Source of the DNA: Pseudobutyrivibrio sp.
Lineage (GTDB): Bacteria > Bacillota > Clostridia > Lachnospirales > Lachnospiraceae
Assembly (NCBI GenBank): GCA_017557435.1
Contig: JAFYYR010000016.1
Coordinates: 124,001 to 188,000, forward strand
Length of the DNA: 64,000 nt
Direction: 5' to 3'
Position 1 is the stretch's first letter; every line of letters starts with the position of its first letter. This document shows, piece after piece, positions 1 to 64,000 of this stretch. Below the pieces are notes generated by a model, which searched no databases, was not told where the DNA came from, and saw only the letters and a program-made list of their open reading frames with translations. Both the position numbers and the translations under genes were made by a program.

Positions 1-244
1 CATACACTCTAGTAATATGATTATCCTTGTAACATCCGGTGCCAACTCTTATTCCATCAACTATCAGAATTCCAACTAGCCCGTCCTCAATATCTTTTAA
101 GATATTTTCACTGCTGTGTAAATCACTAAAAAAACCCACAACTTCCCTAGGATAATATTTAGGATAAATTTCTTTAATGGAAGACTGCACTATGCCAAAT
201 ACCGCATCTAAGTCCTCTGCTGTAGCGGATATGTATTCTTTCAT
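1..244 (-). CDS. GNAT-like N-acetyltransferase, N-terminal part (cut by window edge)
   Basis: An ATG at 244 opens a frame that reads to the window edge without a stop (81 codons). The protein begins MKEYISATAEDLDAVFGIV and continues with an ILIVDGIRVGTGCY strand pattern. This is the usual N-terminal half of a GNAT acetyltransferase: helix alpha-1, then beta-2 to beta-4. The acetyl-CoA-binding Q/RxxGxG/A segment lies outside the window, so the family call rests on the N-terminal pattern only. It heads a run of small same-strand enzymes that includes several other GNATs. The substrate is unknown. Confidence 0.6.
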   Translation of the reverse strand, partial: MKEYISATAEDLDAVFGIVQSSIKEIYPKYYPREVVGFFSDLHSSENILKDIEDGLVGILIVDGIRVGTGCYKDNHITRVY

Positions 245-274
245 AAGTCTATTCTCCTCAAGCCACAAGTTATT

Positions 275-1120
275 TTATTTCGACTGCTGAACCAAATTTT
301 CACTTAGCTTATACAATCTCTTTGCAAGCTCCATATCCTTAGATTTTTTAGAAGATGAAGCAATCTTACATTTATAGAAATATTCTCCCGAAATATTTTT
401 GACAGAATCATCTGTTGCAAGAAAAATTGCTGTACGAGCTCCTTCTGCAGGTGTTTGAAAAAATGGTTTTAGTAAACTTGTAATAGTTTTTCCAAATCCA
501 GTTTTTCTATCTATTCCGATATTAGTCGCAACCGCACCGGGATGGCAGCAATTCACTGTGATTCCCCTGTCTCTCAAACGTCTTGCCTGCTCCCTTGTAA
601 AAAGTACATTTGCAAGCTTGCTTTGAGAATATGCCTTTATAACGTTGTACCCTTTTTCCAAATTGATATCTTCAAAATGAATATTTCCAACCTTGTGCGC
701 ACCTGATGCAACATTGACAATTCTTGCCCCTTCATACATTAAATCAATTAACTTAGTAGTAAGCAAAAAATGCCCTAAATGATTGATGCCGAATTGCTTT
801 TCAAATCCTTCTTTTGTTGTCTGCCTATCTAATGAAATAAATCCTGCGTTATTTACCAAAATATCTATTTTCTCGTATTTTGATTTCACAGATGCTACAA
901 ATGCGTTAATTGAAGAAAAATCCTCTAAATCACACAACATAAGCTCTATCTTTCGCTCTGGCCTTGACATCAATTTTTCATATGCCTCTTGTCCACGCTT
1001 TTCATTTCTGCAAAGCATAATAACTGTTGCACCCATATCACTTAATGCTTCAACTGTAGCCATTCCCATTCCTGAATTTGCACCAGTTACTATAGCTATT
1101 TTACTATCTAATTTTTCCAT
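275..1120 (-). CDS. short-chain dehydrogenase/reductase (retinol-dehydrogenase-like)
   Basis: This 281-residue protein is a classical SDR, a cytosolic NAD(P)-dependent oxidoreductase. The Rossmann glycine motif TGANSGMG is at residues 12-19, NNAG at 90-93, the catalytic Ser at about 139 (NVASG) and the YxxxK pair at Tyr164/Lys168 (YSQSK). The cofactor region AVIMLCRNEKR-like segment at about 31-42, with an Arg after beta-2, favours NADP(H). The overall pattern, with NHLGHF and a CHPGAV segment after the active site, is that of the retinol-dehydrogenase/WWOX-like SDRs. Such enzymes in Firmicutes have no agreed substrate. It is encoded alone, with the small 1139-1309 gene just upstream. Confidence 0.85.
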   Translation of the reverse strand: MEKLDSKIAIVTGANSGMGMATVEALSDMGATVIMLCRNEKRGQEAYEKLMSRPERKIELMLCDLEDFSSINAFVASVKSKYEKIDILVNNAGFISLDRQTTKEGFEKQFGINHLGHFLLTTKLIDLMYEGARIVNVASGAHKVGNIHFEDINLEKGYNVIKAYSQSKLANVLFTREQARRLRDRGITVNCCHPGAVATNIGIDRKTGFGKTITSLLKPFFQTPAEGARTAIFLATDDSVKNISGEYFYKCKIASSSKKSKDMELAKRLYKLSENLVQQSK

Positions 1121-1138
1121 TTTATTCCCATAAAAAGC

Positions 1139-1309
1139 TTATACAATAAAATATTGCATTAGCTCATACTTCAGATTTGTTCCCTCTTCTATATCAGCTG
1201 GAAGAAGTGCCCTAGCTACAAGTTTCAACTCATCTGAATCAATATCTGTTCTTTTTAAATTTGCATAATCTCCGTCAATAGATACGACAGTGTAGTACCA
1301 AGTTTCCAT
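1139..1309 (-). CDS. small hypothetical protein (56 aa)
   Basis: An ATG at 1309 is preceded by a good ribosome binding site (AAAAGGAGAAGAAT on the minus strand). It opens a 56-codon frame ending in TAA at 1139. The protein starts METWYYTVVSIDGDYANL and is acidic, with alternating beta-type residues and no membrane segment or cysteine motif. The 'sequence-DGDYA-L' start resembles compact beta-fold proteins such as DUF3006, but I do not recognise the family firmly. It sits 18 bp upstream of the SDR gene on the same strand and may be co-transcribed with it. Confidence 0.6.
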   Translation of the reverse strand: METWYYTVVSIDGDYANLKRTDIDSDELKLVARALLPADIEEGTNLKYELMQYFIV

Positions 1310-1362
1310 ATTCTTCTCCTTTTAACTGTTTCAATATGCTTTCTAAAAATTACCATTTACAA

Positions 1363-1812
1363 TTATTTTTCTAGATATACAAAGACTAATTCATCATCAA
1401 TCTTCTTTTCTTCAAATTCCTTATATCCCAGTTTCTTGTAAAGCCTGATATTATTAATGCTTCTTGTGCTGGTAAATAACTCGTATCTACTATCAGGAAA
1501 ACTTTTTTCTATTTCCGATAATAATTTACTACCATAACCACAACACTGATAGTCTGGATGAACCATTAGTTTTCCAATATATGCAGTGTCTTCCTCTTTT
1601 CTAGCTCGAACAGAGCCTACAATAACATTATCATCTGTGTGCATCTTCAAGATTATGCCATTGTTATATTCTTCCTGAACCTCTTCAATAGTCTGCTTTA
1701 ATGGAGGAATATCATTTGTTCCAAACAATGCGGCCTCGCTCTGATATGCTAGGTACTGCAACTTTAGTATCTCTTCCAAATCTTGTTTTTCTGCTCTACT
1801 TATTTGCATCAT
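1363..1812 (-). CDS. GNAT family N-acetyltransferase
   Basis: The protein has the GNAT core: beta-4 with VGSVRARKEEDTAYIGKLMVH, then the acetyl-CoA-binding stretch PDYQCCGYGSKLL (QxxGxG type), and a C-terminal NNIRLYKKLGYKEFE segment, the standard N-x-x-x-x-x-Y-x-x-x-G-F/Y motif. I start it at the ATG at 1812 (MMQISRAEK). An in-frame ATG at 1845 lies inside the end of the upstream ASCH gene and adds a non-family MFINKCGVTRR stretch. It is the last gene of a tight set (chorismate mutase, ASCH protein, GNAT). The acetyl acceptor cannot be inferred. Confidence 0.85.
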   Translation of the reverse strand: MMQISRAEKQDLEEILKLQYLAYQSEAALFGTNDIPPLKQTIEEVQEEYNNGIILKMHTDDNVIVGSVRARKEEDTAYIGKLMVHPDYQCCGYGSKLLSEIEKSFPDSRYELFTSTRSINNIRLYKKLGYKEFEEKKIDDELVFVYLEK

Positions 1813-1831
1813 TCTTCGTGTAACCCCACAT

Positions 1832-2254
1832 TTATTTATAAACAACTTTAAACTCTTCGCATATTACCTTAGTGTTTTCATTAAAAGTCTGCTGTATGGA
1901 CTCTAATTCATTAGTCAAAAAATCAATATGCACTTCCCGCCAATACTCCAAGGATCTATCGCCTTCCCCTTCTTTATAAGCGTGTTCTTTTGTTACTTGA
2001 TTAAATGGAACAACTGTCACTTTAGTTGTTTGTATGATACAAACTGCCTCATCCTTGGAATTAAGAATAACACTATAAGCGCCTTCCTTTGGAATTGGCT
2101 CATTTTCATATAAATATATATCATAAGCTGAACAGGTAGCTGTCTTTGTTCCCTGCGCAACTAATTCGGCAAGCTCATCTGCTGCCTCTCCAAAAGCCCA
2201 AGCTTCATACGAGCCAGATAATCCTGCCTTTTCCCATAGCTCTTTTGCTGTCAT
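1832..2254 (-). CDS. ASCH domain-containing protein
   Basis: This 140-residue protein shows the ASCH fold pattern: N-terminal helix, FGEAADELAELVAQGTKTATCSAY (the basic/aromatic 'G-x-K-T-A-T' signature of the RNA/nucleotide-binding cleft), PKEGAYSVILNSKDEAVCIIQTTKVTV strands and a GDRSLEYWREVH end. ASCH proteins of this size are thought to bind RNA or nucleosides. Some are amidohydrolases acting on N4-acetylcytidine (YqfB type), but the acid/base set cannot be assigned from sequence alone. Its ATG follows the TAA of the chorismate mutase gene directly, so the two are very likely translated from one mRNA. Confidence 0.85.
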   Translation of the reverse strand: MTAKELWEKAGLSGSYEAWAFGEAADELAELVAQGTKTATCSAYDIYLYENEPIPKEGAYSVILNSKDEAVCIIQTTKVTVVPFNQVTKEHAYKEGEGDRSLEYWREVHIDFLTNELESIQQTFNENTKVICEEFKVVYK

Positions 2255-2539
2255 TTATTGTTTCCTCTTAAATTCATCCATCTCCATGTTAATAAAACTT
2301 GAAATCATTTCCCTATATAATTTTTCAACCATATCTGGATTTGCGCCATATTCTTCAGCCTTGCTTCTCACTTTATTAATCACAGTTTCAACGCGATTAG
2401 GTGCTTTAACTCCATCCTCACTCTTTTTAAAACCGGATGCCTGTTTTACATAATCACTTCTCTCAGCTATAAGCTTAATAATCTCATTATCAATCCTATC
2501 TATATTAGAACGTACTTCTTCTAAACTAACACAAATCAT
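2255..2539 (-). CDS. chorismate mutase, AroQ type
   Basis: This is a 94-residue all-helical protein. The order SLEEVRSNIDRIDNEII ... IAERSDYVKQASGFKK ... NRVETVINKVRSKAEE ... LYREMISSFINME matches the stand-alone AroQ chorismate mutase fold, including the N-terminal Arg, the Arg and Lys of helix 1/loop and the NRVE pair. It would convert chorismate to prephenate in Phe/Tyr synthesis. No other aromatic gene is nearby. Instead it is followed without a gap by ASCH and GNAT genes, a common arrangement for small regulatory or salvage-type mutases. Confidence 0.88.
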   Translation of the reverse strand: MICVSLEEVRSNIDRIDNEIIKLIAERSDYVKQASGFKKSEDGVKAPNRVETVINKVRSKAEEYGANPDMVEKLYREMISSFINMEMDEFKRKQ

Positions 2540-2573
2540 TTTCTAATCTCCTATAATTAGCCTTATATTCAAC

Positions 2574-3041
2574 CTATTTAACAATACAATCATTTCCGCC
2601 AGCAGCCCAGTCTCTGATTGGGCGAGCATCAGGGTAGAAAAGCTCTTCTGGAATCTCGTTTCTTCCAAAGAAGCGATGCTCTAAAACTTCAGAATCCTCA
2701 TCAGAAATCACACCTTCATATTTAGTTGCCCTGAAAATAACCGCTAACGAATATACGATATCATCATTTGGATAATGAATTACACGATCCTCACCTGAGT
2801 ACAATCCAAAAAGCTCAGGGTTAAGTACATTTATCCCTACTTCCTCACGGATTTCTCTTTTTACAGCTTCAATATATGTTTCATGAGGCTCAAGTGCTCC
2901 ACCAGGTATGCACCACTGTCCGTTATCGCTTCTCTTCTGTAAAAGCAGCTCACCTTTTTCATTCTCCAAAAGCAGACCGCAGCCCACACCTACAATTAAA
3001 TCATGGCCTATTACTTTTCTTAAATCCTTAATGTAATCCAT
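2574..3041 (-). CDS. NUDIX hydrolase
   Basis: This 155-residue protein carries a complete Nudix box (G-x5-E-x7-REIREEVG) starting at GALEPHETY, about residues 47-70. Its preceding strand GNGQWCIPGG-type segment (SDNGQWCIPGGALE) is typical of ADP-ribose/NDP-sugar or oxidised nucleotide pyrophosphatases. It starts MDYIKDLRKVIGHDLIVGVGCG, as in a widespread Firmicutes Nudix group whose substrate is not defined. It acts in the cytosol with Mg2+ or Mn2+. It is separated from its neighbours by 34 bp and about 590 bp of loosely filled sequence, so it is probably its own unit or follows the GNAT at 3183. Confidence 0.88.
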   Translation of the reverse strand: MDYIKDLRKVIGHDLIVGVGCGLLLENEKGELLLQKRSDNGQWCIPGGALEPHETYIEAVKREIREEVGINVLNPELFGLYSGEDRVIHYPNDDIVYSLAVIFRATKYEGVISDEDSEVLEHRFFGRNEIPEELFYPDARPIRDWAAGGNDCIVK

Positions 3042-3182
3042 ATTTTCTATCCTTTTTAATTCATTCTCTTAGCATATCCGCAAAAAGGTCTATATTTACC
3101 ATTCCACTATCTTCGCATAATTCTTTTTCCCATATCGCCCCCATTTTCCAACCTCAGTGAATCTTTTCACATATAAAAACCA

Positions 3183-3635
3183 CTAAAGCTTATACTGCAT
3201 GAAATTTCCATTATGAATAAATCCATATGCCGAATACAGCTTCACTCCCATGTCAGAGGCGGTAATCTGCACTGTTCCACAGCCATAAGCTTTCGCCTCT
3301 TTGACTACTCTATCAAGTAGTTCCTTTGCTATTCCCTTTCTCCTGTAGTCTGGGTCAGTGTACATACTAGAGAGTAACCCCATCTTTCCAGAAGGGCAGC
3401 CAAAATATGGTGGCTTTTCTACAAATGACATGCCACTTGTTCCAATAATTTTTTCTCCATCAAATGCAAGCCAAGACACAAATGTCCCCTCTGCCATATG
3501 CCTGTCATAATAATCTCTAAGAGCGGGCACCAAATCAATCTCTTCCTTAGCCCCCTCCTCTCGAAGTTGCGTAATTCGCATTTGAATAAATGTTTCTAAA
3601 TATTCCTTGCTAAGTTTCCTATAATCAATTCCCAT
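3183..3635 (-). CDS. GNAT family N-acetyltransferase
   Basis: A full GNAT domain is visible: GTFVSWLAFDGEKIIGTSGM (beta-2/3), SSMYTDPDYRRKGIAKELL (beta-4 and the RxxGxA acetyl-CoA loop), VQITASDMGVKLYSAYGF (C-terminal motif). I start at the ATG at 3635, because GGGAGGTTTT lies just upstream; the longer frame would begin at a TTG inside that ribosome binding site. Upstream lies the PHP phosphatase gene, 31 bp away on the same strand. The acceptor substrate is unknown. Confidence 0.87.
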   Translation of the reverse strand: MGIDYRKLSKEYLETFIQMRITQLREEGAKEEIDLVPALRDYYDRHMAEGTFVSWLAFDGEKIIGTSGMSFVEKPPYFGCPSGKMGLLSSMYTDPDYRRKGIAKELLDRVVKEAKAYGCGTVQITASDMGVKLYSAYGFIHNGNFMQYKL

Positions 3636-3666
3636 AAAACCTCCCAATTACAAAACAAAACTTTTC

Positions 3667-4503
3667 CTATATTAGCCCAACCTGCTCCCACATATATTTC
3701 TTTGGATTTGAGCTAAGTCGCACAACATGGTCATAACCTAGAGATAATAAAATATCTTTGGCCTGTGAATACCCAGCGTCTAGCAGCTTGGCATCATGAC
3801 AATCAGAATTGATAATCACTTCTCCTCCCCATTCTTTCCATTCCTTAAGCAAAAATGTTGCTGGATATGGATCTTTCATATACCCTCTTGCCACTCCACC
3901 GGTGTTTACCTCAAGAAAAGCATTTGTTTCATACATATCTCTCAGCGCATCAAGAGCCATTTTTCTATAGGCCAAAGACTCTTCATCATATAGATGCAAT
4001 ATGGAATTGTTGTATCTTAATAAATCAAAATGTCCTATTATCGCAGGCTTAAAATCAAGCACATAATCTCTAAACAATGAAAAATATTGCTTAGCCATTT
4101 CTAGCCCACTGCCACCGCAGTATTCATCAATATATTTCTGAAGCTCCTCAGCTGCTCCATCAACCCCAACATAACTTCCATCTGGTTTCATAAAATAATG
4201 AACCGATGCAATAAAATAATCATAATCGGCTACATCTGAGCAACTATATAAATCCCGCTCAATCCCAAGATATATTGCCATCTTACCCTTGTAGTCTTGC
4301 TGGATTTTTCTTATTTCTTTTTTATAGTCGCTTTCCATAGATGGATTAATACAATGTGCCTCATCAAAAGTCTGCGGTGCATGAGATGTAAAACCAAGAG
4401 AAACAAATCCCAATTCACCTGCCCTTACAGCTAGTTCCTCTGACGTAGACTTTCCATCGCAAAAAGTTGTATGCACATGCGCTGATGATAAAACCTCTCC
4501 CAT
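3667..4503 (-). CDS. PHP-domain phosphatase, histidinol-phosphatase (HisK/HisJ) type
   Basis: This 278-residue protein has the PHP metal-binding set: AHVHTTFCDG near the N-terminus (HxH), GFTSHAPQ, LGIERDLY (Glu), IASVHYF (His), IIGHFDLLR (His), LEVNTGG and INSDCHD near the end (Asp and His). The order and length match histidinol-phosphatases of the PHP superfamily, which release phosphate from L-histidinol phosphate in His synthesis with a trinuclear metal site. No other his gene is present, so a role on another phosphate ester is possible. The ATG follows an AAGGGGAATAT ribosome binding site. Confidence 0.85.
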   Translation of the reverse strand: MGEVLSSAHVHTTFCDGKSTSEELAVRAGELGFVSLGFTSHAPQTFDEAHCINPSMESDYKKEIRKIQQDYKGKMAIYLGIERDLYSCSDVADYDYFIASVHYFMKPDGSYVGVDGAAEELQKYIDEYCGGSGLEMAKQYFSLFRDYVLDFKPAIIGHFDLLRYNNSILHLYDEESLAYRKMALDALRDMYETNAFLEVNTGGVARGYMKDPYPATFLLKEWKEWGGEVIINSDCHDAKLLDAGYSQAKDILLSLGYDHVVRLSSNPKKYMWEQVGLI

Positions 4504-4512
4504 ATATTCCCC

Positions 4513-5331
4513 TTAAATCTCTATTTGTAGCCCTACTTTCATCTGCTCTATTCTGTCTCCCAGCTGTTCCTTTAAAATCTTAAAGGCTCTTCCTCTAGTA
4601 CAGTGTCCTGTACAAATATATTCTATAGATGTTTCTTTGATTGCAGTGGCTACATCTAATATTTCTTCATCAGTCTTGTTAAATAAATGAAATCCACCAA
4701 TATATCCATAGATTTTCTTTTCAGGAAATGCTGCCTTCACCTCATTAATGATATTAACAACTCCACCATGTGAGCAGGAATTAATGATTAAAAGCCCCTT
4801 ATCTGTATCAATCACAAGACTTTGCTCATGATCAAAATCATCAAAGACCCATTTTCTGCCCACTTTTTTGTACATATTCTCTCGTTTTCCAATGTTAGAA
4901 AGTCCAGCTGTACTATGTGGCACTAGATATACTCCATCTGTAATCTCATATACCCCTTCTATCTTTTCTATTCTATCTGCATAGTCCTCAAGCATTCTCT
5001 TAGGTATACCAATATATTTCTTGAAAATAATTTTTTTATCATAACAATTAGCAGCTGTATTTTCTCTAACAAAAAGCCGGGCCTTTGAATTATTCTCAAA
5101 GAAACCTGGCATGCCATTGGCGTGATCATAGTGAGCGTGACTAAGCACTGCATAATCTACCTCTGCAACATCTTCTCCTAACCCTTTCATATTCTCAAGG
5201 AAAAGATTAGAACCTCCTGCATCCACGAGAATCTTCTTATCATTATATTTTACGAGAAGGCTCAGTCCCCATTCACCGCATAAATTTTCACTTGCTATAT
5301 TGTCAACTATGACTGTTATTTCTGTTTTCAT
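4513..5331 (-). CDS. MBL-fold metallo-hydrolase
   Basis: This 272-residue protein contains the metallo-beta-lactamase-fold signature SHAHYDHANG (HxHxDH) at about residues 63-72. Further metal ligands are in NSCSHGG and GGFHLF, and CTGHCTRG comes near the C-terminus. It belongs to the branch related to archaeal 7,8-dihydropterin-6-methyl-aminobenzene-phosphate synthase; bacterial members have no proven substrate. It lies 9 bp upstream of the PHP phosphatase and 10 bp downstream of a GNAT gene, so these three probably form an operon. Confidence 0.85.
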   Translation of the reverse strand: MKTEITVIVDNIASENLCGEWGLSLLVKYNDKKILVDAGGSNLFLENMKGLGEDVAEVDYAVLSHAHYDHANGMPGFFENNSKARLFVRENTAANCYDKKIIFKKYIGIPKRMLEDYADRIEKIEGVYEITDGVYLVPHSTAGLSNIGKRENMYKKVGRKWVFDDFDHEQSLVIDTDKGLLIINSCSHGGVVNIINEVKAAFPEKKIYGYIGGFHLFNKTDEEILDVATAIKETSIEYICTGHCTRGRAFKILKEQLGDRIEQMKVGLQIEI

Positions 5332-5341
5332 CTTCTATTAC

Positions 5342-5842
5342 CTACAATTTCTTCTCCATCAAATCGAATCGACCCTTGCGCCAATCAGCAAAACCCCTGG
5401 CCTCATAGCCATTGTGGCGATACAAGTTTTGCGCAAATGGATTTTCTGTAAAAGTATCTAGTCTAACAGATTCATATCCCATATCCTTTATCTGGTTCTC
5501 GATGTGAATAAGAGCTGCCTTTCCTATGCCCTTATTCTGGAAACGTGGTGAAACGCAAAATCTATGCAATACATAGGCTGAGTTATCATCGTATTTCCAA
5601 TTTGCATTGCCATACTGCTCGTCACACTCTCCGCTAATAACATATAAAGCAACTAAGTTATCCTCTTCGTATGCTACGTATAGTGTCTGTTTTTCTATAT
5701 CAGATTCAAAATCCCCTCTAGCAGGATAGACATCATCCCACTGATAGATTTCATGTCTTTCCATTTCCTTAACTGCATCCCTTATCAATACACAAATATT
5801 GTCCAAATCACTCTTTGTTCCTAAGCGATACTCAATATTCAT
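5342..5842 (-). CDS. GNAT family N-acetyltransferase
   Basis: The 166-residue protein shows a clear GNAT fold: LVALYVISGECDEQY (beta-3), YVLHRFCVSPRFQNKGIGKAAL (beta-4 plus QxxGxG loop) and VRLDTFTENPFAQNLYRHNGYEARG (C-terminal motif). The N-terminal MNIEYRLGTKSDLDNICVLIRDAVKEME helix is typical of the uncharacterised GNATs of this type in Firmicutes. It is the first gene of the GNAT/MBL/PHP set on the minus strand, with a 230-bp intergenic region upstream. Confidence 0.88.
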   Translation of the reverse strand: MNIEYRLGTKSDLDNICVLIRDAVKEMERHEIYQWDDVYPARGDFESDIEKQTLYVAYEEDNLVALYVISGECDEQYGNANWKYDDNSAYVLHRFCVSPRFQNKGIGKAALIHIENQIKDMGYESVRLDTFTENPFAQNLYRHNGYEARGFADWRKGRFDLMEKKL

Positions 5843-5984
5843 TTTGCCTCTCCTTGCAAATAAATAGTCATACTATCAACTAGTTAATTATGCTAATTGT
5901 ATACTTTCCATCTACTAAAATAAAGATTAAATTCCCAATTATTATTCGTTCGAGTAATTGGTCGAAAATTTATTTTCTGTTCGA

Positions 5985-6013
5985 TTGAAAAATGTAAAAC
6001 CAGGGTGTATATT
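5985..6013 (+). promoter_or_regulatory. sigma-A-type promoter for the HAD gene
   Basis: TTGAAA at 5985-5990 is followed after exactly 17 bp by TATATT at 6008-6013. It lies 60 bp upstream of the HAD gene ATG. Just upstream, CCAATTA (5935-5941) and TAATTGG (5955-5961) form a 7-bp inverted repeat that could be an operator. Confidence 0.55.
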
Positions 6014-6073
6014 ATTGATAGAAATATAGAACATATTTTCGGAACTAATATTCGAGATTTTAGGAGGTTGCCT

Positions 6074-6394
6074 ATGGATTACAAGATAATAGCTGTGGAT
6101 TTCGATGGTACTCTCTGTTTTAGTAACTGGCCAGAGCTTGGTGAGCCTAACACCCGATTAATACGATATCTTCAGGCACAGCAGGCCGCTGGTAATAAAA
6201 TCATCCTGTGGACATGCCGAGCTGGTGAGGCCCTATCTTCTGCTCTTGATTGGTGTGTTGAACAGGGTCTTAGTTTTGATGCTATTAATGATAACCTACC
6301 TGAGATTGTTGAGCTCTATGGGAATAATTCCAGAAAAATAACCTGTGATATTTATATTGACGATAGGAATATGTTGCCTGAGGCAGTGTGCTAA
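6074..6394 (+). CDS. HAD-superfamily small hydrolase-like protein
   Basis: A strong TAGGAGGTTGCCT ribosome binding site fixes the ATG at 6074, giving 106 residues. An in-frame ATG at 6005 lies upstream of that site and before the likely transcript start. HAD motifs: I is VDFDGTLC (about residues 8-15), II is ILWTCRAG, and the acidic motif III/IV is DIYIDDRN near the end. There is no cap insertion, so this is a capless C0 member like BT0820-type phage/Bacteroides proteins. It would be a Mg-dependent phosphatase, but its substrate is unknown. It is followed 74 bp on by an orphan gene on the same strand. Confidence 0.8.
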   Translation: MDYKIIAVDFDGTLCFSNWPELGEPNTRLIRYLQAQQAAGNKIILWTCRAGEALSSALDWCVEQGLSFDAINDNLPEIVELYGNNSRKITCDIYIDDRNMLPEAVC

Positions 6395-6468
6395 TGGCAG
6401 CCTGCCCAGCCACCTTATTTTCCCGCCCTAGTTTTAGCCTATTTTATTAGAAATGGAAGTGAACTTAC

Positions 6469-6768
6469 ATGTACTACAAAATGAAAAATATTTTTGACAA
6501 TATAGATGTCATCTGCCAGATAAAATCAGATGGCTCCGCCATCCCACTTAAATTTCGCCTTCAAAATGAGGATGGCATATTTGAAACCTACTCCATCAAG
6601 ACCTATAAGCCAGTCCCCAAGCAGGGGACCCGCACTACGAAAGACGGCATATACGTTAGCAATAGCACTGAGATATTTGAGTGTCGAGTGGTGATTTTCG
6701 GAACAGAGCGGACTGTGAGACTCTACTACAGTCCTAAGATAGATAACAGATGGAAATTGGCAATATAA
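6469..6768 (+). CDS. hypothetical protein (99 aa)
   Basis: Not recognised. The protein reads MYYKMKNIFDNIDVICQIK and continues with beta-rich segments such as PLKFRLQNEDGIFETYSIK and EIFECRVVIFGTERTVRLYY. That suggests a small all-beta domain of 80-95 residues. There is no signal peptide or membrane helix. It lies downstream of the HAD gene and convergent with the nitroreductase gene, with a hairpin of possible terminator function between them. Confidence 0.7.
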   Translation: MYYKMKNIFDNIDVICQIKSDGSAIPLKFRLQNEDGIFETYSIKTYKPVPKQGTRTTKDGIYVSNSTEIFECRVVIFGTERTVRLYYSPKIDNRWKLAI

Positions 6769-6769
6769 T

Positions 6770-6793
6770 AGGCTGCCACATAAGTGACAGCCT
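6770..6793. terminator. possible bidirectional hairpin between convergent genes
   Basis: AGGCTG (6770-6775) pairs with CAGCCT (6788-6793); the inner CCAC/GTG can extend the stem. It lies between the stops of two convergent genes. Only a short, interrupted T tract follows on either strand, so terminator function is uncertain. Confidence 0.4.
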
Positions 6794-6800
6794 GTTAGCA

Positions 6801-7325
6801 TTAGATGCAATATACGTAATTTTCTTTTCTAGGAGCTGCTTCCTTTGCTGGCTCCTCAGCATAACCGATTGCACAGTGACCGATTCCTTCGTAGTCGCCT
6901 TCGATGCCAAGCTTCTTGAGGATGTTCTTACCAAATTCTGATTCGAACTCTTCCTTTGCTCTGTGAATCCAGATGCTTCCTACGCCGAGACTCTCTGCAG
7001 CAGTCATGAGGTTGCCCATTACAAGTGAACCATCATATACGTATGTTGGAACAGACTTGTTAGCAAGTACGATTAAAATAGTTGGAGCTCCGTAGAATGG
7101 ATCAAATCCTTCTGGTGCACCAAAAATCTTAGCATTTTCCTTTGCAAGCTCATCGCGGAGCTCTTTATCAGAAACAGCGATGATAATTGCACTCTGCTTG
7201 CCCATACCTGAAGCAGCATAAGTTCCTGCCTTAATAATCGCCTTTACATCTTCTTCCTTAACTGCATCAGACTTGAACTTTCTGCAGCTTCTTCTTGATT
7301 CTAATACCTTTAATGTCTCATTCAT
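6801..7325 (-). CDS. nitroreductase family protein
   Basis: This 174-residue FMN-dependent nitroreductase-like protein begins MNETLKVLESRRSCRKF, the standard N-terminal motif in which the R-x-S-C/V-R-x-F segment binds FMN phosphate. It contains ASGMGKQSAIIIAV, GSLVMGNLMTAAESLGVGSIWIH (central helix) and a GHCAIGYAEEP strand near the end. AAAGGAGGATTTTAAC precedes the ATG at 7325; the longer frame from 7379 overlaps the upstream gene. It is a cytosolic dimer of the small NfsA/NfsB-like class, reducing nitro compounds or quinones. It follows the copper-type fusion gene by 34 bp. Confidence 0.88.
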   Translation of the reverse strand: MNETLKVLESRRSCRKFKSDAVKEEDVKAIIKAGTYAASGMGKQSAIIIAVSDKELRDELAKENAKIFGAPEGFDPFYGAPTILIVLANKSVPTYVYDGSLVMGNLMTAAESLGVGSIWIHRAKEEFESEFGKNILKKLGIEGDYEGIGHCAIGYAEEPAKEAAPRKENYVYCI

Positions 7326-7359
7326 GTTAAAATCCTCCTTTGAACATTCCATTAAATTT

Positions 7360-8757
7360 CTATACATTCTGCCCGCCATCTATGACATTTATTCTACCGG
7401 AAATCATTCCCATCCAGCATGTATAATCAACTGTACCAACATCTCCTGGGGTGAATTCAATTATATTTTCGCCAGGAACAAAATCATGGGAAAGCCCATA
7501 TTGGTTCAGTATCATTCTGTAATTACATCCTGTAATACTGCGTTCATCAGCATTAATCGTCCATTTTACAGGGATTCCACTATAAACAGTAATCTCTGGA
7601 TAATAGCCAAGCTCTAAATTACTCTGTACCTCCTGGTACGCTCCATCCTCAGATAGGACTGCTGTATTTAATAAACTACTGCTATCATCTGCTGCTTCAT
7701 TTTCTTCAGGAGCTTCCTGAGTCTCTTTTGATGCCACTTGACTTATTGAAGTAGCATTAACGCCAGATAAATTAAAGCCCTGAGAAATCATTACAAGACC
7801 AAGAACTGCAACTAATACAGAGCCAGCATACATAACAGCTTTTGTATATTTCTTGCCAAGGGCTGACACAATGGTACCAAGCCCAAGCATCAGAGGAACT
7901 GTTCCTATACTAAATACAAACATAGAAGCTGCACCAACTATAGGATTACCTGAGCCCAAAGCAATTATCTGCATAGACTGCATCGGACCACATGGCATCA
8001 AGCCGTTAAGGAGACCAATTATAAATGGTCTTTTTGCCGTAAGCCTCTTCTTTGTAATAAAAACTACCAGTTTCTTAGGAAGTCTAATCTGCAAATATCG
8101 CATCCAAGGGAAAATATTAAGCATATTTATTCCCATAATCACCATAAGAACGCCGGCAATTATTTTTAATACTCCCTGAAAACCTGTAGATAATCCCACT
8201 CCATCTTGGCCAGTAATAAGCATTCCTATACCGCCTAAAATAAAACCTATGACTGTATATGAAACAACCCTGCCGGCGTTATACATTAGTGATGGCCATA
8301 TGGCTTTTGAACCAGTCTCTGCAGTAATGCTCTGAGACAAATTGATTCCGCCACACATGGAGACACAATGGACAGAAGTAAGTAATCCCACTACGAACAA
8401 CATGCCATAACTCATACTTGAATCAGCAAGTTGACTTGGAACTAAAAGATTAAGCACTCCAAATCTCTGCAACAAAACATACAAAAGAATAATGGCAGAA
8501 ATAGTAGCAATAGTTCTTTCAAAGTTAAATGTAGCAGTCTGCTTGTCACTTACACTATATCCAAGCTGCTCTATTATCCTGGTAATTTGCTTTACAGATA
8601 ATTTTGATGGATCATAAGTTACATCAGCAGTGCCACGATTGTATGATACTCGAACACGCTTAATTCCTTTTGTTTTTGATAGCTTTGATTCGATTTTTTG
8701 TTGACAGTTAATGCAAGTCATTCCGTCAACTACTAATACTTTGTGTTTCAGTTCCAT
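7360..8757 (-). CDS. HMA - TauE/SafE-like membrane - cupredoxin-like fusion (copper handling)
   Basis: This 465-residue protein joins three parts. Residues 4-68 are a heavy-metal-associated domain with GMTCINC (Cys15, Cys18). Residues about 78-340 are a TauE/SafE (UreH/DsbD-like) membrane domain with paired repeats of helices, each repeat carrying a conserved Cys/Pro motif (SVHCVSMCGG, LNGLMPCGPM). Residues about 385-460 are a cupredoxin-like beta domain ending YTCWMGM, with possible metal ligands Cys, His/Met. HMA domains bind Cu(I); this architecture is known in Firmicutes copper clusters and is thought to move or sequester copper. A CsoR-type operator and a perfect promoter lie upstream. 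It runs toward a nitroreductase gene. Confidence 0.8.
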   Translation of the reverse strand: MELKHKVLVVDGMTCINCQQKIESKLSKTKGIKRVRVSYNRGTADVTYDPSKLSVKQITRIIEQLGYSVSDKQTATFNFERTIATISAIILLYVLLQRFGVLNLLVPSQLADSSMSYGMLFVVGLLTSVHCVSMCGGINLSQSITAETGSKAIWPSLMYNAGRVVSYTVIGFILGGIGMLITGQDGVGLSTGFQGVLKIIAGVLMVIMGINMLNIFPWMRYLQIRLPKKLVVFITKKRLTAKRPFIIGLLNGLMPCGPMQSMQIIALGSGNPIVGAASMFVFSIGTVPLMLGLGTIVSALGKKYTKAVMYAGSVLVAVLGLVMISQGFNLSGVNATSISQVASKETQEAPEENEAADDSSSLLNTAVLSEDGAYQEVQSNLELGYYPEITVYSGIPVKWTINADERSITGCNYRMILNQYGLSHDFVPGENIIEFTPGDVGTVDYTCWMGMISGRINVIDGGQNV

Positions 8758-8785
8758 AAATCTGGGATCCTTCTTATTTATACTC

Positions 8786-8808
8786 CATATACCCGATGGG
8801 GGTATATG
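8786..8808 (-). promoter_or_regulatory. CsoR-type copper operator
   Basis: CATATACCC (8786-8794) and GGGTATATG (8800-8808) form a perfect 9-bp inverted repeat around a 5-bp centre. The core TACCC-N4-GGGGTA has the form of the B. subtilis copZA CsoR site. It lies just downstream of the -10 element of the promoter for the HMA/TauE fusion gene, a position suited to repression. No csoR gene is in the window. Confidence 0.65.
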
Positions 8809-8818
8809 TGCTGATATA

Positions 8819-8847
8819 AATATAGACCTACTGAACTAGTATGTCAA
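8819..8847 (-). promoter_or_regulatory. sigma-A promoter of the copper fusion gene
   Basis: On the minus strand TTGACA (8842-8847) and TATATT (8819-8824) are separated by exactly 17 bp. AGACCTA (8824-8830) and TAGGTCT (8848-8854) flank the spacer as a 7-bp inverted repeat. The CsoR-like operator lies immediately downstream. Confidence 0.7.
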
Positions 8848-8873
8848 TAGGTCTTGATTAAATTTTATGCAAC

Positions 8874-9287
8874 TTATTGACCTATTATCTTTTTTGCAAA
8901 TTCAGCTGCTGCATTTACATCATCAGCGTTTGGTCGCCCCTTGTGAAGACCCTTAAACTCACCCTTGCAATGGAATTCTCTATCATCCATAGCAATGCCT
9001 ACCTTGTCAGCTTCTGCCTTAACCTTCTTGTATGTAGAATTGAGCATTGCTGCTGAACCAAAGTTTATAATCTTTCCTACAAGGTTCTTATCTAAGCCAC
9101 CAATAAAGCTTTTAACCTCTGGATCAATGCTAAAAGCATAGTAAGAATTACCAAGGAAAAGTATATCTACCTGCTCAGTAATTGGCTCACTAATTGGTAA
9201 AGCCTCAACTCCTGCTACATTTGCAATAGCCTCAGCAAGTCTCTTTGTATTACCTGTCTTTGTGTAGTATCTAACAGCGTATTTCAT
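8874..9287 (-). CDS. flavodoxin family protein
   Basis: The 137-residue protein begins MKYAVRYYTKTGNTKRLAEAI, with the flavodoxin phosphate-binding loop T-x-T-G-N-T at residues 9-14. It has DILFLGNSYYAFSIDPEVK and INFGSAA, the positions that bracket the FMN ring. It is shorter than classical flavodoxins (about 150 residues) and ends in EFAKKIIGQ. It is probably a low-potential one-electron carrier in the cytosol. Its own promoter is at 9342-9370. Known relatives are common next to unrelated genes, so no specific partner is inferred. Confidence 0.85.
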   Translation of the reverse strand: MKYAVRYYTKTGNTKRLAEAIANVAGVEALPISEPITEQVDILFLGNSYYAFSIDPEVKSFIGGLDKNLVGKIINFGSAAMLNSTYKKVKAEADKVGIAMDDREFHCKGEFKGLHKGRPNADDVNAAAEFAKKIIGQ

Positions 9288-9341
9288 GATTAACCTCCTT
9301 TAGATTTTATATCATTCTATTGTGCGCAATCTATTTTCTTT

Positions 9342-9370
9342 ATAATAACCCCATCAATAAATTTTGGCAA
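9342..9370 (-). promoter_or_regulatory. sigma-A promoter of the flavodoxin gene
   Basis: On the minus strand TTGCCA (9365-9370) and TATTAT (9342-9347) are 17 bp apart, about 50-80 bp upstream of the flavodoxin ATG. An ATTG/CAAT half-palindrome (9319-9330) lies between promoter and gene. Confidence 0.5.
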
Positions 9371-9384
9371 GCATATTTTTTCAA

Positions 9385-9428
9385 ATAAAAAACTCTATGA
9401 CCAGAAAAACTTTCTTCATCATAGAGTT
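9385..9428 (-). terminator. rho-independent terminator after the ECF S component gene
   Basis: AACTCTATGA (9391-9400) pairs with TCATAGAGTT (9419-9428), a 10-bp perfect stem with an 18-nt loop. On the minus strand it is followed by TTTTTATTT. It lies just beyond the stop of the gene at 9434. Confidence 0.7.
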
Positions 9429-9433
9429 TATTA

Positions 9434-9958
9434 TTATTTAAATCGGTTCATAACATTTCTAATGGGCCTATAAAGCACCAGCATAAACACAAAATTGCCT
9501 ACGCAGTGAACCATATCCCACATAATTCCAGAAATCCACCAAGGAAATGCTGTATTAAATCCAGCCACAACACCACCGGAACTAAAGCCGATGAAAAAAT
9601 AGGTTATAGAACAAAGGGCACCAAAACATAGCCCAAATATGCCTGAGAAAATCGCCCAAAACAAAGCGGAATCTTCTTTTCTAAATAACCAAGTCAATAA
9701 AACTAAAAGTGGCCAGATATAAGCATACATTATCCACCATGTATTAATTCCATAGATGATGCCTTCCACCAGAATAAATGCTGGAACTACCGCCAAAACT
9801 TTTCGGCCAAAATAAAGTGTAAACATAATCAGCCAAAAGGTGGTCAGCTCTATATTGGGCATAAAACTAAGTACTGCCTTACACACTTCAATAACGGCAA
9901 TCATAGCCCCTATCAAAGCTATATCTTTGACTGAAAATAAGCCTTCACGCCTATCCAT
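9434..9958 (-). CDS. ECF transporter S component (possible cobalamin-type)
   Basis: This integral membrane protein starts at the ATG at 9958 (MDRREGLFSVKDIAL), directly after the stop of the DUF4430 gene. It has about five or six hydrophobic segments (IALIGAMIAVIEVCKAVL, TTFWLIMFTLYFG, WWIMYAYIWPLLVLLTWLF, ALFWAIFSGIFGLCFGALC, HCVGNFVFMLVLYRPI). ECF S components bind a vitamin and dock to a shared EcfAAT module. A DUF4430 protein is a common partner, and DUF4430 resembles the C-terminal domain of transcobalamin, so cobalamin is the likeliest substrate by inference. No T or A components are in the window. Longer frames to 10006 run through the upstream gene. Confidence 0.75.
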   Translation of the reverse strand: MDRREGLFSVKDIALIGAMIAVIEVCKAVLSFMPNIELTTFWLIMFTLYFGRKVLAVVPAFILVEGIIYGINTWWIMYAYIWPLLVLLTWLFRKEDSALFWAIFSGIFGLCFGALCSITYFFIGFSSGGVVAGFNTAFPWWISGIMWDMVHCVGNFVFMLVLYRPIRNVMNRFK

Positions 9959-9959
9959 C

Positions 9960-10382
9960 TTATTCAGCCGCTTCATATGACCAAGTATAAGTATCTCCAT
10001 CAGCAACAGGCTGCTCTGTTACTCCATACTGACCATACTCTCCATTTACATACAATGCCCAGTAAGCACCATCCTCTTCATAGATAGCTTGCTTGCCATT
10101 AATAACCTGTACCATGAGACCATAACCGCCATCCTTGCCGCTGAAAGAAAAGCTATCATCTGCCTCTGCCAAATCATCCATAGCATCCTTCAGATACTCA
10201 GCATCTGTATTTAAATCATATTGAGTGCTGCTGCCGCTATCATCCACCACCTCAATCACAATAGCCTTGTCACCAACTGTGCTCTTAGCTGAAAATCTGC
10301 CATAGAAAAATGCAAATAATGCAACTAGTACTGCTAGAACTATGGCTCCTATAACTATCTTTTTCGTGCTAGTATTTTTCAC
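9960..10382 (-). CDS. membrane-anchored DUF4430 domain protein
   Basis: The 140-residue protein has an N-terminal signal anchor (VIGAIVLAVLVALFAFFYG, residues about 11-29). It is followed by a beta-rich domain with IVIEVVDDSG, a short D-E-x-L-K helix, VQVINGKQ, EDGAYWALYVNGEYGQYGVTEQPVADGDTYTWSY. That W-x-x-x-V-N-G-E/Y pattern is typical of DUF4430 (PF14478), a fold related to the transcobalamin C-terminal domain. It is expected on the outside of the membrane, anchored by one helix. It is translationally close to the ECF S component that follows. Confidence 0.82.
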   Translation of the reverse strand: MKNTSTKKIVIGAIVLAVLVALFAFFYGRFSAKSTVGDKAIVIEVVDDSGSSTQYDLNTDAEYLKDAMDDLAEADDSFSFSGKDGGYGLMVQVINGKQAIYEEDGAYWALYVNGEYGQYGVTEQPVADGDTYTWSYEAAE

Positions 10383-10428
10383 TTCAATATTCTCCTTCGC
10401 TTAATTTCACAACAAATCCATTGTAAAC

Positions 10429-10659
10429 TTAAGCATTTTCATTGTCTACACCAGCAGCATCATCCTCTTTAGCCTTGTTCTTTTTTTCATTTAGAAAAAC
10501 ACCATATTTCCATAGACAATAAATAGAAATTGGAATACTTGCACCTATTAATAAGCCCTCAAAAAAGCTTGGCATATCAATTGCCCCACCTATAGCAACA
10601 AGAGATGCTGCTGCAATAAATCCTAGATAATACTTTGTTGCATTATCCACTTTTTTCAT
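10429..10659 (-). CDS. small membrane protein (76 aa), unknown
   Basis: The 76-residue protein has two hydrophobic segments (YYLGFIAAASLVAIGGAI at about 10-27; FFEGLLIGASIPISIYCLW at about 32-50) and a charged C-terminal tail rich in Lys, Asp and Glu. I do not recognise a family. It lies 46 bp upstream of the DUF4430/ECF pair on the same strand and could be part of that operon. A GGAGGGTG-like ribosome binding site precedes the ATG. Confidence 0.65.
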   Translation of the reverse strand: MKKVDNATKYYLGFIAAASLVAIGGAIDMPSFFEGLLIGASIPISIYCLWKYGVFLNEKKNKAKEDDAAGVDNENA

Positions 10660-10728
10660 TTTTCACCCTCCACTTTTGTTATTTATTGAAACAAAAACTT
10701 ACAACATACAAATTAAAAATATGAGCCC

Positions 10729-11481
10729 CTATAATTTCTTCATATCCTCTGCAAAAAACTTATACACAGCATCTGCCATCTCATCCATATGAAATCCATA
10801 GCAATGGTCGTCATCTTTTATAGGTACGAGCTTTGCGTTCTTATATAGCTTAGCCGCCTTTTCACCATAGTAAAATGGAACAACCTCATCTGCTTCACCG
10901 TGAACAATCAAAACCGGTCCATTATATCTTGCGATTTCATCCTCCACATGAATGGTCTGAGCTACTCTAATATAATTTCCTGAAAGATCCCAATCCCCTG
11001 CTGAAACTGTCTCAGGAATATTATTCACATCAAAAGTCTGTCCTAAAACAGAACCTTCTCTGCAGATTTCAGGAATCATCCAAGCTGGTGATAATGGAAC
11101 AATCGCCTTAAAAGCAGTGTTGCACATACCTCCTACAAGCATTGTCAGAAGACCACCCTGAGAGTGTCCGCACAGATATAAGTCTGTTACAAAATCCAGC
11201 TTCTTGGCATAGTCAACTACAGCAAGAGCGTTTGTCACCCACTTATAAAGTGTGTGATTTTCAAACTGTCCATCGCTTTTGCCATGACCATACATCTCTG
11301 CACGAAGTACAGCAACCCCAGCCTTATTAATAGCCTTTTGAACAGCTATAATATGGTCCTCTTCCATGTGACCAGTAAAGCCATGAATCAGAATACAAAG
11401 AGGTCCTTTTTCAAACCCCTCTGGAAAATCCAATTTAGCATGCAACTTAATACCGTCACAATCAATGTAAAATTCTTTCAT
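10729..11481 (-). CDS. alpha/beta hydrolase
   Basis: The 250-residue protein is a cytosolic serine hydrolase. It has the oxyanion strand LCILIHGFTGH, GHGKSDG, the nucleophile elbow GHSQGG, DEVVPFYYGE with the catalytic Asp, and DDDHCYGFH with the catalytic His. The start at 11481 (MKEFYIDCDGIKLHAKL) is set by AAGGAGA nine bases upstream; an ATG at 11490 is too close to that site. The sequence is close to the cinnamoyl/feruloyl esterase and acyl esterase group of Lachnospiraceae, which release ferulate from plant fibre, but the substrate is not provable here. A GNAT gene lies 28 bp upstream. Confidence 0.85.
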   Translation of the reverse strand: MKEFYIDCDGIKLHAKLDFPEGFEKGPLCILIHGFTGHMEEDHIIAVQKAINKAGVAVLRAEMYGHGKSDGQFENHTLYKWVTNALAVVDYAKKLDFVTDLYLCGHSQGGLLTMLVGGMCNTAFKAIVPLSPAWMIPEICREGSVLGQTFDVNNIPETVSAGDWDLSGNYIRVAQTIHVEDEIARYNGPVLIVHGEADEVVPFYYGEKAAKLYKNAKLVPIKDDDHCYGFHMDEMADAVYKFFAEDMKKL

Positions 11482-11509
11482 TAACACCATTCTCCTTTTG
11501 CCTTTATTT

Positions 11510-11983
11510 CTAGCTAATTACATACCGCATATCCGTATATATTGGCTCTTTAATTTTGAAACCTAGCTTTTTATAGATAGGATATCCGTCTTCAGTAGCA
11601 GCCAAATCAATTAGATTCAGCCCATGTTCCTTGCTATATTCTACAAGTGAATACATAAGCCTGCTGCATAATCCTCTTCCTCTGTATTTAGGCATTGTAT
11701 ATACACTGAGCACCTCCCCATAGACTCCATCTATAACACTAAGATTAGCTGGCATCTCAATGATGTGTAAATAGGCCACAGATACAATGCATATCCCCTC
11801 TCTTGCAACAAATGCAATTAACTCTGTTCCAAGTTTTCTTTTGAAATAACTCTTAAGCTGTTTTTCAATTCTCTCAGCTTCGTCCTCACTCATCTCCCCG
11901 TGCAAATCCATCATATATGATAAGCGCATACGAATTAATTCATCAATGTCCTTTTTGGTCGCTTCATCTAGTACTAACTCCAT
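11510..11983 (-). CDS. GNAT family N-acetyltransferase
   Basis: The GNAT motifs are FVAREGICIVSVAYLHII, YGEVLSVYTMPKYRGRGLCSRLM (beta-4 and RxxGxC loop) and LNLIDLAATEDGYPIYKKLGFKIKE. The start at 11983 (MELVLDEATKKDIDE) follows GGGGGAG at a suitable distance; the longer frame to 12016 reads back into the NlpC/P60 gene. The 12-bp separation from that gene suggests co-transcription with the AraC-NlpC unit. The 'RMRLSYMMDLHGEMS' helix is typical of GNATs found widely in Clostridia. Confidence 0.85.
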   Translation of the reverse strand: MELVLDEATKKDIDELIRMRLSYMMDLHGEMSEDEAERIEKQLKSYFKRKLGTELIAFVAREGICIVSVAYLHIIEMPANLSVIDGVYGEVLSVYTMPKYRGRGLCSRLMYSLVEYSKEHGLNLIDLAATEDGYPIYKKLGFKIKEPIYTDMRYVIS

Positions 11984-11994
11984 TAACTCCCCCT

Positions 11995-13437
11995 CTAGTT
12001 GTTTGTAATAACCCATGGCATCACAACGCCATTAATATTTTCAAGCCATGTAGTGCCATTTTTCCTTCTCACAGTAAGTGGTGTAACTGCCACTGTATTT
12101 TGAACCCTCACATCTAAATATCCTTCACTGTCTGCTGTTGAACCTAAAGCACTTATTACATATGATGTGCCGTTAACAGTACCAAGATAAATCATGGTGT
12201 GCCCTGAAAAATAAAGAGGTGTTCCAGGTGTGCATCCAGATATAAGCGCTGCCTTGCTAGCAGTATCATACTCACCCACATTTACACAAGTACCTGGTAC
12301 TTCCTTCTGCCAATTAGTATTTCTAGGCATTTCCAATCCGAAGCACTTATATACATTTCTGACAAATGCAGAACAATCTACAGAATCAAGCATACCGCCC
12401 CATCCATAAGTGTCTCCAAGATATTTAAAGGCCAAATCAACAATAGTAGCTGATGTCATAGGTAAATATCCCTCATGTACATCCTTATTCTGGGCAATCA
12501 ATGCAATCTGCTTAACACAGCTTCCATCGGCTCCTCTAGTTGGAACATATACCACGTAATTATTCCAAGTTCCTCTCATAGAAATATTTCTAGGAATCTC
12601 TGATTCTGGAACCAATTTAAGTGTGGTTCCCATAGTCAACTTAACGCCAGATACGCTAGGTGCATAGTGTGACTCAGAAAGTGTGAAATAGTCTGTGGTT
12701 ACAACGATAAAGTCACTACCTGATACATTTGTCTGCCACATATTAAGCCATTCGTTTTTGCTACCACAAAATGCTAAATCGCTTGCAAGCACCCAACCAG
12801 ATACACTGTTAGAATATCCCCAGTAGAAAACATTATCATTTACAACTGCCATCTGCTTTACGATAAATGGCTCATTAACTCTAAGACTAGATAGAATAAT
12901 CTCATCATCAGAGTCGGTTTCATTATATCCAATATAATCTGTTGTAGGGATTGATTTGATTTGAGTCTGACTTACAGCAAGAGCATATTTAGGCCCAATT
13001 ACTCCATCCCAGCCTGTAGCTGAAACCAATTGAGAAATAGCTCCGTAATATGTAGTTGTATCTGTTTGAACGCCATTTACAAAAATAGGCTTTGTAGGCA
13101 TCTCAGAAATAATAGAGCTTGAAAGATTGCCCTTAAGCTCTGAACTGTCGAAACTAGCATCCATAGCAGTCAAATCGTTCATATGACAATCTGATGTCTT
13201 TAATGCTGCATTATTAAAAGAATTGATTTGATTGGCATCCATTAAAACAGCGCCATTTGTATCTCCAGATAAATTATTCCAATATGTTGGGTCACACATC
13301 TCCTGTGTAACTGAACTCTCCGTAGCTACCGCAGCATGCACGGAACTACTACCAACACTTGTTAACAATACTGCAGAAAGTGCCACCATAGAAAGTGCTT
13401 TAACAATAGTTTTGTCATGTCTAGTTAATCTAGTCAT
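11995..13437 (-). CDS. secreted NlpC/P60 (C40) peptidase with SH3-like domains
   Basis: The 480-residue protein has a signal peptide (KALSMVALSAVLLTSVGSSSVHAA, cleavage near residue 35). A central pair of SH3-like domains (about 160-310) carries the SH3_6/SH3_7 pattern seen in Bacteroides/Firmicutes C40 peptidases. The C-terminal NlpC/P60 domain has the catalytic Cys355 in VDCSAFV and His413 in GHTMIYLG. It probably cleaves stem peptides of peptidoglycan outside the cell, in recycling or remodelling. Its ATG overlaps the TGA of the AraC gene (ATGA), so the two are translationally coupled. Confidence 0.87.
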   Translation of the reverse strand: MTRLTRHDKTIVKALSMVALSAVLLTSVGSSSVHAAVATESSVTQEMCDPTYWNNLSGDTNGAVLMDANQINSFNNAALKTSDCHMNDLTAMDASFDSSELKGNLSSSIISEMPTKPIFVNGVQTDTTTYYGAISQLVSATGWDGVIGPKYALAVSQTQIKSIPTTDYIGYNETDSDDEIILSSLRVNEPFIVKQMAVVNDNVFYWGYSNSVSGWVLASDLAFCGSKNEWLNMWQTNVSGSDFIVVTTDYFTLSESHYAPSVSGVKLTMGTTLKLVPESEIPRNISMRGTWNNYVVYVPTRGADGSCVKQIALIAQNKDVHEGYLPMTSATIVDLAFKYLGDTYGWGGMLDSVDCSAFVRNVYKCFGLEMPRNTNWQKEVPGTCVNVGEYDTASKAALISGCTPGTPLYFSGHTMIYLGTVNGTSYVISALGSTADSEGYLDVRVQNTVAVTPLTVRRKNGTTWLENINGVVMPWVITNN

Positions 13438-14309
13438 AATACCTCCTTTTCCTTTACACGTAAGCTCCTATACTCCCCTGGAGACATACCTTTTTCAGCG
13501 CGAAATACTCTGTTAAAGCTAGGAATACTTTGAAATCCAGCAAGCATCGCAACCTCGGTAAGTGGTCTATTGTCCAGACTTAACAGCTCTGTAGCTTTTT
13601 CCATCCTAATCATATTTAACCATTTACTATAATTAGTACCTGTAACTGTCTTGAATAGTCTGGAAAAATAATCCTTACTAATGCCGGCCATCTTTGCCAT
13701 AGTAGCCTGTGACAAATCGTCAGCAGTAAGGTTATTTTTAATATAATCAGTAACCGATATCATACGTCTCATGATATCTTCGTTATATCCATTATTGTCT
13801 AGGGAATTTATCTCTGGAGCAAACTCATTCTTATGCTCATCAAGCGTGAGCATAAATTCCATCAGAAGCATGCAACATCTCAGCTCTTTGTCCGTTGATT
13901 CAGAGAAGAAAATCTCCTTCATCTTGTAGGCTATCTCCTGTAGCTGAAGCACCAATTCCCTATGATTGTTAACACAGAGCACATGAAGATTTCTATAAAA
14001 ATGCATGATACGCTGAAGATCAAACAATGAATTCATAAAGGCATTGCTAAAATGAATAATCAATGCCTCCTCCAAATTGGTATCAATTACTTCATGCATC
14101 TCTCTAGGCCAAATCAAAACAAAATCCCCTGACACTAAATCATAGGTATTTTGATTTACGCTAAAAAGATTCTTATCACCTGGGCCAACTAATATGATTT
14201 CTCCATAGGAATGCCAGTGTCTTTTATAATTTCTACTCTGTCTTCCCATGAATATATCAATAGCCCCAACATCATGTAAGCCTTGCATTTCATACTGACG
14301 GTAATCCAT
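13434..14309 (-). CDS. AraC family transcriptional regulator (cupin sensor)
   Basis: The 291-residue protein has an N-terminal cupin-like sensor (KRHWHSYGEIILVGPGDKN, DFVLIWPREMHEV) and two C-terminal helix-turn-helix motifs (DLSQATMAKMAGISKDYFSRLFK and PLTEVAMLAGFQSIPSFNRVFRAEKG). It would bind DNA in response to a small ligand. It is coupled to the secreted NlpC/P60 gene by a 4-bp overlap and is divergent from the siderophore transporter at 14477, so either unit may be its target. The ligand is unknown. Confidence 0.87.
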   Translation of the reverse strand: MDYRQYEMQGLHDVGAIDIFMGRQSRNYKRHWHSYGEIILVGPGDKNLFSVNQNTYDLVSGDFVLIWPREMHEVIDTNLEEALIIHFSNAFMNSLFDLQRIMHFYRNLHVLCVNNHRELVLQLQEIAYKMKEIFFSESTDKELRCCMLLMEFMLTLDEHKNEFAPEINSLDNNGYNEDIMRRMISVTDYIKNNLTADDLSQATMAKMAGISKDYFSRLFKTVTGTNYSKWLNMIRMEKATELLSLDNRPLTEVAMLAGFQSIPSFNRVFRAEKGMSPGEYRSLRVKEKEVL

Positions 14310-14390
14310 TCCATAAACCCCACATAATAAATATATTGTCCTTAATTTTATTTTTTTTACAGTATATTGTCAATTTTCGGGTTTTGGGGT

Positions 14391-14420
14391 TTGACCTATC
14401 TAACCATAGTATGCTATATT
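14391..14420 (+). promoter_or_regulatory. promoter of the siderophore ABC operon
   Basis: TTGACC (14391-14396) and TATATT (14415-14420) are 18 bp apart. The ATG of the substrate-binding protein is 57 bp further downstream, so there is a short leader that contains the TTAG-N6-CTAA element. Confidence 0.6.
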
Positions 14421-14429
14421 GGGCTGCAG

Positions 14430-14443
14430 TTAGACATACCTAA
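14430..14443 (+). promoter_or_regulatory. possible DtxR/IdeR-family iron box
   Basis: TTAG (14430-14433), six bases, then CTAA (14440-14443). It lies about ten bases past the -10 element of a ferric-siderophore operon, where an iron-dependent repressor of the DtxR family, whose boxes have TTAGG...CCTAA arms, would block transcription. The match is short, and no dtxR gene is in the window. Confidence 0.4.
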
Positions 14444-14476
14444 TTAGTAGGTGATTACAGGAGGAAAATACATAAT

Positions 14477-15517
14477 ATGAAAAATAAACTACTTGCTCTT
14501 ATGCTTTCTATTTCAACGATAGTAGCTGTATTTGTAGGCTGTAAAGCAGACTCTGCAAATGAAAAACCACAGACAACAAATGAGGCTCCTACATCATCAA
14601 CATCTGATGCAGAATTTCCTATTACTATAAAGCATGCATTTGGCGAAACAGTGATTGAATCAAAACCTGAGAGAATTGTCACTCTCTCTTGGGCAAATCA
14701 GGATGCCATTCTTGCGCTTGGCCAGATACCGGTTGGAGTGTCAGCTGCCAACTATGGTCTAATGACAGACAACAAACTTCACCCATGGACAGATGATGCT
14801 TTTAAATCTCTTGGTGTTGATTCTCCTAATGTTTTCAATGACGAGACAGGCTGGGACTATGAAGCAATCGCATCGTGCGAGCCAGACATTATCGTTGCAT
14901 CATATTCTGGATTTACAGAGGAAGAATATAATTTGCTTTCAGAAATCGCCCCTGTTGTTCCATACCTTGAGACAGCATGGAAGACTGACTGGAGACAGCA
15001 GACTATCGTAAATGCCACAGCCATTGGTATGCAGTCAGAAGGTGAGTCACTTGTAGAAAAAACAGATGAACTTATCCAAGAAAAGCTTAAGGAATACCCT
15101 GAGCTTGAAGGTAAATCAGCAGGATATTTCTGGATTTCACAGGATGATATGAGCACCTTCTATGCTTATCTTCCTAATGATCCTAGAGCATCTTATTTAA
15201 ATGACTTGGGACTTGCTACACCTGAAAGTATTCTCTCCCTGGCTGAGAGTACAGAGGATTTTTCAGTAACTATCTCAAGGGAAAACTCAGACCAGTTAAA
15301 TGACGTGGATATCATGGTTGTATATGGCAATCAGGGACTTCTTGATGCTTTGCAGGCTGACCCACTTATGAGTCAGATTCCAGCTGTAAAAAATGGAGCT
15401 GTTGTACTTATTGACGACGAATCAGCATTAGCTGCTGCAACAACTCCTTCCATTCTTTCTATCCCTTATGCTATTGACGACTATCTTGAAGTGTTAAGTG
15501 AGGCAGCAAAAAAATAG
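14477..15517 (+). CDS. ferric-siderophore ABC transporter, substrate-binding lipoprotein
   Basis: The 346-residue protein carries a lipoprotein signal ending in FVGC at residue 22 (lipobox V-G-C). It then follows the FepB/FhuD-type periplasmic-binding fold: ETVIESKPERIVTLSWANQDAILALG, a long helical linker and a C-terminal lobe with DVDIMVVYGNQ and VKNGAVVLIDD. It binds iron-siderophore or haem-like ligands outside the membrane. It is first in a four-gene operon (SBP, two permeases, ATPase) behind the promoter at 14391. An extracellular ligand cannot be named; no siderophore synthesis genes are nearby. Confidence 0.92.
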   Translation: MKNKLLALMLSISTIVAVFVGCKADSANEKPQTTNEAPTSSTSDAEFPITIKHAFGETVIESKPERIVTLSWANQDAILALGQIPVGVSAANYGLMTDNKLHPWTDDAFKSLGVDSPNVFNDETGWDYEAIASCEPDIIVASYSGFTEEEYNLLSEIAPVVPYLETAWKTDWRQQTIVNATAIGMQSEGESLVEKTDELIQEKLKEYPELEGKSAGYFWISQDDMSTFYAYLPNDPRASYLNDLGLATPESILSLAESTEDFSVTISRENSDQLNDVDIMVVYGNQGLLDALQADPLMSQIPAVKNGAVVLIDDESALAAATTPSILSIPYAIDDYLEVLSEAAKK

Positions 15518-16516
15518 ATGAACAGTAAAAAAACTCAGTTAGCTTACATAATTGGAATATCAATACTAATTCTCGCTCTATTTATATCAATAACCTACGG
15601 AGTAAAATCCGTAGGTTTATCTGATGTTATAGATGCCTTTATCGATTCTAATTCTACTGATTACAATGTAAATATTGTTCAGGCTAGAATTCCACGGTCT
15701 GTTTTTGGACTTATTGCAGGTGCTGCTCTTAGCATATCCGGATTACTTATGCAGTCAATTACAAAAAATCCTATTGCTGACCCTAGCATTTTAGGAGTTA
15801 ACACCGGCGCTTCTCTTTTCATCGTTATTGGAATCACATTTTTTAATCTCCAATCAAAGCTTTCTTATATTGGAGTGTCCTTTATAGGTGCAATTATAAC
15901 CGCTCTATTTGTATACAAACTAGCATCAGCAGGATACGGTGGTCCCACACCTATAAAGCTTGCAATTGCAGGTGCAGCTACAAGCACTGCTTTGTCTTCT
16001 TTTGTGAGCCTTATAGTAATGCCAAACTCAAGTGTCATGACCACATATAGATTTTGGCAAATAGGTAGCATAGGTGGTACTTCCTTTGATGATATAAAAC
16101 TTGTACTTCCATTTATCCTAATTGGAATAATCTTAAGCATTTTACTATCAAATAATCTGGATACCATTCTTCTTTCAGAAGATACAGCCACCGCGCTTGG
16201 TCTAAATGTAAATCGTACAAAAGCCATCGCTGCATTCTCCGGTGTTTTACTTTGCGCAACAGTAACAGCCCTTGCAGGGCCAATCAGCTTTGTAGGATTA
16301 ATGGTCCCGCACATTATAAGAATGGTTTTATGTAGCAATCATTTACATCTAATATGCCTCAGCGGCATATATGGTGCCTCTATATTATTAATATCTGATG
16401 TGCTAGGTCGTATACTAGGTCGCCCTGGAGAACTTGAAACTGGAATTATGACAGCCATAATCGGAGGACCTATCTTTATTATCATCATCAGAAAAGCAAA
16501 GGTACAAAGCTTATGA
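15518..16516 (+). CDS. FecCD-type iron-siderophore ABC permease
   Basis: The 332-residue membrane protein has the FecCD family pattern with about nine hydrophobic segments. It has RIPRSVFGLIAGAALSISGLLMQSITKNPIADPSILGVNTGAS near the N-terminus, and GPISFVGLMVPHIIRM and SDVLGRILGRPGELETGIMTAIIGGPIFI near the C-terminus, the last two being the ATPase-docking region. It directly follows the SBP gene with no gap and precedes the second permease, whose ATG overlaps its TGA. The two permeases presumably form a heterodimer. Confidence 0.92.
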   Translation: MNSKKTQLAYIIGISILILALFISITYGVKSVGLSDVIDAFIDSNSTDYNVNIVQARIPRSVFGLIAGAALSISGLLMQSITKNPIADPSILGVNTGASLFIVIGITFFNLQSKLSYIGVSFIGAIITALFVYKLASAGYGGPTPIKLAIAGAATSTALSSFVSLIVMPNSSVMTTYRFWQIGSIGGTSFDDIKLVLPFILIGIILSILLSNNLDTILLSEDTATALGLNVNRTKAIAAFSGVLLCATVTALAGPISFVGLMVPHIIRMVLCSNHLHLICLSGIYGASILLISDVLGRILGRPGELETGIMTAIIGGPIFIIIIRKAKVQSL

Positions 16517-17532
16517 AAAACAACAATCTTTTTGAAGGAGTAAAAAGTCGGAGAAAAAAATACATTTTGTCTTTAGTTGTGCTTTGGCTTATAGTTTTAA
16601 TCCTCTTTTGCTTGAATATGACAATCGGCGAAAAAAACTATTCTCCTCTTCAGGTAATAAACACTCTAACTGGCCATAGTTCGGAAGGGGCTTACTTAAT
16701 TAATAAGTTAAGACTGCCCCGCTCATTAGCCGCAGTGTTTTCAGGTATAGCATTTGGAGTGGCAGGAAATGTTTTCCAAACCCTACTTAGAAATCCTCTT
16801 GCCAGCCCAGATATCATAGGTGTCTCATCAGGTTCAACAGCTGCTGCAGTCTATTGTATTTTATTTCTGAATATGAACCGCAGCCTAGTGTCTGTTGTTG
16901 CTGTTATAGCAGGGGTACTTACATCTGTTTTAATTTACAAAATTGCCTACATTCATTCTTTTTCTGCTAACAGACTTATTCTAGTGGGAATCGGAACTCA
17001 GGCATTATTTACTGCATTTATAAGCTGGATGATTATGAGTGCTTCTGAATATGATGTGCCAACAGCCATGCGATGGATGAATGGCAATCTAAATGGAATT
17101 GTCACTGATTCTCTTCCCCTATTAATTGTGGTGGTCATTTCTTGTCTTTTAGCAATCATTTGCTTAAGACATCAAATGGTCTCCCTGCCTCTTGGGGATT
17201 CTTATGCCACAATCCTTGGTATTCATGTGAATCTGGTTAGAACAGTCCTTATAGTCTTATCAGTTATCTTAATTGCATTTGCAACAGCTATCACAGGACC
17301 TATCGCATCTATAGCTTTCCTGTCAGGCCCAATAGCCAAAAGAATCTGTGGACACAATCAGGCCAACATTCTCTCCTCTGCACTTGTAGGGGCCATCCTG
17401 GTTCTTGCGGGAGATTTTGTGGGTCAGCACCTTTTATACACTCGCTTTCCAGTAGGTGTTATAACAGGTCTTCTAGGAGGTCCATATTTGATTTACGTTC
17501 TTGTAAAGCAAAATAAAGGAGGACAATTATAA
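16513..17532 (+). CDS. FecCD-type iron-siderophore ABC permease (second subunit)
   Basis: The 339-residue FecCD-family permease has RLPRSLAAVFSGIAFGVAGNVFQTLLRNPLASPDIIGVSSG, the paralogue of the same motif in the upstream permease. It also has the C-terminal coupling region GPIASIAFLSGPIAKRICG and RFPVGVITGLLGGPYLIYVLV. It overlaps the upstream permease by 4 bp (ATGA) and the ATPase by 1 bp (TAATG), which supports coupled translation. It lacks a separate signal sequence, as is normal for polytopic permeases. Confidence 0.92.
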   Translation: MKNNNLFEGVKSRRKKYILSLVVLWLIVLILFCLNMTIGEKNYSPLQVINTLTGHSSEGAYLINKLRLPRSLAAVFSGIAFGVAGNVFQTLLRNPLASPDIIGVSSGSTAAAVYCILFLNMNRSLVSVVAVIAGVLTSVLIYKIAYIHSFSANRLILVGIGTQALFTAFISWMIMSASEYDVPTAMRWMNGNLNGIVTDSLPLLIVVVISCLLAIICLRHQMVSLPLGDSYATILGIHVNLVRTVLIVLSVILIAFATAITGPIASIAFLSGPIAKRICGHNQANILSSALVGAILVLAGDFVGQHLLYTRFPVGVITGLLGGPYLIYVLVKQNKGGQL

Positions 17533-18335
17533 TGAATTCAAATACATTAATTGCAAAGGATATTCAGGCTGGATACGGACAAAAGAATATCTTACAGTCA
17601 GTTAATATCCATATTCCTGAAAATAAAATAAGTGTCATTCTTGGATCTAATGGCAGCGGCAAATCAACTATGTTAAAAACTTTTTGCAGATTGATGACAC
17701 CTACAGCCGGCCTGATTACTCTTGATGGCACTCCCCTTTCCCAAATCAAGTCAAAGGACATTGCCAAAAGTATTGGTCTTCTTCCACAGACCAGTATTGC
17801 ACCAGAGGGAATCAAGGTGGCTGAACTTGTCTCTAGAGGTCGCTATCCCCATAGACAATTTATGACTGGACTTAACAAAGATGATTACAAAGCAATCGAA
17901 GAAGCTATGGAGGCTATGAAAATAACTGAACTAGCTGACAGAAGTATCGACGAGCTTTCTGGTGGACAGCGTCAACGAGTTTTCATTGCCCTGGCTCTTG
18001 CCCAGGAGACAGATATTCTCTTTCTCGATGAGCCTACTACTTATTTAGATATAGCTTACCAGATTGAAATATTAGATCTTTTAAAAGAATTGAATAAAAA
18101 AAGAGGAACCACCATTGTGATGGTCCTCCATGATATTAATCTTTCAACAAAATATGCAGACTATCTGTTTGCAATGAAAGATGGAACTCTTATAAAACAG
18201 GGCACTCCTTCTGAGATAATTACAGAAGATACTATCAGAAAAATATATGGAATCGACAGTGTTATTATTCGTGATCCTATTTCAGATAGTCCTTTTGTCA
18301 TTCCAGTTAGCGCCCATGATAACTACTTATCATAG
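17532..18335 (+). CDS. ABC transporter ATPase for siderophore uptake (FepC-like)
   Basis: The 267-residue ATPase has Walker A LGSNGSGKST (residues about 36-45), the Q-loop LLPQTS, the ABC signature LSGGQRQRVFI, Walker B DILFLDEPTTYLD and the switch His in VLHDINLS. It is the typical cytosolic FepC/FhuC-type subunit and energises the two upstream permeases. Its 3' end overlaps the 3' end of the convergent rhodanese/TtcA gene by 13 bp, with no terminator in between. Confidence 0.93.
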   Translation: MNSNTLIAKDIQAGYGQKNILQSVNIHIPENKISVILGSNGSGKSTMLKTFCRLMTPTAGLITLDGTPLSQIKSKDIAKSIGLLPQTSIAPEGIKVAELVSRGRYPHRQFMTGLNKDDYKAIEEAMEAMKITELADRSIDELSGGQRQRVFIALALAQETDILFLDEPTTYLDIAYQIEILDLLKELNKKRGTTIVMVLHDINLSTKYADYLFAMKDGTLIKQGTPSEIITEDTIRKIYGIDSVIIRDPISDSPFVIPVSAHDNYLS

Positions 18336-19489
18336 GTATCAAGGAAATGATGCTTAACTCCGTCTTGCTTGTAGGCAATAACTGTGGCTAGATTAACATT
18401 CTCCACGCTGCGGAAAATGTTGGACTCCACATAAGGATTAACCTTTTTAAGCTCCGCAATTAGATTTCTGGTCTCAAGTCTCTTAGAGGCGCTGGTGCCA
18501 TCAACTGAGCAGCTATCACAAGTCTCAGTGAAATGGCATGCACACTGTAGGAAGTGAAGGCCATTATATCTCTGCCATGCAATTATATCGTCCTGACGAA
18601 TGAGATAAAGTGGTCTAATCAGCTCCATGCCCTCGAAATTAGTAGAATGAAGCTTTGGCATCATAGTCTGAACCTGGGCCCCGTAAAGCATTCCCATCAA
18701 AATAGTCTCTATAACATCATCATAGTGATGGCCTAGAGCTATTTTGTTGCAGCCCAATTCCTTGGCCTTAGAATATAGGTGACCTCTTCTCATTCTGGCA
18801 CAGAGATAACATGGATTCTTATCTACTGTATCAACAGCATCAAATATGTCGCTTTCATAGACAACAATTGGAATGCCCATAAGCTTGGCATTGCTCTCAA
18901 TAAGCTGTCTATTTACCTGGCTATATCCTGGATCCATTACAAGAAATGTCAGCTCAAAATTCACCTTTTGATGTCGCTTAATCTCCTGGAAAAGCTTAGC
19001 CATAAGCATGGAATCCTTACCACCGGAAATGCATACGCAGATATGATCCCCCTCTTTGATAAGCTCGTACTGCTTGCAAGCTCTGGCAAATGGAGAAAAA
19101 AGTGTCTTATGAAATTTCTTGCGAATGCTTTTTTCAATCTCAGCAGTTTTCTCGGAAAGCTCTGCTTCACCCTCTGATTTCTGCTGCTCCATAAGTGCGG
19201 AAAGATAGCTATTATAGCCGCCCTTTAAGCTGACAGCGTCAAATCCCTCATCACAAAGAAGCTCCGAATCATCCACGGAAATCTGACCTCTTGTGCAGTA
19301 CAAAACAATCTTTTTAGACTTATCAAGTCGATTTACAACATCCTCAAAATCAGTCTCAAAAAGCTCATGAGTAATACTGATGGCATTTGGAATCATTCCA
19401 TATTTAAGACTGCCCTCATTTCGGATGTCTACTAATACATAACTCCCTTCTGCTAATTCTGTTAATTCCTTATATGATATTTCTTTCAT
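18323..19489 (-). CDS. rhodanese domain fused to TtcA-family PP-loop protein
   Basis: The 388-residue protein has an N-terminal rhodanese domain (about 1-100) with YCTRG and active-site Cys65, then a short linker. An ATP-PPase domain (about 140-330) follows, with PP-loop SGGKDS (155-160), a CYLCARMRRGHLY pair (Cys227, Cys230), GHHYDDVIET and a C-terminal CACHFTETCDSCS cluster. TtcA uses a Fe-S cluster and a persulfide donor to thiolate C32 of tRNA; the rhodanese could deliver that sulfur. The set with precorrin-2 dehydrogenase and a spermidine-synthase-like protein (9-10 bp gaps) is one operon; tRNA target unproven. Confidence 0.82.
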   Translation of the reverse strand: MKEISYKELTELAEGSYVLVDIRNEGSLKYGMIPNAISITHELFETDFEDVVNRLDKSKKIVLYCTRGQISVDDSELLCDEGFDAVSLKGGYNSYLSALMEQQKSEGEAELSEKTAEIEKSIRKKFHKTLFSPFARACKQYELIKEGDHICVCISGGKDSMLMAKLFQEIKRHQKVNFELTFLVMDPGYSQVNRQLIESNAKLMGIPIVVYESDIFDAVDTVDKNPCYLCARMRRGHLYSKAKELGCNKIALGHHYDDVIETILMGMLYGAQVQTMMPKLHSTNFEGMELIRPLYLIRQDDIIAWQRYNGLHFLQCACHFTETCDSCSVDGTSASKRLETRNLIAELKKVNPYVESNIFRSVENVNLATVIAYKQDGVKHHFLDTYDK

Positions 19490-19498
19490 TCTATTCCT

Positions 19499-20131
19499 CT
19501 ACAAAGTCATACTAATGGCCCCAAGCAATTCTTCTATCTCCTCGTCAGTTGGGATGCCATCGTAACAGAGTGCATAGTCAATAAGCTGTTCAAAAGCACT
19601 CTTGCGGCTAGACTCCAGTGGGAAAAGCTCCTTGATTGGCTGACGCCAACGACCAAGAACCTCATTAAGCTCACCAAGTCTAGGTGTAAGTATTTCCTTT
19701 TCTTTATTTTTAAGATATTGAGTAAGGGCTGGACTATTTCCACCGCTAGAAAATGCACCTACCAGATTCTGCTCCCTAAGATAAGAAGGGAAAATGAAGC
19801 TGCATTTCTCCTGATCATCAACTACATTTACAGGTATTCCGCCCTCTTTGCACATCATGAAAATCTGACCATTTAATTCGTTATCACTTGTAGCTACAAC
19901 AACCAGTTTTCTATCCTGTAAATCAAATGGTGTAAACTCTCTCTGCTCAAGTAACAGATGATCTGTCTCCTCTGAAATAGCTGCAATATCCATTGATATC
20001 TCTTTTGCAATAACATGGACTTTTGCGCCAAAATCCAAAAGCACCTTAACCTTTCTAAGCGCCACAGTACCTCCGCCTACTATCAGGCAGTTGGCATCTG
20101 TCAAATCTACAAACATAGGAAAATATGCCAT
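19499..20131 (-). CDS. precorrin-2 dehydrogenase / sirohydrochlorin ferrochelatase (CysG-B / Met8-like)
   Basis: The 210-residue protein begins MAYFPMFVDLTDANCLIVGGGTVALRKV, the NAD-binding Rossmann glycine motif of CysG-B/Met8 (GGGTVA). It continues with DDQEKCSFIFPS and FSSGGNSPALTQYLK, the family's signature catalytic and helical regions. It would oxidise precorrin-2 to sirohydrochlorin for siroheme or cobalamin synthesis. No methyltransferase (CysG-A/CobA) or other tetrapyrrole gene is present here, so the pathway partner must be elsewhere. It lies between the rhodanese/TtcA and spermidine-synthase-like genes. Confidence 0.88.
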   Translation of the reverse strand: MAYFPMFVDLTDANCLIVGGGTVALRKVKVLLDFGAKVHVIAKEISMDIAAISEETDHLLLEQREFTPFDLQDRKLVVVATSDNELNGQIFMMCKEGGIPVNVVDDQEKCSFIFPSYLREQNLVGAFSSGGNSPALTQYLKNKEKEILTPRLGELNEVLGRWRQPIKELFPLESSRKSAFEQLIDYALCYDGIPTDEEIEELLGAISMTL

Positions 20132-20141
20132 AGGAACCCCC

Positions 20142-21752
20142 TTATATCAAGTCTAAGAGCCCTTCTAGACCCTTATCTTTATAAATATCTTTATAATAAT
20201 TTACTTCATCAACGATAATTTCGTCAATTATTTGCATACCCAGAAGCTCCACAGGAGCTTTGTCATCTGTCATCAGCAAATCTCCAGGATTATAGTCCTG
20301 CAAATCTTCATAGGATTTACCCATCATATATCGTAAATCCGAATCAGTCTCTCTATTAATTGCCCCTTCCAGATTGGCCACCATATCAGAGTTGAAGCTA
20401 GCATATAATATTCTGTTGCTCCAGCCTCTCACATCTGCTGTGTAAATATTAGGAAATACACTTCCTATTGTATCTGAAAGGTAGTCATTAATATTGCCTG
20501 GGGTGTTGCTTCTCATATTAAGATTTACAACCATAACTCCATTTTCATCTAGATGGTCAGCCACCAACTGGAAAAATTCCTGGGATGACATCTGAAAAGG
20601 AATGGTAATATCCTGATATGCATCCACCATAATCACATCATACTTTTCATCGATAGCATTAAGATATGCTCGGCCATCGTATGTTACAACAGGAACATCC
20701 TCAGGTAGCTCAAAGTACTTTTTCGCCAAATCAGTGATTTTTCCATCTATCTCAACACCTGTAATGTCTAGATTGTCAAAATATCTCTCGCACTGAGTTG
20801 CAAATGTACCACTTCCGTTTCCAAGAATTAAAATCCTAAGTGGCTCTTCTTTGGCCTTTTCATTAGCCATATAAAGTGAAGCCATTGCATAGTCGTAGTA
20901 CAAGCCAGTAGGCCCCTTTTCCTTTTGGTATACCGACTGGACGCCAAACAGCACATTGGTAGAAAGTGTTACCTGTTTATCATCCTCATATACCTGCAGG
21001 TAGTTATAAATTGATTCCCCTTCATAGGTAAGATTAGTCTGCCAAAATGCAAAGCTATTGCTATGGCCAAGTAGGCAGCAGACTAAAAATAGCACTATGC
21101 TAATAGGAACCCTCTTGGCCTGTGAAAAATTTATTTTTGAACTTACGAAATATACAATACAAAGCACTAAAAGTATTCCGGCAAAAATCAAAAATGTAAT
21201 CGCTGTACCCACAGCAGGAATACTGATAAATGTAGGTACAAATGTACCTATGATACTGCCGATTGTATTGCTGGCATTAAGCTTTCCAACTACGCTTCCG
21301 CTATCATCCAGGCTATCCACAGAAAATTTTACAAGGGAAGGTGTAACTGTTCCCAAAAGAAATAACGGAAATACGAATAATACCATGCAGGCAACAAATC
21401 CTGCTATAACAAGGAAATGATTGCTGACTGCAAAAATCAAAAGTGCAGATATTCCTATAATAATGTATTTGCCAACTACAGGAATAAGCCCTATCCATAT
21501 GGCAGCTATCACAATGCGCTTGTATAGTTTATCTGGATTAGGGTCCTTATCTGCCTTCCTGCCACCGTATAGATTGCCCAGGGCCATAGCTATCATAATT
21601 GTTCCTATTATAATGGTCCACACAATCTGCGATGAACTAAAATAAGGCGCCAACAATCTACTAGCACCTAACTCAACAGCCATAACTGACATTCCTGCAA
21701 AGAATTCAGTTAAATATAAATAAATTTTATTTTTTAGTATCGGTCTATCCAT
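20142..21752 (-). CDS. membrane protein with C-terminal spermidine-synthase-like domain
   Basis: The 536-residue protein begins MDRPILKNKIYLYLTEFFAGMSVMAVELGASRL and has an N-terminal membrane region of about 7 helices. The cytosolic C-terminal half has the spermidine-synthase methyltransferase-like fold: ILILGNGSGTFATQC, DITGVEIDGKITDLAKKYF, YDVIMVDAYQDITIPFQM, then GVMVVNLNM. The GxGxG motif and acidic residue fit binding of a nucleoside such as decarboxylated SAM, but the polyamine active site may not be intact. I start it at the ATG at 21752 with GGGGG upstream; the TTG at 21764 is part of that site. It heads the operon with precorrin-2 dehydrogenase and rhodanese/TtcA. Confidence 0.78.
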   Translation of the reverse strand: MDRPILKNKIYLYLTEFFAGMSVMAVELGASRLLAPYFSSSQIVWTIIIGTIMIAMALGNLYGGRKADKDPNPDKLYKRIVIAAIWIGLIPVVGKYIIIGISALLIFAVSNHFLVIAGFVACMVLFVFPLFLLGTVTPSLVKFSVDSLDDSGSVVGKLNASNTIGSIIGTFVPTFISIPAVGTAITFLIFAGILLVLCIVYFVSSKINFSQAKRVPISIVLFLVCCLLGHSNSFAFWQTNLTYEGESIYNYLQVYEDDKQVTLSTNVLFGVQSVYQKEKGPTGLYYDYAMASLYMANEKAKEEPLRILILGNGSGTFATQCERYFDNLDITGVEIDGKITDLAKKYFELPEDVPVVTYDGRAYLNAIDEKYDVIMVDAYQDITIPFQMSSQEFFQLVADHLDENGVMVVNLNMRSNTPGNINDYLSDTIGSVFPNIYTADVRGWSNRILYASFNSDMVANLEGAINRETDSDLRYMMGKSYEDLQDYNPGDLLMTDDKAPVELLGMQIIDEIIVDEVNYYKDIYKDKGLEGLLDLI

Positions 21753-21822
21753 TATTACCCCCAACTTTTAATTCAATTGAATTAATTATATGGTGTCCTC
21801 TTTTCTAATGCAATTAATAATA

Positions 21823-21883
21823 GAGTTTTGCTTTGCAAAACTCCAGTTACGCAAAAAAGGTCAGGAGGTATTTTCTCCTGACC
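21823..21883 (-). terminator. hairpins and terminator after nifU
   Basis: GGTCAGGAG (21859-21867) pairs with CTCCTGACC (21875-21883). On the minus strand this 9-bp stem is followed by six T residues, making a standard intrinsic terminator just beyond the stop of the NifU gene. A second, T-poor hairpin GAGTTTTGC / GCAAAACTC (21823-21831 / 21835-21843) lies next to it, before the upstream spermidine-synthase-like gene. Confidence 0.65.
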
Positions 21884-21895
21884 ACAGTACCTTAA

Positions 21896-22333
21896 TTAAT
21901 GTACATGACAAGCTTCGCAATCATGATCCTCTGGGAAATCTGCTGGATCATATTCGATTCCATTTTTATCATAGTAATCCTTTACAGCTGACTTGATAGC
22001 CTCCTCAGCAAGTACTGAACAGTGAAGCTTGTGAGGTGGAAGTCCGTCCAAAGCCTCTGTAACAGCCTTGTTAGTAAGCTGAAGTGCCTCTGAAAGTGGC
22101 TTGCCCTTGATAAGCTCTGTTGCCATTGAGCTAGATGCGATAGCACTACCGCAACCAAATGTCTCAAACTTTACATCGTTGATAACCTGCTCATCATTAA
22201 TCTTTAGATAGATTTTCATAATATCGCCGCAGACTGGATTTCCTACTTCTCCAATTCCGTCAGCATCTTCTATAACACCTACATTTCTAGGGTTTCTAAA
22301 ATGGTCCATAACCTTTTCACTATAAAGTGCCAT
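21896..22333 (-). CDS. nifU: NifU/IscU-type iron-sulfur cluster scaffold
   Basis: The 145-residue IscU-like protein starts MALYSEKVMDHFRNPRNVG. The three conserved cluster-ligand cysteines are in GNPVCGD, TFGCGSAI and KLHCSVLAEEA, with the DxD/E partner residue before the first. It assembles Fe-S clusters using sulfur from NifS. A short C-terminal extension, DHDCEACHVH, adds a CxxC-x-H that is not in IscU itself; it may be a metal site. GGAGG sits eight bases before the ATG at 22333; the TTG-start longer version is not needed. NifS lies 105 bp upstream. Confidence 0.9.
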   Translation of the reverse strand: MALYSEKVMDHFRNPRNVGVIEDADGIGEVGNPVCGDIMKIYLKINDEQVINDVKFETFGCGSAIASSSMATELIKGKPLSEALQLTNKAVTEALDGLPPHKLHCSVLAEEAIKSAVKDYYDKNGIEYDPADFPEDHDCEACHVH

Positions 22334-22361
22334 TATTTTTTCCTCCAAATTATATTATTGA

Positions 22362-22404
22362 AGAAGTGCCATTAATAATTTGCCTTCGGCAAATGGGCAC
22401 TTCT
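22362..22404. repeat. nested hairpin between nifS and nifU
   Basis: AGAAGTGCC (22362-22370) pairs with GGCACTTCT (22396-22404), and the inner ATTTGCC (22378-22384) pairs with GGCAAAT (22388-22394) around a 3-nt loop. It has no poly-T tract, so it is not a standard terminator. It lies between the stop of NifS and the ribosome binding site of NifU. Confidence 0.55.
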
Positions 22405-22438
22405 GTTCATCAAGTAATCTTCCCTAAAGGGCCCCTTC

Positions 22439-23629
22439 TTAATGAAATACGTGTGGTCTCTTGCCTGATTTCAAATCAGCCCAGAAAGGTGAAAAGCTTC
22501 TAAGATATTCAACAACCTCTGTTACTGACTTGATAATGTAATCTACCTGCTCCTCTGTAGCATCCTCACCGAGAGAAATACGAAGAGAACCGTGAGCTAC
22601 CTCGTGTGGTCTTCCGATTGCAAGAAGTACATGGCTAGGATCAAGTGAGCCTGATGTACAAGCTGAACCAGATGAAACTGCCACTCCCTTATCATCTAAG
22701 AGAAGAAGTAATGACTCACCCTCAATTCCTTCAAAGCAGAAGTTAACATTTGACTTTACTCTCTGATTACGATCACCATTTAACTCAGAATATGGAATCT
22801 TTGAAAGTCCCTCGATAAGTCTGTCCTGAAGCTTCTCAAACTTGGCATTGTTCTCATCCATATGAGCTACTGCATCCTCAAGAGCTACTGTCATACCAAC
22901 AATACCTGCAAGATTCTCTGTACCTGCTCTCTTACCTCTCTCCTGTGCACCACCGTTGATGATGTTTGTAAGTGCAACACCGCCTCTAGCATAGAGCACG
23001 CCAACACCCTTTGGACCGTGGAACTTGTGAGCTGAAATAGAAAGCATATCGATATTCTGCTCAACTACATTGATATGAATATGGCTAACAGCCTGAACAG
23101 CATCTGTGTGGAAAAGAACTCCCTTTTCCTTGCAAATAGCACCGATTTCTGCGATTGGCTGAACTGTACCAATTTCGTTGTTAGCATACATGATTGTAAC
23201 AAGCGCTGTATCCTCGCGAATAGCATCTGCTACCTGCTCAGGTGTAACTACACCATTCTCATGTACATCAAGAAGTGTTACTTCAAATCCTTCCTTTTCA
23301 AGAGCCTGAAGAGTGTGAAGAACTGCATGATGCTCAAACTTTGTTGAGATGATATGCTTCTTACCCTTCTTCTCACCAAATCTGGCTGCTGAAACGATGG
23401 CCTGATTATCTGCCTCGCTACCGCCTGATGTGAAATAAATTTCACGTGGCTTAGCCCCAAGAATATTTGCGATTCTCTCTCTTGATTCCTCGAGAATCTC
23501 CTTTGCCTTCTGTCCCACTGAATATAAGCTAGATGGATTTCCATATACTTCTGTATAAATTGGAACCATGGCATCTAAAACATTTTTACTAACGGCAGTG
23601 GTTGCCGCATTATCCGCATAAACAAACAT
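22439..23629 (-). CDS. nifS: cysteine desulfurase (NifS/IscS)
   Basis: The 396-residue PLP enzyme begins [21 protein letters not shown]. It has [11 protein letters not shown] and NEIGTVQP, the PLP-binding lysine in [12 protein letters not shown], and the persulfide Cys in [10 protein letters not shown] (about residue 330), on a loop length typical of group I (NifS/IscS). It converts cysteine to alanine with a persulfide donated to NifU. It is transcribed with NifU (105-bp gap holding the nested hairpin). A Fe-S regulator is not next to it. Confidence 0.92.
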
Positions 23630-23700
23630 TTACTCCTATTCCTTTCACATGATTTTATTTAAAAATATATTTACCTACTGGACAAATATGTGATTACTAT

Positions 23701-23734
23701 AAAAAGAATCGCCTATAGAGTCAATAGGCGATTC
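23701..23734 (-). terminator. intrinsic terminator after the ECF S component gene
   Basis: GAATCGCCTAT (23706-23716) pairs with ATAGGCGATTC (23724-23734), 11 bp perfect with a 7-nt loop. On the minus strand five T residues follow. The upstream gene on the minus strand is at 23777-24343. Confidence 0.75.
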
Positions 23735-23776
23735 CACTTTTTTTAATTGATGAAATATTTTATCAATAATTCTCTT

Positions 23777-24343
23777 CTATTTTGAAATTCTGGTGAGAAG
23801 TGGGTACAAAACAGTAGCAATAACTACACCAAAAATACCTTGAATAATATTAGGTATAAGTCCTGCTGTAGCCGCAACAAATCCAGCATTTACAGAAGTT
23901 CCATTTACAGTGGCAAGCATAAATATTTCAAAAAGGAAATATCCGATTACCATCACTGCCTCACCTACAATTCCTGATAGAATCACTGGCGCAGGATTGG
24001 TTCTTGAAGAAATAATCTTTTTCATAAAAACAAAAACAACACACCCTACCAAAGCAGTCAGAGCCTTAATGATAAAAGTGGCTGGAACGTAAATGAAGTA
24101 TCCACCAATTAAATCAGAAAGAGCTGAACCAATACCTGCAGCCAAGCTCCCCCATATAGGCCCCAGTAAAAGGCCCGATAACAAAACAAATCCGTCGCCT
24201 GGATGAATGTATCCGTTTGTCGGTGTTGGAACTTTTATAATCATAGTGCCTACACATGTGAGTGCAGCCATCAAAGATGCAATAATCAATGTACGAGTAG
24301 TTTCTGTTACGCTTTTACCTGCGCTTAAAGTCGAGTTTTTCAT
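23777..24343 (-). CDS. ECF transporter S component (HmpT/pyridoxine-like family)
   Basis: The 188-residue protein has about six hydrophobic segments and the ECF S-component pattern of the PF07155 group: TPTNGYIHPGDGFVLLSGLLLGPIWGSLAAGIGSALSDLIGGYFIYVP. Such proteins take up a vitamin precursor (hydroxymethylpyrimidine, pyridoxine or similar) with a shared EcfA/A'/T module. The start is set by GGAGGACATC. It is divergent from the MocR-like regulator at 24460 by 116 bp that hold a palindrome. MocR regulators commonly control B6 genes, so pyridoxine/pyridoxal is a plausible but unproven substrate. Confidence 0.82.
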   Translation of the reverse strand: MKNSTLSAGKSVTETTRTLIIASLMAALTCVGTMIIKVPTPTNGYIHPGDGFVLLSGLLLGPIWGSLAAGIGSALSDLIGGYFIYVPATFIIKALTALVGCVVFVFMKKIISSRTNPAPVILSGIVGEAVMVIGYFLFEIFMLATVNGTSVNAGFVAATAGLIPNIIQGIFGVVIATVLYPLLTRISK

Positions 24344-24394
24344 GATGTCCTCCGTAATTTTTATTAAAACCTCTTCCTAATGTTTTATGTTAGC

Positions 24395-24405
24395 GGTATA
24401 ATACC
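24395..24405. promoter_or_regulatory. palindrome in the ECF S / MocR intergenic region
   Basis: GGTAT-A-ATACC forms a perfect 11-bp palindrome in the 116-bp space between divergent genes, 51 bp from the ECF start and 54 bp from the regulator start. A second ATAC half-site lies at 24415-24418. A bound regulator there could control both genes. Confidence 0.4.
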
Positions 24406-24459
24406 ACCAAACTGATACTTAAAAAATATTCAATTTTAATTAATTTTTAAGGGACAGAT

Positions 24460-25731
24460 ATGAAAGTATACGAGAAAATCTACAATTATTATGTTAAGCA
24501 AATGAATGAAGGTGCACTTAGCAAAGGAGATAGAATGCCATCTCTTCGCGAAACTGAGCAGCTTCTTAGCGTCAGCCGCACCTCTGTGGAGACTGCATAC
24601 TTGCAGCTTTCTGCAGACGGATACATCTACTCAGTGGAGAAAGTTGGATATTTTGTAACAGGTCTTTCTGCCACTATGAAAAATAGAGCAAAAGAAAAGG
24701 AAATAGAAAATATCAAAAAAGATATATCGAAAATCCGCTACGACCTGGCTACTATCGGTGAGGACAAGCAGGCTTCTTGTCTTCCCCTTTGGACTAGATA
24801 TATGAAATCGGCCTTAAGACAGGAGGAGCGCCTACTATCCTATTCTGACAACCAGGGTGAAGAGGACCTACGAGTTGAGATTGCTAAATATGTTAGAAAA
24901 AAGAGAAATATCATTTGTAGTGCAGATGACATAGTAATTGGAGCTGGTTTCCAAAGCCTGCTTACAATTTTAATAGCCCTTAACCCAACTGATAAAACCA
25001 TTTCTTTTCCTACAAAGGAATTCTCTGATGGTGCCAAAACATTTGAAATGGCCGGCTATCAGGTTAACTACAGAGATAAAAACAGTGCCTTAATCTATGT
25101 TACTCCATCCTACATGACAAAATGGGGTGAAGTTATGACAATGAAAAGACGCCGCGAGCTTATCGACCACGCCTTTGACAATGACCATCTAATTATAGAG
25201 GATGACTATCAGAATGAGTTTGTTTTTTCCAGCACTCCTACCCCTAGTCTCTATGCCATGACTGGAGGCGAGCGAGTAGCTTTCTTGGGCTCATTTTCAA
25301 GTGTCCTTCTTCCTAGCGTGAGAATCAGTTACATTATTCTTCCAAAAAATACAAAAGAACATTATCAAGAACTCAAAAAATATTTCAACCAGACCACATC
25401 AAAAGCTGAGCAGATTGCCCTTGCCCAGTTTCTTCGTGATGGCCATCTTAACAGACATATTAAAAAGATCCGTAAACTACAAGAAGAGAAACGCGAACTG
25501 GCTCTCAGTGAGCTCAGCAAACATTTCTCTTCTGAACAATTACTATTTGGGGCCAGTGGCATGGAAATAGGTCTGAAATTATCTGGTCAAGACTTGGCCA
25601 CTAAGCTTCTAAAAAAAGGTATTAGCGTAAATACCATAAGCTCTACTGAAAATGATGAAACTCTTCTTTTATCATTCAGTAGAATTCCAATGGAGGATAT
25701 TCCAGCGGCTGTTAAAGCCCTTTATTTTTGA
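24460..25731 (+). CDS. MocR-like GntR-HTH/aminotransferase-fold regulator lacking the PLP lysine
   Basis: The 423-residue protein has an N-terminal GntR winged helix-turn-helix (about 1-70, RMPSLRETEQLLSVSRTSVETAYLQL). A long aminotransferase-fold domain follows, with the IIEDDYQNEF motif of the MocR family. The usual PLP lysine in the F-S-K motif is replaced by Ser281 (GSFSSVLLPSVRISY), and the usual TPSHQFPTG-type stretch reads TPSYMTKWG. A PLP Schiff base is therefore unlikely. The divergent ECF S component suggests it senses that pathway's ligand in another way. The 3' end overlaps that of the next convergent gene by 10 bp. Confidence 0.85.
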   Translation: MKVYEKIYNYYVKQMNEGALSKGDRMPSLRETEQLLSVSRTSVETAYLQLSADGYIYSVEKVGYFVTGLSATMKNRAKEKEIENIKKDISKIRYDLATIGEDKQASCLPLWTRYMKSALRQEERLLSYSDNQGEEDLRVEIAKYVRKKRNIICSADDIVIGAGFQSLLTILIALNPTDKTISFPTKEFSDGAKTFEMAGYQVNYRDKNSALIYVTPSYMTKWGEVMTMKRRRELIDHAFDNDHLIIEDDYQNEFVFSSTPTPSLYAMTGGERVAFLGSFSSVLLPSVRISYIILPKNTKEHYQELKKYFNQTTSKAEQIALAQFLRDGHLNRHIKKIRKLQEEKRELALSELSKHFSSEQLLFGASGMEIGLKLSGQDLATKLLKKGISVNTISSTENDETLLLSFSRIPMEDIPAAVKALYF

Positions 25732-27854
25732 ATGTAATTTCCTCTTGTTGTCAAAATATATTGGGTGAAATCAGTTTTAGCAAATCCCATTGTAACCTGG
25801 CCAGCATTATCAGTATATGTAACTATCTTATCTACATCAGCTGATACTAAATTAGGTCTTGCTATATAAGTGGAGCTGCCAACACAATATAGTTCACTTC
25901 CCTTTAGATAATAAAAATCACCATCGCTTGAGACTGCTATATTATTAATATCCGAAGCATCTTCATCTATGACTTCATTTCTGTCATCTGCTTTAGACCA
26001 TTCATACAACTGATTATCAAGCTTATACAGTACTACATCTTCTTTGGCATTAATTGCAAAGCAATCAACATTTGTATTTTCCGTAATCACATATTTGGTA
26101 GAGCCACTAGGTCCAAATTTCACTTCTACAAGTCCCTCATCTGACTGATATGTAACGGCTAATGCTACAACAGCTTTTGTAGCCTCATAAATATCAACCT
26201 CAGATAATCCTGGCTCATCAATAACAGATAATTCTTTTGTAAATTTGTTAGCACAGTAGATCTTACCATCCACAGCAATATTGTTAACTAATATAGCGCT
26301 CTTGTCATTGGAAGTAATATACTCAGAATTATCGTTTATTGTCACATCATATTCTATATCTTCATCATTTCCATCATAATATCTATGCAAGCGATTATTC
26401 TCATCCAGATAGAATGTATTATGTAAATCATAGGAAACAGAAAGTGGCTTACACTCCCCCGATGCTATTATTGACCGATTTTGGCCATTTTTATCACACT
26501 GAGAAAGGACCTTTCCCTCATCAGTTTCCGCTAAATACAAAAAGCCTGCCTCTCTAGTTGAAGCAGTAAAAACAAAAGAATCCACTCCATAGGCTATATT
26601 GTATTCACCAAAATCATTTTTATCGCATTTACGGTATACTAAAGAATCGTTTTCGTATATATATGCAAGGTCAGCTCCATTAGGTGAAATATGAAAATCC
26701 TTTACACTATCAGCTAATGGCTCTGGCTCTAAATCCCCATCCACCAAGTACAACTGTCCATCCTGAATATAAGCAATCTTTTGGTTATCTCCAGCAGATT
26801 TCACAATAGCATCTTCGCTAATTTCAATACTTTCACCATCAGAGTTATAAATCTTTCCTAAGTCAGCGTATACATAAACAACTGGCTCTTCTTCTACTGT
26901 AGATGATGAGCTGGAATTATTAAATATGCTGTTAATACGCTGCAAGGAATCGTAATCTATCTTATCATATAATTGCTGGCTTTCTCGCTGGTATTCATCT
27001 ATTTTATTTTCATTATTTATGCTAGCTGCACCCATTGCAAGGACTATCAGTCCTACAAATGTAGCTAAAGCAACCATTAAAGGCTTTGATTCAACGCTAT
27101 CATCTATAGACTTTGAACTCTTCTGAGCACCAAAGGAACTTGTCGAACCACTAAACTCATATTTATTTTCCTTGTACTGGTATGGCTCTTCTTCCTTTTG
27201 TTGATATGGCTCCTCTTCTATTTCTTCATCATCGTCCTCCTCTGGATATGCTGAAGCAATAGCATCAGAAATATTTGCAACAACATCAGCTATATCTTCT
27301 TTCATTTCATCACCGATTGCCACCATGTCCTCGGCAATATCATTCATGGCTTCGCTAAAGGTATCAAAAATAGAGATATCCTCAGATTCATCTTCTGATG
27401 TATCAGTTTTTGATTCAACAACTGGTGGAGCTGTATTTTCTTTATTCTCCACTACCAACTTCTCTGACTCTGGTTTAACTGAAGTTTCTACAACTAGCTT
27501 CTCAGGTTCTGACTTAACTGAAGTTTCTAAAATCGACTTTTCTTCTGCCTTAGTCTGCACCTCTACAACTGGCTGCTCTTCTGGCTTAGCTTGCTCCGCC
27601 ACTACTGCTTTCTTTTCTTCTGTCTTAGCCTGCACCTCTACAACCGGTTGCTCCACTACTGACTCAACTTTAGTATCCTCTACAGGCTCAGAAATTGGTT
27701 TCGCCGCGGGTGTCTCTTCCTCAGCCTCCCAACTGATTCCATAACTAGTTCTAACAGATGTATTTGAAATACTCCCTGTAAAATCAACTAGCTGTCCGCA
27801 CTTAGGGCAGGCAATATGTCCATCAACAGGGGTTCCGCAATTTTTACAATTCAT
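25722..27854 (-). CDS. zinc-ribbon, single-pass membrane protein with C-terminal repeat (beta-propeller-like) domain
   Basis: The 710-residue protein begins with a zinc ribbon MNCKNCGTPVDGHIACPKCG (Cys3, 6, 16, 19). Residues about 60-145 are a low-complexity Val/Glu/Lys region with near-identical repeats (EQPVVEVQAKTEEKK at 68-82, EQPVVEVQTKAEEKS at 93-107, and SVKxE/ESEKLVVE copies at 112-136). An acidic segment follows, then one membrane helix (about 258-278). The last ~400 residues show repeated 'DGxLYLVDGD / KIYxS' strands suggesting a propeller. The zinc ribbon is probably inside the cell and the repeats outside. I do not recognise a function. Confidence 0.75.
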   Translation of the reverse strand: MNCKNCGTPVDGHIACPKCGQLVDFTGSISNTSVRTSYGISWEAEEETPAAKPISEPVEDTKVESVVEQPVVEVQAKTEEKKAVVAEQAKPEEQPVVEVQTKAEEKSILETSVKSEPEKLVVETSVKPESEKLVVENKENTAPPVVESKTDTSEDESEDISIFDTFSEAMNDIAEDMVAIGDEMKEDIADVVANISDAIASAYPEEDDDEEIEEEPYQQKEEEPYQYKENKYEFSGSTSSFGAQKSSKSIDDSVESKPLMVALATFVGLIVLAMGAASINNENKIDEYQRESQQLYDKIDYDSLQRINSIFNNSSSSSTVEEEPVVYVYADLGKIYNSDGESIEISEDAIVKSAGDNQKIAYIQDGQLYLVDGDLEPEPLADSVKDFHISPNGADLAYIYENDSLVYRKCDKNDFGEYNIAYGVDSFVFTASTREAGFLYLAETDEGKVLSQCDKNGQNRSIIASGECKPLSVSYDLHNTFYLDENNRLHRYYDGNDEDIEYDVTINDNSEYITSNDKSAILVNNIAVDGKIYCANKFTKELSVIDEPGLSEVDIYEATKAVVALAVTYQSDEGLVEVKFGPSGSTKYVITENTNVDCFAINAKEDVVLYKLDNQLYEWSKADDRNEVIDEDASDINNIAVSSDGDFYYLKGSELYCVGSSTYIARPNLVSADVDKIVTYTDNAGQVTMGFAKTDFTQYILTTRGNYIQK

Positions 27855-27881
27855 ACACTTAATTCTCCCACAAAATCTATA

Positions 27882-28703
27882 CTATAAAGATATAAACGCA
27901 GCCAAGCTACCACGATTTGCCCCCATAATTCTATGGGAATAAAACAAATCAGGATTGCACCGAGTACAGTAATCCGTAATTTCGATATTCTCTTCTGTTA
28001 CTCCAGCTTCTAGAAATACAAGCTTGCAAGCAGCCCACAAATCAAGCATGTATTTATCTGGATCATCTGGATTGAACACTGATGGTTTTAAAATTGCATC
28101 TCTGTTTTCTTCTCCAAATGCACCTATAAAAGCATTTGCTACATCAGCGCTTACCTCATAGCAATTTCGGCAAATACTTGGAGCGATACCGCAAATCACA
28201 TCCGAAGCATTCGTTCCAAAATGCTCTGCCATTTTTTCAATAGTCACCTTACCGATTTTCCCAACTGTTCCTCGCCAACCCGAGTGGGAAAGAGCCACCA
28301 CTTCATGAACTGGGTCATACATAAAAAGTGGAACACAGTCTGCATAGAAAGTAACCAGTGGCATGTCCTTAACATTTGTAATAAGACCATCTACATCATC
28401 ATAAGGAAGGGGTCTCACTATTCCATTTCCAGCATCCTTTTCATCAACTACAATCACATTTGTAGTGTGTGTCTGCTTTGATAGGCACATGCGCTCATAA
28501 TTCATATCTAATGCATTGGCAATTCGCTTAAAGTTCTCGTGAACATTTGCATCATCATCTCCACGATTGAATCCCAGGTTAAGTGAATCAAAAACACCTT
28601 CACTCACTCCACCAATCCTTGTAGAAAAACCATGCTTCACACCAGCCGCTTTAAACAAATCAAATGTCATGTAAGTCACGTTGTTTTTAGTCTCTTTATT
28701 CAT
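27882..28703 (-). CDS. pgeF: PgeF / YfiH family polyphenol-oxidase-like protein
   Basis: The 273-residue protein follows the YfiH/PgeF family: GVKHGFSTRIGGVSEG at the N-terminus, SKQTHTTNVIVV (first His), TFYADCVPLFMYD (Cys) and ALSHSGWRGTVGKI (second His), which together form the catalytic zinc/copper site. PgeF removes L-Ser1-containing errors from peptidoglycan stem peptides; relatives have adenosine deaminase/purine phosphorylase activity. It ends NRGSLAAFISL. It lies 27 bp upstream of the zinc-ribbon protein on the minus strand and has its own promoter at 28740-28768. Confidence 0.88.
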   Translation of the reverse strand: MNKETKNNVTYMTFDLFKAAGVKHGFSTRIGGVSEGVFDSLNLGFNRGDDDANVHENFKRIANALDMNYERMCLSKQTHTTNVIVVDEKDAGNGIVRPLPYDDVDGLITNVKDMPLVTFYADCVPLFMYDPVHEVVALSHSGWRGTVGKIGKVTIEKMAEHFGTNASDVICGIAPSICRNCYEVSADVANAFIGAFGEENRDAILKPSVFNPDDPDKYMLDLWAACKLVFLEAGVTEENIEITDYCTRCNPDLFYSHRIMGANRGSLAAFISL

Positions 28704-28739
28704 AGTATTATCCTCATATTACATTTAAGCCTTGGTAGT

Positions 28740-28768
28740 ATAATAATACTTTTGCACCAACCTGTAAA
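28740..28768 (-). promoter_or_regulatory. sigma-A promoter of pgeF
   Basis: On the minus strand TTTACA (28763-28768) and TATTAT (28740-28745) are 17 bp apart, with the pgeF ATG 37 bp downstream. Confidence 0.55.
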
Positions 28769-28779
28769 GCACTTATTTT

Positions 28780-28814
28780 TACTGCCTATTTCCCATTTTC
28801 CCATATAGGCAGTA
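28780..28814. repeat. inverted repeat of unknown role
   Basis: TACTGCCTAT (28780-28789) and ATAGGCAGTA (28805-28814) form a perfect 10-bp stem with a 15-nt loop. Neither strand has a following T tract, so it is not a terminator. AGGCAGTAGCC recurs downstream near 28860. Confidence 0.5.
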
Positions 28815-29051
28815 ACCTTTTCCATTTTCCCTACCGCCTAATAAGAAAACATCTCCACAGGCAGTAGCCAGCCATCCCTGCCCGCCCCCAACACGAAAAA
28901 GCTCTACCGCAAAAAATAATAAACAAGCTGACAATAAATGAATTCTAATTTAATTTTCCCCTATGATATACTGAAGATGTATTTGGGGCACTCTACTGGC
29001 AAATTAAAAATGCCCTGAAAATATGATAATTACAAGTAAAAGGGGGTCACT

Positions 29052-30182
29052 ATGGCAGAAAGATATTTCGGTGAAAATACACCAAAGCTTGGATTCGGTT
29101 TGATGCGCCTTCCAAAGGAAAAGGACAATCCAACTAAGATCGATATTGAACGTACAAAAGATATGGTAGACATGTTTATGAAGGCAGGTCTTACATATTT
29201 TGATACAGCATTTGTATACGATGGCGGAGAATCAGAAAAGGCCGCAAAGCTGGCTCTAGTAGATAGATATCCACGTGAGAGCTACACTCTCGCAACGAAG
29301 CTTGCTTCCTTTGCAGCCCATGATGAGGCCAGCGCAAAGCAGGAGCTTCTTACAAGCCTTGAGCGTACTGGAGCAGGTTACATTGACTACTATCTTCTCC
29401 ACGCACTTCAGGAAGGCAACTATAAGAAATATGACGAGTGGCATCTTTGGGACTATGTTAAGGAAATGAAGGAAAAGGGTCTCATTAAGCATTGGGGCTT
29501 TTCTTTCCACTCTACTCCTGAGCGCCTTGATGAGCTTCTCACAGCTCACCCAGATGCTGAGTTTGTTCAGCTTCAGATCAACTATGCTGACTGGAACAAT
29601 CCAGATGTTCAGTCTAGAGCTTGCTATGAGGTAGCTAGAAAGCACGGCAAATCCATCGTAGTAATGGAGCCTATAAAGGGTGGCACCCTTGCCAACCCAC
29701 CAAAGGCTGTTCGTGATTTACTAAAGAGTGCAAATCCTAATTTGAGCGTAGCTTCATGGGCTATCAGATTCGTAGCATCACTTGATGGAATTATCTCTGT
29801 ACTATCAGGTATGTCTACAGAGGAACAGATGGAAGACAATCTCTCTTACATGACAGATTTCAAGCCACTTTCCGAGGAGGAAAAGCAGGTTATCAAAAAA
29901 GCTCAGGACATTTTAGATGGCATCGATTCTATTCCATGTACATCTTGTCACTATTGTACAGACGGCTGTCCTATGCAGATTCCTATTCCAGAGATTTTCT
30001 CCGCTAGAAACAAGCAGCTTATCTGGGAGCAAAAAGAAGCAGGTCAGGCAGACTACGACAAAGCAGTGGCAAGCAGAGGATTGGCCAGCGCTTGTATCCA
30101 GTGTGGTCAGTGCGAAGGTGTTTGTCCTCAGCACATTGATATTATCAACAGACTACAGGATTGCGCTGCTGCATTTGAATAA
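29052..30182 (+). CDS. aldo/keto reductase with C-terminal 4Fe-4S domain
   Basis: The 376-residue protein is an aldo/keto-reductase barrel (PKLGFGLMRLPKE, GLTYFDTAFVYDGGESE, DYYLLHALQEGNY, WGFSFHSTPERL) followed by a C-terminal bacterial-ferredoxin-like region. The latter has CTSCHYCTDGCPMQ and CIQCGQCEGVCPQHI, i.e. two CxxCxxC...CP cluster motifs. Such AKRs are NAD(P)H-dependent with Fe-S electron relay, common in Clostridia, with an unknown substrate. It is 17 bp upstream of larE, so it probably belongs to the same operon as larEBC. Confidence 0.87.
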   Translation: MAERYFGENTPKLGFGLMRLPKEKDNPTKIDIERTKDMVDMFMKAGLTYFDTAFVYDGGESEKAAKLALVDRYPRESYTLATKLASFAAHDEASAKQELLTSLERTGAGYIDYYLLHALQEGNYKKYDEWHLWDYVKEMKEKGLIKHWGFSFHSTPERLDELLTAHPDAEFVQLQINYADWNNPDVQSRACYEVARKHGKSIVVMEPIKGGTLANPPKAVRDLLKSANPNLSVASWAIRFVASLDGIISVLSGMSTEEQMEDNLSYMTDFKPLSEEEKQVIKKAQDILDGIDSIPCTSCHYCTDGCPMQIPIPEIFSARNKQLIWEQKEAGQADYDKAVASRGLASACIQCGQCEGVCPQHIDIINRLQDCAAAFE

Positions 30183-30199
30183 ACACAAAGGATTTAAAA

Positions 30200-31015
30200 A
30201 TGAGCACTAACAAATTAAATGATTTAAAAGCATACCTTAAGGAGAAAGGCAGTATCGCCATCGCCTACTCAGCTGGTGTGGATTCCACCTTTCTTCTAAA
30301 GGTTGCCCATGATACACTGGGAGACTCTTGCATAGCAATCACAGGAATAAGCGAGGTCTTCCCTCACAAGGAGCAAAATGAAGCTTCTGATTTTTGTAAA
30401 AAAGAAGGAATAAAGCAACTCATCCTCTATCCTCACGAGGTGGAGGACGAAGAATTCGCCAAGAATCCATCTAACCGCTGCTACATCTGCAAGCACATTC
30501 TCTTTTCTAGAATGAAAAAGATGGCTGCAGAAAATGGCATCGCATACATAGCTGAGGGCTCTAATCTAGATGACCTAGGTGATTATCGCCCAGGACTTCA
30601 GGCTATAAAGGAGCTAGAGATTCTAAGTCCTCTTCGTGAAGTAGGATTAACAAAAGCAGAAATCCGTGAATATTCTAAAGAGCTGGGACTTCCTACCTGG
30701 GACAAGCCATCCTTTGCTTGCCTTTCATCTAGAATCCCATACGGCGAGCGAATCACTCCAGAAAAACTTTCAATGATAGAAAAAGCTGAGGAACTTATCT
30801 CCTCACTTGGAATAAAGCAGTTTAGAGTTCGCTTACAAAAGGATACTGCTAGAATTGAAACTCTTCCTGAGGATTTTCCAATTCTCCTAGATGAGGAAAA
30901 TCGAAACAACATAATTACTGAATTTAAAAACTATGGATTCAAATATATATCCCTGGATTTACAGGGCTATAGAACTGGCAGTCTTAACGAAGTTCTTTCA
31001 AAAAAGGATGTCTAA
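30200..31015 (+). CDS. larE: LarE, ATP-dependent sulfur transferase for nickel-pincer cofactor
   Basis: The 271-residue protein has the PP-loop SAGVDS (24-29), a CYIC pair at Cys94/Cys97 (NRCYICKHILF), and the sacrificial Cys174 in KPSFACLSSRIPYG, equivalent to L. plantarum Cys176. LarE adenylylates the P2CMN carboxylates and donates the thiol from that cysteine, becoming dehydroalanine. It is followed by larB (2 bp) and larC. Full length for the family. The presence of only one Cys in that C-terminal motif argues for the stoichiometric sacrificial-Cys class rather than the Fe-S-cluster class. Confidence 0.93.
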   Translation: MSTNKLNDLKAYLKEKGSIAIAYSAGVDSTFLLKVAHDTLGDSCIAITGISEVFPHKEQNEASDFCKKEGIKQLILYPHEVEDEEFAKNPSNRCYICKHILFSRMKKMAAENGIAYIAEGSNLDDLGDYRPGLQAIKELEILSPLREVGLTKAEIREYSKELGLPTWDKPSFACLSSRIPYGERITPEKLSMIEKAEELISSLGIKQFRVRLQKDTARIETLPEDFPILLDEENRNNIITEFKNYGFKYISLDLQGYRTGSLNEVLSKKDV

Positions 31016-31017
31016 AA

Positions 31018-31761
31018 ATGAATGATGAAATCAAAGAATTATTAGAGGGTGTAAAAGCCGGAAGTATCTCTGTTGATGATGCCATTCATCAATTGAAAAC
31101 AAAGCCTTTTACAGACATAGGTTACGCCAAGGTGGATACCCACCGCCACCTAAGAAATGGTGTAGGGGAAATCATCTACGGCGCCGGCAAGACTCCTGAG
31201 CAAATGATTGGAATCATTAATAGCTTAAAGGAATCAAATCAAAAACGTATCCTCATCACTCGTCTTTCACCAGAGAAGGCCGATGAAATCAAAAAGGTAC
31301 ACGACCTTACCTACTACACGGGCGCCAATCTTGCAGTTATAGGTGAAATGCCTACTCCTACAGGAAAAGGCACCATTGTGGTAGCCACAGGCGGTACCAG
31401 CGATATTCCTGTTGCAGAGGAAGCTGCTCTTACAGCAGAATTTCTCGGCAATAAAGTAAATCGTATATACGATGTGGGAGTTGCGGGTCTTCATCGCACC
31501 CTCTCTCACTTAGATGAAATCGTAGATGCCAATGTAATAATAGCCATCGCCGGCATGGAAGGAGCGCTTGCCAGCGTACTTGGTGGACTTGCAGAATGTC
31601 CTGTAATTGCTGTTCCTACCTCAGTAGGATACGGAGCATCCTTTGGAGGAATATCTGCTCTTTTATCTATGCTCAACTCATGTGCCAACGGAATTTCGGT
31701 GGTAAATATCGATAACGGTTTTGGGGCTGCCTACCAGGCCAGCCTAATTAATCATCGTTAA
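31018..31761 (+). CDS. larB: LarB, nickel-pincer cofactor carboxylase/hydrolase
   Basis: The 247-residue protein has an N-terminal helical part (LLEGVKAGSISVDDAIHQLKTKPFTDIGYAKVDTHRHLRNG) and a PurE-like C-terminal domain with GGTSDIPVAEEAALTAEFLGN, DVGVAGLHR, MEGALASVLGGL and PTSVGYG. LarB carboxylates nicotinic acid adenine dinucleotide and hydrolyses the phosphoanhydride, giving P2CMN. It lies between larE and larC with gaps of 2 and 13 bp. The family assignment is firm because of these motifs and the neighbours. Confidence 0.94.
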   Translation: MNDEIKELLEGVKAGSISVDDAIHQLKTKPFTDIGYAKVDTHRHLRNGVGEIIYGAGKTPEQMIGIINSLKESNQKRILITRLSPEKADEIKKVHDLTYYTGANLAVIGEMPTPTGKGTIVVATGGTSDIPVAEEAALTAEFLGNKVNRIYDVGVAGLHRTLSHLDEIVDANVIIAIAGMEGALASVLGGLAECPVIAVPTSVGYGASFGGISALLSMLNSCANGISVVNIDNGFGAAYQASLINHR

Positions 31762-31774
31762 CATAGGAGGTGCC

Positions 31775-32977
31775 ATGAAGACTCTCTATATTGAATGTAA
31801 AATGGGTGCTGCAGGGGATATGCTGACAGCTGCTCTACTAGAGCTAATAAATGACAAGGATGAGGCTCTTAAGGAGCTTAATCAAATTGGAATTCCAGGA
31901 GTTACTTATACCGCTTCTTCTGCAGAAAAATGTGACATAACAGGAACCCATGTAACAGTGACAATCAATGGGGTGGAGGAAGAAATAGAACACAGCCATC
32001 ATGATGGTGAGCACGAGCATCATCACCATTCTCACAACAGCCTAGCTGACATTTCCCATATCATAGAGCATCTAGCTGTTAATGATTCAGTTAAAAGCCA
32101 TGCCATAGCAATCTATACCTCTATAGCGGAGGCTGAATCAGCTGTCCATGGTGAGCCTGTCAGTGAAATCCATTTTCATGAAGTAGGCACAATGGATGCC
32201 ATCGCTGATGTGATTGCTGTATGCTACCTGATAGATAAGCTTCAGGTGGAAAATATCATGGTTTCACCAATCAATGTGGGAAGCGGTACTGTTAAGTGTG
32301 CCCACGGCATTTTGCCTGTGCCTGCACCAGCCACTGCTCTACTACTAAGGGGCTTACCAACTTACAGCGGCACAGTAGAAAGTGAATTATGCACCCCAAC
32401 AGGTGCTGCTATACTTGCACATTTTGGCAGTGAGTTTAAATCTATGCCTACCATGGTCACTGAAAAAATCGGCTATGGTATGGGCAAAAAGGACTTTCCT
32501 GTTGCCAACTGCGTCCGTGTATTCTTAGGTGAGACTGCTGATTCCACAGATGAAATCATAGAGTTAAACTGCAATGTGGATGATATGACTGGAGAAGATT
32601 TAGGATATGCTTTAGATGCAATCTATGAAGCAGGTGCTAAGGAAGCATTCTTCACTCCAGTTCAGATGAAGAAAAATCGACCTGGTATTTTAATTACTGT
32701 TATCACTGCCTCATCTGAAAAGGATGCCGTGGTTAGAGCCATTTTTGCCAACACTACCACTATTGGTATTAGAGAAAAAATCTGCGGTCGCTTCATTTTA
32801 GATAGAAAAATAGAAACTATTGAAACTCCACTGGGTCCTGTTCGTGTGAAAAAATCAAGTGGCTATGGAGTTGAAAAATGCAAAATAGAGTTTGATGATT
32901 TATCAAAAATCGCAAAAGAAAAAGGGCTAAGCCTTACAGAAGTAAGAAAAGCCATAGCCCCTTTTATAAATGAGTAA
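31775..32977 (+). CDS. larC: LarC, nickel insertion protein for the nickel-pincer cofactor
   Basis: The 400-residue LarC is encoded as one uninterrupted frame: MKTLYIECKMGAAGDMLTAAL, a His-rich stretch (nine His in 73-87), FHEVGTMDAIADVI, SPINVGSGTVKCAHG, and the C-terminal half with NVDDMTGEDL and MKKNRPGILI. It uses CTP to insert nickel into the pincer. In L. plantarum the protein is made through a ribosomal frameshift between larC1 and larC2; here no shift is required. The His stretch probably stores nickel. It follows larB and is convergent with the LysR gene. Confidence 0.94.
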   Translation: MKTLYIECKMGAAGDMLTAALLELINDKDEALKELNQIGIPGVTYTASSAEKCDITGTHVTVTINGVEEEIEHSHHDGEHEHHHHSHNSLADISHIIEHLAVNDSVKSHAIAIYTSIAEAESAVHGEPVSEIHFHEVGTMDAIADVIAVCYLIDKLQVENIMVSPINVGSGTVKCAHGILPVPAPATALLLRGLPTYSGTVESELCTPTGAAILAHFGSEFKSMPTMVTEKIGYGMGKKDFPVANCVRVFLGETADSTDEIIELNCNVDDMTGEDLGYALDAIYEAGAKEAFFTPVQMKKNRPGILITVITASSEKDAVVRAIFANTTTIGIREKICGRFILDRKIETIETPLGPVRVKKSSGYGVEKCKIEFDDLSKIAKEKGLSLTEVRKAIAPFINE

Positions 32978-32980
32978 ATA

Positions 32981-33922
32981 TTATCCCTCATAGATGACAG
33001 ATTTATCAATCTGCTCTAGAGCGGCGTGTATTTCTTCCAAGAAACGCTCGCCCATTTTACTCATAACTGTATTCTTTTTAGTAACATATCCAATTTCCAT
33101 AACACTGTTTGGATTCTCCTCATCGCCGCGATATGGAACGACCATATAGCCGTCACCATTTAAGTCGCCCCAGATGATTCCAGAACATAGTGTATAACCA
33201 TTGAGAGCCCGGATAAGATTAAGCATTGTAGATCTGTCTGTGACTCTCAATGTCTTTGGATAGAAATTCTCGCTCAATATCTCTTCTGCTAAGAATTCAT
33301 TGTTATCTCTCTGCTCAAAAAACAGACATGGATAATCCTCCAAATCCTCGATTCCAATGGAATCATATGAAGCAAGTGGATGATCCTTGTATAAGTAGAC
33401 AAATGCCTTACATTTAATAAGTGTGTGGAACTCAAGTCCATGCTCAACAAATAGCTTGTTCATGGCTCTCTTATTCCGCTCATTTATATAGAGAATTCCC
33501 ACTTCACTCTTAAGAGAACTAACATCATTGATAATATCCATAGTGGTAGTCTCTCTAAGGGCGAAATCGAAATCATTCATATCGTACTGTTTTGCCATAT
33601 CAACAAAAGCTCGTACTGCAAATGTGTAGTGCTGTGTTGAAACGCCAAACTTTCTCTTATAAGTACCCTCTCCACTGTATTTCTGCATTACAATATCGTA
33701 TTGACGATAGAATCCTCTAATATCATTAAGGAACTCCTCGCCCTCAGGTGTTACAATAACGCCCTTGTTGGTACGCATAAAAATAGTAATACCTACCTCA
33801 TTCTCCAGCTCCTGAATAGCAGAAGTCAAAGTAGGCTGAACAATATAAAGCTTCTCAGCTGCCTTGTTCATAGAACCGCACTCTTGAATTGTAAGAGCGT
33901 ATAGAACCTGTTGTAATGTCAT
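32981..33922 (-). CDS. LysR family transcriptional regulator
   Basis: The 313-residue protein has the LysR helix-turn-helix at residues about 1-60 (MTLQQVLYALTIQECGSMNKAAEKLYIVQPTLTSAIQELE) and a substrate-binding-like sensor domain of about 230 residues (VGILYINER, DYPCLFFEQRDNN). It is convergent with larC (3-bp gap) and is followed 2 bp upstream by TcdA on the same strand. The Ala/Gln pattern in the sensor does not name a ligand. Regulating lar genes is possible but not shown. Confidence 0.9.
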   Translation of the reverse strand: MTLQQVLYALTIQECGSMNKAAEKLYIVQPTLTSAIQELENEVGITIFMRTNKGVIVTPEGEEFLNDIRGFYRQYDIVMQKYSGEGTYKRKFGVSTQHYTFAVRAFVDMAKQYDMNDFDFALRETTTMDIINDVSSLKSEVGILYINERNKRAMNKLFVEHGLEFHTLIKCKAFVYLYKDHPLASYDSIGIEDLEDYPCLFFEQRDNNEFLAEEILSENFYPKTLRVTDRSTMLNLIRALNGYTLCSGIIWGDLNGDGYMVVPYRGDEENPNSVMEIGYVTKKNTVMSKMGERFLEEIHAALEQIDKSVIYEG

Positions 33923-33924
33923 AA

Positions 33925-34692
33925 TTAAACTCTCCCTCCAAAACCATTAGACAAATCCTTAATTACCTCGCTTGCCAGTACAAGTCCTGCAACTGCAGGA
34001 GTAAAAGCGATAGAACCTGGTATATCGCGTCTCTCGGTGCACTTGTGCTCTGCACCTGGAGGACATATACAATTAGTTCTGCAGCTTATAGCCATATCCT
34101 CTATTGGGCGGATTGGCTTCTCGTCAGAAAATACTACCTTAAGGTTTTTCACTCCGCGCTTTTTCATCTCACGGCGCATTACCTTAGCCAGTGGGCACAT
34201 GGTAGTCTTGTAAATATCTGCTACCCTAAATCGGCTAGGATCCAGCTTATTGCCAGCTCCCATACAACTGATTACAGGAATATCTAGCTCCTTACATCTC
34301 ATAATGATTTCTATTTTAGCTGTAACAGTATCTACAGCGTCTACTACATAATCGTATGATTTAAAATCAAATGTATCTGCGTTTTCTGGAAGGAAGAAAC
34401 ACTTGTGAACTGTGATGTCTGCCTTAGGGTTAATGTCAAGCATACGCTCCTTCATAACATCCACCTTGTGCTTACCAACAGTGCTTCTTGTAGCAATGAT
34501 TTGTCTGTTAAGATTAGTCAAACATACCTTGTCATCATCTATCAAATCAAAATGCCCCACTCCTGTACGAACAAGAGCTTCACATACATAACCTCCTACT
34601 CCTCCAATACCAAAGACGGCAACTCGCTTATTGCTAAGGTCATCCATTGCTTCTTTCCCTAGAAGTAGTTGAGTTCTTGAAAACTGATTTAA
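33925..34692 (-). CDS. tcdA: tRNA threonylcarbamoyladenosine dehydratase (TcdA/CsdL)
   Basis: The 255-residue E1-like (ThiF) protein starts MLNQFSRTQLLLGKEAMDDL and has the ATP-binding GIGGVGGYVCEAL, DDDKVCLTNLNRQI and DAVDTVTAK, then CRTNCICPPGAEHKC and SIAFTPAVAGLVLASEVI. TcdA closes the cyclic t6A at position 37 of ANN-decoding tRNAs. The ATG at 34692 has AAAGGAAATAGCT upstream; a longer frame from 34716 lacks support. It shares the same minus-strand unit with LysR. Confidence 0.9.
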   Translation of the reverse strand, partial: LNQFSRTQLLLGKEAMDDLSNKRVAVFGIGGVGGYVCEALVRTGVGHFDLIDDDKVCLTNLNRQIIATRSTVGKHKVDVMKERMLDINPKADITVHKCFFLPENADTFDFKSYDYVVDAVDTVTAKIEIIMRCKELDIPVISCMGAGNKLDPSRFRVADIYKTTMCPLAKVMRREMKKRGVKNLKVVFSDEKPIRPIEDMAISCRTNCICPPGAEHKCTERRDIPGSIAFTPAVAGLVLASEVIKDLSNGFGGRV

Positions 34693-34730
34693 CATAGCTA
34701 TTTCCTTTGTATACATATAACTTACAAACT

Positions 34731-34761
34731 AAAAGCAGATGATTATTTACCATCTGCTTTT
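34731..34761 (-). terminator. terminator after the met operon
   Basis: AAAAGCAGATG (34731-34741) pairs with CATCTGCTTTT (34751-34761), 11 bp with a 9-nt loop, lying 80 bp beyond the MetQ stop. On the minus strand the stem ends in four T residues. Confidence 0.6.
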
Positions 34762-34841
34762 AATCTCCTATCTGAACAATAGGTAATTATATATTATTTT
34801 CTTTGACTTGATTTGTCAATTATAAGCTGCAATTTCACCTA

Positions 34842-35720
34842 TTAAAATGGAACTACTGCTCCGTCATATGTTGACTCGATGTAGCTTCTAACATCATCAG
34901 ATGTAAGAACCTCAACAAGTGCCTTGATTCCCTCATCATTCTCATGACCTTCTGCAACAGCGATGATGTTTACATATGTCTTAGCTGCCTCTGAATCTGC
35001 TGACTCATAAGCGATAGAATCCTTTGATACAGAGTAGCCTGCCTCAAGTGCATAGTTACCATTTAATACAACGAATGCAACCTCGTCCTTAACACGAGCT
35101 ACCTGAGCTGCCTCAAGCTCCTCAAACTTGATGTTCTTTGGATTCTCTGTGATGTCGTTAACTGTAGCTGTAAGACCTGCGTCATCCTTTAATGTAAGAA
35201 GTCCATTGTCCTGAAGAAGAAGGAGTGCTCTAGCCTCGTTTGTTGTGTCATTAGGAATAGCAATTGTATCGCCGTCCTCGATATCATCAAGAGTAGCCTT
35301 CTGACCTGGGTAGATACCAAATGGCTCATAGTGGATGCCACCAGCATTTACAAGGTGTGTACCCTTCTCCTCGTTGAAGCTGTCAAGATATGGTACATGC
35401 TGGAAATAGTTAGCATCAAACTCACCTGAATCTACTACAAGGTTTGGCTGTACATAATCATCAAATACTGTAACATCAAGCTTGTAGCCCTTCTCCTCTA
35501 AAAGTGGAGCTGCATACTCTAAAATCTCTGCGTGTGGTGTAGCTGAAGCTGCGATTTTGATTGTTGTAAGTTCCTTGTTCTCATCAGCTGTAGCTTCATC
35601 TGCTGTAGCCTCCTCTGCAGGTGCCTGTGTATCCGCTGTGGCATCGCTGCTTCCGCAACCTACTAATGCACCGATAACAAATGTTGCCCCTAAAATGCTT
35701 GCTAAAATTTTCTTTCTCAT
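34842..35720 (-). CDS. metQ: methionine ABC transporter substrate-binding lipoprotein (MetQ)
   Basis: The 292-residue protein has a lipoprotein signal ending LVGCGSS (Cys about 22). It then shows the NlpA/MetQ fold: IKIAASATPHAEILEYAAPLLEEKG, VDSGEFDANYFQHVPYLDSFN, then AIPNDTTNEARALLLLQDNGLL. MetQ binds methionine (D or L) at the outer face of the membrane. It is the last gene of the metN-metI-metQ unit and 60 bp after metI. Confidence 0.92.
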   Translation of the reverse strand: MRKKILASILGATFVIGALVGCGSSDATADTQAPAEEATADEATADENKELTTIKIAASATPHAEILEYAAPLLEEKGYKLDVTVFDDYVQPNLVVDSGEFDANYFQHVPYLDSFNEEKGTHLVNAGGIHYEPFGIYPGQKATLDDIEDGDTIAIPNDTTNEARALLLLQDNGLLTLKDDAGLTATVNDITENPKNIKFEELEAAQVARVKDEVAFVVLNGNYALEAGYSVSKDSIAYESADSEAAKTYVNIIAVAEGHENDEGIKALVEVLTSDDVRSYIESTYDGAVVPF

Positions 35721-35780
35721 GTCTTTCTCTCCTTTGTGTGTTAAAAATTTAAGTAATATATTATCTCCCCTAATATACCC

Positions 35781-36443
35781 TTATACTTGCTTGTGGTTCA
35801 GCTTTCTTGCTATAAACATTCCTGAGTTTGTAAATACCTGGAATAAAATAATAAGCAAGATAACTGTAACTATCATGATATCTGTCTGATATCTGTAGTA
35901 TCCGTACTGGACTGCTATACTTCCCAGTCCACCACCGCCTAAAGTACCTGCCATTGCTGAATAACCAAGTACAGTACCTAAGGCTATTGTCGCGTTGGTG
36001 ATTAGTGATGTCCTTGCCTCAACAAGAAGCACCTTGAATACGATTTGAATTCTAGATGCGCCCATTGATTTAGCTGCCTCTATAACTCCTGCATCCACTT
36101 CCTTAAGTGATGACTCCACCATTCTGGCAATGTATGGAGCAGCTGAAATAACAAGTGGTACGATTGTAGCTGTAGTGCCGTATGATTTACCAACTAACTG
36201 TCTTGTAATAGGAATAAGTAAAATTAGTAAAATCAAAAATGGTACGCTTCGAACTACATTTGAAATTGCATCTAAAACCTTGTATAAAAATGGATTAGGC
36301 TTTAATCCGTTTTTATCTGATGTAGTAAGTAAAATTCCCATTGGAAGTCCAAGAAAGTATCCAAAGAATGTGGAAACCACTGTCATGTAAACTGTCTCAA
36401 GTATTCCATTTAAAATCATATTTGTTGTAACGCTATCCCACAT
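35781..36443 (-). CDS. metI: methionine ABC transporter permease (MetI)
   Basis: The 220-residue permease has about five hydrophobic segments and the MetI/BPD family motif around ASMGASRIQIVFKVLLVEARTSLI (EAA-type loop). It contains SVPFLILLILLIPITR and AMAGTLGGGGLGSIAVQYGYYRY. Its start overlaps the end of metN by 11 bp. It would pair as a dimer with MetN to import methionine. Confidence 0.92.
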   Translation of the reverse strand: MWDSVTTNMILNGILETVYMTVVSTFFGYFLGLPMGILLTTSDKNGLKPNPFLYKVLDAISNVVRSVPFLILLILLIPITRQLVGKSYGTTATIVPLVISAAPYIARMVESSLKEVDAGVIEAAKSMGASRIQIVFKVLLVEARTSLITNATIALGTVLGYSAMAGTLGGGGLGSIAVQYGYYRYQTDIMIVTVILLIILFQVFTNSGMFIARKLNHKQV

Positions 36444-37221
36444 AATCCTTTGCCTCCTTTCCTTCTTTTTGCTCTCTATTCTTTAACTCATTCTCCTTGT
36501 TTAACCAAAAAAACTTGTCCTCTGGAAGATTAACCTCATCGATTCTTCCATCCTCAATAAGCTCGCCATCCTCGATGATTGCTACCTTATTACAGATGGC
36601 CTTAACTACTGACATCTGATGAGTAATAAGAACTATTGTGATGCCATACTCTCTATTAATCTCCTTAAGAAGAGTAAGTATAGATGCTGTTGTCTGTGGA
36701 TCAAGTGCGCTTGTAGCCTCATCACAAAGAAGAATCTTTGGATTCGATGCAAGTGCTCTTGCTATTGCAACTCTCTGCTGCTGTCCACCTGATAGCTGTG
36801 AAGGATATGCCTTAGCCTTATCCTCAAGTCCTACCTTAGCAAGAAGCTCAAATGCCTTAGCTCTGGCTTCTTTCTTTTTTACACCCTGAAGTGTAAGAGG
36901 AAATATTACATTATCAATGACATTCTTTTGCTGAAGCAGATTAAAATGCTGGAAAATCATTGATATCTCCTGCCGCTGTTCTCTAAGCTCTGCTTCGTTA
37001 AGCTGTCCTAACTCCTTTCCGTAAACTATAACCTGACCACTAGTTGGTTTCTCAAGATAGTTCAAACATCGAATCAATGTGCTCTTACCAGCTCCAGACA
37101 TTCCGATAATTCCGTAGATATCTCCGCTTTCAACATTTAAGTTGATATTTCTAAGTGCCTCAACTCTACTGTCCTTGCCTTCAAAGCTTTTTGATAAATT
37201 TTTAATCTCTATTGCTCTCAT
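36433..37221 (-). CDS. metN: methionine ABC transporter ATPase (MetN), without C-terminal NIL domain
   Basis: The 262-residue ATPase has Walker A GMSGAGKSTLIR, a Q-loop in SMIFQHFNLLQQK, the signature LSGGQQQRVAIARALA, Walker B ILLCDEATSALD and VLITHQMSVVK. It ends shortly after the ATPase domain. E. coli MetN is about 343 residues and has a C-terminal NIL/ACT domain that binds Met and inhibits transport; that domain is absent here. The operon is preceded by the Met-rich leader peptide and terminator at 37253-37411, so control appears to be transcriptional. Confidence 0.93.
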   Translation of the reverse strand: MRAIEIKNLSKSFEGKDSRVEALRNINLNVESGDIYGIIGMSGAGKSTLIRCLNYLEKPTSGQVIVYGKELGQLNEAELREQRQEISMIFQHFNLLQQKNVIDNVIFPLTLQGVKKKEARAKAFELLAKVGLEDKAKAYPSQLSGGQQQRVAIARALASNPKILLCDEATSALDPQTTASILTLLKEINREYGITIVLITHQMSVVKAICNKVAIIEDGELIEDGRIDEVNLPEDKFFWLNKENELKNREQKEGKEAKDYVG

Positions 37222-37252
37222 TTATAAATCTCCTTGTGCCATAATCTGGCAA

Positions 37253-37293
37253 TAAAAAAACCATTGCCGCTTATAACTACTCCCAGGCAATGG
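37253..37293 (-). terminator. intrinsic attenuator terminator upstream of metNIQ
   Basis: CCATTGCC (37261-37268) pairs with GGCAATGG (37286-37293), an 8-bp perfect stem with a 17-nt loop. On the minus strand it is followed by seven T residues (37254-37260), with metN starting 32 bp further on. Its promoter-proximal arm can alternatively pair with two upstream segments, giving competing antiterminators. Confidence 0.8.
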
Positions 37294-37360
37294 CTTCTTA
37301 AGATATAGGCGCAAGACAGTAAGCCATGCACCCTCGGCCCTTTATCACCTGGGAGAATAG
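37277..37360 (-). promoter_or_regulatory. antiterminator pairings competing with the met attenuator
   Basis: On the minus-strand RNA, CTCCCAGG within CTATTCTCCCAGGTG (37346-37360) is complementary to CCTGGGAG (37280-37287), which runs into the terminator arm; flanking CTA/TAG adds pairs after a bulge. A second pairing, ATGGCTT (37321-37327) with AAGCCAT (37290-37296), also hides the terminator arm. The first starts right after Met codon 17 of the leader peptide. Confidence 0.6.
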
Positions 37361-37411
37361 CATTCGACGCATGCACATATCCATCATAGATGTACAGTTA
37401 AATGTTCTCAT
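37298..37411 (-). CDS. methionine/cysteine-rich leader peptide of metNIQ (37 aa)
   Basis: A short frame not long enough for usual gene finders. ATG at 37411 is preceded by AAAGGAG nine bases upstream. It encodes MRTFNCTSMMDMCMRRML and on to a C-terminal SLAPIS-type end (…AYCLAPIS), stop TAA at 37298. Of 37 residues seven are Met (1, 9, 10, 12, 14, 17, 29) and four Cys (6, 13, 28, 32). Five Met codons fall in residues 9-17, just before the antiterminator strand. The stop codon is 5 nt before the terminator arm. The layout is that of a ribosome-mediated transcription attenuator that responds to charged Met-tRNA. No SAM riboswitch or T-box core is seen. Confidence 0.75.
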   Translation of the reverse strand: MRTFNCTSMMDMCMRRMLFSQVIKGRGCMAYCLAPIS

Positions 37412-37511
37412 ATTGCCTTGCTCCTTTCTTTAAATATTAAATAACAATTAAATAATCATATATATTTGTTATAAAGATATAATAGTCTCCTAACTTTCCA
37501 AAATCAAATAG

Positions 37512-37556
37512 ACAAAAATTATAGCTAGCTATCAACCAAATTGATAACTAGCTATA
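37512..37556 (-). terminator. intrinsic terminator after the GH51 gene
   Basis: TATAGCTAGCTATCAA (37520-37535) pairs with TTGATAACTAGCTATA (37541-37556), 16 bp with one mismatch and a 5-nt loop. On the minus strand AATTTTTG follows. It lies 34 bp beyond the GH51 stop. Confidence 0.7.
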
Positions 37557-37589
37557 TCTAGAATACTATTAATATTTCCCGAATTTAGG

Positions 37590-39110
37590 CTATTTTTTAA
37601 TTCTAATGCTTACAACTGAGCATGCTGGAATAGTAACATTGATTCCATTTGCAGCCTTTGCATAGTCTGTAAACTCCTGCTCCTTAATTACCTCTGGATT
37701 GTCAAATGTATTGTGTGCATTCATAGCACCTGTTACATAAGATGCCTCACAAACTGAGTATGCATCACCATCCTTTGTTAACTGAATCTCAATATTCTCA
37801 GCATCTTTGAGAGAATTATTTGTAAGAGTAATATTGATTACTCCATTTTCATCCTCAGAAACTGACTCAAATATCTTTGGAACTACATTTTCACCTGTTC
37901 CTACTGTGCCAGCATTAAGCAAATCACTTCCTAAAAGTGTTGCACCCTGATGATTGCGATACATTTTAAATACATAGTATGTAGGTGTCTTTATCATCTT
38001 CTCACCTTCTGTGAGTACAACAGACTGAAGCACGTTAACCATCTGAGCTATACATGCCATCTTTACTCTGTCTGAATGCTTGTTGAAGATATTTAAATTC
38101 ATACCTGCTACAAGTGCATCACGCATTGTATTCTGCTGATATAAGAAGCCTGGATTTGTACCTGGCTCAACATCTGTCCAGATACCCCACTCATCAACCA
38201 TCATGCCGATTTTTTTCTCTGGGTCATACTGATCCATAATAGCACCATGCTTAGTAATGAGCTCTTCCATATAGTAAGACCTCTTAAGTGTCTTAAAGAA
38301 AATTTCTTCTGTGAAATCAGTGGCACTTCCCTTGTACTCCCAATCACCATCCATCTCTGGAAGAGTATAATGATGAAGTGAAAGACCATCCATAAATCCA
38401 TGGTCCTTTTCTGGAGAACCATCAAAGCATGTATCAAGCACTACCTTTGTCCAGTGATAATCATCTACATTGGCACCACAAGCAATCTTTGCAATTGGCT
38501 TATTGCCATCATAGTTTCTCACATATGTCTGATAACGTCTGTATTCATCAGCATAAAACTGTGGACGCATATTACCGCCACATCCCCAGTTCTCATTGCC
38601 TACTCCCAGGTAATCGACTGTCCATGGCTCCTCATGACCATTTTCTTTTCTAAGGTCAGCCATTGGAGAAACGCCCTTGAATGTCATATACTCTACCCAT
38701 TCGCTCATCTCTCTAACAGTACCAGAGCCCATATTCGCATTTACGTATGTCTTACACCCAAGCTGTCTACAAAGTTCAAAAAACTCATGTGTACCAAAGC
38801 TATTGTCCTCAACTACTCCACCCCAGTGAGTGTTGATCATCTTCTTTCTCTTTTCCTTTGGTCCAATACCATCCATCCAATGATATTCATCTGCAAAGCA
38901 TCCACCTGGCCAACGAAGGACTGGAATCTTCATCTCCTTTAATGCTTCTACCACATCAGTTCTCATTCCATTTACATTAGGAATATCGCTGTCTTCTCCT
39001 ACAAAAAGCCCCTCGTAGATACAGCGTCCCAAATGCTCTGAAAAATGACCATAGATTTCTGGAGCTATGGTGCTCTTTTTGTTTTCGTTATTGATAACTA
39101 GTTTTGACAT
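37590..39110 (-). CDS. alpha-L-arabinofuranosidase, glycoside hydrolase family 51
   Basis: The 506-residue protein starts MSKLVINNENKKSTIAPEIYGHFSEHLGRCIYEGLFVG, the GH51 N-terminal motif, at the ATG at 39110 with AAAAGGAGAAGAAT upstream. It has LRWPGGCFADEYHW, the acid/base Glu in LGVGNENWG, the nucleophile Glu in MMVDEWG, and a C-terminal beta-sandwich. No signal peptide is seen, so it acts on imported arabino-oligosaccharides in the cytosol, as is usual for GH51 of gut Lachnospiraceae. The promoter at 39142-39170 and a terminator at 37512-37556 mark it as monocistronic. Confidence 0.93.
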   Translation of the reverse strand: MSKLVINNENKKSTIAPEIYGHFSEHLGRCIYEGLFVGEDSDIPNVNGMRTDVVEALKEMKIPVLRWPGGCFADEYHWMDGIGPKEKRKKMINTHWGGVVEDNSFGTHEFFELCRQLGCKTYVNANMGSGTVREMSEWVEYMTFKGVSPMADLRKENGHEEPWTVDYLGVGNENWGCGGNMRPQFYADEYRRYQTYVRNYDGNKPIAKIACGANVDDYHWTKVVLDTCFDGSPEKDHGFMDGLSLHHYTLPEMDGDWEYKGSATDFTEEIFFKTLKRSYYMEELITKHGAIMDQYDPEKKIGMMVDEWGIWTDVEPGTNPGFLYQQNTMRDALVAGMNLNIFNKHSDRVKMACIAQMVNVLQSVVLTEGEKMIKTPTYYVFKMYRNHQGATLLGSDLLNAGTVGTGENVVPKIFESVSEDENGVINITLTNNSLKDAENIEIQLTKDGDAYSVCEASYVTGAMNAHNTFDNPEVIKEQEFTDYAKAANGINVTIPACSVVSIRIKK

Positions 39111-39141
39111 TATTCTTCTCCTTTTTTCCCTTATTATTTTC

Positions 39142-39170
39142 TTTTTACAGCACCTTATTTCTTCAGTCAA
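39142..39170 (-). promoter_or_regulatory. probable promoter of the GH51 gene
   Basis: On the minus strand TTGACT (39165-39170) and a weak TAAAAA (39142-39147) are 17 bp apart, 31 bp upstream of the GH51 ATG. The -10 is poor, so activation by a regulator would be plausible. Confidence 0.4.
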
Positions 39171-39221
39171 TAACATATCTTTTAATAAACAAAAAAATGA
39201 TAAAAAAAGGTAAAATTATCA

Positions 39222-39252
39222 CTAAAAAAGCCCTACCACTTTTTGGTAGGGC
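39222..39252 (-). terminator. terminator overlapping the 3' end of the DUF6171 gene
   Basis: GCCCTACCA (39230-39238) pairs with TGGTAGGGC (39244-39252) around 5 nt; on the minus strand six T residues follow. The TAG stop at 39233-39235 lies inside the stem. Confidence 0.7.
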
Positions 39253-39481
39253 ATTTTGATATTTTAGCTGCTGCACGGATTTCAACATAACAGCCGCAGG
39301 ACATACAAGTACCTGCATTTAGCTTGTCACAATCCTTGCATATATCAAGGCGTCTTTCATATTCCTCATCAGAAACCATATCCGCCTTTTTTATTGCACT
39401 TTTATATTTTTCTATCATAGCAGTGTCTGCATCAACCATATCTCGAAGCAGACACCTGGTACAAACTCTTTTATCAATCAT
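39233..39481 (-). CDS. DUF6171 family cysteine-rich protein
   Basis: The 82-residue protein reads MIDKRVCTRCLLRDMV near the start and CKDCDKLNAGTCMSCGCYVEIRAA near the end, closing with KCPTKKW. The CxxC pair plus the CxxC...CxxCGC pattern and final KCP match the small zinc-binding DUF6171 family, common in Lachnospiraceae and of unknown function. I start at ATG 39481; a start three codons upstream (39490) is also possible. Its terminator overlaps its own stop codon. It lies between putP and the GH51 gene with no obvious link to either. Confidence 0.8.
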   Translation of the reverse strand: MIDKRVCTRCLLRDMVDADTAMIEKYKSAIKKADMVSDEEYERRLDICKDCDKLNAGTCMSCGCYVEIRAAAKISKCPTKKW

Positions 39482-39520
39482 AGTTATCAATACATCTTTC
39501 GATTTCTAATTATGATTATT

Positions 39521-41035
39521 TTACTTGATAGACTCAAACTCCTCAACAATCTCTTTGCTAGGTGCTGGAGTAGCTAAGCTGACTACCACACAAAGTATCA
39601 AGGCAACTATAAATGCTGGAAGCAATTCGTAGATACCAAATACTCCACCAAGTGGCTTGATTAAGAACTTCCACACAAAAATCATAACACCACCACCAAG
39701 CATACCAGCAATTGCTCCGTATCTATTAGCTCTCTTCCAGAAAAGGGCAAGAAGCATAATAGGTCCAAATGCTGCACCAAATCCAGCCCAAGCAAATGAT
39801 ACAATACCAAATACTGAGCTGTTAGGGTCTCTAGCTATAACAACGCCAACTGCTGCAATAATTACAAGAACCACTCTTGCCATTACCATCTGCATATGCT
39901 CAGAAAGCTGGATTCCAAATGTCTCATGGATAATATTCTCAGATACTGATGATGACGCTGCAAGCATCTGTGAATCACAAGTCGACATAGTACATGCTAA
40001 AATTCCAGCTAAGATAACACCAGCCAAAAGTGATGCTATGAAGCTATGCTCTGCAAGAGTCTGGGCTATTAAGATGATTGCTCTCTCTGGATCCTGAAGC
40101 TCTGATAAAGCTCCCTTGCTAACCATAGTTCTTGACATAACACCAATGAAAATAGCTACGCCCATGGCAATAAATACCCAGATTGTAGAAATACGACGGC
40201 TGAGCTTGATTTTCTCAGGCTTTTCAATTGCCATAAACCTAAGAAGAATATGAGGCATACCAAAGTAGCCAAGTCCCCAAGCCATTGTTGAAATAATAGT
40301 AATGATACCACCATAAGAAACTCTTGATGCTGTATCAAAATCATGTGTAGAAAGAAGGCTAATATAACCATCAAGTGATGTAGCATAAGTGCTGACTGTA
40401 TGTAAACCATCAATTGTAGATAATCCAAAGCATACAACTGCAATAAGTGCTATTGTCATAATGATTGACTGGATAAAGTCTGTTACAGATGCAGCCATAA
40501 ATCCACCTGTAGCTGTATATCCAATAATAACTGCTGCTGATGCAATCATAGCTACTGTATAATCTAGTCCAAAAAGTGATGAGAAAAGCTTGCCACATGC
40601 AGCAAATCCTGAACCTACATAAGGTACAAAGAACACAACAATAATAAGTGATGACAAAAGCATAAGTATGTGGCTCTTATCTCTAAATCTATGCTCAAAG
40701 AAATCTGGAATAGTCACTGAATCATTTTTCTCTGAATACTTACGAAGACGCTTTGCAACCAAAAGCCAGTTAAGATAAGTTCCAATACCAAGTCCAAATG
40801 CTGTCCAAAATGCATCGCAAATACCGGTAGCAAATGCAACTCCAGGAAGTCCCATAAGAAGCCATGAGGACATATCTGATGCCTCAGCACTCATAGCTGT
40901 AACAAAAGGTCCTAGCTTTCTTCCACCCAAATAATAATCACCAACTGTGTGATTTTCCTTGGCAAATGAAGCACCCATAATAAGCAGCGCTGCCAAATAA
41001 ACTACTATTGCAATAACAATACCTAGTGTAGCCAT
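39521..41035 (-). CDS. putP: sodium/proline symporter (PutP)
   Basis: The 504-residue polytopic protein has 12-13 hydrophobic segments and the sodium:solute symporter family pattern. It has the N-terminal YYLGGRKLGPFVTAMSAEASDMSSWLLMGLPG, the Na-site segment TATGGFMAASVTDFIQS, and FAWAGFGAAFGPIMLLALFWKR in the C-terminal half. It imports proline with sodium. It follows an ABC transporter gene set by 24 bp but faces the same way, so it might be co-transcribed with it. Confidence 0.92.
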   Translation of the reverse strand: MATLGIVIAIVVYLAALLIMGASFAKENHTVGDYYLGGRKLGPFVTAMSAEASDMSSWLLMGLPGVAFATGICDAFWTAFGLGIGTYLNWLLVAKRLRKYSEKNDSVTIPDFFEHRFRDKSHILMLLSSLIIVVFFVPYVGSGFAACGKLFSSLFGLDYTVAMIASAAVIIGYTATGGFMAASVTDFIQSIIMTIALIAVVCFGLSTIDGLHTVSTYATSLDGYISLLSTHDFDTASRVSYGGIITIISTMAWGLGYFGMPHILLRFMAIEKPEKIKLSRRISTIWVFIAMGVAIFIGVMSRTMVSKGALSELQDPERAIILIAQTLAEHSFIASLLAGVILAGILACTMSTCDSQMLAASSSVSENIIHETFGIQLSEHMQMVMARVVLVIIAAVGVVIARDPNSSVFGIVSFAWAGFGAAFGPIMLLALFWKRANRYGAIAGMLGGGVMIFVWKFLIKPLGGVFGIYELLPAFIVALILCVVVSLATPAPSKEIVEEFESIK

Positions 41036-41059
41036 ATTTTCTCCCTTCGCTATGTATAT

Positions 41060-41812
41060 TTATTTTAAATAGTTCGCTAAAAACTGTCTTGTCCTCTCAT
41101 TAGACGGATTGTCTATGAGCTGACTCGGTGTGCCCTTATCTGCAATCACACCATTGTCCATGAAAATAATCTCATCAGACACATCTCTGGCAAAGCCAAT
41201 CTCATGAGTAACTATAATCATGGTAGTGTGCTGATCAGCAAGCTCCTTAATAACTTTTAGTACTTCACCAGTAAGCTCCGGATCAAGTGCACTTGTAGGC
41301 TCATCAAAGCATAAAATATCAGGCTTAAGAGCCAATGCTCTTGCAATAGCCACTCGCTGCTGCTGTCCTCCAGATAACTGATGAGGGTAATTATTCATCC
41401 TGTCCTGAAGCCCCATCTTAATGAGAAGCTCCTTTCCAAGACTGAGAATCTGCTCATCACTTTTTCCATTAGCTTCTAACTTTGGAGCAAGGGTAACATT
41501 TTCAAGAGCTGTGTACTGAGGGAATAGATTGAACTGCTGAAAAACCATTCCAAAATGGAGTCTCTTTTCTCTTAAATCCACGCCCTTCTCATGTCCTACA
41601 GCACCATCAAACAGCAGATTACCATTAACAGAAATAGTACCTGCATCCGGTGTCTCTAAAAAATTAAGACATCTTAAAAGGGTAGTCTTACCAGAGCCAG
41701 AACTTCCCAAAATAGAAAGTGTCTGTCCCTTTTCCATCTCAAAACTGATTCCCTTTAAAATCTCCTGATTATCAAAACTCTTTTTTAAATCTTTAACTTC
41801 TAAAATCGCCAT
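41060..41812 (-). CDS. polar amino-acid ABC transporter ATPase
   Basis: The 250-residue ATPase has Walker A LGSSGSGKTTLLR, a Q-loop in GMVFQQFNLFPQYT, signature LSGGQQQRVAIARALA, Walker B ILCFDEPTSALDPEL and TMIIVTHEIGFARDVSDEIIFMDNG. That VTHEM/I-x-FA-x-x-V-x-D motif is characteristic of GlnQ/TcyC-type polar amino-acid importers. It lies 28 bp downstream of the permease. The substrate (cystine, glutamine or glutamate) cannot be told from this subunit. Confidence 0.93.
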   Translation of the reverse strand: MAILEVKDLKKSFDNQEILKGISFEMEKGQTLSILGSSGSGKTTLLRCLNFLETPDAGTISVNGNLLFDGAVGHEKGVDLREKRLHFGMVFQQFNLFPQYTALENVTLAPKLEANGKSDEQILSLGKELLIKMGLQDRMNNYPHQLSGGQQQRVAIARALALKPDILCFDEPTSALDPELTGEVLKVIKELADQHTTMIIVTHEIGFARDVSDEIIFMDNGVIADKGTPSQLIDNPSNERTRQFLANYLK

Positions 41813-41840
41813 AATCTATCTCTCGTCCTCATGGATTATC

Positions 41841-42497
41841 CTATTTGAAATAATCCAGTTTCTTTTCAATATAGCCAAATAAGAGAGTCAATACTCCACT
41901 GAATACCAGGTAGAAAGCACCTGTATAGAAAAGTGGCCAAATTATTCCTGCACTCTTAATAAACCTCTCGCCCTCCCAGATGATTTCATAGAAAGCGATA
42001 ACTCTGGCAAGGGAAGTATCCTTAACAAGTGTGATAACTTCGTTAGAAATTGGTGGAACAATTCTTTTGACTACCTGCAAAAGTACAATCTTAAAGAAAG
42101 TCTGCCCCTTAGTAAGTCCAAGAACTGCAGCCGCCTCATATTGTCCCTTTGGAATAGACTGGATACCGCCTCTGAAAATCTCACTGAAATAACATGCATA
42201 GTTAATTACAAATGCAACAAGAGCCGCTGTAAATCTACCTGTATCTCCAGAGCCCCAGAAATTCATTCCGAAAAATATACCTGGTCCATAGAAAATAATA
42301 AGAAGCTGTAACATAAGTGGAGTACCACGTACAACCCAAATTATAAATCTGATAGGAAGTCTCACAATCGGATTCTTATTCATAGAGCCAAAGCTAATAA
42401 GAAGTCCAAGTGGCAATGATAATAAAAGTGTTAAAATAAATAATTTGAGGGTTCCTAAGAAACCCTCAAGTAGTGATAATGTTACGTTTGCAAACAT
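41841..42497 (-). CDS. polar amino-acid ABC transporter permease
   Basis: The 218-residue permease has about five hydrophobic segments and the HisM/GlnP-family motif in ILRGGIQSIPKGQYEAAAVLGLTKGQTFFKIVLLQVVKRIVPP (EAA loop). The start region is VTLSLLEGFLGTLKLFILTLLLSLPLGLL and the exit region NEVITLVKDTSLARVIAFYEI. It is 13 bp downstream of the binding protein and works with it and the ATPase. Confidence 0.92.
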   Translation of the reverse strand: MFANVTLSLLEGFLGTLKLFILTLLLSLPLGLLISFGSMNKNPIVRLPIRFIIWVVRGTPLMLQLLIIFYGPGIFFGMNFWGSGDTGRFTAALVAFVINYACYFSEIFRGGIQSIPKGQYEAAAVLGLTKGQTFFKIVLLQVVKRIVPPISNEVITLVKDTSLARVIAFYEIIWEGERFIKSAGIIWPLFYTGAFYLVFSGVLTLLFGYIEKKLDYFK

Positions 42498-42510
42498 CTT
42501 AAATACCGTC

Positions 42511-43332
42511 CTACTGTTTTACGATAGCTGCCTGAACTCCGTATTCTTCTCCTATTGCGTTCATAGTGCCATCTTCATAGAGAGCCTTGAGCTGGTCATT
42601 GATATATGCTGCAAGGTCAGAACCCTTACGACAGCCGATTCCATACTCCTCGCTTGTAAGCTCAACTGTATATGCTAAATCAGGGTAGCTTGTTCCCTCG
42701 CCTACCATGGCACCTGCCATAAGTAAATCGATGATGCAAGCATCAGATGTACCAGCTGCAACTTCCATAACTGCATCAGCCTGTGACTTAACAGCTACAT
42801 AATCAAATCCGTTCTCTGAAGCTGCTGCCTCACCAGCGGAACCAGACTCTACTGCAAATGTAAGCTTTGATGCAGCCTCTGCTGTAGTGATTTCCTCAGC
42901 CTTATCCTTAGATACTACAACAACCTGTGCATTGTTAAGATATGCATTAGTGCACTCCATTGCATTAGTAACCTCAGATGTAAGAGTCATACCATTCCAA
43001 ACCACATCGATAGATTTGTTATCAAGCTCAAGAATCTTATTGTCCCAATCAATCTCAACAAACTCAACATCTACGCCAAGTGACTCAGCAACCTTTTTCG
43101 CCATATCGGCATCAAATCCGATCCAATTGCCATCGTCATCCTTATAATCCATAGGAGCAAAATCAGTGATACCTACAACTAAAGTACCTTTCTCCTGAAT
43201 ATAAGCAACATCGCTATCTACTGTCTCTTCTGTAGCCTCGCCTGTTGTAGCCTCTTCTTTTTTAGCGCCACAAGCACCAAAAGATGCAACCATTGCAACA
43301 GTCATTAAAGCAGCAAGTAATCTCTTCTTCAT
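42511..43332 (-). CDS. polar amino-acid ABC transporter substrate-binding lipoprotein
   Basis: The 273-residue protein has a lipoprotein signal ending FGACGAKK and the family-3 solute-binding pattern: GTLVVGITDFAPMDYKDDDGNWIGFDADMAKKVAESLGVDVEFVEIDWDN. The C-terminal lobe has YGIGCRKGSDLAAYINDQLKALYEDGTMNAIGEEYG. GKS/T at the ligand's carboxylate site and the Asp-Trp pattern fit cystine- or glutamine-type binders. First gene in the operon. Confidence 0.9.
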   Translation of the reverse strand: MKKRLLAALMTVAMVASFGACGAKKEEATTGEATEETVDSDVAYIQEKGTLVVGITDFAPMDYKDDDGNWIGFDADMAKKVAESLGVDVEFVEIDWDNKILELDNKSIDVVWNGMTLTSEVTNAMECTNAYLNNAQVVVVSKDKAEEITTAEAASKLTFAVESGSAGEAAASENGFDYVAVKSQADAVMEVAAGTSDACIIDLLMAGAMVGEGTSYPDLAYTVELTSEEYGIGCRKGSDLAAYINDQLKALYEDGTMNAIGEEYGVQAAIVKQ

Positions 43333-43440
43333 CTATTTTCTCCTTATATCTGCGTTTAAAAATTACTTTATTACTTTAGCATACTAAATCACTTATGTAA
43401 ACACAATTTAATTTTTTATCATCAATTCAATTCACAAAAC

Positions 43441-43486
43441 AAAAAAGCCTCCCACTCCTCTGGTGTTGCCAGAGAAAGTGAAAGGC
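43441..43486 (-). terminator. terminator after psd
   Basis: GCCT-CCCACTCCTCTGG (43447-43463) pairs with CCAGAGAAAGTGAAAGGC (43469-43486) with two small mismatched sections. On the minus strand it is followed by TTTTTTGTTTTG. It lies 22 bp beyond the psd stop. Confidence 0.7.
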
Positions 43487-43507
43487 AATAATAATCTAAA
43501 ATCTGAT

Positions 43508-44326
43508 TTACGATATAGTAGTTCCTATTTGCTGACCTAAAACAACAGGAGTCTCCTCTCCCTTAGCTGAGGCCTCAAGTAGTGATGAATCAATTGTGGC
43601 TTTACCCGGTGGAACAAGAACTATAATTGTGGAACCGCCGTATTCGAAGTGGCCCTTTTCTTCTCCACGGGAAACTTCTCCCGAAGAAGGCTGCTCATTT
43701 ACAATGCGACCTACAAGCATAGCTCCCACTTCCATCTGAACGCAAGAGCCAAACTTCTCAGTATCTATAACAGTATACTGTCTTGCATTTTGAACGAAGA
43801 CTGGTCCTGCCTCAAGAGCAATTGGTCGAACTGTATGGTAGACACCTGGGATAACTACATCCTGACTTTTCTTACCTGTTTCAAAATAGCTGTATCTATG
43901 ATAATGATTAACGCATAGACGATATACCAAGCAATAACCACCCTCAAAGCTATCAGCAAGTGCCTTATCCTTAAGCAAATCATTAATTGTAAAAATGCTT
44001 TGCTTTACAGGAAAGACCTCACCATTTTTAATAGGTATCACCTTAAGTAAACCATCGCATGGAGTGATAAGATGATTAGCCTCTAAATCTACAGGTCTAA
44101 GCTCCGGCTTAATTCTTCTGCAAAAGAAATCATTAAAGGAGCCTATATCATCTAAAATATAGTCTTCCAATTTAATATTATTATTTTTTGCAAAAGAGCG
44201 AATTAACGCCTTTGAAATTTTGGAATCTAAAAGAAATCCTGAAAAATCAGAAATTGGTTTTGATATTAAGGGGCGAAGTAACACTCGCCCCAATTTTGTT
44301 TCATATAAAAAATTTAATGTACTCAT
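43508..44326 (-). CDS. psd: phosphatidylserine decarboxylase
   Basis: The 272-residue protein carries the Psd autocleavage site GGST with Ser232, which would become the pyruvoyl group. The preceding part has FNDFFCRRIKPELRP, ITPCDGLLKV and CVNHYHRYSYFETG (conserved Asp and His). Cleavage would yield a long beta and a short alpha chain. It makes phosphatidylethanolamine from phosphatidylserine. The ATG follows directly after the TAA of pssA, so expression is coupled. PE and its plasmalogen forms are typical of Butyrivibrio-like Clostridia. Confidence 0.92.
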   Translation of the reverse strand: MSTLNFLYETKLGRVLLRPLISKPISDFSGFLLDSKISKALIRSFAKNNNIKLEDYILDDIGSFNDFFCRRIKPELRPVDLEANHLITPCDGLLKVIPIKNGEVFPVKQSIFTINDLLKDKALADSFEGGYCLVYRLCVNHYHRYSYFETGKKSQDVVIPGVYHTVRPIALEAGPVFVQNARQYTVIDTEKFGSCVQMEVGAMLVGRIVNEQPSSGEVSRGEEKGHFEYGGSTIIVLVPPGKATIDSSLLEASAKGEETPVVLGQQIGTTIS

Positions 44327-45022
44327 TTACGAAAAGAATAAAATAAAAATAACCGCTACAAACTCAACTAATCCCACAATGAAAACTCCAATAAACTGCT
44401 TAATGTTAGGCTTTGGAACTTTGAAGTTGCCTACGAAAAGAAGACTCATAATAAACAACACCCAGAAATAGAACATTGAAAGATCTGCTCTAACAAACCA
44501 ATGCACTACAAGTGTAAGTGGAAATACAAGGGCTGCTACAGTAACAGGCATACCTGTGAAGTATTCCTTGCCTTTGATTTTAGCCTCTTCTGCTCTCTCC
44601 TCTGTAGTAGAGTTGAAATAAGCAAGTCTAATAAGTGCTGAAAGTACATAAAATACAGCTATAGAAATAAGAAGAACTATAAGTCCCATGTTATTTGGAA
44701 TCTGCTTGTCAGTAAGTGAAAGCTCTGGAAGACGTCCATTTACTCTAAGCTGAGCTATACCAATAGTTGCTGGAAGAATACCAAAACAGATTAAGTCTGA
44801 AAGTGAATCAATTTGGATTCCAAAACGTTTCTCCAAATCTGTTCTATTTTGCTTTGTTCTAGCAACCTTACCATCAAATCCATCAAGCAATCCTGAAATC
44901 ATAAGAAACAGTGTACCGCAATATGGATGTCCCACCTCTGTCATAGTAAAAATAATTCCAAGCAAGCCTGAGCAAGTTGAAAGATAAGTCAAAACAACCG
45001 TGTAATCATAAACTCCTATCAT
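44327..45022 (-). CDS. pssA: CDP-diacylglycerol-serine O-phosphatidyltransferase
   Basis: The 231-residue membrane protein has the CDP-alcohol phosphatidyltransferase motif DGFDGKVAR...GIQIDSLSDLICFGILPA (D-x2-DG-x2-AR-x8-G-x3-D-x3-D), which binds two Mg ions. About six membrane helices follow. Together with Psd, which it precedes with no gap, it completes the route from CDP-diacylglycerol to PE. The start at 45022 overlaps the 3' end of the upstream UPF0104 gene. Confidence 0.9.
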   Translation of the reverse strand: MIGVYDYTVVLTYLSTCSGLLGIIFTMTEVGHPYCGTLFLMISGLLDGFDGKVARTKQNRTDLEKRFGIQIDSLSDLICFGILPATIGIAQLRVNGRLPELSLTDKQIPNNMGLIVLLISIAVFYVLSALIRLAYFNSTTEERAEEAKIKGKEYFTGMPVTVAALVFPLTLVVHWFVRADLSMFYFWVLFIMSLLFVGNFKVPKPNIKQFIGVFIVGLVEFVAVIFILFFS

Positions 45023-46052
45023 ATCTCTTCTTCCCTTTCATGTAACCAATCAATGTGACTAATCCACTGATTGTTACGCAAATATAAAATGTAATACCGC
45101 GGCTAATCATATCAAGCTCAAAAGCCGCATTCTTTGTCATAAAACTAGAGAATCCATCAATCATCAAATAATCAGCAATTCCCATAGCACCTGGAATAGG
45201 CACAAAATTGTATCCTATTGTAATTAGGCACTGCTTAAAAAATAATAGCACCGATTGATGTCGCTGACCACCAAGAGCTATATATACCATCGATGGTACA
45301 ACAATCTGGCAGCTACGCTGAACTACATTCCAAAAGAATGCCTTAAACATGATTGATGACTTTCCAGCAATAAGACTGGAACAATTTTCATAATCAATCT
45401 GAATTTTATTAAGCCTCAGTAATCTACTGTCCAGCTTGTGAATAATCTTTTTCTTGTGCAAGAATCGAAGAAGATTCGCCAGTGCGGTAAATACCTTTTC
45501 ACCTCTTCGCAAAACTGCTAAGAAGAAAATCACCAGAACTGTAAGCCCTATAGCTCCAGCTCCTATAAAAATCCTAGACCAAAAATTAAATTCTAAAAAT
45601 AACTTAGGTGATACAATCACAGCTATCAATCCCAAGAATATAATAGCTGCAGTATACATCATCAAATTCACAACCAGAGTAGCGGATGCTACACCAACTG
45701 GTATGCCATCTCGCAACATGAAAAATGCGCTGGCTGGCTGACCACCTGTAGCTGATGGGGTGATAGCCGAGAAATAAATATCCGATGTACTGTAAAGAAT
45801 ACCCTTACCTATACTTTTTTTGTATGAGATTTCCTTTAAAATCGAGCAAATCGCCACTGCCTCAAAAAACACAAACAAAGTGGCAGAAATCATCGAGACA
45901 ATAATCCATCTTTTATCTGCTCCCTCTATGATTGAAAGGAGCTTTTTTATAGACATGTCCTCACTTTGCTTAAGCACCGCCCATATTGTTAAAAGAGCTA
46001 AGGCCAAAGAAAAAATCATCCAAAATATTTTTTTCTTTTGAGAACCTTTCAT
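45006..46052 (-). CDS. lysylphosphatidylglycerol-synthase-TM/UPF0104-like membrane protein
   Basis: The 348-residue membrane protein has about eight hydrophobic segments. Conserved features include YKKSIGKGILYSTSDIYFSAITPSATGGQPASAFFMLRDG (the UPF0104 S-P-x-x-x-G signature) and PIPGAMGIADYLMIDGF. Members of the UPF0104/AglD flippase superfamily act in lipid or glycan transfer across membranes. It is encoded just upstream of pssA and psd with overlapping ends, so it probably serves the same phospholipid pathway, for example a flippase step. This is inference. Confidence 0.82.
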   Translation of the reverse strand: MKGSQKKKIFWMIFSLALALLTIWAVLKQSEDMSIKKLLSIIEGADKRWIIVSMISATLFVFFEAVAICSILKEISYKKSIGKGILYSTSDIYFSAITPSATGGQPASAFFMLRDGIPVGVASATLVVNLMMYTAAIIFLGLIAVIVSPKLFLEFNFWSRIFIGAGAIGLTVLVIFFLAVLRRGEKVFTALANLLRFLHKKKIIHKLDSRLLRLNKIQIDYENCSSLIAGKSSIMFKAFFWNVVQRSCQIVVPSMVYIALGGQRHQSVLLFFKQCLITIGYNFVPIPGAMGIADYLMIDGFSSFMTKNAAFELDMISRGITFYICVTISGLVTLIGYMKGKKRYDRSL

Positions 46053-46101
46053 TGCTAAATAATCCTTATAGCTATACTAAAACCAAAATTTATCACAGTG
46101 T

Positions 46102-47166
46102 TTAATTATATATTATTCCTCCCCCAAGAACAACCTCTCCATCATAAAATACAGCCGATTGTCCTGGTGTAATAGCCCTCTGTGGCTCATCAAAAATAAT
46201 CTTTGCAGAAGTAGGGCCAGTCTTCTCTACTACGCATGGCTGTTCTGCCATTCTGTAGCGCACCTTAGCCTTGCATGAGAATTTCTCTGGAGTCTCATCT
46301 GGACCAATCCAATTGATATCCCTAACATATACGTCTCTTGTAAAAAGTTCCTCATTCTTTCCTAATACTACTTTGTTATTAGGAACATCCAGCTTTGTTA
46401 CATAAAGAGGATGGGCTGCTGAAATACCAAGTCCCTTTCTCTGACCAATTGTATATCCTACGATTCCCTTGTGCTGTCCAAGTACATTACCTTCAGCGTC
46501 CACGAATTCTCCTGGCTCATATTCCTTGCCTGTAAATCTCTTAAGTGCCGATACATAATCTCCATCAGGAACAAAACAAATATCCTGACTATCAGGCTTG
46601 TTAGCATTTATAAAGTCATTGCTCTCTGCAATCTTTCTAACCTCATCCTTAGTCAATTCTCCAAGAGGAAAATCAGTGTGAGCAAGTTCCTCCTGAGTCA
46701 TATTATAAAGAACATAGGACTGATCCTTATTGTCATCAAGTCCCTTTAAAAGCTGATATCCATTATCGCATTTACGGATTCTAACATAGTGACCTGTAAC
46801 CACCTTGTCACATCCAAGTTCCAATGCTCTCCTGTATAATTCAGTGAATTTCATATGCTTGTTACACTGAATACAAGGGTTTGGTGTCATGCCATTTTCA
46901 TAGCAATTTATAAAATCACTTATAACTGTCTCTTTGAATCTATCCTGAAAATTAAATGTGTAATGAGGCATGGAAAGTCGTCTTGCAACTGATTTTGCAT
47001 CCTCCACATCATCCAAAGAACAGCAAGTATTAGTGGCGCACACATTAATATCCTCATTAGCATAGAGCTTCATGGTGCAGCCAATGCAATCATATCCTTT
47101 TTCCTTCATTAAAAGAGCAGCCACACTACTATCTACGCCGCCGCTCATTGCAATAAGTGCCTTCAT
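46102..47166 (-). CDS. mnmA: tRNA-uridine 2-thiolase MnmA
   Basis: The 354-residue protein has the PP-loop SGGVDSSVAALL near the N-terminus, CCSLDDVEDAKSVARRL, the catalytic Cys in NPCIQCNKHMKF, GHYVRI, SQDICFVPDGDY and GYTIGQRKG. It ends QRAITPGQSAVFYDGEVVLGGG. MnmA puts the 2-thio group on U34 of tRNAs for Lys, Glu and Gln, using sulfur relayed from a cysteine desulfurase. Full length and all motifs intact. An HD-domain gene lies 13 bp upstream. Confidence 0.95.
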   Translation of the reverse strand: MKALIAMSGGVDSSVAALLMKEKGYDCIGCTMKLYANEDINVCATNTCCSLDDVEDAKSVARRLSMPHYTFNFQDRFKETVISDFINCYENGMTPNPCIQCNKHMKFTELYRRALELGCDKVVTGHYVRIRKCDNGYQLLKGLDDNKDQSYVLYNMTQEELAHTDFPLGELTKDEVRKIAESNDFINANKPDSQDICFVPDGDYVSALKRFTGKEYEPGEFVDAEGNVLGQHKGIVGYTIGQRKGLGISAAHPLYVTKLDVPNNKVVLGKNEELFTRDVYVRDINWIGPDETPEKFSCKAKVRYRMAEQPCVVEKTGPTSAKIIFDEPQRAITPGQSAVFYDGEVVLGGGIIYN

Positions 47167-47179
47167 AAAAATCCTTTAC

Positions 47180-47773
47180 TTATTCTGGTTTTATATTTCC
47201 ATTTTCAATATTTCGCTTAATAATCACGTCTACCACTTCATCAAATAGTTTCTGAGAGCCAAGTGCTGTCTTGCGCTGGCGACCATATACTAATGATGAT
47301 TTAGCCTCATGCTCTCTCCAGTCCGCACCTCCATTGCTGTCATTAAGCATAAGTGGCTGTACATTGTCCATGGCATGAGCAAATTTTGATTCTGCAGTCT
47401 CATAGGCTTCGAACTCATCAAAAAGGCCCATAAGTTTTTCCTTCTGGTCATCTGGCAAAATAGAAAAAATGCGCTCCTTGGCAGCATCCTCTCTGGCCTT
47501 TTGAGTCTTTAGCCCCTCTAAATCGTATGCATAGGTATCTCCTGCATCAATCTCTACTATATCATGAATCAAACACATGAGCATTACCTTTGCCACATCT
47601 ATCTTCTCATTGGAATACTCCTGCAACAGATAAGCCATAATAGCCATATGCCAAGCATGCTCTGCATCATTTTCATTTCGACCATGTCCAGATAAATGTG
47701 TCTGCCTGAAAATATTTTTCTCTTTATCTATCTCCAGAGCAAAATCCATCTGTCTTTTCAATCGCTCATCCAT
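47180..47773 (-). CDS. HD-domain phosphohydrolase (YfbR-like)
   Basis: The 197-residue protein has the HD-domain order RQTHLSGHGRNENDAEHAWHMAIMAYLLQEY (H...H), MCLIHDIVEIDAGD (HD plus Asp) and FAHAMDNVQPLML (late Asp). That matches the YfbR 5'-deoxynucleotidase-like group, which use divalent metals. The substrate here is unknown, perhaps a dNMP. It lies between mnmA and the SpoU methylase, on the same strand. Confidence 0.88.
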   Translation of the reverse strand: MDERLKRQMDFALEIDKEKNIFRQTHLSGHGRNENDAEHAWHMAIMAYLLQEYSNEKIDVAKVMLMCLIHDIVEIDAGDTYAYDLEGLKTQKAREDAAKERIFSILPDDQKEKLMGLFDEFEAYETAESKFAHAMDNVQPLMLNDSNGGADWREHEAKSSLVYGRQRKTALGSQKLFDEVVDVIIKRNIENGNIKPE

Positions 47774-47837
47774 TATAACGCCTCCCTAAAAATATAACTT
47801 ACAAATATTAATACTTATATTCCTTCATATATAATGA

Positions 47838-48650
47838 TTATTTACAAAGCTCCCAAAATGTCACGGCACTTGCTGCTGCAACATTTAAGGAATCCACTTC
47901 ATTATGCATAGGAATAATTGATACAAAATCAGATTTGGCTATGGTCTCATCCTTTATGCCAGTGCTTTCTGTGCCAAATATAACAGCAAGCTTCTCCTGC
48001 TGCTTCAACTCTGGCGCAGATAAAGGAATTGCCCCTTCCTTAAGAGCCATAGATACAACTGAAAATCCCGCCTCATGAAGAGTGTTCATATAGTCCGAAT
48101 CCTTTAGAAAGTATGTCCATGGAACCTGAAAAACTGTTCCCATAGACACTCTGGCAGCTCTTCTGTAAAAAGGATCTGCACTAGGATGTGTAAGGAAAAT
48201 AGCCTCTATTCCAAGAGCTGCTGCACTTCTAAAAATAGCCCCAACGTTGGTAGGATTCATTACATCCTCCAAAACAGCTACACGTCTTGCTCCAGCTAAT
48301 AGTTCCCTCGCCTCAGGAAGATATGGGCGCTTACATGCAGCCAGCACACCTCGTGTTAGATTAAATCCTGTTATTTTATTTATCACATTAAGCTGTGCCA
48401 CAAATACATCTACATCATCTGTATATTTGTTAACCAGCTCCTGAACCACTTGGCTTTCAAATGCCTTTTCCTCCACAAGAAAGGCTAAAGGCTCTGCTCC
48501 TCTATCAAGTGCTCGCTTAATCACCTCAGGTGTCTCTGCTATAAACACCCCGCCATTTGGTTCAAAATAATGATAGAGCTGAGCCTCATTATATTTTGTG
48601 AATAACTCTACCCTATCATCTTCAATATCATTAATCCTAATTATTGCCAT
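47838..48650 (-). CDS. TrmH/SpoU family RNA 2'-O-methyltransferase
   Basis: The 270-residue protein has a C-terminal SPOUT knot: VLEDVMNPTNVGAIFRSAAALGIEAIFLT (motif 1), LAVIFGTESTGI (motif 2) and SIIPMHNEVDSLNVAAASAVTFWEL (motif 3). These are diagnostic for SpoU 2'-O-methyltransferases of rRNA or tRNA. The N-terminal part is a substrate-binding domain. The specific nucleotide is unknown. An EamA gene lies 12 bp upstream on the same strand. Confidence 0.9.
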   Translation of the reverse strand: MAIIRINDIEDDRVELFTKYNEAQLYHYFEPNGGVFIAETPEVIKRALDRGAEPLAFLVEEKAFESQVVQELVNKYTDDVDVFVAQLNVINKITGFNLTRGVLAACKRPYLPEARELLAGARRVAVLEDVMNPTNVGAIFRSAAALGIEAIFLTHPSADPFYRRAARVSMGTVFQVPWTYFLKDSDYMNTLHEAGFSVVSMALKEGAIPLSAPELKQQEKLAVIFGTESTGIKDETIAKSDFVSIIPMHNEVDSLNVAAASAVTFWELCK

Positions 48651-48662
48651 AATGATTTCCTA

Positions 48663-49526
48663 TTAATCTATCTTTCTATTTCTATTCCAACGAATCACCG
48701 CAACAATAATGATTATTGCATATCCAACAAAACTGAGAACCACTGGAATCTCACCAAAGAATGTAAATCCAAGCAATGCTGCAAATATTACCTGAGTGTA
48801 ATCAAAAACAGATATCTCTTTTGCTGGTGCATACTTGTATGCTGTTGTGATAGAAAACTGTCCAAGGGAAGCTGCCACTCCAGCAAGCACCAAAAATCCA
48901 AGTTGCTTTAAACTCATTGGAGTGTAATCAAAAATTAAAAATGGTAGAGTCACAACACACGAAAACAGTGAAAAGCTTGCAACAATAACAGGTGTCTTCA
49001 CACCATTATTGCTTATTTTTCTAACAAATACGTATGCTGCTCCAGCTCCAAATCCGCCTATCAATCCCATAATAGCAGGGAAAAATGATGAAACAGCTCC
49101 TGTAGGTCTTATGATAAATAAAGCTCCAATAAATGCAATAATTGTGGTTATGATATCAAATTTATTTGGTATCTCCTTTAAAATAACAATGGACAATAGT
49201 ATTGCAAAAAATGGAGATAGCTTATTTAGCATATTTGCATCTGCAATTCCAAGTCTGTCTATAGCATAGAAATTACAAATCACACCCGTTGTTCCAAAGA
49301 AACATCTTAAGAATAGGCCTAGTCTATTGCCCTTTCCCACTACAATCTTTTCTTTTGAACGAATAATTACTGACACCGCCACTATAAGCGCAACACTATT
49401 TCTGAAAAATACCTTTTGCATTGTAGGAAGGTCTCCCGATATCCTTACGAAAAAGGTCATAAGAGAAAATCCAAATGCTGCCAGCAATATAAAAATAATA
49501 CCTTTAATATGATTTGTAGTCTTCAT
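48663..49526 (-). CDS. EamA/DMT family transporter
   Basis: The 287-residue protein has ten hydrophobic segments in two EamA repeats, for example GIIFILLAAFGFSLMTFFVRISG ... MLNKLSPFFAILLSIVILKEIPNKFDI and ATLAGVAASLGQFSITTAYKYAPAKEISVFDYTQVIFAALLGFTFFGE. This is the standard drug/metabolite exporter fold, with the substrate unknown. The N-terminus is MKTTNHIKG. It lies between a SpoU methylase and an orphan, all on minus. Confidence 0.9.
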   Translation of the reverse strand: MKTTNHIKGIIFILLAAFGFSLMTFFVRISGDLPTMQKVFFRNSVALIVAVSVIIRSKEKIVVGKGNRLGLFLRCFFGTTGVICNFYAIDRLGIADANMLNKLSPFFAILLSIVILKEIPNKFDIITTIIAFIGALFIIRPTGAVSSFFPAIMGLIGGFGAGAAYVFVRKISNNGVKTPVIVASFSLFSCVVTLPFLIFDYTPMSLKQLGFLVLAGVAASLGQFSITTAYKYAPAKEISVFDYTQVIFAALLGFTFFGEIPVVLSFVGYAIIIIVAVIRWNRNRKID

Positions 49527-49539
49527 AATCTGTCCTATC

Positions 49540-50028
49540 TTATGCTTTAAATCCCAGTCTTCTCATTCTATCATCAAGCTCATGATACACTGGCTCTAGC
49601 GGCCAAGGCATCAGCTCAATATACTCTCTATCCCCCTCTTTTAACCCCTCTAGCCATGATAGAAACTCAGGGTTCTTTTTATATAACTCCTTACCAAATT
49701 CACATAATACGTATTTACGGTTTGAGTTGTCAACAGTCTCAGTCACTCTCCTAAAGCTTATCTTGCCAAATTCATCCTGCTCCTTAACAAAAGACACCTT
49801 CTCATAGGTAGACTGTGGCTCTTCCAGGGAAATCTTTCCTGTATTTAAGAAATGTTCCCACATAAAATGGGCAATCTTCTCCTTTGACACAGGAAAATCC
49901 AATTGCTTTTCAATCTCACTTATGCCATATCCCTTGTCTGCCAAATGTCGCACCGCCCCACCAGCTGCTGCATCATTTATGAAATTCGATAAGGCTTTAT
50001 TAAATTCCTGATTATCTTTATTTCCCAT
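49540..50028 (-). CDS. hypothetical protein (162 aa)
   Basis: Not recognised. The protein starts MGNKDNQEFNKALSNFINDAAAGGAVRHLADKGYG and contains an ISEIEKQLDFPVSKEKIAHFMWEHF stretch resembling a helix-turn-helix. A C-terminal part has EYIELMPWPLEPVYHELDDRMRRLG. It is mostly helical and acidic/basic mixed, with no membrane segment. Lachnospiraceae relatives are likely. It is 13 bp from the EamA gene on the same strand. Confidence 0.65.
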   Translation of the reverse strand: MGNKDNQEFNKALSNFINDAAAGGAVRHLADKGYGISEIEKQLDFPVSKEKIAHFMWEHFLNTGKISLEEPQSTYEKVSFVKEQDEFGKISFRRVTETVDNSNRKYVLCEFGKELYKKNPEFLSWLEGLKEGDREYIELMPWPLEPVYHELDDRMRRLGFKA

Positions 50029-50044
50029 AGTATAAGTTATTATA

Positions 50045-50071
50045 TAAAAAAGGGATGGCCTTTGCCATCCC
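50045..50071 (-). terminator. terminator after the three-gene envelope operon
   Basis: GGGATGGC (50052-50059) pairs with GCCATCCC (50064-50071), 8 bp with a 4-nt loop, followed on the minus strand by six T residues. It lies just beyond the stop of the lipoprotein gene at 50077. Confidence 0.75.
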
Positions 50072-50076
50072 CATTA

Positions 50077-51435
50077 TTATTCAAAAATATAGGTTTTAAA
50101 GTCCACACCAATTTCAATATCCGGATTCTCCTCTAGCCCTTTATAGGCCATGCCACCAAAATCATATATCTGGGTCAACTTTCCTTTTTCATCGTATAAA
50201 TAAAACATATATTTTGAGCCACTAGTGACATAATATGATTTATAAAAAGGACGTTCATTACTATCATAGTACAGCGTTCCTGAGGAATTATATGTTCCAT
50301 ATTCCTCTGAATCTGAGCTGTATTCTACCTTTAGTAATTTGCCATTCTCTCTTATATATTCTTTTTCCTGATAATCTAACAAAGGCTTAATCTCATCGAT
50401 GTATTCGTATTCTTTATCATCTATAGATTTAATTCCAACAAGGACTTCTCCACCTTCTTGGTATGGATTGTATTTAGCCTCTTTTATAGCATCATCAGGT
50501 GAATATTTAAATCCATAGGCCTCCTTAGGATACTCTGATTTACCATCACTAACCAATGAAACAAATACATTTTTATCTTCTGCAGTTCCCACAAATACCT
50601 CAGCACCTGCTTCTTCAATAATCTCGTACTGAGAAGACTCAGTAAAGAAATATGATAGAAACTCTTTTTCAGAAGCTTCATCTGTCACCAAAGTATGCAT
50701 GCCATTTTCTAAAGAAGAATCATCATCAAAATCGTATACATCTATCAGATTTACACTTTTAATATCCCTATATTCTTGAAGCACTAATTCTATTGGCTTT
50801 CCCTCTGCTCCATATCCAGATCTGAAACATGTAAGTCCCTTTCCTTCAGTCCAAATGAAAGTAGAATAAAAGCCGCTTTCTGTTAGGATATTGTATATCC
50901 TACATCTACAGGTGCCATCCTCATTTGTGATAGCAACTTCTTCGCCATCATTATTTATCGTAGAATCCTCACTATCACATACTACGATTCCCTCTGAAAT
51001 AAACTCATCCTCCGTTGGAACATCTTCCTGTTCTCTTATCATTATTATCTTGCTATCTGTTACATAAAAGAAACCTAGATTGAATCTATCTGTAACATCA
51101 TAATAGTATCTGCCCGGACAGTCATCATACTGAATATTAATGGTATATACATCGCCTTCATCATAAGAAGCCACCTGCTCAACTTTCAAGTCGACCTCAT
51201 CCACATCCTCTTCCAAAAAAGCATTTACTGTATATGTATATTTTTCCTGGGAGGCATCAAAAAAATAGCTATTTTTTGTTTCAGCTACACTCTCTTCCTT
51301 ATTTTCTTCCGGCTGCTTCTCTTCTATTACTTCCTGATTTTTACTACTACCTGAATCTGTCGACTTGCTGCAAGAACTCATAACCATAGCAACCACAAGA
51401 CCAGCCACGCACCATCTAATTTTTTTTATTTTCAT
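50077..51435 (-). CDS. lipoprotein of unknown function (452 aa)
   Basis: The N-terminus MKIKKIRWCVAGLVVAMVMSSCSK is a lipoprotein signal with a VMSSC lipobox. The mature protein is acidic and rich in Tyr, Asp and Glu, with repeated beta-type segments such as YNSSGTLYYDSNERPFYKSYYV near the C-terminus. No enzyme motif is visible. The two genes upstream (7-bp and 3-bp gaps) also code for envelope proteins, which suggests one unit. Confidence 0.7.
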   Translation of the reverse strand: MKIKKIRWCVAGLVVAMVMSSCSKSTDSGSSKNQEVIEEKQPEENKEESVAETKNSYFFDASQEKYTYTVNAFLEEDVDEVDLKVEQVASYDEGDVYTINIQYDDCPGRYYYDVTDRFNLGFFYVTDSKIIMIREQEDVPTEDEFISEGIVVCDSEDSTINNDGEEVAITNEDGTCRCRIYNILTESGFYSTFIWTEGKGLTCFRSGYGAEGKPIELVLQEYRDIKSVNLIDVYDFDDDSSLENGMHTLVTDEASEKEFLSYFFTESSQYEIIEEAGAEVFVGTAEDKNVFVSLVSDGKSEYPKEAYGFKYSPDDAIKEAKYNPYQEGGEVLVGIKSIDDKEYEYIDEIKPLLDYQEKEYIRENGKLLKVEYSSDSEEYGTYNSSGTLYYDSNERPFYKSYYVTSGSKYMFYLYDEKGKLTQIYDFGGMAYKGLEENPDIEIGVDFKTYIFE

Positions 51436-51442
51436 ACTTCTC

Positions 51443-51997
51443 CTATTTTAATTCATCCACATACCTATATTCATGCAAATCCTGAAGATGATATATCCTA
51501 TTTCCATCCATATCATAATATGCTATGCTGCCATCCGGCTTTTCTTCCACGGTATATAATGAAAAAATCCGTTTAGCACCTGATACAATAAAATTCTTAT
51601 ATTCGTAATAATCTATTGATTTATCCCAGAAATTGTCTTCATAGCCAACAAAAGTTTTTCCATCAATTGTATCTACCCGGTCTTTATGTGGCACCGCTGC
51701 ACAAAATATAAATAATGGAAATCTAAAAATCCATAAAAAACATGCTATTCCTAAAAGTGTTACTCCCATAGTAATTCTCTTTTTTATACTATCAGCAGTA
51801 AAAAATGTTAAAAGCAGCCACAATAACACGCAAACTCCAACAAACACTGCGCATGCTACATTAACCCATGCTCTTAGTTGAAGGCCTGCTATCGTCAGCG
51901 GAATAAAAGCTATCGTGTATAACAATATTGTTAGACCAGCTAAATCAAAAATCCCATTTCTAATTTTTTTCATTTTCTGAACAAGCCTAGCATCCAT
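51443..51997 (-). CDS. small membrane protein (184 aa), unknown
   Basis: The 184-residue protein has three hydrophobic segments (about residues 16-38, 44-68 and 75-100), then a soluble C-terminal part. The latter contains DTIDGKTFVGYEDNFWDKSIDYYEYKN and DGSIAYYDMDGNRIYHLQ, a pattern that resembles the Tyr/Asp-rich segments of the neighbouring lipoproteins. I do not recognise a family. It lies between the 452-residue and 199-residue lipoproteins. Confidence 0.65.
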   Translation of the reverse strand: MDARLVQKMKKIRNGIFDLAGLTILLYTIAFIPLTIAGLQLRAWVNVACAVFVGVCVLLWLLLTFFTADSIKKRITMGVTLLGIACFLWIFRFPLFIFCAAVPHKDRVDTIDGKTFVGYEDNFWDKSIDYYEYKNFIVSGAKRIFSLYTVEEKPDGSIAYYDMDGNRIYHLQDLHEYRYVDELK

Positions 51998-52000
51998 CTA

Positions 52001-52600
52001 CTATTTCCCAGCTCCAACTGTTTCCAACTTACCATCATACTCTGCAAGCATTTCTCTGTAATCACTTTCATCTGCTGATTGAGAATCTATATAATAAAAA
52101 ATACCATCAGTTCCATAATCCATTTGAAAACTATTTACAGTAGTTATATCTCCATCCTGCATCTTATAAATATTGGTATAGAAGTTTCCAGCATTATCAT
52201 ACTCCTCATAGATAATTCCTTCTTGCTGGATATATTGTATAGTTCCATACTGTCCATAGTCCCCAAGTTCTTTTACATCCCCTTCAACTATGGTATATAT
52301 CTCAACCAAATCATTGTGCTGGAGACCATTTCCATAAACTGCTATCTCCGGTACGTCATCGTCATTTAAGTATAATAAACTGTAATTTCTATCTCCTATA
52401 TTAGTATTATCTGATTTAAGATAGATAGATTCATAATCTAACGTATCTCCATTTCCCCTAGTGGCAAGCTGTTCTATACTTACCTCTTCTCTTACTAAGT
52501 CATCATTATCTATATTCCCTGTATCAACATCTGAAGTTGTACCACATCCACAAAGAAGTGCACCAATAATTAATGTTGTAACAATTGTTCTGTTTTTCAT
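52001..52600 (-). CDS. lipoprotein of unknown function (199 aa)
   Basis: The 199-residue protein begins MKNRTIVTTLIIGALLCGCGTTSD, a lipoprotein signal with the LLCGC lipobox. The mature part has NDDDVPEIAVYGNGLQHNDLVEIYT, a pattern often seen in VCBS/FG-GAP-like repeats (L-L-Y-L-N-D-D-D-V-P-E-I-A). It has no enzyme motif. It is the first gene of the three-gene envelope set. Confidence 0.7.
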   Translation of the reverse strand: MKNRTIVTTLIIGALLCGCGTTSDVDTGNIDNDDLVREEVSIEQLATRGNGDTLDYESIYLKSDNTNIGDRNYSLLYLNDDDVPEIAVYGNGLQHNDLVEIYTIVEGDVKELGDYGQYGTIQYIQQEGIIYEEYDNAGNFYTNIYKMQDGDITTVNSFQMDYGTDGIFYYIDSQSADESDYREMLAEYDGKLETVGAGK

Positions 52601-52777
52601 TTTAACCGTCCTTCCCGTTTCTATTAATCAATTTTTCCCGCAATTTCTTATCTTTAATATTTAAATTCATATAAACATATACGCCGATATTAATTATAGC
52701 AGTCCTAATTATAGTTGTCTATAGCTACTTTAATATTATCGAAATAATATTCTTATATCATCCTATTAATTTTAGGG

Positions 52778-52807
52778 TTGAAAAGATTGCATGCAATTAA
52801 TTATAAT
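52778..52807 (+). promoter_or_regulatory. promoter with operator palindrome for the PPOX-fold gene
   Basis: TTGAAA (52778-52783) and TATAAT (52802-52807) are 18 bp apart. Between them the perfect palindrome ATTGCATGCAAT occupies 52786-52797, where a repressor would block polymerase. The gene begins 41 bp downstream with an AAGGAGGTTTCATT ribosome binding site. Confidence 0.6.
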
Positions 52808-52847
52808 AGAAGTGTTCTAAGCATTATTTAAATAAGGAGGTTTCATT

Positions 52848-53240
52848 ATGCAAGAAGTTTGCGAGTTTTTAAAGAAATGCGGTACATATTATTTGGCTAC
52901 AGTAGATGGTGATCAGCCTAGAGTTCGTCCATTTGGTACTATTCATATCTTCGAAGATAAGTTATATATTCAGACTGGTAAGTCAAAGGACGTATCAAAG
53001 CAGATTCAGAAGAATCCAAAGGTAGAGATCTGCGGATTCGCTGAAGGCAAGTGGGTACGTGTTGCAGGTGAGCTTGTACGCGATGATAGAATTGATGCTA
53101 AGGCAAGCATGCTTGATGCTTACCCAAATCTTAAGGGTATGTACTCAGCCGAAGATGACAATACTGAGGTTCTTTACTTCAAGAACGCTACAGCTACTTT
53201 CTCATCGTTCACTGACGCTCCAAAGACAGTTACATTCTAA
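52848..53240 (+). CDS. pyridoxamine-5'-phosphate-oxidase-like FMN-binding protein
   Basis: The 130-residue protein matches the split-barrel PPOX fold: FLKKCGTYYLATVDGDQPRVRPFG, KLYIQTGKSKDVSKQIQKNPKVEICGFAEGKWVRVAGE, and a C-terminal YFKNATATFSSF. Small Clostridial members reduce or bind flavin and F420-like cofactors, with unknown substrates. It is driven from its own promoter with an operator and ends in a terminator at 53247, so it is a single-gene unit. Confidence 0.88.
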   Translation: MQEVCEFLKKCGTYYLATVDGDQPRVRPFGTIHIFEDKLYIQTGKSKDVSKQIQKNPKVEICGFAEGKWVRVAGELVRDDRIDAKASMLDAYPNLKGMYSAEDDNTEVLYFKNATATFSSFTDAPKTVTF

Positions 53241-53246
53241 AAAATT

Positions 53247-53278
53247 AATCCCTTGGCATAGGCCAAGGGATTTTTTAT
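53247..53278 (+). terminator. intrinsic terminator after the PPOX-fold gene
   Basis: AATCCCTTGG (53247-53256) pairs with CCAAGGGATT (53263-53272), 10 bp with a 6-nt loop, followed by TTTTATTT on the plus strand. Confidence 0.8.
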
Positions 53279-53302
53279 TTAACTAATACACTGTCATGCC
53301 AG

Positions 53303-53851
53303 CTAATTAACCTTTTTCTTAAATAACTTTGAAATACTTGCTATAACAAAATATATAACCGCTCCGATAAACACACCTGTTGTATTTAAAATCAAATCAT
53401 CTACATCTGTACATCTATCATAAAATGGCAACTGGGATATTTCTATTAACAACGTATATACAAATCCAGCCAATGTGACTTTCCACACATTATTAAGCTG
53501 CTTAAAGCAAACAGGCCATACAATTCCTACAGGAATAAACATTGTAATATTTCCTATAATATTAATCTTCCATCCATTATATCTTTCCCAAGTAAAAACA
53601 AATGGTTGGAAATTAGTTCTAAATGGCACAATCCTACTGGCATCAAAAAGCAGAGGGGCTATATGCCCCTCTTTCAAATGCAATGGAAAATAAACCATTC
53701 TTGAAATCACAACAATACAAATATAAACAAGTATAAGCTGCAGTTCACGTTTTAAATCCACCTGATTCAAACTTCTATTGACCAGATATCTTACCAATAT
53801 CCAAACTACAGTTAAGAAAATAAACATCTGTAAAAAACTAATTTCTATCAT
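53303..53851 (-). CDS. VanZ family protein
   Basis: The 182-residue membrane protein starts MIEISFLQMFIFLTVVWILV at 53851, with GAGAGTAATA upstream; the frame to 53863 lacks a good site. It has about five hydrophobic segments and the VanZ motif NIIGNITMFIPVGIVWP...ISQLPFYDRCTDVDDLILNTTGVFIGAVIYF. VanZ proteins confer low teicoplanin resistance in enterococci, but Clostridial relatives are of unknown role. It follows the YbjQ gene on the same strand. Confidence 0.86.
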   Translation of the reverse strand: MIEISFLQMFIFLTVVWILVRYLVNRSLNQVDLKRELQLILVYICIVVISRMVYFPLHLKEGHIAPLLFDASRIVPFRTNFQPFVFTWERYNGWKINIIGNITMFIPVGIVWPVCFKQLNNVWKVTLAGFVYTLLIEISQLPFYDRCTDVDDLILNTTGVFIGAVIYFVIASISKLFKKKVN

Positions 53852-53865
53852 TATTACTCTCAAAT

Positions 53866-54180
53866 CTAATTATTAAATTTTACTGCAGTTCCGTATGCAA
53901 GCACCTCTGCTGCACCCTGCATAACAGATGAAGATGCATATCTAACTCCTACGATTGCATCAGCACCCAGCTGCTCTGCTTCATCAACCATTCTCTTTGT
54001 GGCAATCTGTCTTGCCTCTACAAGCATCTCTGTGTAGCTAGAAATCTCACCACCAACAAGAGTCTTCATACCTGCCATAAAATCCTTACCAAAGTTTTTA
54101 GACTGTACGATAGTACCCTTTACCACACCAATAACCTCAAAATCCTGTCCTGGAATTGTTTCAATACTTACGAGCTTCAT
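53866..54180 (-). CDS. YbjQ/UPF0145 family protein
   Basis: The 104-residue protein is a full UPF0145 domain: MKLVSIETIPGQDFEVIGVVKGTIVQSKNFGKDFMAGMKTLVGGEISSYTEMLVEARQIATKRM and the C-terminal ADAIVGVRYASSSVMQGAAEVLAYGTAVKF. The YbjQ fold is related to the SHOCT/YbjQ heavy-metal-binding group, with a pentameric structure and no proven function. It overlaps the end of the MerR gene by 20 bp, so it is co-transcribed with it. The ATG at 54180 has GGAGGAGA just upstream. Confidence 0.88.
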   Translation of the reverse strand: MKLVSIETIPGQDFEVIGVVKGTIVQSKNFGKDFMAGMKTLVGGEISSYTEMLVEARQIATKRMVDEAEQLGADAIVGVRYASSSVMQGAAEVLAYGTAVKFNN

Positions 54181-54805
54181 TAATCTCTCCTCCGTCAATT
54201 TCTTTTAATCTCTGTCTAAGTGCCAGTAATACTCCTACTATCATAGACACAAACAATAATACCATAACTACAACTAATCCTATAGGGGTTTCCTCATCTG
54301 CACTTTTTGTCCAACACATAAATACTATCATAAGGATAAAAAATATGATGCTAACCCCTGCTGCAATAATTGGGCCTCTTTTTGTCTTCTTTATATCTGT
54401 TTTATTTACATCCATAAATCTGACACCTCCCCTTTCTAGGTTTCTCATATTTTCTAGATAAGAATCCGCCTGCAAATCATCAAACTGAACATTTTCCTCC
54501 ATGATTTCTCTGCACATCTCCTTCATAATATCTAGTTCTTTCTGGCGATGTGTAAAATGGGATATGTGCTTCTCAAGACAATCTACCATAGATATCTCTC
54601 CTGCCTCCAATTTACGAATCTCATCGATTGGAACATCAAGACTTCTAAGTAACTTTATCTTATTTAATAGATCCACATCCTTAAGAGAATATTCTCTATA
54701 TCCATTATCTCTATTTCTCTCTGGACAAATCAATCCCTGCTCCTCATAGAAGCGAATGTTCTTTTTTGTAATTCCAACTAGCTCTTCAACTTGATTGATT
54801 TTCAT
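54161..54805 (-). CDS. MerR family regulator with two C-terminal membrane helices
   Basis: The 214-residue protein has a MerR helix-turn-helix at residues 1-70 (MKINQVEELVGITKKNIRFYEEQGLI...YREYSLKDVDLLNKI), a dimerisation coiled coil at about 75-110, then two hydrophobic segments (about 144-165 and 174-196) and a short tail. It therefore looks anchored in the cytoplasmic membrane. No metal-binding cysteines of the MerR/CueR kind are seen. Its promoter has a 19-bp spacer with a dyad, the MerR class form, and the same promoter occurs upstream of the YhfC-like gene, so it probably controls itself and those genes. Confidence 0.87.
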   Translation of the reverse strand: MKINQVEELVGITKKNIRFYEEQGLICPERNRDNGYREYSLKDVDLLNKIKLLRSLDVPIDEIRKLEAGEISMVDCLEKHISHFTHRQKELDIMKEMCREIMEENVQFDDLQADSYLENMRNLERGGVRFMDVNKTDIKKTKRGPIIAAGVSIIFFILMIVFMCWTKSADEETPIGLVVVMVLLFVSMIVGVLLALRQRLKEIDGGEINEARKY

Positions 54806-54849
54806 GCTATCTCCCTAGATTGTTTTGACTTGGCCTTGTCTATAGCTAC

Positions 54850-54880
54850 AATATAAAGCTTCCACAAGGTGTAAGGTCAA
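54850..54880 (-). promoter_or_regulatory. MerR-type promoter of the merR-ybjQ-vanZ unit
   Basis: On the minus strand TTGACC (54875-54880) and TATATT (54850-54855) are separated by 19 bp, longer than the normal 17. The spacer contains AGCTTCCAC-AAG-GTGTAAGGT (54857-54877), an imperfect dyad with two mismatches. Long spacers with a central dyad are the hallmark of MerR-activated promoters. The same arrangement recurs at 56544-56574. Confidence 0.75.
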
Positions 54881-54883
54881 CAC

Positions 54884-55693
54884 TTATTTTAAAAATTCTT
54901 CAATTATTTTATTAACTTCCTCTGGACAATCCGTATTTGCGTTATGACCAGCCCCTTCTATCCAGTGAATTGGAAGATTTGATTTCTTATGCCATGCTCT
55001 ATTATATCTTTTAGTGGAACCAGCCATATCCTTTGTTCCGCATATAAGCTCCGCAGGACATTTTATCTCATATGGAAGCTCCTCTTCAACTGCCTCCACC
55101 AAAATCTTAAATCCACTGCCTGCAAGCTTAGCATATCTTTCCTGATTACCCTCATAGGTCATCATAAAATATCTCATCAACCCACGTCCATATTCAGATG
55201 TGGCCACTCCCTTTGTGCCCTGTCTAACCAGAGTTTTCCAAGGATAATGTCTATATACAGGAGTCATTCTATGCAAAAGCCAAAGCTCCATTCCCGTATA
55301 GTACTGCTTCTGCAATGGAGCAGAGTCAATTGAAATAAAACCAACAATTTTTTCTGGGAAAAGCTGTATATACATCTGTCCCAAATATCCCCCCATTGAC
55401 TGCCCCACAATAACAGGCTTGTCAAATCCATTTTCCTCTAGGATTTCATCTAACCATCTTGCTTTATCAGCTAGAGAAAAATCCAAATCAAAAGGATAAG
55501 AAGTCGCATGAGCCGGTGGGTCCCATACAAACACTGGGTACTTACCTTCAAAATATTCTATTTGTTTTTCAAACAGCCTATGATCAGTAGTAAGCCCAGG
55601 CAAAAATACTATCTGCTTTTCTTTACAATCCCCATCTGGATTAATCCAATAGTGAATTTCTCCACATCTTGTTTTATAAACTCTCTCTTTCAT
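54884..55693 (-). CDS. alpha/beta hydrolase
   Basis: The 269-residue protein has the serine-hydrolase pattern IVFLPGLTTDHRLF, FVWDPPAHATS (in place of GHG-S), nucleophile elbow VGQSMGGYLGQMYIQLFP, ELICGTKDMAGS (Asp) and WIEGAGHNANTD (His). It is cytosolic. The ATG at 55693 is preceded by GGGAGC; a longer frame to 55723 lies wholly in the upstream gene. It overlaps the YhfC gene and is in the same MerR-controlled set. Confidence 0.84.
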   Translation of the reverse strand: MKERVYKTRCGEIHYWINPDGDCKEKQIVFLPGLTTDHRLFEKQIEYFEGKYPVFVWDPPAHATSYPFDLDFSLADKARWLDEILEENGFDKPVIVGQSMGGYLGQMYIQLFPEKIVGFISIDSAPLQKQYYTGMELWLLHRMTPVYRHYPWKTLVRQGTKGVATSEYGRGLMRYFMMTYEGNQERYAKLAGSGFKILVEAVEEELPYEIKCPAELICGTKDMAGSTKRYNRAWHKKSNLPIHWIEGAGHNANTDCPEEVNKIIEEFLK

Positions 55694-56489
55694 AATCTTG
55701 CTCCCTATTGTCGGTTTTTTCACCTTTATATTTTTTATAAATAAATATAGAGATTAATGCAATAATAATAAAGAGTATAACCTCAAGCATAAAAACTGAA
55801 ATCTGAGCGCCGAGAAAAACTGTTATAAAATCAATACCTGCATGAATAGCAATAGATAACAGTAAAAGCTGAATCTTACTGTCTACTACTGCCCTATAAA
55901 CAATATATGACAAACATATATGTAAAGCTATAGCTATAATGCGTTCCACGCCTGCCATAAAAAATACTGTCGGATGCAGTGTCCATAATAAGGAAACCTG
56001 ATTCAGAGTATCCTCTTTCATTTTATCATCAAGCATAGAAAGTGAAGCTTCAAAAGTTCCTGCATTAATCATAAATGAAGTTAAAAGATTCGAAATGTAA
56101 GTTATGCCAACAAGTATAATTGCTTCTATTCCACCATGGCCAACTCCATACATAAAGGCATTTTGTTTTCCAAGATTATGTTTCTTAAATATATTCATGG
56201 AAACAAAACGTCCCACTTCTTCAAAAATACCTGCTGCAAGTCCACCATAAACTGCCCTTAACAAAACATTCCCAGCAAAAATATTACCTAGGCGTCTTAG
56301 CATTACAATATGTAGAATTTGCTCCAAAACAAGTGCAAATATTACAAATGTAAATGCTCCAATTACAATCCAAATCCAGTTTGCTTTTAGTTTCACCCTT
56401 CCATATATCATGAGTCCAATTGGTAATCCAAATGCAATAACCAGTGAAACACACATTCCTACAAGTGATGCTACGGATACTGTTCCCAT
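55674..56489 (-). CDS. YhfC-like intramembrane glutamic-protease family protein
   Basis: The 271-residue membrane protein has about seven hydrophobic segments. It contains GIFEEVGRFVSMNIFKKHN (Glu90, Glu91, Arg94) and GVGHGGIEAIILVG (His118), the CAAX-protease/YhfC-type E-E-x-x-R ... H motif for an intramembrane glutamic protease. It ends with a short basic tail. Members process or bind membrane proteins, with unknown target here. Its promoter has the MerR-type 19-bp spacer and a perfect palindrome, so it is probably the main target of the MerR regulator downstream. Confidence 0.84.
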   Translation of the reverse strand: MGTVSVASLVGMCVSLVIAFGLPIGLMIYGRVKLKANWIWIVIGAFTFVIFALVLEQILHIVMLRRLGNIFAGNVLLRAVYGGLAAGIFEEVGRFVSMNIFKKHNLGKQNAFMYGVGHGGIEAIILVGITYISNLLTSFMINAGTFEASLSMLDDKMKEDTLNQVSLLWTLHPTVFFMAGVERIIAIALHICLSYIVYRAVVDSKIQLLLLSIAIHAGIDFITVFLGAQISVFMLEVILFIIIALISIFIYKKYKGEKTDNREQDYERESL

Positions 56490-56543
56490 ATCTCATTACC
56501 TCCCAATGTAATTATTCTTAGACTAGGCCATGTCTTTGTATAA

Positions 56544-56574
56544 AATATAAACCTTCCACATAGTGGAAGGTCAA
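56544..56574 (-). promoter_or_regulatory. MerR-type promoter of the yhfC-like/hydrolase unit
   Basis: On the minus strand TTGACC (56569-56574) and TATATT (56544-56549) are 19 bp apart. Between them is the perfect 9-bp inverted repeat ACCTTCCAC-ATA-GTGGAAGGT (56551-56571). The adjoining GACTxGGCCxTGTCT sequence (56521-56535) also matches that downstream of the merR promoter (54823-54837), so the two control regions are duplicates. Confidence 0.8.
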
Positions 56575-56597
56575 TATTTTTAATTAATTATATTAAA

Positions 56598-59500
56598 TTA
56601 TATAGTTGCCACATCTACAAGTGTGTATTCTGTAGTTGCAGACTCAAGAGAAGTTGCAAGAGCAACTGCAGTATCCATAGCTGTGATACAGTTGATACCT
56701 GTCTCGATTGCATTTCTTCTGATAAGGAATCCATCTCTTGTCTTGTCACCGTGACCCTGAGTAGGTGTATCGATAACAAGGTCGATCTTGTGACCTAAGA
56801 TAAGGTCCATTACATTTGGCGATTCCTGAGTAATCTTGTTTACTCGAAGTGCATCTACGCCACCATCCTGAAGGAACTTTGCTGTAGATCGTGTAGCGTA
56901 AATCTTGTAACCAAGCTTCTCAAATCTCTTAGCTACCTCAAGTGCCTCTGGCTTGTCTGCATCCTTAACAGTGATAATCATCTGCTTGTGCTTTGGAAGA
57001 ACAACTCCTGCACCAAGGAATGCTTTGTAAAGAGCCTCTTCAAATGTCTTAGCAATACCAAGACACTCACCAGTAGATTTCATCTCAGGTCCAAGGCTTA
57101 TCTCAGCACCGCGAAGCTTTTCGAATGAGAACACTGGCATCTTGATGGCAATGTAATCTGCCTCTGGCTGAAGTCCTGGCTTGTATCCCATATCTGTAAT
57201 CTTGTGACCAAGAATAGCCTTAGCTGCAAGGTCTACAATTGGAATACCTGTTACCTTACTGATATATGGAACTGTACGAGAGCTTCGTGGGTTAACCTCG
57301 ATTACATAAACCTCTCCGTCCATGGCGATGAACTGGATGTTAATCATACCAAGTACGTGAAGAGCTTTAGCAAGACGCTCTGTATAGTCTACAATCTTGT
57401 CCTTGATATCCTGTGTGATTGTATGTGCAGGATATACTGAAATACTATCACCTGAGTGGATACCTGTACGCTCGATATGCTCCATGATACCAGGAATCAG
57501 GATGTTCTCACCATCGCAGATGGCGTCAACCTCGATTTCCTTACCCTGTAAATACTTATCTACAAGGATTGGGTGATCCTGAGCAATCTGATTGATGATA
57601 TCCATGAACTTCTCGATTTCTTCGTCATTGAATGCAATCTGCATACCCTGACCACCAAGTACGTATGATGGTCTTACAAGTACAGGATAACCAAGTCTAT
57701 TAGCTACTTCCTTAGCTTCTTCTGCTGTAAATACTGTACCACCGGCAGCACGTGGAATCTGAGTCTTCTCAAGGATTTCATCAAAAAGCTCTCTATCCTC
57801 TGCTGCATCTACGTCCTCAGCCTTTGTACCAAGGATAGGCACACCAATCTTCATCAAGTGCTCTGTAAGCTTGATAGCTGTCTGACCACCGAACTGTACG
57901 ATAGCACCGTCTGGCTTTTCTAAGTTAACGATAGACTCTACATCCTCATTTGTAAGAGGCTCAAAATAAAGCTTGTCAGCAATATCAAAGTCAGTAGAAA
58001 CTGTCTCTGGGTTGTTATTTACAATAACTGTCTCCCAGCCCTCTTTTGCAAATGCCCATGTAGCATGAACTGAACAATAATCGAACTCAACACCCTGTCC
58101 GATTCTGATAGGACCAGAACCAAGAACAAGTACCTTCTTACGACCGCTTGTCTCTGCAGCCTCATTCTCGCTGCCGTATACGCTGTAGTAATAAGGTGTC
58201 ATAGCATCAAACTCTGCTGCGCAAGTATCTACCATCTTGTATGCAGCCACAATGCCATTGTCGTAACGCATCTTGCGAACTTCTTCCTCTGTCATCTTGC
58301 CATTTAAATCAGCGATAACATTGTCAGGGAACTCAATTCTCTTTGCTTCCTTAAGAAGCTCTACAGTAAGCTCCTCATTTGCAAGACGCTGTTCCATCTC
58401 TACTAATATCTTAATCTTGTCGATGAACCAGATATCAATCTGAGTAATATCGTGAATCTTCTCGTAAGAAACTCCTCTACGAAGTGCCTCTGCGATACAG
58501 TAAATTCTTCTATCATCTACAACTGTAAGAGCCTCATTAAGCTCCTCATCTGTCATATCACAAAAATCGTAGCTCATAAGTGAGTCTACATGCTGCTCAA
58601 GTGAACGAATAGCCTTCATAAGAGCGCCCTCGAAATTGTTGCAGATAGACATTACCTCACCAGTAGCCTTCATCTGAGTTGTAAGCTTTCTTGTTGCAGT
58701 AATAAACTTATCAAATGGAAGTCTAGGTATCTTAACTACGCAGTAATCAAGCATTGGCTCGAAGCTTGCGAATGTCTTCTTTGTGATTGCATTAGGAATC
58801 TCATCAAGTGTATATCCAAGGGCAATCTTTGCAGCTACCTTAGCGATTGGGTAACCTGTTGCCTTTGAAGCAAGTGCTGATGAACGAGATACTCTAGGGT
58901 TAACCTCGATAACGCAGTACTCAAAGCTCTCTGGATGAAGAGCATACTGTACATTACATCCACCTGTAATTCCAAGCTCGTCAATAATACGAAGTGCAGA
59001 TGTACGAAGCATCTGGTATTCCTTATCGCCAAGTGTCTGTGAAGGAGCTACTACGATAGAGTCACCAGTATGTACGCCAACAGGGTCGATATTCTCCATG
59101 TTACATACTGTGATGCAGTTACCTGCTGCATCTCGCATTACCTCGTACTCGATTTCCTTCCAACCTGCGATACATCTCTCTACAAGTACTTCGTGTACAC
59201 GTGAAAGTCTAAGTCCGTTTGTAAGAATCTCTACTAATTCAGCCTGGTTGTGAGCAATACCACCGCCAGAACCACCAAGTGTGTAAGCAGGACGAAGTAC
59301 TACAGGATAACCGATTGTGTTAGTAAACTTAATACCATCCTCTACTGTATTAACTACAAGAGAAGCTGCTACAGGCTCACCAAGCTTTTCCATTGTATCC
59401 TTGAATGCCTGTCTATCCTCTGCTCTGAAAATTGTCTCAGCAGTTGTACCAATAAGCTTAACTCCCTGCTCAGCCAAAAATCCTGACTCAGCAAGCTCCA

Positions 59501-59798
59501 TACCAAGGTTAAGTCCAGCCTGACCTCCAAGAGTAGGAAGAAGTGAATCTGGCTTTTCCTTAATAATAATCTGCTTTAAAACATCTACAGTAAGAGGCTC
59601 AATATAAACCTGATCTGCGATTTCTTTATCAGTCATGATTGTAGCTGGGTTAGAGTTAACCAAGCATACCTCCATGCCCTCTTCCTTAAGTGAACGGCAA
59701 GCCTGAGTACCTGCATAGTCAAACTCTGCTGCCTGTCCGATGACGATAGGACCTGAGCCAATCACCATTACCTTTTTAATGTCACTTCTCTTTGGCAT
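56598..59798 (-). CDS. carB: carbamoyl-phosphate synthase large subunit
   Basis: The 1066-residue protein is a full-length CarB with its duplicated ATP-grasp halves (GSGPIVIGQAAEFDYAGTQACRSLKEEG at the start and GSGPIRIGQGVEFDYCSVHA at about 558). The oligomerisation region lies between, and the C-terminal allosteric MGS-like domain starts at about 935 (KQMIITVKDADKPEAL). It makes carbamoyl phosphate from bicarbonate, ammonia (tunnelled from CarA) and two ATP, for pyrimidine and arginine synthesis. It overlaps carA by 1 bp (TAATG) and is 54 bp upstream of the MerR-type promoter. Confidence 0.97.
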   Translation of the reverse strand: MPKRSDIKKVMVIGSGPIVIGQAAEFDYAGTQACRSLKEEGMEVCLVNSNPATIMTDKEIADQVYIEPLTVDVLKQIIIKEKPDSLLPTLGGQAGLNLGMELAESGFLAEQGVKLIGTTAETIFRAEDRQAFKDTMEKLGEPVAASLVVNTVEDGIKFTNTIGYPVVLRPAYTLGGSGGGIAHNQAELVEILTNGLRLSRVHEVLVERCIAGWKEIEYEVMRDAAGNCITVCNMENIDPVGVHTGDSIVVAPSQTLGDKEYQMLRTSALRIIDELGITGGCNVQYALHPESFEYCVIEVNPRVSRSSALASKATGYPIAKVAAKIALGYTLDEIPNAITKKTFASFEPMLDYCVVKIPRLPFDKFITATRKLTTQMKATGEVMSICNNFEGALMKAIRSLEQHVDSLMSYDFCDMTDEELNEALTVVDDRRIYCIAEALRRGVSYEKIHDITQIDIWFIDKIKILVEMEQRLANEELTVELLKEAKRIEFPDNVIADLNGKMTEEEVRKMRYDNGIVAAYKMVDTCAAEFDAMTPYYYSVYGSENEAAETSGRKKVLVLGSGPIRIGQGVEFDYCSVHATWAFAKEGWETVIVNNNPETVSTDFDIADKLYFEPLTNEDVESIVNLEKPDGAIVQFGGQTAIKLTEHLMKIGVPILGTKAEDVDAAEDRELFDEILEKTQIPRAAGGTVFTAEEAKEVANRLGYPVLVRPSYVLGGQGMQIAFNDEEIEKFMDIINQIAQDHPILVDKYLQGKEIEVDAICDGENILIPGIMEHIERTGIHSGDSISVYPAHTITQDIKDKIVDYTERLAKALHVLGMINIQFIAMDGEVYVIEVNPRSSRTVPYISKVTGIPIVDLAAKAILGHKITDMGYKPGLQPEADYIAIKMPVFSFEKLRGAEISLGPEMKSTGECLGIAKTFEEALYKAFLGAGVVLPKHKQMIITVKDADKPEALEVAKRFEKLGYKIYATRSTAKFLQDGGVDALRVNKITQESPNVMDLILGHKIDLVIDTPTQGHGDKTRDGFLIRRNAIETGINCITAMDTAVALATSLESATTEYTLVDVATI

Positions 59799-60868
59799 TA
59801 TTTCGCTCCTCCCATCATTTCAATAAATCTATCAAACAAGTATCCACTATCCTGTGGTCCTGGACATGCCTCAGGATGGAACTGAACTGTGAAAATGTTC
59901 TTGCCAGTATACTTCAGTCCCTCATTTGTACCATCATTTACATTTACAAATGCTGGTGTTGCAACCTTTGGATCTAACTTGTCTGTATCTACTACATAAC
60001 CATGGTTCTGAGAGGAAATGTAAACTCTTCCTGTCTGTAAATCCTTAACAGGGTGATTTCCTCCTCTGTGTCCATATTTAAGCTTGTGTGTGTCCGCACC
60101 AGTTGCAAGAGCCATAAGCTGATGACCAAGGCAAATTGCAAATATTGGTGTATCGCTTTCGTATAACTTTCTAACCTCATCTATGATAGGTCCGCAATCC
60201 TTTGGATCTCCAGGTCCGTTTGAAAGCATAATTCCGTCTGGATTAGTCTTAAGGATTTCTTCAGCCTTTGTGTGAGCTGGATAAATAGTAACCTCACAAC
60301 CTCTATCATTAAGAGATTTTGCAATATTCTTCTTTGCACCGAAATCTAAAAGTGCAACCTTTTTACCTGTTCCATTTAAAACTGTCTTCTCAGAACAAGT
60401 AACCTTTGAAACCACATCGCCTGTTGCGTATGCCTGAAGCTTTGGCTTAATTTCTTCAAAATTGTAATTCTCATTAGTAGTGATCATTCCGTTCATAGTA
60501 CCACGATCTCTGAGAATCTTTGTAAGTGCTCTAGTATCGATACCTGCAATTCCAGGAATATCGTGCTTTACTAGGAAATCTTGGATAGTTCCCTTGCAAC
60601 GGAAGTTAGAAGGAATTCTGCTTAACTCTCTAACGATAAATCCGTCTGGCCAAGGTCTGCCACTTTCCATATCATCAGTAATACCATAGTTGCCAATCAG
60701 TGGGTATGTCATGCACACTGCCTGACCTGCATAAGAAGGATCTGTAAGAACTTCAAGATAACCTGTCATAGAAGTGTTGAAAACTATCTCGCTGACAACC
60801 TCTCTTGTAGAACCAATACTAGTTCCTTCAAACACTGTACCATCTTCCAAAATCAAAAATGCTTTCAT
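59798..60868 (-). CDS. carA: carbamoyl-phosphate synthase small subunit
   Basis: The 356-residue glutamine amidotransferase subunit has the N-terminal domain MKAFLILEDGTVFEGTSIGSTREVVSEIVFNTSMTGYLEVLTDPSYAGQAVCMTYPLIGN and the class I GATase domain with nucleophile Cys in AICLGHQLMALA and the final VQFHPEACPGPQDSGYLFDRF (His, Glu). It releases ammonia from glutamine for CarB. The start is set by AGAGGAAAG. It is first of the carAB operon; a 142-bp region upstream holds the purL terminator and a weak hairpin (60903-60930). Confidence 0.96.
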   Translation of the reverse strand: MKAFLILEDGTVFEGTSIGSTREVVSEIVFNTSMTGYLEVLTDPSYAGQAVCMTYPLIGNYGITDDMESGRPWPDGFIVRELSRIPSNFRCKGTIQDFLVKHDIPGIAGIDTRALTKILRDRGTMNGMITTNENYNFEEIKPKLQAYATGDVVSKVTCSEKTVLNGTGKKVALLDFGAKKNIAKSLNDRGCEVTIYPAHTKAEEILKTNPDGIMLSNGPGDPKDCGPIIDEVRKLYESDTPIFAICLGHQLMALATGADTHKLKYGHRGGNHPVKDLQTGRVYISSQNHGYVVDTDKLDPKVATPAFVNVNDGTNEGLKYTGKNIFTVQFHPEACPGPQDSGYLFDRFIEMMGGAK

Positions 60869-60972
60869 CTTTCCTCTTTTCTACCCTTTTACATTTTCTC
60901 CTGCTTCTGACTATTTCCACAAGCAGAAGCTATTTATCACCTACACAGAATCCTTTTGGTTCTATGTTTTGT

Positions 60973-61005
60973 AAAAATCCAAGGTAGAGATTACCTTGGA
61001 TTTTA
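60973..61005 (-). terminator. intrinsic terminator after purL
   Basis: AAAATCCAAGGTA (60974-60986) pairs with TACCTTGGATTTT (60992-61004), 13 bp perfect with a 5-nt loop. On the minus strand the stem ends in a run of five T residues. It sits beyond the purL stop at 61010. Confidence 0.75.
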
Positions 61006-61009
61006 CCTT

Positions 61010-64000
61010 TTACTTAAAGTAAGCTACACCAGCTTCGAAGAGTTTCATGTCCTGCTCACCGTAAATGTTAAGGGCAACGCCCTGTCCCTTACGCTCTGCA
61101 TGGCACATCTTACCAAATACTCTACCGTCTGGGCTAGTAATACCCTCGATAGCACAGTAGCTGCCATTGATATTCCACTCTTCGTCCATTGTAGGATTGC
61201 CATTCTCATCAACATACTGTGTTGCTACCTGACCATTCTCGAATAGCTTCTTAATCCACTCCTCTGAAGCGACGAAACGTCCCTCACCGTGAGAAGCTGG
61301 AGCACAATATGTCTCACCAAGATGAGCACCTGCAAGCCATGGTGACTTGTTGCTGACTACCTTAGTGTAAGCAATCTTAGAAATGTGACGTCCGATTGTA
61401 TTGTATGTAAGAGTTGGAGCATCCTCCTTCTGAGTATGAATCTCACCATAAGGTACGAGACCAAGCTTAATGAGGGCCTGGAAACCATTACAGATACCAA
61501 GCATAAGTCCATCTCTATTGTTAAGAAGACCGTGAATAGCCTCCTTCATCTTTTCATTTCTAAATGCAGTTGCAAAGAACTTTGCTGAACCCTCTGGCTC
61601 ATCACCAGCTGAGAATCCACCTGGGAACATTACAATCTGTGACTGAGCAATCGCTCTTGAGAACTCATCAACAGACTCTCTGATGTCCTCTGCTGTCTGG
61701 TTCTTAAATACCTTAACATTTGCAATAGCACCGGCATTCTCAAATGCTCTAGCTGAATCGTACTCACAGTTAGTTCCTGGGAATACTGGGATAAATACTC
61801 TAGGCTTAGCTATCTTGTTCTTGCAAACGTAGAAGTTCTTAGCCTCATAGACGCCTGTATTCACAAGTGATGTATCCTCATGGCTGCGTGTCTTGAATAC
61901 CTTCTCAAGAGTACCTGTCCAAGCAGCAAGTGCCTCATCCATAGAAATCTTAGCGTCTTTGTATGTAAATGTAGCATCAGCTGTAACTTCACCAACTTCG
62001 TAGCCACAATCTGATAATCCGCGCTTCTCAAGCTCCTGGATAATTGCAAGAGCACCATCCTCTGATACTTCTACAACTATATCACCGATTACGCAGCCAA
62101 AGAGTAACTGTGACTGGCATTCATCGTGAAGCTTAACACCGAATTTGTTACCAAATGCCATCTTAGAAACAGCAGGAACAAGTCCGTATGCATCAAGAGC
62201 ATATGCAGCCTTGATATTTCCAAGCTCAACCATCTGTCTTACAACTTCAAAGATAAGCTTTGCCTGGTCGTAATTAGGCTGATCATAGTTATCACGAAGA
62301 ACTCTGAGTAAGTAAAGCTTATCGCCAGCTTCCTTTAACTCTGGAGTAACAATATCCTGCTCCTTAGCTACATCTACAGCGAATGAAACAAGTGTTGGAG
62401 GAACATCAATTTCATTGAATGTTCCAGACATTGAATCCTTACCACCGATTGATGGAAGGCCAAACTCCATCTGAGCCTTATATGCACCAAGAAGTGCTGC
62501 AAATGGCTGGCTCCATCTCTTTGGATCCTCGCTCATTCTGCGGAAGTACTCCTGGAATGTAAATCTGATTTTCTTGTAATCACCACCAGTTGCAACGATA
62601 CGAGCTACAGACTCTAAAATTGCAAGCTGTGAGCCGTGGTATGGTGACCATGAGCTAACATATGGATTAAATCCGTAAGCCATCATAGTAACAGCATCTG
62701 TATTGCCGTCAGCAACTGGTACCTTAGCAACCATTGCCTGTGTCTCTGTAAGCTGATACTTACCACCGAAAGGCATAAGTGTTGAGCCAGCTCCGATAGA
62801 GCCATCAAACATCTCAACAAGCCCCTTCTGTGAGCAGACATTTAAATCAGAAAGTGTATCTAACCAAGCTGCTCTAAAGTCGCCGTTTTCAACGTCCTTA
62901 GCAACCTTTTCGATGCCAATCTTGTCAGTGTATTTATTCTGGTTATCAGGAAGCTCTACATAAACATCTGTCTCCTGATGTGCACCATTTGTATCAAGGA
63001 AGGCACGAGAAAGATTAACAATCTCCTTACCTCTCCAGTTAAGTACAAGTCTAGGCTCCTCTGTTACGATAGCAACCTCGATTGCCTCTAAGTTCTCCTC
63101 TGCTGCATACTGAAGGAACTTATTAACATCAGCAGGAGCAACAACTACTGCCATTCTCTCCTGTGACTCTGAAATAGCAAGCTCTGTACCATCAAGACCT
63201 GCATACTTCTTAGGTACCTTATCAAGGTTAACCTGAAGACCTGGAGCAAGCTCACCGATTGCAACTGAAACACCGCCTGCACCAAAGTCGTTACACTTCT
63301 TAATAATGTAAGAAACTTCTTCTCTTCTGAAAAGTCTCTGAATCTTTCTCTCTGTAGGTGGGTTACCCTTTTGAACCTCAGCACCGCAAACTGCAGTAGA
63401 CTCTGTATTGTGAGCCTTTGAAGAACCAGTAGCACCACCGATACCATCACGGCCTGTACGTCCACCGAGAAGGATGATTCTATCACCTGGATCAGAGTTA
63501 AGTCGCTGTACAGCACGTCTTGGAGCAGCACCCATTACCGCACCGATCTCCATACGCTTAGCAACATAATCTGGATGGTATATTTCCTTAACGTATCCAG
63601 TAGCAAGACCAATCTGGTTACCATATGAGCTGTATCCATGAGCTGCCTCACGAACAAGCTTCTTCTGTGGAAGCTTACCTTCCATAGTATCCTTAACTGA
63701 TACTGTAGGATCTGCAGCACCAGTAACACGCATAGCCTGGTATACATAAGTACGACCAGAAAGTGGATCTCTGATTGCACCACCAAGACAAGTAGCAGCA
63801 CCACCAAATGGCTCAATCTCAGTTGGATGGTTGTGTGTCTCGTTCTTGAAGTTAATGAGCCACTCCTCTTCTGTACCATCTACATTGATAGGAACTACGA
63901 TTGAACAAGCATTAATCTCATCTGACTCTTCCTGATCTGCAAGCTTACCATCTGCCTTAAGACGCTTCATTGCAAGAAGAGCAAGGTCCATAAGACATAC
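61010..64000 (-). CDS. purL: phosphoribosylformylglycinamidine synthase, C-terminal portion (cut by window edge)
   Basis: The frame stays open to the window edge (997 codons here), so the 5' end lies outside. The AIRS-type synthase halves are visible: ETHNHPTEIEPFGGAATCLGGAIRD near the start and GVSVAIGELAPGLQV. The C-terminal amidotransferase has the nucleophile Cys in GICNGFQALIKLGL (about 275 residues before the end), FPGTNCEYDSARAFE and APASHGEGRF (His). It makes formylglycinamidine ribotide from FGAR, glutamine and ATP in purine synthesis. It is the large single-chain type, about 1,250 residues when complete. The ATG at 63991 is not the true start. Confidence 0.96.
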   Translation of the reverse strand, partial: VCLMDLALLAMKRLKADGKLADQEESDEINACSIVVPINVDGTEEEWLINFKNETHNHPTEIEPFGGAATCLGGAIRDPLSGRTYVYQAMRVTGAADPTVSVKDTMEGKLPQKKLVREAAHGYSSYGNQIGLATGYVKEIYHPDYVAKRMEIGAVMGAAPRRAVQRLNSDPGDRIILLGGRTGRDGIGGATGSSKAHNTESTAVCGAEVQKGNPPTERKIQRLFRREEVSYIIKKCNDFGAGGVSVAIGELAPGLQVNLDKVPKKYAGLDGTELAISESQERMAVVVAPADVNKFLQYAAEENLEAIEVAIVTEEPRLVLNWRGKEIVNLSRAFLDTNGAHQETDVYVELPDNQNKYTDKIGIEKVAKDVENGDFRAAWLDTLSDLNVCSQKGLVEMFDGSIGAGSTLMPFGGKYQLTETQAMVAKVPVADGNTDAVTMMAYGFNPYVSSWSPYHGSQLAILESVARIVATGGDYKKIRFTFQEYFRRMSEDPKRWSQPFAALLGAYKAQMEFGLPSIGGKDSMSGTFNEIDVPPTLVSFAVDVAKEQDIVTPELKEAGDKLYLLRVLRDNYDQPNYDQAKLIFEVVRQMVELGNIKAAYALDAYGLVPAVSKMAFGNKFGVKLHDECQSQLLFGCVIGDIVVEVSEDGALAIIQELEKRGLSDCGYEVGEVTADATFTYKDAKISMDEALAAWTGTLEKVFKTRSHEDTSLVNTGVYEAKNFYVCKNKIAKPRVFIPVFPGTNCEYDSARAFENAGAIANVKVFKNQTAEDIRESVDEFSRAIAQSQIVMFPGGFSAGDEPEGSAKFFATAFRNEKMKEAIHGLLNNRDGLMLGICNGFQALIKLGLVPYGEIHTQKEDAPTLTYNTIGRHISKIAYTKVVSNKSPWLAGAHLGETYCAPASHGEGRFVASEEWIKKLFENGQVATQYVDENGNPTMDEEWNINGSYCAIEGITSPDGRVFGKMCHAERKGQGVALNIYGEQDMKLFEAGVAYFK

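Follow-up and report, generated by a model that had tools for sequence, protein, structure and literature searches.

A Met-rich leader ORF upstream of metNIQ in Pseudobutyrivibrio, a probable member of a widespread Cys/Met-reading RNA switch family in Clostridia

In Firmicutes, control of the Met and Cys genes is generally ascribed to riboswitches, T-boxes or repressors, and the usual RNA control of the Met genes is exerted by the SAM-I riboswitch and the T-box. Translated leaders have been described for other genes and lineages. Short ORFs with Cys codons precede Cys genes in Actinobacteria (PMC1262725) and likewise in Mycobacterium tuberculosis (PMC13236596); in the former source, the Cys runs are located close to the stop codon, and a conserved terminator hairpin was not seen in Mycobacterium. 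Upstream of cysS of Rhodobacterales, uORFC-8-2 carries tandem Cys codons, usually codons 14-15, followed by a terminator-like stem (PMC8632094). For Firmicutes, leader-peptide attenuation is reported for a His leader before hisS/hisZ of bacilli (PMC2965389) and for the Leu attenuator of Staphylococcus aureus (PMC5794164).

The locus studied here lies in a 64,000 nt stretch of a Pseudobutyrivibrio sp. genome (the window), in which the initial annotation had read a short Met-rich ORF upstream of metNIQ as a candidate methionine attenuator. Direct reading of the sequence bears out the 37-codon ORF, its Shine-Dalgarno (SD) site, the coordinates and the codon counts (Table 1), with seven Met (codons 1, 9, 10, 12, 14, 17 and 29) and four Cys (codons 6, 13, 28 and 32). 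The terminator is present at the claimed distance of 32 bases from the metN start (37221), and metNIQ is followed on the same strand by a ThiF-family gene and a gene for a LysR-type regulator. Of 200 dinucleotide shuffles, 195 fold less well than the 201-nt window leader (z -2.5); the comparative data described below are the stronger evidence against chance.

Table 1. Parts of the leader element and of the metNIQ operon in the window.
Feature	Position	Strand	Basis or remark
SD AAAGGAG of leader ORF	37421-37427	-	direct reading; SD-like site also ahead of the start in aligned leaders
H0 5′ arm AGGAGCAAGGCA	37414-37425	-	overlaps leader ribosome-binding site; covariation and self versus non-self test
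Leader ORF, 37 codons, MRTFNCTSMMDMCMRRMLFSQVIKGRGCMAYCLAPIS	37298-37411	-	direct reading; frame kept in 41/44 testable leaders
Predicted sensing codons 9-14 (M M D M C M)	37370-37387	-	downstream-only folding
CGA-ATG, codons -4/-3 before arm A	37361-37366	-	
Arm A CTCCCAGG, codons 19-22, antiterminator 5′ half	37348-37355	-	self versus non-self test, 0/2000
Putative second pairing, 5′ part ATGGCTT (partner AAGCCAT, 37290-37296)	37321-37327	-	sequence only; comparative support absent
H0 3′ arm D TGTCTTGCGCCT, codons C-L-A-P near ORF end	37307-37318	-	comparison
Arm B CCTGGGAG, antiterminator 3′ half, overlapping the end of the terminator 5′ arm	37280-37287	-	
Intrinsic terminator	37254-37296	-	5′ arm 37286-37296; 3′ arm and T run 37254-37268
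metN (ATPase)	36433-37221	-	best NCBIfam match MetN, 339 bits, below curated cut-off of 499.7
metI (permease)	35781-36443	-	MetI model, 222 bits, above cut-off of 212
metQ (NlpA-type lipoprotein)	34842-35720	-	Pfam Lipoprotein_9, 288.6 bits

No core of a SAM riboswitch or a T-box had been seen at this locus, and our searches agree. Neither in the window nor in 20 related loci did any Rfam family reach its gathering score. The SAM-I riboswitch (RF00162) had no match in the window at the gathering score and none in the whole genome at E≤1, and the T-box (RF00230) had none at metNIQ. The genome has three T-box matches, all on other contigs; from their first residues, without a family search, we take the genes that follow them to be trpD, thrS and valS.

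We searched for relatives of the leader at increasing phylogenetic distance. In a blastn search of 41 genomes, eight from the genus had the leader ahead of metNIQ; unexpectedly, six copies were located upstream of a 47-residue OscA/DUF2292-like ORF, which is followed by metK in the five copies with unmasked sequence. One of these oscA-side copies belongs to the same genome as the window but lies outside the window itself (G000:C11:86347). The blastn matches L010-L017, L024 and L026, of which only L010 and L012 were read, are not counted as leaders. A covariance model built from 22 leaders (R1) detected 16 leaders in 11 of 29 genomes of the genus, nine before metN and seven before oscA-metK, and both copies were present in five genomes; R1 includes the long-range helix H0 described below and so favours matches that bear it, and three of the 19 places from this search were read as chance matches. 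Another 13 genomes of the genus harbor a metI-like gene, and the leader was absent upstream of metN in all 12 that were readable. In several of the leaderless loci of the genus (L292-L299), a metQ-type gene precedes metN; in the gap between the two, a short hairpin, poor in GC and accompanied by a T run, was seen by eye.

A peptide HMM combined with R1 revealed leaders in other genera of the Lachnospiraceae. Among 83 places in 397 genomes of this family, 56 were read as leaders (in 44 genomes), 14 were chance matches and 13 were not fetched; L084, one of the 56, has no start codon and was left out before all leader counts. Model R2 had matches at E≤0.001 in 23 of 344 genomes drawn from the order, 14 of 391 from the class and 6 of 378 from the phylum, draws which overlap and include the window's genome. 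The filter read 21 of the 23 loci fetched from these (L262-L284) as leaders and rejected L265 and L274, and L263 repeats L093. A core pattern found at least 118 stretches in named genomes, the matches listed coming from Lachnospiraceae, Ruminococcaceae/Oscillospiraceae, Saccharofermentans and other Clostridia, with a few outliers among them, for example one MAG labelled Eggerthellaceae; an in-frame start codon, GTG and TTG allowed, was present at 119 of 119 pattern sites in these stretches. In total, at least 165 nonredundant leaders of one layout were collected in the family and beyond, 71 found by the models and 94 by the pattern in these stretches. They are what is left below 80% similarity from 205 entries, in which some places are named twice (e.g., L104/L154). 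For the frame test and part of the permutation and folding analyses we used a set of 57 nonredundant leaders, from whose source L018 (a near copy of L009) and L037 (the same place as L094) had been left out. Judged from these sequences, the window leader is probably a member of a widespread family of Cys/Met-reading RNA switches in Clostridia.

The aligned leaders have a common order. The SD and the start codon are followed by the Cys/Met block, CGA-ATG, arm A, which is coded as Ser-Gln/Arg-Ala, the remainder of the ORF, arm B and finally the terminator. The spacing between A and the first ATG that follows the SD ranges from 41 to 71 nt, yet the frame is kept in 41 of the 44 leaders that could be tested, 13 of the 57 having no recognisable A motif, and each of the three exceptions has another, in-frame ATG close by. 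The claimed antiterminator pairing of A with B was supported when each leader was scored against its own and foreign downstream regions with identical maximisation: the mean was 24.0 for self and 21.0 for non-self pairs (sd 0.30; 0/2000 permutations; 57 leaders). The value was likewise reached by 0/2000 permutations in each of the 71 model-found and 94 pattern-found sets, and by 0/5000 in the 64 leaders remaining without the window's genus. Among the first 81 pattern sites, 77 of the 78 that could be scored had a downstream complement to A at z>3. The alternation of Gln and Arg in the S-Q/R-A motif tracks an A-U or a G-C pair, in 21 and 137 of 158 scored helices, respectively. No covariation of A:B beyond shuffles was detected within the genus alignment. 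The terminator retained 10 of 10 pairs in all 14 aligned leaders of the genus, two of these pairs showing double changes; the terminator finder returned none for L114 and L139 among 66 leaders, and some of its other placements are doubtful. Antiterminator and terminator are mutually exclusive and conserved across the leaders, A:B not being significant in the genus alone.

The comparison also uncovered H0, a long-range helix between the ribosome-binding site and the end of the leader ORF, which the initial annotation had missed. In alignment A3, 91.6% of its cells are paired, with 8 double changes compared with 1.6 after shuffling (0/500). The self versus non-self test gave 17.2 versus 13.3 in the 57 leaders (sd 0.37; 0/5000), 0/5000 without the window's genus and 0/2000 in both the 71- and the 94-leader sets, compared with 1374/2000 for a control region; unlike the R1-found set, the pattern-found set is independent of H0. 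Since A:B would cross H0, the two pairings are expected to hinder each other. Two further helices were rejected. A second pairing which had been proposed to hide the terminator arm (37321-37327 with 37290-37296) is present as sequence and 86.6% of its cells are paired in the genus alignment, but it has zero double changes and fails the permutation test across the family (357/2000 reach the value). A protector hairpin around A (P2) was weak in the 71 model-found leaders (26/2000) and not beyond chance in the 94 pattern-found ones (493/2000); we keep it only as a possibility.

Cys and Met account for 55.5% of the 1155 residues at codons -11 to -5 before A in the 165 leaders, and for 3.3% of the 1154 residues at codons 2 to -12. 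In the other two frames the block has 17.7% and 1.9%, a comparison that is partly circular because the start and frame of the model-found leaders were picked by their Cys+Met count. In 94 of the 165 leaders, Cys at -5 is imposed by the search pattern; among the 71 unforced, model-found leaders, Cys occupies -5 in 59, position -6 is Cys in 48 and Met in 17 (65 together), and position -7 is Met in 37 and Cys in 30 (67 together). The codons for Met and Cys differ at all three bases, and their interchange at -6 and -7 thus points to selection for the amino acid. Counting against the reading, the residue is Trp in 10 of the 165 leaders at -6 and in 9 at -7. In the window, the block reads M M D M C M ahead of a Met-type transporter. 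The initial annotation had named the homologue alignment as its check, and indeed frame, Met/Cys codons and covarying stems are kept while the other residues vary; as far as comparison of sequences can establish them, the frame, the block, A:B, H0 and the terminator are all parts of the element. Separately, the last sense codon is Cys in 39 of the 165 leaders (L104, L105, L145 and L153 among them), and 31 of these read Arg-Cys-stop; a second sensing site may lie here. Such a site at the ORF end was also suggested by folding around a ribosome, but there it is confounded with H0.

To locate the switching point, we folded the leaders with a ribosome placed on the ORF, allowing only downstream RNA to pair; the first unoccupied base was set at 12 from the beginning of the A-site codon. 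Of the 57 leaders, 50 with a terminator score >17 were used, L096, L102, L111, L114, L117 and L139 having been removed by hand because their terminators are doubtful or missing; the window leader (L001), which is below that score, was folded with a hand-set terminator, as were nine others. In the window, P(terminator) was 0.00-0.04 with the A site at codons 9-13, 0.44 at codon 14, 0.68 at codon 15 and ≥0.98 from codon 16, and footprints of 9-15 nt shifted the switching point by about one codon. When arm A was complemented in silico, the terminator stayed at 1.00. Over the 50 leaders, the mean P(terminator) was 0.35-0.43 at -14 to -4, 0.92 at -3 and 0.94-0.98 thereafter, and the mean P(A:B) before the terminator 3′ arm exists was about 0.9 up to -5, 0.83 at -4, 0.54 at -3 and 0.13 at -2. 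The codon block thus ends at the computed switching point. Under these assumptions, codons 9, 10, 12, 13 (Cys) and partly 14 are predicted to be the sensing codons. Met17 lies past the predicted switching point and is therefore probably not among them, so that the earlier view of the Met cluster at codons 9-17 as the sensor would hold for codons 9-14, in or near the switching zone, and probably not for its last member.

The outcome depends on what the flanks of the ribosome are allowed to do. Without a ribosome, P(terminator) was 1.00 for the window and 0.52 on average for the 50 leaders. When pairing around the ribosome was allowed, a ribosome at any of codons 5-30 left the window leader terminated (P 0.96-1.00), and antitermination was confined to codons 2-4 and, in part, to positions from 32 onwards; a ribosome at the hungry codons thus favours the antiterminator of the window in downstream-only folding but not in this one. 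In the latter folding, L022 and L104 were terminated at nearly all positions and L034 was mixed, while L033, L036, L085 and L093, which are antiterminated by default without a ribosome (P(terminator) near 0), switch no later than two codons past the final Cys of the block. Even in downstream-only folding, the terminator prevails for L005, L020 and L022 at every position tested and for L009 at most of them, so in these leaders A:B must form first and persist. For the window, the model likewise needs either that A:B forms first or that the ribosome keeps its flanks apart, both of which are plausible.

We consider it likely that the leader is a ribosome-mediated transcription attenuator of the trp/his type, with charged Met-tRNA as its signal, Cys-tRNA contributing, and metNIQ as its target. 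We infer the stalling, the direction of regulation and the role of H0 as follows. When Met (and Cys) is sufficient, the leading ribosome would clear codons 9-14 and cover A, so that B joins the terminator and transcription stops. When Met or Cys is short, the ribosome would wait at codons 9-13 and leave A free to pair with B before the 3′ arm of the terminator is made, and transcription would continue into metNIQ. If the leader is not translated, H0 would form, and the predicted fold of the window is again the terminator.

Which of the two amino acids is sensed can be approached from the genes that the leaders precede. In 132 of the 165 cases these were assigned to Cys/Met uptake or synthesis (metY, cystine-type transporters, cystathionine enzymes, cysK, oscA-metK and metNIQ), the classes being set by hand-written sequence patterns with representatives checked. 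The leaders are distributed over metY (76), cystine-type binding protein (24), metQ-like (13), cystathionine enzymes (9), ECM4/GST-like (5), metN (4), oscA (3), small classes (8) and no class (23). At codons -11 to -5, Met is most frequent in the metN leaders (3.75 per leader, with 1.50 Cys), followed by the ECM4-like (2.40 Met, 2.20 Cys) and metQ-like leaders (2.23 each) and a pair of PepT-like leaders (2.00 Met, 1.50 Cys); in the other classes Cys exceeds Met. Within the genus, position -5 is Arg or Phe in eight of nine metN leaders and Cys in seven of seven oscA-metK leaders, a contrast that includes the five genomes holding both copies. Upstream of 35 of 66 leaders (including L020, L031 and L034), a palindrome like ACCTATTGACATAGTAGGT lies over a TTGACA -35 box, 32-118 nt from the model match. 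It is a candidate operator of a Cys regulator, perhaps a CymR-like protein, and was not found in one shuffle per upstream region. This palindrome was found in 6 of 6 oscA-metK leaders tested and in none of nine metN leaders, being absent in the window as well.

We read the Arg or Phe at -5, the Met-rich block and the missing palindrome of the metN leaders as a Cys switch retuned to Met, and the window element is, by this sequence comparison, a Met-tuned member of a mostly Cys-containing class. The genus genomes that bear metI without the leader (12 of 12 readable) speak against a simple retuning. Alternatively, the leader could sense Cys and not Met, as in its relatives, the Met codons being neutral residues of the block; most leaders of the class do have Cys at -5 and precede Cys/Met genes, and the window keeps its Cys codon 13 inside the switching zone. 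We regard this as unlikely, given that eight of the nine metN leaders lack Cys at -5 and have Met at -6, -8 and mostly -10/-11, and that the palindrome separates them from their oscA-metK sisters.

Several neighbours of the leaders deserve mention. L129, L031 and L109 precede a PFL-like enzyme, a putative cyclase and a peptidase T-like gene, respectively, and a leader of this class upstream suggests that these genes may have a role in sulfur metabolism. The binding protein encoded at L034:1703-3079 is a fusion of SBP_bac_3 and an NlpA/MetQ-type Lipoprotein_9, two in one chain. Outside the window, a tRNA-like element lies between the terminator and the OscA-like ORF in L018, L019, L020, L022, L025 and L072 (Rfam tRNA, 35-45 bits), also in L009, and perhaps at L030, yet without a tRNA match at E≤0.01 there; ARAGORN called only L019, as tRNA-Cys. 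Its anticodon arm varies with paired changes, and the loop of 4-5 bases, most often GGCA, makes decoding unlikely; the element could be a tRNA mimic.

A ribosome might also be held by the leader peptide itself, arrested on a metabolite such as S-adenosylmethionine or cysteine, and then throw the same A/B/terminator switch. Such an arrest would fit the near-invariant codons -4 and -3 at the switching point (CGA in 61 and ATG in 66 of the 71 model-found leaders), which neither codon sensing nor A:B accounts for. Yet Arg is encoded by CGA in 61 of 62 cases, so that the letters and not the residue look constrained, Met and Cys swap within the block and the residues before it vary widely; nascent-peptide arrest is thus quite improbable. 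A metabolite-binding riboswitch with an incidental ORF and H0 as the closing stem of its aptamer is hardly credible, even though H0 encloses nearly the whole ORF and covaries and several letters around A are highly conserved, for the frame is kept in 41 of 44 testable leaders, Cys+Met is concentrated in that frame (55.5% versus 17.7% and 1.9%, partly circular as noted) and no Rfam family matches at its gathering score in the window or in the 20 loci searched.

Returning to an attenuator read by Met codons, we lean slightly towards the broader proposal that one Clostridia chassis of H0, A, B and terminator serves the whole sulfur-amino-acid regulon and shifts between Cys and Met tuning when the codons immediately ahead of A are exchanged. 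Within the genus, the metNIQ copy would be the Met sensor and its oscA-metK sister the Cys sensor, and H0 would act as a lock when the leader is untranslated. If this is true, a widespread codon-reading switch would explain how uptake and synthesis of sulfur amino acids are controlled in gut and rumen Clostridia, and genes of unclear role would gain a Cys/Met label. The data suggest a candidate rule in which the sensed amino acid is the one encoded at -5 to -8 ahead of arm A, and the natural series of Cys-to-Met retunings would be material for studying how a sensor changes its signal.

In the open-access papers searched, we found neither a description of these Clostridia leaders nor a leader attenuator with Met codons. 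The present leaders resemble the trp and his attenuators of Proteobacteria in their SD and short ORF, the block of hungry codons, the mutually exclusive antiterminator and terminator and the cognate downstream genes. They differ from them in lineage and amino acids, in the location of A inside the ORF right after the block, in H0, which ties the ribosome-binding site to the ORF end, and in the weakly supported early protector hairpin. In contrast to the Actinobacteria Cys leaders, whose Cys runs lie near the stop (PMC1262725), the block here is in the middle of the ORF and is coupled to a terminator switch. As described, uORFC-8-2 occurs only before cysS in Rhodobacterales and is thereby set apart from the leaders reported here (PMC8632094). 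The His (PMC2965389) and Leu (PMC5794164) leaders of Firmicutes share leader-peptide attenuation with ours but serve other amino acids. Among the systems found, the metNIQ leader would be without precedent as a leader-peptide attenuator that responds to Met codons.
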